IMG/VR virus record: IMGVR_UViG_3300006868_000134
Coordinates: 1 to 21,883 of that record
Length of the DNA: 21,883 nucleotides
Reading direction: 5' to 3' (one strand)
Source of the DNA: a virus
Notes under the pieces: generated by a model
Databases searched by the model: none
Told to the model about the DNA's origin: nothing
What the model saw: only the letters and a program-made list of their open reading frames with translations
Shown: positions 1 to 21,883 of the stretch, piece by piece
Position numbering within the stretch: the first letter of the stretch is position 1
Layout: every line of letters begins with the position of its first letter
Program-made: the position numbers and the translations under genes

Positions 1-2
1 AT

Positions 3-3000
3 GGTAGTAACGAATATGATGTTTTACCCTTTGCTAATGCAAACTCTTACCCCGGCACAAAAGATTATATTGTTATTAATAGAGCAAGTCAAGATAGAAA
101 TCCTTGGACTAGGTATAATAGATGGTTTCATAGAGATATAATTGAACACGCATTAGAAGTTAACAATCAACCTGTTGCAGTTGATGAAAATCATCGCGCT
201 AGACGTCCGATTATTGAATTTGAAGCTGGACTTAGATTATATAATTATGGTACACAAGCAAAACAAGATATTGATTTAATTGATACAGTAACAACTGATG
301 TATTCTCAACAATTGAAGGAAAGATTGGTTACAACGTCGACGGTGTTGAATTATCAGAAAACATGAGAGTTTTATTTGCTGCAGATACAGACATATTAGT
401 AAGTGGCAAAATATATACTGTAAAATATGTTACTATAGGAAATGATAGACTATTAAGTTTAATTGAAACTGAGGATACTCTTCCTTTAGAAAATGAGACG
501 GTATTTATTAAACAAGGTACTCTTAACTCAGGAAAGACATATCATTTCCGTAACGGAAAATGGAACAAAGCACAAATTAAAACAGACACTAATCAGTGCC
601 CATTATTTGATTTATGTTGTCCACAAGGAAACGATTACTCTGACACAACACTTTTTAATAGTACTACTTTTAAAGGTACTAAAATATTTTCTTATAAAGA
701 AGGTACCGGAAAGCCTGATACTGAACTAGGATTTCCGCTATCTTATAGAAATATAGAAAATAGTGGTGATATAGTATTTGAGTTTAACTTATTAACAGAT
801 ACCTTTACAGTACAAGACGGTGATGAAATTAATGAAGTTTCTGTAAATACTTCTAATTTAAGAAAATATAGAAGTTTAGACGAATACAGTTGGGTTAACG
901 CATGGTCTAGTGTTCCGTTAGAAACTAAACAAAAGGTGTTAAGACAGTATGTTGTAAACGATGAACAAACTAATAATTTTGAAATTGATGTTTACAATAA
1001 TTCTGGAACAATTCAAGACTTAAAAACATTTGTTTTTGTGAATAATCAATTCCAAGTGTTCAATATTGATTATGAAATTAATAGAATTAATAAACGTGCT
1101 TATATAACATTTAATAACGATCTCAATACTAGTGATATTTTAGTTATTAAAACAACTAGCAATGAGCCTAAAAATTCTAATGGTCATTATGAAATTCCAG
1201 TAAACCATGAAAGAAATTCTTTAAACGACGATATTACAGAATTTACTTTAGGAAGTGTAATTGATCACGTAAGCACTATGATCGAAGATATTCCAGGATT
1301 TAATGGAAGATATCCTGGTCCTAGTAATATTAGAGATTTAGGAAATGTTGGATTATTTGGTAAGCGTTTTATAAAACATACTACACCAAATAATTTACCA
1401 ATTTATCATATTACTAATAAAGAATATAATATTGTTAACGCTCTTGAATATAGTAAAAATGAATATTCAAGATTTAAAAGACTATTTGTAGAGACAGCAA
1501 CTACTTTAGGATTTGACGGATTAACTAGAATACACTTTGACAAAGTATTACAAGAACTTAACAGAGATAAAATTAAAACACAGCCATTCTATTTTTCAGA
1601 TATGCTTGCTATTGGAAATTTATCAAATAGTATTGAGTATGAAGTTTTAGATTCGAGAAATATTTATTATGCACTTTCGCAGACGTTTAGTTTAAAACAA
1701 ATGACAGCGAAAAGTGTATTAGTATATCTAAACGGAACACAGTTAGTTTACGGAGTTGACTACACATTTAGTAACGACGGATTTGTTTTAATAGAAAGTT
1801 ATCAGAAAGAAGGCGACATTATTGAAATCTTTGAGTATGAAAATACAGACGGAAGTTATATTCCTCCTACTCCAACAAAGTTAGGACTTTACCCTAAGTA
1901 TCAACCACAATTAATAATAGATGATACATATATTTCAATTAATGAAACTGTAGGAGATGGACCGTTTAAAATATACGGCGAAACTGATACATTTGATAAT
2001 AATGTAGGAAAGCAAGGGTGGACTTATCCACTTTATACTAGTAAGCGTCTTGCAGAGTCTGTAGATAATAATTCAACTAGTATCAAAGTACATTTTAAAG
2101 GTCTAAATAAAATCTTTTATGCTCCGGCAACAGGAACAACATTTGGCGGTCAAGATAATTTTGACTACGACGAATACGTTGCTGGTGTAACAATGGTTCA
2201 AGGCCATGACGGAAGTTTAATTAGAGCTTATAAAGATTACAGAGACTTTTTATTATTAGAACTTGAAAAAAGAATATTTAATAACATTAAATCAGAATAT
2301 GATGTTTCATATCTTGATATTGCTAGTTTTGTTCCTGGTAAATTTAGAAAAACAGATTATACTAGAGAACAGGTTAATAATACACTGTTAAGAGATTTTA
2401 TCCAATGGAATAAACTAATTGACAATGATTATACACTAAATGATTTTTTTGATAGAACTAATCAATTTACATTCAACTATAGCAAAATGTCAAATAATAT
2501 TGACGCTAAATCATTGCCAGGTTTTTGGCGAGGGGTTTACAAAGAATTATTAGATACAGACCGCCCACATTCACATCCGTGGGAATGTTTAGGTTTCACT
2601 ATTAAACCAACTTGGTGGAATGAAGTGTATGGTCCAGCACCATATACTGGTAATAATCTCAATATGTGGAGTGACATAGAAAATGGTTATGTCAAAGAAC
2701 CGGGTAAACAAATTAAAGTTTTAAACAATTATATAAGACCAGGATTAACAAATTTTATACCTGTTGACGACCAAGGAAAACTAAAAACTCCATTACAAGT
2801 AAATTATGCAACAAATTCTTTCTTTAGATATATTTCAGCAGGGTTTGTATTTGGCGACATAAGTCCTGTAGAAAATGCTTGGAGGAAAAGTTCTGAATAT
2901 CCATTTGCATTATTAAGAGCATGGTTATTAAACAAACCTGCAAAAGTTATGGGTTTGGGATTTGATAAATCTAGAATTAAAAAGAATTTAGCTGGCCAAT

Positions 3001-6000
3001 ATGTTTATTCAACAAACTATAAGCATTTAAGATTAGACGAAATACAAATGCCTAATACAGTACAAGACAACACACGTATTGTTACATCCGGGCTTGTAAA
3101 TTATGTTTATAATTTGGTTGCAAGTAATGTATTATCTGTTTATGATGATTACAGAGATAATGTAAAAAATATTACTAATCAGCTAGGTATAAAACTTGGA
3201 GGATTTACAGATAAAAGTAAATTTAAATTAATATTAGATAGCAAAAGCCCATTAACTACACAAGAAAATAATATATATGTACCAGAAGAAAATTATCAAA
3301 TTTTCTTAAACACAAGCTCGCCTATTAAGACTTTAGTCTATAGTGGTGTAATTGTTGAAAAACAACCTAGTGGTTTTGTAATCAGAGGCTATAACGAAAG
3401 TACACCATATTTTGAATACTTTGAACCTAAAACTACTGCATCGGATATAGTTATTACAGTAGGCGGAATTTCTGAAAGTACAGTTGATTGGGCAGAGGAA
3501 AAATCATACTATAGAGGACAAGTTGTAGAAAATAATTTTAAGTATTATAGAGTTACTAAAAACTTTAAAAGCGGAAATACTTTTGATACATCTAATTTAG
3601 TTTCTCTACCAGAACTTCCAATAGTTGGCGGAAAACGTGCAACATTCAAACGTAATTTTGAACGTAATTTTGAAAATACACCTAAAAAATTATTATACGG
3701 ATCTAAGCTGCCCAATTCTCAAAGTGTTGTTGATTTTCTATTAGGATATGAAGCATATCTAAAATCCCAAGGAATGAAGTTTGATGTGTTTAACGATACA
3801 ACAAAATATGTCGAAAATTGGGATCATGCAGCTAGAGAATTCTTATTCTGGACAACGCAGGGCTGGGCTTCTGGTACAACAATATCACTAAGTCCAGCAG
3901 CTAAAGAATTAATATTAGAATCTAACTACTCTGTAGTTGATGATATATTTGATAATTTTTATAATTATGGAATTGCAAAATCAGACGGCAGGCTCTTAGC
4001 TAAAGAAAATATAACAATTTTTAGAGATGGAAATACGTTTAATGTAAAATCAATAAACACTGATGATGGATTATACAATTTAGTAATGCCTCTTGTACAA
4101 AAGGAGCATGTACTATTACTCGATAATCAAACTGTTTTTAATGATTTAATTTATAATCCAAGTACCGGATATAGACAAGAACGTCTTAAAGTTTTAGGAT
4201 ATAGATCAGACAACTGGAATGGAGCATTAGATATTCCGGGATTTATATATGATAGTGCAGAAATAACATCTTGGAAATCGTGGAAAGATTATAATATTGG
4301 TGATTTAATAAAATATAAACAATTTTATTATGTAGCAATATATCCTGTTAGTGGCTCAGAAAATTTTGAATCTAGTTATTGGTATAGATTAAGTGAAAAG
4401 CCCGAGTCTAAATTATATACAAACTTTGATTATAAAATTAATCAGTTTGCAGATTTTTATGACCTAGATAGTGATAATTTCGATGCTGAACAACAACGTA
4501 TGGCACAGCATTTGATTGGATATCAAAAGCGCAATTATCTTGCTAATATAATTACAGATGATGTAAGTCAGTATAAGTTTTATCAAGGATTTATACAAGA
4601 CAAAGGTACTAAAAATGCTATTACTAAGTTGTTTGATCCTTTAAGTAGTGCAAACAAGGATAGTATAGAATTTTATGAAGAGTGGGCTATACAAACAGGA
4701 AGATACGGCTCTGTAGATGATATAGAACAAGTTGAATATGTTATTAAAGAAGATAAAATTAAAGAGTCGCCACAACCGGTTGAGTTAGTACAAACATTAC
4801 CAACTGAGTCTTTTGATAAAATTTATAGAATTAAACCTGACGAAGTTTATGATAAACCTGAAAATTATAACCATAAACCTTTTCCAACAACTAAACTTAA
4901 AGAATATGTTGTTAGTGGAGGATATGTACACGACGACGATATAGAATATAAAGCAGGCACAATTGATGATCTTAATAACGGAGATATCAATCAATTGTCA
5001 ATTGGCGAATATATTTGGCTAACCCGCACACACGATAGTGACTGGACTGTTTATCAAATCACTGATAGTATTGCAAATGTAACAGCACTAACTGACGACG
5101 AAGAAACTTCAGAGTCAGGAAAACCTTTGTTTACAATCACGATTGATAAGTGGGCTGCACCTATTTTAAACATAGGAGATATTGTAGCAGTTAAAGGTGC
5201 TCAAGATTTTGCACTAAACGGTTTTTACAAAATTTATGCTATTAGTGGTTCAAAGATACAAATAGAATTACCTGTTGCTAACGAAGCAATTGAATTTAGT
5301 GAAGAAAATTATGTATTAATTAATTTAAGAAAAGTTAGAGTAGAAACGCTTGACGGATTAAACAACATTGTACAAGATTATGTTTATGATAATCAAACTG
5401 TTTGGGTAGACAATTATAAAGATAACTCTTGGGGAGTATTTAAAAATTCACCAGTGTATAGTAAAAATGATGAATTTAACAACCCTATTGAGATGCAAGA
5501 TGATAGTCAACAGTTCGGAAAAATTATAGATGCAACTGATAACAACAACAATGTATTTTTTGGAATTCCAACTAAAGAACTTTCTACTATTAATGATCAA
5601 GGTGTAACAATTAATATTAACAATGCTGGATCTGTATATCATTACAGACGCACTAGAGATATTAGCCCATTAACTAGAGATTCTGAAATAAATGTTCCAG
5701 AAGGATATTTTGATATTGAAAATGCAAATTTTGGAACAAGTATTTCAGTAAGTAGTGACGGCGAGTATCTTGCTGTAGGTATTCCAGGTGCATCTAATGT
5801 AAAAACTAGATTTATTGGAGAATTTAACAATTTTGGTCCTAATGGAACTGTACTAAATTCAACTTCTTATGTTAAAGGTGACATAGTAAAGTATAGAGAA
5901 AGTTTGTGGAAAGCAAACAGAGAAATTCTTCCGCAAATTGGAAGCCAAGAATTTTCAACTTTTGACACTTATACAAATATTATTGCAAATACTGATGCAG

Positions 6001-9000
6001 ATTCTACCACTATTAGATTGCTTGTTGCAGGTAATTCAGGACTTCCTGAAACAAGAGCAGATCATATTCTTGTAAGAGCTCCAAAGGATATGTATTTAGG
6101 TACACAAATAGGAGACAGAGTTAAATTAAATTGGAATCTCCGCAGTTATGCATTCCCTACATTAGATAACTATTATCCATTTGATCAGCAAATACCTGAA
6201 ATTACTACAGACTATATAAACGACGAACATGAAATTTTAGAAAAAGTTGATCATATTTTTAGACTACCGGCTTATTTGTCTTTGCCTGTTGTAGGAGATC
6301 TAATAACAACAGATACCGGAAGTGGCGAAGTTGTATATGTTGAATCAGATAGAGATTCTGGTGTAATCTATATTAATAATGTAACTGGTACTTTTGATAT
6401 TACAGGAGAACTTTATCTAAACAATGAATTTATTAGTTTATATACAGAAGAAGATACATTTAATCTAGCAGAAAATCTTGGAGGATTTTGGAAAATAGCA
6501 GCTCCTCTGCATTATAATAATAATACTAATTATGATATCGGCCAAGGTTTAGTTTATGCAGACGTATTAAGACAAACCGATACAAGAGATTCATTTGAAT
6601 ACTTTAATGTACAAACAACAGTCGGCGAAATTGGTAACTATATCAACAACAATAATAGAGCAAGTTTTTTAACCCATTTAAGTTATTATGGAGATAATGG
6701 AGGAGTTGAAACACAGTACCCAAGTAATAAATGGCTAGCACGAGTATCTAGTGACTTTGACGAAATAATACAGTCGGGCTACACTACTGTAGATTTTAGA
6801 TTATATAATTTGGAAAACAGAATAATAGATGTTGCTGCTTCTGGTTTTACATATGAACTTCTTAACAAAGAGCAAACTGTAATTGATCTCTGGGACGGAT
6901 ATATTGATTTTGAATTTACAGAATTTGACTTCCAAGGAAATGTATATGAACCTGTAATAGGAGACATACTTGAAGACGTACAAACACCATTTGACGAGTT
7001 TGGTAATTTAGCACAAACTAGCTATAATACAAGTACTGCCGAAGTAGTATTTTATCAAAGAAACTTTAATAGAGTTAGAGTATATGTTAAAAACATTACT
7101 GGCAACTGGTTAGAGTTAACTAATATCGGAAGAATAAAAATTAAACGTCTTGCAAATGAAACTGCAAGAGGTGTAGGCGATGTTGATCGTGTTATTGGAA
7201 CAATTGATAATTTTGATAACGATGTAGTTCTTGATAACCGTCCAAATAGTCCTTTAGGTAAACTAATAGTGTTTGAAGCAAGTGTTCCTTTTGATGCAAC
7301 AAAAGAATGGAACAATGTTATTCCTATTACAGATGAAGAATATTGGTTCTTTAAAGAAGAGACTAATGTACCTGGTGCATCAAGACCAGCTAATCCGCCT
7401 AACTCGTTAAGTAAAGATTATACACAAATTTATAATATTCCAGCTGACACATATGGAAATTCTAATGGACTAATTAACGAAGGCGTAGTTGCACTTTATT
7501 CTAAAACTTCAAAAGGTTCTTACGATCTAGCAGGAGTATACGCAAGTGAGTATGGTTCTGCTAATAGACGGTTTGGAGAAAAAGTAAAATTAACGAAAAA
7601 TAAAAGTTTTTATACCTTACTAGTTTCTAGTGCAGGCGACGGTTCTAGAGAAAATCCAGGATCGATAGAAATGTTTACTCATGGTTATAAAGATGAATCT
7701 GAGTATGCAGGATCATGGAGCGCGGTTAACGAATATAATAATGGAGACATTGTAAAATATACAGACGATTATTATATTGCACTTAAAGATTTAACAGCAC
7801 AGGATCAAACAGGAACTAGTATATTAGATACAACTAAGTGGAAATTAATTAGCTGGTCTAATGCAAAAGATTCAAATTACAGAGGAGAGTACAATAATAC
7901 TCAAACCTATGCTAAAGATTCTATTGTAAATATTGATGGTAGATTGTATCGTGCTAAAACTAATATTTCTGCAAATGTAAGTCTAACACTAAATGATTGG
8001 ACACTAATATCGGATAATATAGATTATTTAGGTTATTTGCCTAACTTGACTAATAACAGTTTTTATGATGAAACTGTTTACGATCCAGCTGATAATATTG
8101 CAAAGTTTAGTTATGCATTTGATGTTAGTAAAGACGGTACTGTATTAGTAGTTGTAAGTTTGTTAGATGATGTAGATAGTAGTATAGCAGGGTCTGCAAG
8201 AAAGCAAATTGTAATTTATAGACTCACTGACCATAAGTATTCTGTAAGCCAAATAATTGATGCTACTGATAGTTTAAATGGATTTGCTGATAGTGTAGAA
8301 ATCAATCCACAAGGAACTGTTATAGCAGTTACTGAGCCGTTTAATGATGATGTTAAAATAAATCAAGGCAAAGTACACATATACAAACAAACTAATGGAG
8401 AGTTTAGATTTACACAAACCCTTACTCCGCCAAATAATGAAGAAAGTGAAAGATTCGGCTATAGCATAAGTTTAGGAAGTGATAATTTAATTGTTTCAAG
8501 TCTCAATGGAGATATGAAAATACCAACAACTTTTGATCTTGATAATGGTATTGAAACTACATTTGATTTAGGATTTACAGAGTTTAGAAACATTATTAAA
8601 GACACAGGCGTTGTTTATGTTTACGAAAATATTGAAGACAGTCTAGTCTTTGCAGAATCATTTAGATACGATTCTGCAGAATTACTATTTGGAGAAACAC
8701 TATTAGCAAAAGACAATCATGTATATGTTGGTCTTCCTAGAAATGACATTGACGAAACTTTTGGAACAGTTATAGATTTCCGTAAAGGTAAAGGATTATA
8801 TGCTTGGAATAGAATTAGAGAACTTATTCCACCTGTAGATGTTTCTAAATTAAGAGGTGCTTTCCTTTACAATAAGAGACAAAACCAAATAGTAACTTAT
8901 TTAGATTATATTGATCCAATACAAGGCAAAATTGCAGGACCAGCGGAGCAAGAAATTACACATAAAGTTGGGTACGATCCTGCAAAATATAATGTTAGCT

Positions 9001-12000
9001 CATATAGAGGATTAGATACAGACGTATTTTGGGCAGACGAGCATGTTGGCGAAGTTTGGTGGAATTTAAATACAGCAAGGTTTGTATATCCTTACCAAGG
9101 AGATATCCAATATCAAAAGGCACACTGGAACGAATTACAACCAGGTGCAAGTATTGATGTTTATGAATGGGTAGAAAGTGATCTTATACCTAGCCAGTGG
9201 GATAATGTTGCAGATACTGAACTAGGAATAAAAACAGGTAAAAGCGGAACAAGCGTATATAGTGATGCTCAGTATTCTAGAAAGTTTGTTTACGATAATA
9301 TTTCACAAACTTTTAAATCAAAATATTATTTTTGGGTTGAAAGAAAACTAACTATACCAAACGTTGAAAATAGATCTTTAAGTGTATATGATATTGCAAG
9401 ATTAATTGCACAACCTAGAGAGCAAGGTTATAGACATATTAGTTTTACAGGCGACAATAGATTTATTCTAAATAATTGTGACAGTTTAATATATAACGAT
9501 GATATAGTCTTAAATGTTCGTTATTCGACAGGTCCGAAAAAAGAACAAAATGTACACAATGCATATTACTTAATGAGTGACGGTCTAGAAACAAGCAAAG
9601 TGCCTGTTGATATTGAACGTAAATGGATTGATAGTTTGATTGGTTATGATACTAACTTCAAACAAGTTCCAAATCCGTCTCTTACTGTAAAACAAAAGTA
9701 TGGTATACAAAACCGCCCTCGACAGTCAATGTTTATTAATAGATTTGAAGCATTGAAACAAGCAATTGAGCGTATTAATATTGTTTTAAAACAAAATATC
9801 ATAGTTGATGAATATGATATTAGTTTACTTCTAAGCAAAGAAGCCGCTCCATTAGCAGCAACTAACGAGTTTGATGTACAAATTGATACAGTTGAAGAAT
9901 TAAGATTTGTTGGAACAAACAAAGTTACACCGGCAAAATTAACTCCTGTTGTTAGTAATGGAAAAATTGTTAATGTAAGAATAGACAGTACTGGAAGAGG
10001 ATATAAAGTACCGCCTAGTTACAGAATTTACGGTTCTGGTACTGATGCTGAAATTGAAATTTCTATCAATAATATAGGACAAATAGAATCTGTTAATATA
10101 CTTAATGGAGGTACTGGTTATGACAACAATACTACTATTGGTTTAAGACAATTTACAGTTTTAGTTAATGCTGATAGTAATGTATTAGGTAGATGGGCAT
10201 TGTATTCTTGGGACAATGTTAATAAAGAATGGTTTAGAAAAAGTATTCAAGACTACGATGTTTCAAGATACTGGAATTATGAAGATTGGTATGCCGACAA
10301 CTATAATCAATTTACTGTTCCAAATTTTATTGTTGAACAATCTAGTGATTTACAATCAGTAGATGATAATATCGGTGATGTTGTTAAAATTAAAAACATT
10401 GGTTCAGGCGGCTGGTTACTATTAGAAAAAGAAGCAAATGAAGATACGGAAGATTATACAATTAATTATAAAACCGTAGGAAGAGAAAACGGCACAATAC
10501 AGTTTTTAGATTCTCTATACGATTATTCAAAGAATACTGTTGGATATGATAATAGAAGTTTTGATAGCTATTTTTATGATAACAATCCCGTTAATGAATT
10601 AAGATTAATCTTTAAGGCTATCAAAGAAAACATCTTTATTAATACATTAAAGGTTGAATATAATCAATTGTTTTTAGCAAGTTTACGTTATGTATTTGCA
10701 GAACAGCCATACGTTGATTGGGCATTTAAAACAAGCCTTGTAAAAGCAAGACACAATTTAGGTTATCTAGAGCAAGATATAACATTTAATTCAGATACTC
10801 TTGATAGCTATAAATCATACATTGAAGAAGTAAAACCTTTTAAAACTGTTATAAGAGAATTTGTTAGTTCTTATGAAAACATAGATAATACTAATAGTTC
10901 TATAAGTGACTTTGATCTTGCACCGTATTATGATAGTGCATTTAGTAAAATCCGTGCTTCGATCTCCAAAGTATTAGAAAGTCAAATAGTTAATACATCG
11001 TCAAATGAGAGTATATACCCTCGTAAGAATTGGACCGATAATAATGGATATAAAGTAAAAGACATTACTATTACAGATTCTGGAAGCGGTTATACTTATA
11101 AGCCAGTTATTACTATAGAAGGCGGTGGCGGCACAGGAGCAACTGCTGAAGCATATCTTGGGTACGGAAAAATTACTAAAATTAAAGTAACTAATCCAGG
11201 CAACGGTTATATTACAGCACCAACTATTAAAATAGAAGGTGCATTAATCGACGGCGGAACATCAGCAAAGGCTTCTGCAGTATTAGGCGACGGTGTTGTT
11301 AGAACTCCTAGTATTACTATTAAATTTGATAGAGTTAGTAAGACCTATTTAATTGAAACACTGGCTGAAACAGAAACATTATATGGCACAAATTTAAAAA
11401 CTGGTTTTGATTTAAAATGGCCAATGGATCTCCGCTCGTCAAATGTAAAAATTTATATTAATGGCGAAGAACAATTAAGAAGTACATATACATTTAAAAA
11501 TGTAACTAACAAAGATGCGGGTTATACTAGATCTCAAGGACATATAGAATTTACAAATCCTCCAGCAAATCTTGCAGAAATTGTTGTTGAATATCATAAA
11601 CCATTATCGATGCTAACAGCAACAGATAGAATTAATCATGGTTACAACCCACTTGATAATATGTTTGGTAATGATTTATCACAACTAATGACAGGTATAG
11701 ATTACGGTGGTGTTGAAATTACAAGTTTTAACTTTGGCGGCCCTTCAGGCTGGGACACTGATGGCTGGTATACAGATACATGGGACACGTTTGATAACAG
11801 CTATGAAGATTATGTGTTTACATTTGACGGATCAACAGTTGCAGTAGAACTTCCTAAGCCATTTGAAAATGGAGTAGTTTATAATGTTTACTTAAAACGT
11901 GCAGGGTCTGAAGAAAGTATTAGAATTGACGATCCAAATTACGGAACTAATAATCCTGTGTATAATCCTAATGCTCTAATGCAAAGTATTACAGGTGACG

Positions 12001-14222
12001 GAACAACAACTGTACTTGATTTAGCAAGTAATGATATTATTGCCCTCGACAATGATGTATTAATTGTACGTAAAAATACTAGTGATGGTAGCTTTATTCC
12101 AGACCCTGAAAGTTATGATACACAACTTAGTGGTGGAAATTTAACATATGATGTTGCTAAAGGTGTAAATGCAGAAGAAATTGTTGTAGATGGCGACGGA
12201 TTTGTAACACCTACTACTTCTAGAGGTCCGGAAGAATTTGTTCCAGGACATGTAAGCGATACAGTTGATATTAAAGTTTATACTAGGGAATCAGGAGGCA
12301 CATCGAGAATAGATAATCAAAATTATCTATTAGACGGATCTGGCGATAGCGAACTAACATTTGTATTAGGTGTTATTCCAAGTAGTGTAGCTTCTGTGTT
12401 TATAAAAGTTAATAATATTATTTTATCTGATACCGAATATACAATTGACTGGAATAATAATACTGTAACTATCCAAAATCCAGGAGTACCAGCAGAACTT
12501 AATATCCTTACAGTTGAAAGAACTGGACAAGATATACTCGATTTTGGAAAAACTGTAGCAGACGGTTCTACAGCAATTTACGAAACTAGTATTGAATTTG
12601 TTGAAGACATGCAATTATATGTAACAGTAGATGGTGTTAAGTCTACAGCATTTATACAGCCAATACAAAATTCAAATAAAATTGCAATACAATTTGAAAT
12701 AGTACCCGAAGCTGACAAAATAATACATTATGCTGCATTTAGTAATGACGACGAAATTAATTATAGTCAAGTTACCAAAGATCAATATGTAGCAGACGGA
12801 ATTAATTCTTCATTTACATTATTAGCAGCGCCGTTTTATAGTGAACCGACTGCTTATAATACAATTGTTAAAGTTGGAAACAAAATACTAAATGCAGGAT
12901 ACAGTATCCAATTTGATGTAACACAAGATACTTTGACAACTTTCAAATTAGAAACATTCCAGCAGCCTGGTAGTTCTATTCAAGCTAGTGATTTGCGTGT
13001 ATTTTTAAATGGTAAAGAGCTGTTTACACCAGTTGAATGGAAAATTGATATATTTACAAGTAGTATTGAATTATCTGAAGGTATTGCAAATGCTGGAGAT
13101 ATTTTAGAAGTATTTGTAATTACCGATGGCGAATACCAAATTAATAACGATGTTCTTATTCTTGACGAAACTCCTCAGCAAGGAGAAACAGTAGAAGTAT
13201 TTAAATTTAGTAATCATAATATTCAAAGTTTTGAAAGAATAAATTATGATGTTGTATCTAGAGATGTGTTAGTGTCTGAAGATATACAGTACACAACTTA
13301 TAATAGATTAACAGTTGGAGAAATTAATTTAAGAAAACCTGCACAGTCAGTAGAGTATGTTTGGATATCACTCAACGGAGAATTATTAGCACCTGCAGGT
13401 GATTACTATCTTAATAAAGATAAAACTAAAGTAATATTAGTCAAAGAACCTCAGCAGAATGACATAATAGACATTATACATTTTGCCGGTGACGTTAATA
13501 AACCTAAATTTGCATTTAGACAATTTAAAGATATGCTTAATAGAACACACTATAAGAGACTAGATGCACCCGAAGCTACTTTAACAAAAGATCTTCATTA
13601 TCATGATTTAAGAATCGAAGTTGATGATACTAGTAAACTTCCAACTCCTAACAAGTATACAAATGTTCCAGGAGTAATATTCATTAATGGAGAACGTATC
13701 GAATACTTAGTAAAAGAAGAAAAAATGTTACGTCAGCTACGTAGAGGAACGTTAGGAACAGGAGTTAAAGATGTAAATCCTGCAGGAACAGGAATTTACG
13801 ATCAAGGTATTAGTAAAACAATTCCTTATAAAGATGTAACACAAATACAAGAAGAGTCTACATATGGAACAAACCGTTTAGATCTTAACTTTACTGCAAA
13901 TACAGTTAATGAGTTTGAAATATTTGTTGGAGGACGCCGATTAGACAAGAATGAAAAAATAGTATTTGATCCAACAAGTGCGCTAGATAGTCCTGATGGT
14001 GATTTTGTATTACCCGCAGATTTTAGATTAGAAAACAGTATTGAAAACGGAAAGATTGTAAGTAGTTCAATTGTATTAAAAGAAGTACCTAAAGAAAATC
14101 AAAAGGTTGTAGTTGTAAGAAAAATAGGTAAAATATGGCAAGAACCTGGTACAGAATTGGGCGAAACACAAAATGACATAGGATATTTCTTGAGAGCAGG
14201 AACAACTGCGCTACCAGAATAA
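3..14222 (+). CDS. Giant virion structural protein / baseplate-tail adhesin, 5'-partial
   Basis: At least 4,739 residues are visible. The frame is open to the left edge with no stop, and the first in-frame ATG (363) has no Shine-Dalgarno, so the true start is upstream. Residues encoded at 3-362 include 'RNPWTRYNRWFHRDI', which I recall from large structural proteins of marine T4-like phages. Order by nucleotide: conserved N-terminal region (3-1260); a beta-sandwich unit (about 1715-1840); a conserved Trp/His-rich block 'SHPWECLGF...PTWWNEVYG' (2562-2655); carbohydrate-binding-like modules (3480, 4260, 5808, 7704, 7878); a seven-bladed FG-GAP-like propeller (5510-8795); a conserved block 'YLDYIDPIQGKIAGPAEQE' (about 8900-8955); GSGY repeats (9930-10145, 11052-11295); C-terminal beta-sandwich repeats (11395-14210). 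I see no signal peptide or membrane segment. The role as tail or baseplate scaffold and glycan-binding adhesin is inferred from domains and neighbours. A gp7-like baseplate wedge function is possible but unproven. Confidence 0.85.
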   Translation, partial: GSNEYDVLPFANANSYPGTKDYIVINRASQDRNPWTRYNRWFHRDIIEHALEVNNQPVAVDENHRARRPIIEFEAGLRLYNYGTQAKQDIDLIDTVTTDVFSTIEGKIGYNVDGVELSENMRVLFAADTDILVSGKIYTVKYVTIGNDRLLSLIETEDTLPLENETVFIKQGTLNSGKTYHFRNGKWNKAQIKTDTNQCPLFDLCCPQGNDYSDTTLFNSTTFKGTKIFSYKEGTGKPDTELGFPLSYRNIENSGDIVFEFNLLTDTFTVQDGDEINEVSVNTSNLRKYRSLDEYSWVNAWSSVPLETKQKVLRQYVVNDEQTNNFEIDVYNNSGTIQDLKTFVFVNNQFQVFNIDYEINRINKRAYITFNNDLNTSDILVIKTTSNEPKNSNGHYEIPVNHERNSLNDDITEFTLGSVIDHVSTMIEDIPGFNGRYPGPSNIRDLGNVGLFGKRFIKHTTPNNLPIYHITNKEYNIVNALEYSKNEYSRFKRLFVETATTLGFDGLTRIHFDKVLQELNRDKIKTQPFYFSDMLAIGNLSNSIEYEVLDSRNIYYALSQTFSLKQMTAKSVLVYLNGTQLVYGVDYTFSNDGFVLIESYQKEGDIIEIFEYENTDGSYIPPTPTKLGLYPKYQPQLIIDDTYISINETVGDGPFKIYGETDTFDNNVGKQGWTYPLYTSKRLAESVDNNSTSIKVHFKGLNKIFYAPATGTTFGGQDNFDYDEYVAGVTMVQGHDGSLIRAYKDYRDFLLLELEKRIFNNIKSEYDVSYLDIASFVPGKFRKTDYTREQVNNTLLRDFIQWNKLIDNDYTLNDFFDRTNQFTFNYSKMSNNIDAKSLPGFWRGVYKELLDTDRPHSHPWECLGFTIKPTWWNEVYGPAPYTGNNLNMWSDIENGYVKEPGKQIKVLNNYIRPGLTNFIPVDDQGKLKTPLQVNYATNSFFRYISAGFVFGDISPVENAWRKSSEYPFALLRAWLLNKPAKVMGLGFDKSRIKKNLAGQYVYSTNYKHLRLDEIQMPNTVQDNTRIVTSGLVNYVYNLVASNVLSVYDDYRDNVKNITNQLGIKLGGFTDKSKFKLILDSKSPLTTQENNIYVPEENYQIFLNTSSPIKTLVYSGVIVEKQPSGFVIRGYNESTPYFEYFEPKTTASDIVITVGGISESTVDWAEEKSYYRGQVVENNFKYYRVTKNFKSGNTFDTSNLVSLPELPIVGGKRATFKRNFERNFENTPKKLLYGSKLPNSQSVVDFLLGYEAYLKSQGMKFDVFNDTTKYVENWDHAAREFLFWTTQGWASGTTISLSPAAKELILESNYSVVDDIFDNFYNYGIAKSDGRLLAKENITIFRDGNTFNVKSINTDDGLYNLVMPLVQKEHVLLLDNQTVFNDLIYNPSTGYRQERLKVLGYRSDNWNGALDIPGFIYDSAEITSWKSWKDYNIGDLIKYKQFYYVAIYPVSGSENFESSYWYRLSEKPESKLYTNFDYKINQFADFYDLDSDNFDAEQQRMAQHLIGYQKRNYLANIITDDVSQYKFYQGFIQDKGTKNAITKLFDPLSSANKDSIEFYEEWAIQTGRYGSVDDIEQVEYVIKEDKIKESPQPVELVQTLPTESFDKIYRIKPDEVYDKPENYNHKPFPTTKLKEYVVSGGYVHDDDIEYKAGTIDDLNNGDINQLSIGEYIWLTRTHDSDWTVYQITDSIANVTALTDDEETSESGKPLFTITIDKWAAPILNIGDIVAVKGAQDFALNGFYKIYAISGSKIQIELPVANEAIEFSEENYVLINLRKVRVETLDGLNNIVQDYVYDNQTVWVDNYKDNSWGVFKNSPVYSKNDEFNNPIEMQDDSQQFGKIIDATDNNNNVFFGIPTKELSTINDQGVTININNAGSVYHYRRTRDISPLTRDSEINVPEGYFDIENANFGTSISVSSDGEYLAVGIPGASNVKTRFIGEFNNFGPNGTVLNSTSYVKGDIVKYRESLWKANREILPQIGSQEFSTFDTYTNIIANTDADSTTIRLLVAGNSGLPETRADHILVRAPKDMYLGTQIGDRVKLNWNLRSYAFPTLDNYYPFDQQIPEITTDYINDEHEILEKVDHIFRLPAYLSLPVVGDLITTDTGSGEVVYVESDRDSGVIYINNVTGTFDITGELYLNNEFISLYTEEDTFNLAENLGGFWKIAAPLHYNNNTNYDIGQGLVYADVLRQTDTRDSFEYFNVQTTVGEIGNYINNNNRASFLTHLSYYGDNGGVETQYPSNKWLARVSSDFDEIIQSGYTTVDFRLYNLENRIIDVAASGFTYELLNKEQTVIDLWDGYIDFEFTEFDFQGNVYEPVIGDILEDVQTPFDEFGNLAQTSYNTSTAEVVFYQRNFNRVRVYVKNITGNWLELTNIGRIKIKRLANETARGVGDVDRVIGTIDNFDNDVVLDNRPNSPLGKLIVFEASVPFDATKEWNNVIPITDEEYWFFKEETNVPGASRPANPPNSLSKDYTQIYNIPADTYGNSNGLINEGVVALYSKTSKGSYDLAGVYASEYGSANRRFGEKVKLTKNKSFYTLLVSSAGDGSRENPGSIEMFTHGYKDESEYAGSWSAVNEYNNGDIVKYTDDYYIALKDLTAQDQTGTSILDTTKWKLISWSNAKDSNYRGEYNNTQTYAKDSIVNIDGRLYRAKTNISANVSLTLNDWTLISDNIDYLGYLPNLTNNSFYDETVYDPADNIAKFSYAFDVSKDGTVLVVVSLLDDVDSSIAGSARKQIVIYRLTDHKYSVSQIIDATDSLNGFADSVEINPQGTVIAVTEPFNDDVKINQGKVHIYKQTNGEFRFTQTLTPPNNEESERFGYSISLGSDNLIVSSLNGDMKIPTTFDLDNGIETTFDLGFTEFRNIIKDTGVVYVYENIEDSLVFAESFRYDSAELLFGETLLAKDNHVYVGLPRNDIDETFGTVIDFRKGKGLYAWNRIRELIPPVDVSKLRGAFLYNKRQNQIVTYLDYIDPIQGKIAGPAEQEITHKVGYDPAKYNVSSYRGLDTDVFWADEHVGEVWWNLNTARFVYPYQGDIQYQKAHWNELQPGASIDVYEWVESDLIPSQWDNVADTELGIKTGKSGTSVYSDAQYSRKFVYDNISQTFKSKYYFWVERKLTIPNVENRSLSVYDIARLIAQPREQGYRHISFTGDNRFILNNCDSLIYNDDIVLNVRYSTGPKKEQNVHNAYYLMSDGLETSKVPVDIERKWIDSLIGYDTNFKQVPNPSLTVKQKYGIQNRPRQSMFINRFEALKQAIERINIVLKQNIIVDEYDISLLLSKEAAPLAATNEFDVQIDTVEELRFVGTNKVTPAKLTPVVSNGKIVNVRIDSTGRGYKVPPSYRIYGSGTDAEIEISINNIGQIESVNILNGGTGYDNNTTIGLRQFTVLVNADSNVLGRWALYSWDNVNKEWFRKSIQDYDVSRYWNYEDWYADNYNQFTVPNFIVEQSSDLQSVDDNIGDVVKIKNIGSGGWLLLEKEANEDTEDYTINYKTVGRENGTIQFLDSLYDYSKNTVGYDNRSFDSYFYDNNPVNELRLIFKAIKENIFINTLKVEYNQLFLASLRYVFAEQPYVDWAFKTSLVKARHNLGYLEQDITFNSDTLDSYKSYIEEVKPFKTVIREFVSSYENIDNTNSSISDFDLAPYYDSAFSKIRASISKVLESQIVNTSSNESIYPRKNWTDNNGYKVKDITITDSGSGYTYKPVITIEGGGGTGATAEAYLGYGKITKIKVTNPGNGYITAPTIKIEGALIDGGTSAKASAVLGDGVVRTPSITIKFDRVSKTYLIETLAETETLYGTNLKTGFDLKWPMDLRSSNVKIYINGEEQLRSTYTFKNVTNKDAGYTRSQGHIEFTNPPANLAEIVVEYHKPLSMLTATDRINHGYNPLDNMFGNDLSQLMTGIDYGGVEITSFNFGGPSGWDTDGWYTDTWDTFDNSYEDYVFTFDGSTVAVELPKPFENGVVYNVYLKRAGSEESIRIDDPNYGTNNPVYNPNALMQSITGDGTTTVLDLASNDIIALDNDVLIVRKNTSDGSFIPDPESYDTQLSGGNLTYDVAKGVNAEEIVVDGDGFVTPTTSRGPEEFVPGHVSDTVDIKVYTRESGGTSRIDNQNYLLDGSGDSELTFVLGVIPSSVASVFIKVNNIILSDTEYTIDWNNNTVTIQNPGVPAELNILTVERTGQDILDFGKTVADGSTAIYETSIEFVEDMQLYVTVDGVKSTAFIQPIQNSNKIAIQFEIVPEADKIIHYAAFSNDDEINYSQVTKDQYVADGINSSFTLLAAPFYSEPTAYNTIVKVGNKILNAGYSIQFDVTQDTLTTFKLETFQQPGSSIQASDLRVFLNGKELFTPVEWKIDIFTSSIELSEGIANAGDILEVFVITDGEYQINNDVLILDETPQQGETVEVFKFSNHNIQSFERINYDVVSRDVLVSEDIQYTTYNRLTVGEINLRKPAQSVEYVWISLNGELLAPAGDYYLNKDKTKVILVKEPQQNDIIDIIHFAGDVNKPKFAFRQFKDMLNRTHYKRLDAPEATLTKDLHYHDLRIEVDDTSKLPTPNKYTNVPGVIFINGERIEYLVKEEKMLRQLRRGTLGTGVKDVNPAGTGIYDQGISKTIPYKDVTQIQEESTYGTNRLDLNFTANTVNEFEIFVGGRRLDKNEKIVFDPTSALDSPDGDFVLPADFRLENSIENGKIVSSSIVLKEVPKENQKVVVVRKIGKIWQEPGTELGETQNDIGYFLRAGTTALPE
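3480..3632 (+). other. Carbohydrate-binding-like module 1 (giant protein)
   Basis: The encoded segment has the short CBM5/12-like layout: W, an 'SYYRGQVVENNFKYYRVTK' core, and a following variable loop. It is the most degenerate of the five modules because the closing Trp is missing (LPELP occupies that place). Confidence 0.4.
3651..3674 (+). repeat. Perfect tandem 12-bp duplication in coding sequence
   Basis: The 12-mer CGTAATTTTGAA occurs twice back to back and in frame, giving Arg-Asn-Phe-Glu twice. The copies are identical at third positions, which suggests a recent slippage duplication rather than ancient protein repeats. Confidence 0.9.
4260..4402 (+). other. Carbohydrate-binding-like module 2 (giant protein)
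   Basis: The segment reads W-x-x-W, then 'YNIGDLIKYKQFYYVAIYP', a loop, and a closing 'YWYRLSE'. This is the W...Y..GD.V.Y....Y.A......W.L pattern of CBM5/12-like chitin-binding modules common on phage fibres and secreted glycosidases. Family membership is inferred from the pattern. Confidence 0.5.
5808..5955 (+). other. Carbohydrate-binding-like module 3, inserted in propeller blade 2
   Basis: The core 'SYVKGDIVKYRESLWKANR' matches the GD-V-xY-xxxxWxA pattern of CBM5/12-like modules. It begins right after the 'AVGIPGASN' strand of blade 2, so it opens the long insertion that splits that blade. Confidence 0.5.
7704..7853 (+). other. Carbohydrate-binding-like module 4, between propeller blades 3 and 4
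   Basis: Clear module: 'YAGSWSAVNEYNNGDIVKY', then 'DDYYIALKDL', a loop, and closing 'KWKLISW'. All pattern aromatics are present. This is the best of the five matches to the CBM5/12-like arrangement. Confidence 0.6.
7878..8012 (+). other. Carbohydrate-binding-like module 5, directly after module 4
   Basis: The encoded pattern is 'YRGEYNNTQTYAKDSIVNI', 'GRLYRAKTNI', a loop, and closing 'DWTLIS'. It follows module 4 after only about eight residues, making a tandem pair that protrudes between propeller blades 3 and 4. Confidence 0.55.
9930..10145 (+). repeat. GSGY-type beta repeats, first block (giant protein)
   Basis: Two units of the pattern 'G-K/Q-I-x-x-V-x-I-x-x-x-G-x-GY': one ends in 'DSTGRGYKVPPS' and the next in 'LNGGTGYDNNTT'. 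Such 'GSGYT.AP.V.I' repeats are common in phage virion proteins and probably form short beta-solenoid or beta-hairpin units. Confidence 0.6.
11052..11295 (+). repeat. GSGY-type beta repeats, second block (giant protein)
   Basis: Two well-conserved units: 'ITITDSGSGYTYKPVITI' followed by a Gly-rich loop (GGGGTGATAEA), then 'KIKVTNPGNGYITAPTIKI' followed by a similar Gly-rich loop. The loop-strand periodicity is about 40 residues. This is the cleaner of the two GSGY blocks. Confidence 0.7.
11395..14210 (+). repeat. C-terminal string of beta-sandwich repeats (giant protein)
   Basis: Several units of about 70-120 residues share the pattern 'V.V.(L/V)NG..L....(D/E)Y.......I.......GD.(I/L).V'. Examples are VKIYINGEEQL (about 11445), VFIKVNNIIL (about 12400), LRVFLNGKELF (about 12994), VWISLNGELLA (about 13360) and FEIFVGGRRLD (about 13917). 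A related unit, VLVYLNGTQLVYGVDY, lies far upstream near 1715. Between the last two units sits a distinct conserved block, 'FINGERIEY' then 'LRQLRRGTLGTG' (about 13680-13770). The fold is inferred. Such repeats normally form strings of Ig-like domains in phage tail proteins. Confidence 0.6.
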
Positions 14223-14225
14223 ATA
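14218..14225 (+). promoter_or_regulatory. Candidate T4-type late promoter before the 200-residue gene
   Basis: AATAAATA matches the T4 late consensus TATAAATA at seven of eight positions and overlaps the TAA stop of the giant gene (14220-14222). Initiation about six bases downstream would start the mRNA near 14231, right at the TAGGAAAAA ribosome-binding site (AGGA at 14232-14235, six bases before the ATG at 14242). The leader would be unusually short, about 11 bases. In such AT-rich DNA a chance match is possible. Confidence 0.45.
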
Positions 14226-14241
14226 CAGTGTAGGAAAAACA

Positions 14242-14844
14242 ATGAGCGAAATTATGCATGATAAAAACGGAGTAGTAGTTCAAGGACACATAAAAATAAG
14301 TGACCCTGAAACAAAAGAAATTTACGTAGATAAACGTAATGCTATTCATTATGAAAATATGAGTATAGCATTAGCTGAAAGCCTATCCAATGCAGGACAA
14401 GGATTTATCTATGAAATGAGTTTTGGTAACGGTGGCACAAGTGTTGATGATAGCGGTATTATTACATACTTAACACCAAATTCAACAGGCACTAATGCTA
14501 CTCTTTATAACCAAACATTTACAAAAGTAGTTGATGACAGAAGTGTAAACAATTTAGATTCTGCACGTAATTATACAGAAATTAGACATGTAAGCGGAAC
14601 AAACTATACAGATGTTATAGTTAGTTGTTTACTTGACTACGGAGAGCCAGAAGGTCAGCTTGCATTTGACACAGCAACAAATACAGAAGATGCATATGTA
14701 TTTGATGAGCTAGGGTTAAGAAGCTACAGTCCTTCCGGTGACGGCAGATTAATCACTCATGTTATTTTCCATCCTGTGCAGAAGAGTTTGAATAGACTTA
14801 TTCAAATAGACTACACAGTGCGTATTCAGAGTTTAGCAGGGTAA
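14242..14844 (+). CDS. Conserved marine T4-like phage structural protein, 200 residues
   Basis: I recognise this as a small conserved protein of marine T4-like phages, always close to tail-fibre genes; its exact role is not known to me. Characteristic segments are 'VVQGHIKISDPET' (about residues 12-24), 'KRNAIHYENMSIALAESL' (about 31-48), 'YEMSFGNGGTSVDDSGIITYL' in parts (about 57-77), and a strongly conserved end 'HVIFHPVQKSLNRLIQIDYT' (about 169-192). It looks beta-rich and globular, with no signal peptide or membrane helix. The start is supported by AGGA six bases upstream. It lies 19 bases after the giant gene and 12 before the first fibre gene, so a connector or baseplate-adaptor role between them is a reasonable inference, not a demonstrated one. 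Confidence 0.8.
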   Translation: MSEIMHDKNGVVVQGHIKISDPETKEIYVDKRNAIHYENMSIALAESLSNAGQGFIYEMSFGNGGTSVDDSGIITYLTPNSTGTNATLYNQTFTKVVDDRSVNNLDSARNYTEIRHVSGTNYTDVIVSCLLDYGEPEGQLAFDTATNTEDAYVFDELGLRSYSPSGDGRLITHVIFHPVQKSLNRLIQIDYTVRIQSLAG

Positions 14845-14856
14845 CGGGAGTAGACA

Positions 14857-16962
14857 ATGGCATATGAAGTTCGTTACACTGATACAGTAAACAAAGGCAC
14901 AATAATTGTTGAGGATTCTACACTTAATTCTGAAACTAGCTTAACACTTCCTGGTAGATCAAGTACAGGTTATGGACAAGCAGTAGCAGAAAACTTTCTA
15001 CACTTACTTGAAAATTTTGCAAACGCTACTGCGCCCGATCGCCCAGTTGAAGGACAACTTTGGTATGATAATACAGACGGTGTTGATCAGTTAAAAGTTT
15101 ATGATGGCACTACATGGAGTGCCGCAGGCGGCTTAAAAAAAGCAACTACTGAACCAGCAGTTGCTAATTCAGTAGCAGGAGACCTTTGGGTCAACACTGA
15201 TAGTCAACAACTTTACTTGTTTACGGGTAGTGCTTGGGTACTAGTAGGCCCGTCTTTTAGTGATGGATTATTAACTGGTATTCAGTCAGAAGCAATTGTA
15301 GGTTCCGACGATGTTACATATAATATTTTAACAATTAAAATTGAAGACAAACCAGCAGCAATTATTTCAAAACAAGCATTTGTTCCTAAAACAACAATTC
15401 CAGGTTTTACATCTGGAGTCAAAGCAGGATTCAATATATCAACAACACCATTATTTGGCTTAGAAGTTTTAAAATATTGGGGCACTGCTGAAAAAGCAGA
15501 ATCTTTAGTAATTGGCGGCGAGTCTATTGCTGCTACAAATTTCTTAAGAGGCGACGGCGAGTCTACTACAAATTATCAATTAAAAATAAAATCAGATGAC
15601 GGTATTGAAATTGGCACAGGAGGCCAGTTTAGATCTTATATTGAAGGAACAGCCGGAGTAATTGAAAATAGAACTAGCGGATCAAACATTGATTTTAAAT
15701 TAAAAGATGGTTCTACAAAATATACAGTAATGCGTGTTGACAGTACACGAAAAGTAGGTATTAATAATATTGCCCCAGATGAAGAACTTGATGTTATAGG
15801 TAATGTACAAATTTCGCCTAAATCAGTAGATGACACATCTGGTAGACTTTTCGTAGAAAGTACAATTAATGCAACCGACACGGGAGAAGGTTCTGTTGTT
15901 ATTAAAGGCGGCGCAAGTATTGCACAAAATTTATATGTAAGCGGCGACCTTGTTATGAAGCAAGGTGAAGGCAGTGCAGGAACAATAACATCGGGTAATA
16001 TTGCTCCTGATAATGCAGGCATTCGCAATATTGGAACAGTAAACAACAAATATGATCAAGTTTATGCTAACACTTTTTATGGAAATATACAAGGTAACGT
16101 AAACGGAACTGTTTCTGGTAGATCAGGGTCTGCTGATAGATTATCAAGTGCAACTACATTTGCAGTGTCAGGTGATGTAACGCCAAACAGTTTTGCTTTT
16201 GATGGACAAACAGGCGGAAGTACTAAAACTTTCGATGTTAGAATTGCTAATAGTTTTATTTCAAATAAGACTCTAACATATGATGTTGAAAATGCAGATG
16301 AAATATTAATTAATAAAACTGTAGGTACTACAGGTCTATATAGAGTTTCAAAACGTAATTTCTTAAAAACTATTCCAGTAACTCCGCCAGGTGTCATTGT
16401 GCCTTACGGAGGACAAACTGCTCCAGAAGGATGGTTACTATGTGATGGCAGAGAAGTTCAAAAGTCAGATTATAACGAATTATGGAATGCAATAGGACAT
16501 AATTTTAAAGATCCTTCTCAAGTTTCAGACAATGGAGTAAGTTTGTTTACATTACCTGATTTAAGAGGTAGATTTACCCTTGGTGCAGATAATATGGGAG
16601 GACCAAGTGCAAATAGAGTTACTGCATTAGGTGCTACAGCGGTAGGCAACAGTGGTGGTAGCGAAGACATAACTATTGCATTAGAAAATTTACCAGAACA
16701 CGAACATGATTTAAGAGGTCCTAGCGGAACACAGTACTATAATATCCGTGTAGCATCGGGAGCAAAGTTAGATACTGGTGTTGTTGATCTTCCATTAGAG
16801 CCAGCAGCAGCAGGAACACAAGGATATATTAGTAGTGGCGGAATAAACCAACCAAACAAATATACTGACTCAAACGGAACACTTGTTCCTCGGTTAGGAG
16901 AAGAGCTTGATGTTATGAATCCGTACTTAACAATAAATTATATCATATATACTGGACAATAA
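14857..16962 (+). CDS. Tail fibre protein with phage tail-collar tip domain (fibre paralogue 1)
   Basis: 701 residues. The N-terminal ~300 residues match the next two genes: 'GYGQAVAENFLHLLENFAN' (about 38-56), two beta-hairpins of the type G-x-L-W-x-D/N ... Y-D-G-x-x-W (65-91 and 107-131), and 'YWGTAEKAESLV' (about 207-219). A shaft motif 'KVGINNIAPDEELDVIGN' sits at about 299-316. 'IGTVNNKYDQVYANTFYGN' (about 392-410) is a typical trimeric-fibre segment. The C-terminal part is a phage tail-collar domain beginning 'GVIVPYGGQTAPEGWLLCDG' at about 512, with 'LPDLRGRF' following, H615-E-H617 in 'LPEHEHDL', and the terminal 'PYLTINYIIYTG' usual for this family. It is probably a trimeric receptor-binding fibre related in its tip to T4 gp12-type short fibres. 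GGGAG lies six bases before the ATG. Confidence 0.88.
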   Translation: MAYEVRYTDTVNKGTIIVEDSTLNSETSLTLPGRSSTGYGQAVAENFLHLLENFANATAPDRPVEGQLWYDNTDGVDQLKVYDGTTWSAAGGLKKATTEPAVANSVAGDLWVNTDSQQLYLFTGSAWVLVGPSFSDGLLTGIQSEAIVGSDDVTYNILTIKIEDKPAAIISKQAFVPKTTIPGFTSGVKAGFNISTTPLFGLEVLKYWGTAEKAESLVIGGESIAATNFLRGDGESTTNYQLKIKSDDGIEIGTGGQFRSYIEGTAGVIENRTSGSNIDFKLKDGSTKYTVMRVDSTRKVGINNIAPDEELDVIGNVQISPKSVDDTSGRLFVESTINATDTGEGSVVIKGGASIAQNLYVSGDLVMKQGEGSAGTITSGNIAPDNAGIRNIGTVNNKYDQVYANTFYGNIQGNVNGTVSGRSGSADRLSSATTFAVSGDVTPNSFAFDGQTGGSTKTFDVRIANSFISNKTLTYDVENADEILINKTVGTTGLYRVSKRNFLKTIPVTPPGVIVPYGGQTAPEGWLLCDGREVQKSDYNELWNAIGHNFKDPSQVSDNGVSLFTLPDLRGRFTLGADNMGGPSANRVTALGATAVGNSGGSEDITIALENLPEHEHDLRGPSGTQYYNIRVASGAKLDTGVVDLPLEPAAAGTQGYISSGGINQPNKYTDSNGTLVPRLGEELDVMNPYLTINYIIYTGQ

Positions 16963-16963
16963 G

Positions 16964-18973
16964 ATGAGTTATCAATTAAACAGAACAGATGGAACACTAC
17001 TAACAAATTTAATAGATGGGCAAATTGATACTAATAGCACCAATTTAACTCTTGTAGGTAGAAATTATACTGGATACGGCGAAGCGTTTAATGAAAACTT
17101 TATTAGATTGTTAGAAAATTTTGCCAACACTGCTGCACCAAGTAATCCTTTAACAGGACAACTATGGTGGGATACTACAGAACAAAGGCTTAAAGTTTAT
17201 GACGGCACTACATGGAAAGCAAGTGGCGGCCCGTATGTACAAGACACTCAACCACAAATGGTTGCAGGCGATCTATGGATTAATAATTTAACAAATCAAG
17301 TGTATGCCTATGACGGTTCTAATACAATTTTAATAGGCCCTAGTTATACTGCTGCACAAGATACTAGTGGATTTGTAATTGAAACTATTTTAGATAGTAC
17401 TAGTAGATCAAGAACAATAGCAAAATTATACATTGGCGGAACACTATCTGCTGTTGTTAGTGATATTGAATTTACACCTATATATTCTGAAAGAATTTTA
17501 GGATTAGTTACAGATACTAATCCTGAAGGAACAATATCTCAAGGTTTTAATATTATTGATGCAGCTAATTTTAAATTTAGAGGAATTGCAAACTCTGCTA
17601 ATGCACTTGTAACAGCTAATGGTACTATTAGAACTGCTGACAGCTTTTTACCTTCGGACAATAACGGTACTACAATTGGTACACTAACCATCCAAAACCA
17701 AGGTGGCTTAACAATTGGTTTGTCACAAAATAATGTGCAAAAGGTTGTACAAGATCGATTCTATATCGAAAACCAATTAACAAACCATGACATGAGTTTA
17801 AGAGTTAGATCTAGTCAGTTTGAAAGTCTTATTGTTGATGCTGTTTACGTTGATGCCGGTACAGCAAGAGTTGGTATTTTTACAACTGATAGATTACCAG
17901 AATACACATTAGATGTTGAAGGTGATTTGCGTGTAACTGGTAATATGATCATTGAAGGCGACACGTCATTAATTGAAGTAGGAACATTAAGGGTAGAAGA
18001 TAAACACATTGAATTAGCTGCACTTGATGATAGTAGTATTGGTGATGATACTGTTGTAAATGGTGCTGGAATAATTGTAGTTTCAAGAACTGAACAAAAT
18101 GGTGTTTTTGTTAATACTGATAAAACGTTTACTTGGGACTTAACAACACAAGCATGGACGTCTAACCAAAATATTAACTTAGAAAATTTAGGCGATTCAT
18201 ATAAGATTAACGGTGTTGATAAACTAACAGATTCAAGTTTAACTAATATTTTATATGCAACTGATTTAGTCGAAATTGGTACGTTAAATTATTTAAATGT
18301 ACAAAATATGGGCTTTGGCGATGTAAACTCAGGACTTGGCAGTAATGAAATTAGAAATACAGGATCAAACTTAGTATTATCCTCTAACTATGGTTTAACA
18401 TTAACTACAGGAATAACAACACCTACAGTAGGTAGTGTTATTGTTGATGAAAATCAATTTATATCGGGCGTGTCTAAACCAGTTAGTGCAAGAGTAGCAG
18501 CAGCTAGTAGCGGAACATTAACAGAAAATACAGATGATTTTGTTGCTACTAAAGGCTATGTTGATGATGAAGTATTAAATTCTCCTATTACTTTTAGTAT
18601 GGATATTACTGGATTAGGTACAGGTGCTACTTTACAAAATAATATTGCAACATATTTAAATGATCTTTATCCTGCTATACCTGGTAATACTGGTAAAATA
18701 GCAAGAATACACTGTACATCTTATGCCGGAGCAACAGTTAGTGGTATTGTTGTTGATGTAAGAGATGACAATGAACCTAACAATGGAGAAGTATTAACAT
18801 TGTCAAAGAGGTTATTTGATGCAGGAAATACACTTAATGAATCAGCTGTACAAGACGTACAAGCAACTAATACTGCTTCTGGAACTGTTAGCTTAACACC
18901 AGCTAGAACAATGATGGTATTCGAAAGTGATGGAACAATATGGGATTATGTGTCGACGACAACTTATCCGTAA
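16964..18973 (+). CDS. Tail fibre protein (fibre paralogue 2)
   Basis: 669 residues. It starts one base after the preceding stop (TAA-G-ATG) with only a weak GGAC upstream, so translation is probably coupled to the gene before. The N-terminus repeats the shared module: 'GYGEAFNENFIRLLENFAN' (37-55) and two G-x-L-W/Y-D-G hairpins (65-89 and 102-126). 'RVGIFTTDRLPEYTLDVEGD' near residue 302 corresponds to the 'VGI..P..LDV.G' shaft motif. It leads into 'LRVTGNMIIEGD' and 'LRVEDKHIELAALDD' (about 325-360), a segment I recall from marine phage fibres. The C-terminal domain opens with 'ATKGYVDDEV' (528-537) and ends 'FESDGTIWDYVSTTTYP'. There is no collar domain. A receptor-binding fibre on the same attachment module is inferred. 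The receptor is unknown. Confidence 0.83.
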   Translation: MSYQLNRTDGTLLTNLIDGQIDTNSTNLTLVGRNYTGYGEAFNENFIRLLENFANTAAPSNPLTGQLWWDTTEQRLKVYDGTTWKASGGPYVQDTQPQMVAGDLWINNLTNQVYAYDGSNTILIGPSYTAAQDTSGFVIETILDSTSRSRTIAKLYIGGTLSAVVSDIEFTPIYSERILGLVTDTNPEGTISQGFNIIDAANFKFRGIANSANALVTANGTIRTADSFLPSDNNGTTIGTLTIQNQGGLTIGLSQNNVQKVVQDRFYIENQLTNHDMSLRVRSSQFESLIVDAVYVDAGTARVGIFTTDRLPEYTLDVEGDLRVTGNMIIEGDTSLIEVGTLRVEDKHIELAALDDSSIGDDTVVNGAGIIVVSRTEQNGVFVNTDKTFTWDLTTQAWTSNQNINLENLGDSYKINGVDKLTDSSLTNILYATDLVEIGTLNYLNVQNMGFGDVNSGLGSNEIRNTGSNLVLSSNYGLTLTTGITTPTVGSVIVDENQFISGVSKPVSARVAAASSGTLTENTDDFVATKGYVDDEVLNSPITFSMDITGLGTGATLQNNIATYLNDLYPAIPGNTGKIARIHCTSYAGATVSGIVVDVRDDNEPNNGEVLTLSKRLFDAGNTLNESAVQDVQATNTASGTVSLTPARTMMVFESDGTIWDYVSTTTYP

Positions 18974-18978
18974 AATAC

Positions 18979-18986
18979 GATAAATA
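18979..18986 (+). promoter_or_regulatory. Candidate T4-type late promoter before fibre paralogue 3
   Basis: GATAAATA matches TATAAATA at seven of eight positions and lies in the 46-base gap between stop (18971-18973) and start (19020), the widest gap in the window. Initiation about six bases downstream gives a start near 18992 and a leader of about 28 bases carrying AGGGG at 19005-19009, a normal T4 late-gene layout. This suggests the third fibre gene can be transcribed independently of the first two. Confidence 0.6.
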
Positions 18987-19019
18987 ACTTAAAGCACTAT
19001 TATTAGGGGTTTAACGAAG

Positions 19020-20519
19020 ATGGCTTATCAAATTGACAGATACAATAATACAGTTTTAACAATAGTTGAGGACGGTACAGTTGACCAAACTACTGATCTT
19101 AAATTTATTGGTAAAAACTACGCCGGATATGGCGAAATACAAAACGAAAATTTCTTATACTTATTAGAAAACTTTGCAGGTGCAAACCAACCACCACGTG
19201 CAATTAGCGGACAGCTTTGGTTTGATACTGCAAATAGTAAGTTAAAATTCTATGATGGATCTCAGTGGAGGTCAACAGGCGGATCAGCTGTTGGAACAGC
19301 AGCTCCAACAGGTCTTACATCAGGTGATTTTTGGTGGGATAGTGCAAACGATCAGTTGTATGTATATAATGGTAGTGACTTTATATTAATTGGACCTCAA
19401 AACGCCGGCGCAGGCGTAACACAAATGGTAAGCCGAGAAGTTTTAGACATTTTAGGCAACACAAGATCAATTATTGCAGCAACGTTAGAAGATACAGTTG
19501 TTGCTACAGTTAGTAGTGTTGAATTTACGTTAAATGAAGCAACCCCTATTACAGGATTCGATACTATTAAAGCAGGATTTACTTTAGTTAATACAACATC
19601 TGGCACTGGTACATTTGGTTTAGCTAACACTAACGGAAGAACTACTGGAGCCCATAGATATTGGGGTACTTCATCGGCTGCACTAAATCTTGTAAAATCA
19701 GATGGTACACTTTTTTCAGCTGATTCTGTTCTTACTGCAACAGCAGGAGAAACAACAAGATTTGATGACTTAGTTGAGTTTTCAAGTGACGGTATATTAA
19801 TTGGCGATTTCAAAATATACATGGATGGTACTTCTGCGGTATTAGAAAATCAAGCTAGTGTTAACAATGAAATTAGATTTAGAGTTACTAACAACTTAGG
19901 TACTCCTACTACAGTAAGTAAAATGAACATTACAGGACTAATTCCAGGTCTTGACAACACTTATGATATCGGTACTGCTGCACTACGCTGGCAAGATGTG
20001 TATGCTGTTAACTTTGTAGGTGAAGCAACTAAAGCAACAAGTTTGCGTGTAGGAAGTGATTTTAGAACAGCAGCAGTTAGTGCAACAAACAATACAGTAG
20101 CAGTAAGAGATGCTACCGGTAATATTGCCGCAAATTTATTCCAAGGTACTGCAACCGCTGCACGTTATGCTGACTTAGCAGAAAAATACACAACAGATCA
20201 AGAGTATCCAGTAGGAACAGTAATGGCTGTTGGCGGCGAAGTAGAAACTAGAGCAAGTAAAATAGGCGATATAGCAATAGGTGTTATTTCAGATGCTCCT
20301 GCATACTTAATGAATAGCGATGCAGAAGGACAGGCAATTGGTCTTAAAGGCCGCGTTCCGGTTAGAGTTACAGGACCAGTAAGTAAAGGACAGTCTGTAT
20401 ATGTTGCTTCTGAAGAAGGTACTGCATCAACAATAGCATCAAATAGTATGGTAGGAATTGCACTTGAAACTAATAATGATGAAGGTGAAAAACTAGTAGA
20501 ATGTGTGCTAAAAGTTTAA
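19020..20519 (+). CDS. Tail fibre protein with 'YADLAEKY' C-terminal domain (fibre paralogue 3)
   Basis: 499 residues, the shortest of the three fibres. It shares the N-terminal module: 'GYGEIQNENFLYLLENFAG' (36-54), hairpins at 64-88 and 102-126, then 'HRYWGTSSAALNLVKSDGT' (about 212-231). 'YDIGTAALRWQDVYAVNFVG' (about 315-334) resembles the segment that precedes tip or chaperone domains in other fibres. The C-terminal domain, about 381-499, starts with Y383-A-D385-L-A-E388 and contains 'YPVGTVMAVGGEVETRA', 'PAYLMN' and 'GLKGRVPVRVTGPVSKGQ'. I recall this from fibre proteins of many marine phages. The YAD/E-start followed by 'GTV...GG..E' loosely resembles the autoproteolytic chaperone (Peptidase_G2) of phi29 gp12, but I cannot confirm catalytic residues. 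AGGGG lies ten bases before the ATG. Confidence 0.83.
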   Translation: MAYQIDRYNNTVLTIVEDGTVDQTTDLKFIGKNYAGYGEIQNENFLYLLENFAGANQPPRAISGQLWFDTANSKLKFYDGSQWRSTGGSAVGTAAPTGLTSGDFWWDSANDQLYVYNGSDFILIGPQNAGAGVTQMVSREVLDILGNTRSIIAATLEDTVVATVSSVEFTLNEATPITGFDTIKAGFTLVNTTSGTGTFGLANTNGRTTGAHRYWGTSSAALNLVKSDGTLFSADSVLTATAGETTRFDDLVEFSSDGILIGDFKIYMDGTSAVLENQASVNNEIRFRVTNNLGTPTTVSKMNITGLIPGLDNTYDIGTAALRWQDVYAVNFVGEATKATSLRVGSDFRTAAVSATNNTVAVRDATGNIAANLFQGTATAARYADLAEKYTTDQEYPVGTVMAVGGEVETRASKIGDIAIGVISDAPAYLMNSDAEGQAIGLKGRVPVRVTGPVSKGQSVYVASEEGTASTIASNSMVGIALETNNDEGEKLVECVLKV

Positions 20520-20528
20520 GGAATCATC

Positions 20529-21883
20529 ATGGCAGATATAAGTGCAGCAAGACTTAATAACTTACAAGCAAGAATTGAAGCAATTATGGGAAATGGCGCC
20601 GGCCAAAATGGTTACGGTGAAACTATTTCAAGTTACCAAGTTTCTTCAGGAACTGTAATACAAGCTAATGATATTAACTCTATATATGCTGACATAGTTA
20701 GAGCAAGAGTACACCAAGTAGGTGTTTCTCCGCCAGAAATCCAACAACTTATTAGTAATTTAAACGTCATTGCAGATGAAACAAGTTTTTATATTAACGA
20801 TTCGGGTATAACAACTAATGACCCCGGCGGCGCCGAAAAAGGTATTGCTGATTTTGAAAACTTAATGAACTCAGTTGAAGCTGACAAATTTTTAATAGAT
20901 ATTGGCCAAGCAACTTTAGAGTCAGGTACTAGTAGTTCTAGAACTACAGGATGGAATGGAATAATACACCATACATTTAATGTAGTATTTGCAGATGCAG
21001 ATCATCGTAGACATTTTTTTAATAGTGGCGGCGAAATTAGAATAGAAGTTGCAAATGCTAGTGCATCTAGTGCAAAAGGACGTGATTGGGAAGATTTATG
21101 TAGATTAGTTGGTACAGTTAAGTTTAATTATAATAGCACTACTACAACTAGTTCAGGAAGCGGTACAAATACAGGAAACTATGATCTTACTACTTCTTAT
21201 CAAACAATATATACTAAAACAGGTACAGGAACATACAGTGGTGTTTATGCAGGTAATGTATTTAAAATACAAGCTAAAGAACTAACTGCTGATACTATAG
21301 AATTCCGGTTAGAATTTAACGATGCAGTTACATTTAATGTTCCAAGTTCATACATTGATAATAATGTTGACGGGAATTTATCAACTACTGTAAAAAATTA
21401 TAGAGCAGATACATCAAATGTTACAGTAGCAGCACCAACATACACAACAGTCACATCGTTGTCATCATTTGCTACACCAACTCCGCCAGCAGCACCACCG
21501 CCACCGCCACCGCCGCCACCCCCGGCTTGTGTAGATCCTGCTCCTTTCTCAGATTCATTGGCTACATATCAGCCAGGTCAGGTTATAATATACAATGACG
21601 GTAGCATATTTACAAACAGATCATTTGTTATTTCAACTAAAACACCTGAAGCTGCAACAATTGCTGGCTGGTATCTAAGCGATTTGGGTAGACCTGCAGA
21701 GTTAGAAGGATTACAGTATTGGTGGAACTTATGGCAAAGTGCAGGCGAAAGTGCTACTAAAGCCCAATTTGATGTTTCAAAACTGCCCGAAGTTAACAGA
21801 GGCGGCGTTACAGCCGTTTATACATATTGTCAATATTATGGACCGTCAGCGCCACCACCGCCACCACCTGCACCAACTGTTTT
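20529..21883 (+). CDS. Virion structural protein with polyproline linkers and DUF4214-like segment, 3'-partial
   Basis: The frame stays open to the window edge (451 codons visible), and the stop is beyond it. The start at 20529 is set by AAGGAA at 20518-20523, overlapping the previous stop. The N-terminus 'LNNLQARIEAIMGNGAG' followed by 'NGYGETISSYQV' and 'IQANDINSIYADIVRAR' matches a family I recall next to tail fibres in marine T4-like phages. The segment 'ADADHRRHFFNSGGEIRIEV' (about 155-174) is a conserved virion motif in that family. Ten consecutive prolines at 323-332 and six at 442-447 flank a Cys-starting unit of about 108 residues containing 'GWYLSDLGRPAELEGLQYWW' (380-399), the Y..LGR....GL.YW pattern of DUF4214. 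An appendage or fibre-associated role is inferred. Further linker-domain repeats may follow outside the window. Confidence 0.82.
   Translation, partial: MADISAARLNNLQARIEAIMGNGAGQNGYGETISSYQVSSGTVIQANDINSIYADIVRARVHQVGVSPPEIQQLISNLNVIADETSFYINDSGITTNDPGGAEKGIADFENLMNSVEADKFLIDIGQATLESGTSSSRTTGWNGIIHHTFNVVFADADHRRHFFNSGGEIRIEVANASASSAKGRDWEDLCRLVGTVKFNYNSTTTTSSGSGTNTGNYDLTTSYQTIYTKTGTGTYSGVYAGNVFKIQAKELTADTIEFRLEFNDAVTFNVPSSYIDNNVDGNLSTTVKNYRADTSNVTVAAPTYTTVTSLSSFATPTPPAAPPPPPPPPPPACVDPAPFSDSLATYQPGQVIIYNDGSIFTNRSFVISTKTPEAATIAGWYLSDLGRPAELEGLQYWWNLWQSAGESATKAQFDVSKLPEVNRGGVTAVYTYCQYYGPSAPPPPPPAPTV
21495..21524 (+). repeat. Polyproline tract 1 (ten Pro codons, CCN repeat)
   Basis: Ten consecutive proline codons (mostly CCA and CCG) make a GC-rich island in AT-rich DNA and encode a stiff linker before the DUF4214-like unit. 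A shorter run of six Pro codons follows at 21852-21869. Confidence 0.95.
21852..21869 (+). repeat. Polyproline tract 2 (six Pro codons)
   Basis: Six consecutive proline codons near the window edge follow 'YYGPSA'. With the tract at 21495-21524 they bracket the DUF4214-like unit, so linker and domain probably alternate. Confidence 0.9.

Follow-up and report, generated by a model that had tools for sequence, protein, structure and literature searches.

The window, a stretch of 21,883 bases from a virus record, carries its main genes on the plus strand: a giant ORF open at its 5' end, a 200-aa ORF, three fibre genes (P1, P2 and P3) and an ORF open at its 3' end (Table 1). Among named phages the closest are two jumbo myophages, Sinorhizobium phage Phosso and Agrobacterium phage Atu_ph07, followed by PA5oct-like, 121Q/PBECO4-like and RaK2-like phages. 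Related metagenome contigs as long as 357 kb and 335 kb make it most likely that the window comes from a jumbo genome, that of a myophage with Atu_ph07, Phosso, PA5oct and RaK2 among its relatives. The aquatic lineage of PMC12619734 is described there with no mention of RaK2 or Atu_ph07.

Table 1. Features of the window, with positions, strand and supporting matches.
Feature	Position	Strand	Remarks
Giant baseplate-associated virion protein, 5'-open, 4739 aa	3..14222	+	phrog_10938 (virion structural), E 5e-259
Conserved 200-aa protein, directly upstream of the fibre array	14242..14844	+	phrog_11259, E 2e-70
Fibre gene P1 (701 aa): N-module, shared middle, gp12-like collar tip	14857..16962	+	
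P1 N-module, residues 1-135	14857..15261	+	
P1 tail-collar domain PF07484, residues 512-573	16390..16575	+	E 8.5e-16
P1 His615-x-His617, at the place of T4 gp12 His-x-His	16699..16707	+	invariant in 133/133 relatives
Fibre gene P2 (669 aa): N-module, shared middle, class-specific tip	16964..18973	+	
P2 N-module, residues 1-130	16964..17353	+	
P2 class-specific part, residues 326-669	17939..18970	+	only in class 2, 83/83
P2 ATKGYVD linker, phage-type	18545..18565	+	globular domain of ~140 aa after linker
Fibre gene P3 (499 aa): N-module, shared middle, IMC-like tip	19020..20519	+	
P3 N-module, residues 1-130	19020..19409	+	
P3 tip, residues 345-499: Peptidase_G2 / phi29 gp12 D4-like domain	20052..20516	+	Foldseek
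P3 YADLAEKY, residues 383-390	20166..20189	+	predicted self-cleavage Ala384/Asp385, after base 20171

In Atu_ph07, Phosso and PA5oct a baseplate wedge or structural gene is followed by the giant structural protein gene, which adjoins it, then by a gene for a protein of about 200 aa and at least one gene carrying the N-terminal module (N-module) described below. The 200-aa protein, 44-55% identical to its counterparts in Rak2-like jumbo phages, is a candidate docking partner of the fibre array. In Pfam the giant ORF also matches FG-GAP_2 and, below threshold, CBM_5_12. Downstream of the array, the 3'-open ORF (20529-21881, plus strand, at least 451 aa) contains poly-proline stretches and a GWYLSDLGRPAELEGLQYWW segment that by eye resembles DUF4214; a Pfam scan of this ORF gave no match above the cut-off. 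Between 14100 and 20700 there are 12 terminator-like sites, compared to 3.0 expected from shuffles, and the pair whose stems are longest is on the minus strand inside P1, near 15141-15176.

The three fibre proteins are similar over their first 240-320 residues, far above chance. By BLASTP, P1 1-320 and P2 1-325 are 34.9% identical (E 5e-43), P1 1-284 and P3 1-291 36.1% (E 8e-43), and P2 1-237 and P3 1-246 35.7% (E 4e-42). Past these stretches the three diverge completely, and BLASTP found no significant match among them. Their alignment contains a GYG(Q/E)..ENF..LLENFA motif and two LW/YDG.W hairpins, then a segment that reads KYWGTAEKA, KFRGIANSA or RYWGTSSAA and a DGIEIG, GGLTIG or DGILIG motif. 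Thus the earlier note was right that these are paralogues with a common N-terminal module and three different C-terminal ends. AlphaFold monomer models are weak over the first 45 residues. The genes are separated by only 1 nt and 46 nt, and in most loci the P1-P2 junction is a gap of 1 nt or an overlap of 1-4 nt.

The tail-collar tip that had been read into P1 was confirmed: PF07484 matches at 58 bits against a cut-off of 24, and was matched in 42/42 relatives scanned. The P1 end also aligns to T4 gp12 (1pdi, E 1.5e-6) across the His-x-His, which by analogy may bind metal. A gp12-type N-terminal part, the part that binds gp10, was not found in P1, whose N-module matches no T4 protein.

The end of P3 looks like a self-cleaving chaperone domain of the phi29 gp12 type. 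Its best Foldseek matches were premature phi29 gp12 (3suc, E 8.5e-5) and the C-terminal fragment of that protein (3gqh, E 2.2e-4), with prob 1.00, although the fold is also that of phage head-fibre and decoration proteins, which match nearly as well. PF11962 falls just below its cut-off in the window's P3 (E 3.4e-5, 23.8 bits against 25) and was found at E<0.01 in 34/47 relatives (best 4e-7). In an alignment that is itself weak, YADLAEKY pairs with residues 690-697 of phi29 gp12, placing Asp385 on Asp692 and Glu388 on Glu695, and both P3 residues are invariant in 133/133. The protein phi29 gp12 cleaves itself at the Asp692 site; the 3gqh chain comprises 163 of 854 residues and, if it reaches the C-terminus, starts at about 692, at that Asp. 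P3 has Ala, and phi29 Ser, immediately before the predicted cut. Because P3 appears to end in such a domain, its end is probably not a receptor tip, though it could still bind something if it stays attached. Very long ORFs (2882 and 2663 aa) elsewhere in L252 and L253, the contigs behind L018 and L059, carry the P3-type YADLAEKY domain as well. Intragenomic gene conversion is an unlikely source of P3 tips: in two other giant genes with a P3-like end, that end has only about 34% in common with the end of P3 in the window.

The C-terminal domain of P2 (residues 541-669) is modelled with confidence by AlphaFold, with pLDDT mostly 73-94. The protein matched no named family, and its model retrieved nothing from the PDB at E<=0.001 by Foldseek. 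Against viral structure models it matched mostly uncharacterised proteins of uncultured phages, and the P2 end has almost no relatives among sequenced phages.

Three scans of viral contigs yielded more than 200 loci, a sample that favours close relatives. The order P1-P2-P3 was found in the 159 loci with three complete genes (some contigs counted twice), and three further loci, from two contigs, keep it but have a fourth gene inserted between P2 and P3. After dereplication 83 loci remained, identical in order and tips. In these, N-module profiles matched all three genes, and N and middle profiles cross-matched the classes, whereas the tip profiles of P1 and P2 each matched their own class only; the P3 tip profile matched class 3 and 44 class-1 proteins and no class-2 protein. 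Tips are conserved about as well as the shaft, and the P3 end better. In the N-module tree, a branch with support 99 sets class 1 apart, while classes 2 and 3 need two and three changes, respectively, due to long-branch outsiders and to fourth copies, which fall inside class 3. The three N-modules are, on this sequence evidence, three ancient orthologue classes. Homogenisation of N-modules within a genome was considered and rejected, since the classes stay separate in the tree.

In this clade's long records, which reach 357 kb, full-length N-modules occur nowhere but in this array. Other relatives carry from one to six N-module genes. Atu_ph07 and Phosso have just one, whose end is P3-type; more distant contigs, taken from bacterial or archaeal bins, have either one gene, with a P3-type end in two and an unassigned end in one, or two genes, P2-like and P3-type. 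These relatives, most of them with a P3-type end, suggest a P3-type gene as the probable starting point from which the array grew stepwise. At the upper end are XacN1 (ORF232-ORF237, L006:13176-22232) and RAS14 (L007:10883-19560), each with six tandem N-module genes; the XacN1 paper reported no tail fibre homologues in that phage (PMC5852040).

Trees of the N-terminal and middle parts of the three genes conflict in only 0-3 of 37-40 strong splits. The P1 tip conflicts in 2-3 of 39 strong splits, the P2 tip in 6-8 of 39 and the P3 tip in 7-8 of 20. The earlier note had counted matching N- and C-terminal trees as evidence against its proposal of duplication followed by tip exchange; the trees match for P1 and mostly for P2, and conflict only for P3. 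For the P3 tip, congruence survived AU tests on three clades (p 0.10-0.38), so that the case for P3 tip exchange rests more on mosaic pairs than on tree tests. In one such pair (L223/L076) identity is 74% in the N part, 35% in the middle and 96% at the end, and similar pairs exist; the break lies near residue 365-372 and the similar stretch continues past the stop codon. As far as sequences tell, P3 tips recombine with the same tip of relatives and are not swapped for another kind. Exchange to a new tip was seen only in the extra fourth gene (L163:6589-8484; L165:14564-16615), which joins a class-3 N-module to a long-fibre type shaft of repeated LDGLDS-type with an ATKGYVD/ATKRYVE linker, and to another end. 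The N-module can clearly take new ends elsewhere.

Virion evidence comes from homologues rather than from the window's own proteins. In the PA5oct record gp357, gp358, gp359 and gp360 are marked as seen by ESI-MS/MS; gp358 is an N-module with a Gp10_C end (E 1e-23), and gp359 an N-module with a P3-type end. In phAPEC6, gp250c and gp251c appear in the virion proteome table (PMC7247149), the former being an N-module protein and the latter the orthologue of the 200-aa protein. RaK2 gp098 was rejected as a counterpart; the N-module gene of RaK2 is ORF065. Docking on the baseplate, suggested by synteny and annotation, agrees with the common baseplate socket proposed earlier, and the virion proteomics of homologues adds support.

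Our preferred explanation, which we consider probable, is that the trio forms a fixed set of fibres for the baseplate of a jumbo myophage, conserved and inherited together, whose members share a dock but divide the roles. The paralogy, the three old classes, the fixed order, the congruence and the domain identities were all drawn from sequence comparison. Each protein would probably form its own homotrimer and dock on the baseplate through the same N-module (a beta-strand, an amphipathic helix and two LW hairpins, ~130 aa), which would be followed by the shared middle part to about residue 300. P1, with its collar and His-x-His end, would be the receptor-binding member, resembling a short tail fibre. 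The intramolecular chaperone (IMC) of P3, like that of phi29 gp12, would probably cleave itself off after trimerisation and leave a short blunt fibre or spacer, and P2 would supply a separate fibre end. The set would have arisen through ancient duplications, the probable starting point being one N-module gene whose end was P3-type, and the three genes would since have been inherited together, with clear recombination at the P3 end only. A set fixed long ago and inherited as a unit looks like standing baseplate hardware and not like recently shuffled host-range tips.

The main rival, which we consider unlikely, is that the trio corresponds to T4 gp10-gp11-gp12, in which case the paralogues would bind one another as one baseplate-rim unit, only P1 would touch the cell, and P2 and P3 would be structural or trigger parts. 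The T4 genes are consecutive and co-transcribed, and their products descend from one ancestral fold and contact each other at the rim (PMC3004832). The window's trio is likewise consecutive and tightly spaced, in relatives the place of the array is downstream of the wedge and giant protein genes, the P1 end is gp12-like and PA5oct gp358 has a Gp10_C end. However, Pfam, PDB sequence search and Foldseek detected no similarity of the shared part to T4 gp10, gp11 or gp12 (weak monomer models leave room for a distant fold match), and single-gene relatives manage without a trio.

That duplication and tip exchange gave several alternative receptor specificities on one socket, as the earlier note supposed, is improbable. 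The different ends on a common N-module, the fourth genes of L163 and L165, the exchange of P3 ends between lineages and the six-gene arrays of XacN1 and RAS14 would all fit it, but the tips are class-fixed in 83/83 loci and conserved about like the shaft, with the P3 end ahead of it; for P1 the trees of N and C parts agree, and the P3 end looks like a chaperone. Of that proposal the paralogy stands; recent exchange as a source of alternative specificities does not, given three old classes with order and tips identical in every complete trio relative. The earlier suggestion of a heteromeric fibre, taken here as one chain each of P1, P2 and P3, is very improbable. Three chains with a common N-terminal and middle part, a fixed gene order and tight spacing would suit a heterotrimer, yet relatives with one or two genes exist. 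In addition, the collar end of T4 gp12 and the IMC end of phi29 gp12 are homotrimeric.

More tentatively, the N-module might be a baseplate-docking domain not described before and shared by Rak2-like and related jumbo phages, on which fibre arrays possibly expanded step by step from one gene to six, in most cases retaining one self-cleaving blunt fibre. If so, it would also mark overlooked fibre genes in XacN1. With a recognisable N-terminal docking domain, profile searches could pick out the genes for the fibre-like parts of these phages, most of which are unassigned. Divided roles within a fixed set would account for a phage having many fibre genes without necessarily having many hosts.

Atu_ph07, Phosso and PA5oct share with the window the order of wedge, giant protein, ~200-aa protein and N-module genes. 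The N-modules of Rak2-like and PA5oct-like phages (Atu_ph07, Phosso, PA5oct gp358-gp359, phAPEC6 gp250c and RaK2 ORF065) are homologous to those of the window, but these phages have one or two such genes instead of three, no function has ever been assigned to them, and the C-terminal end of the coliphage member matches none of the window's three. The branched fibres formed by CBA120 TSP1-4 and RaK2 gp526-gp534 are also encoded by clustered genes with conserved N-terminal assembly domains (PMC8825819, PMC10253068), features they share with the trio. They use gp10-like XD domains, however, which were not found in the trio (7rej was reached only at E 0.4-0.5 by structure search), and in RaK2 ORF065 lies apart from the gp526-gp534 cluster. 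T4 gp10-gp11-gp12 and the trio are both sets of three consecutive paralogues, with diverged roles at the baseplate rim in T4 (PMC3004832) and probably in the trio, although no sequence or fold match was found in the common part. With the T4 short tail fibre gp12, P1 shares the collar domain and His-x-His, whereas its N-module and shared middle are unrelated to gp12 by every search made. The C-terminal chaperone of phi29 gp12 (Peptidase_G2) has its fold and Asp/Glu motif in common with the P3 end, but P3 lacks the tailspike body and carries the domain on a short fibre with a baseplate N-module.
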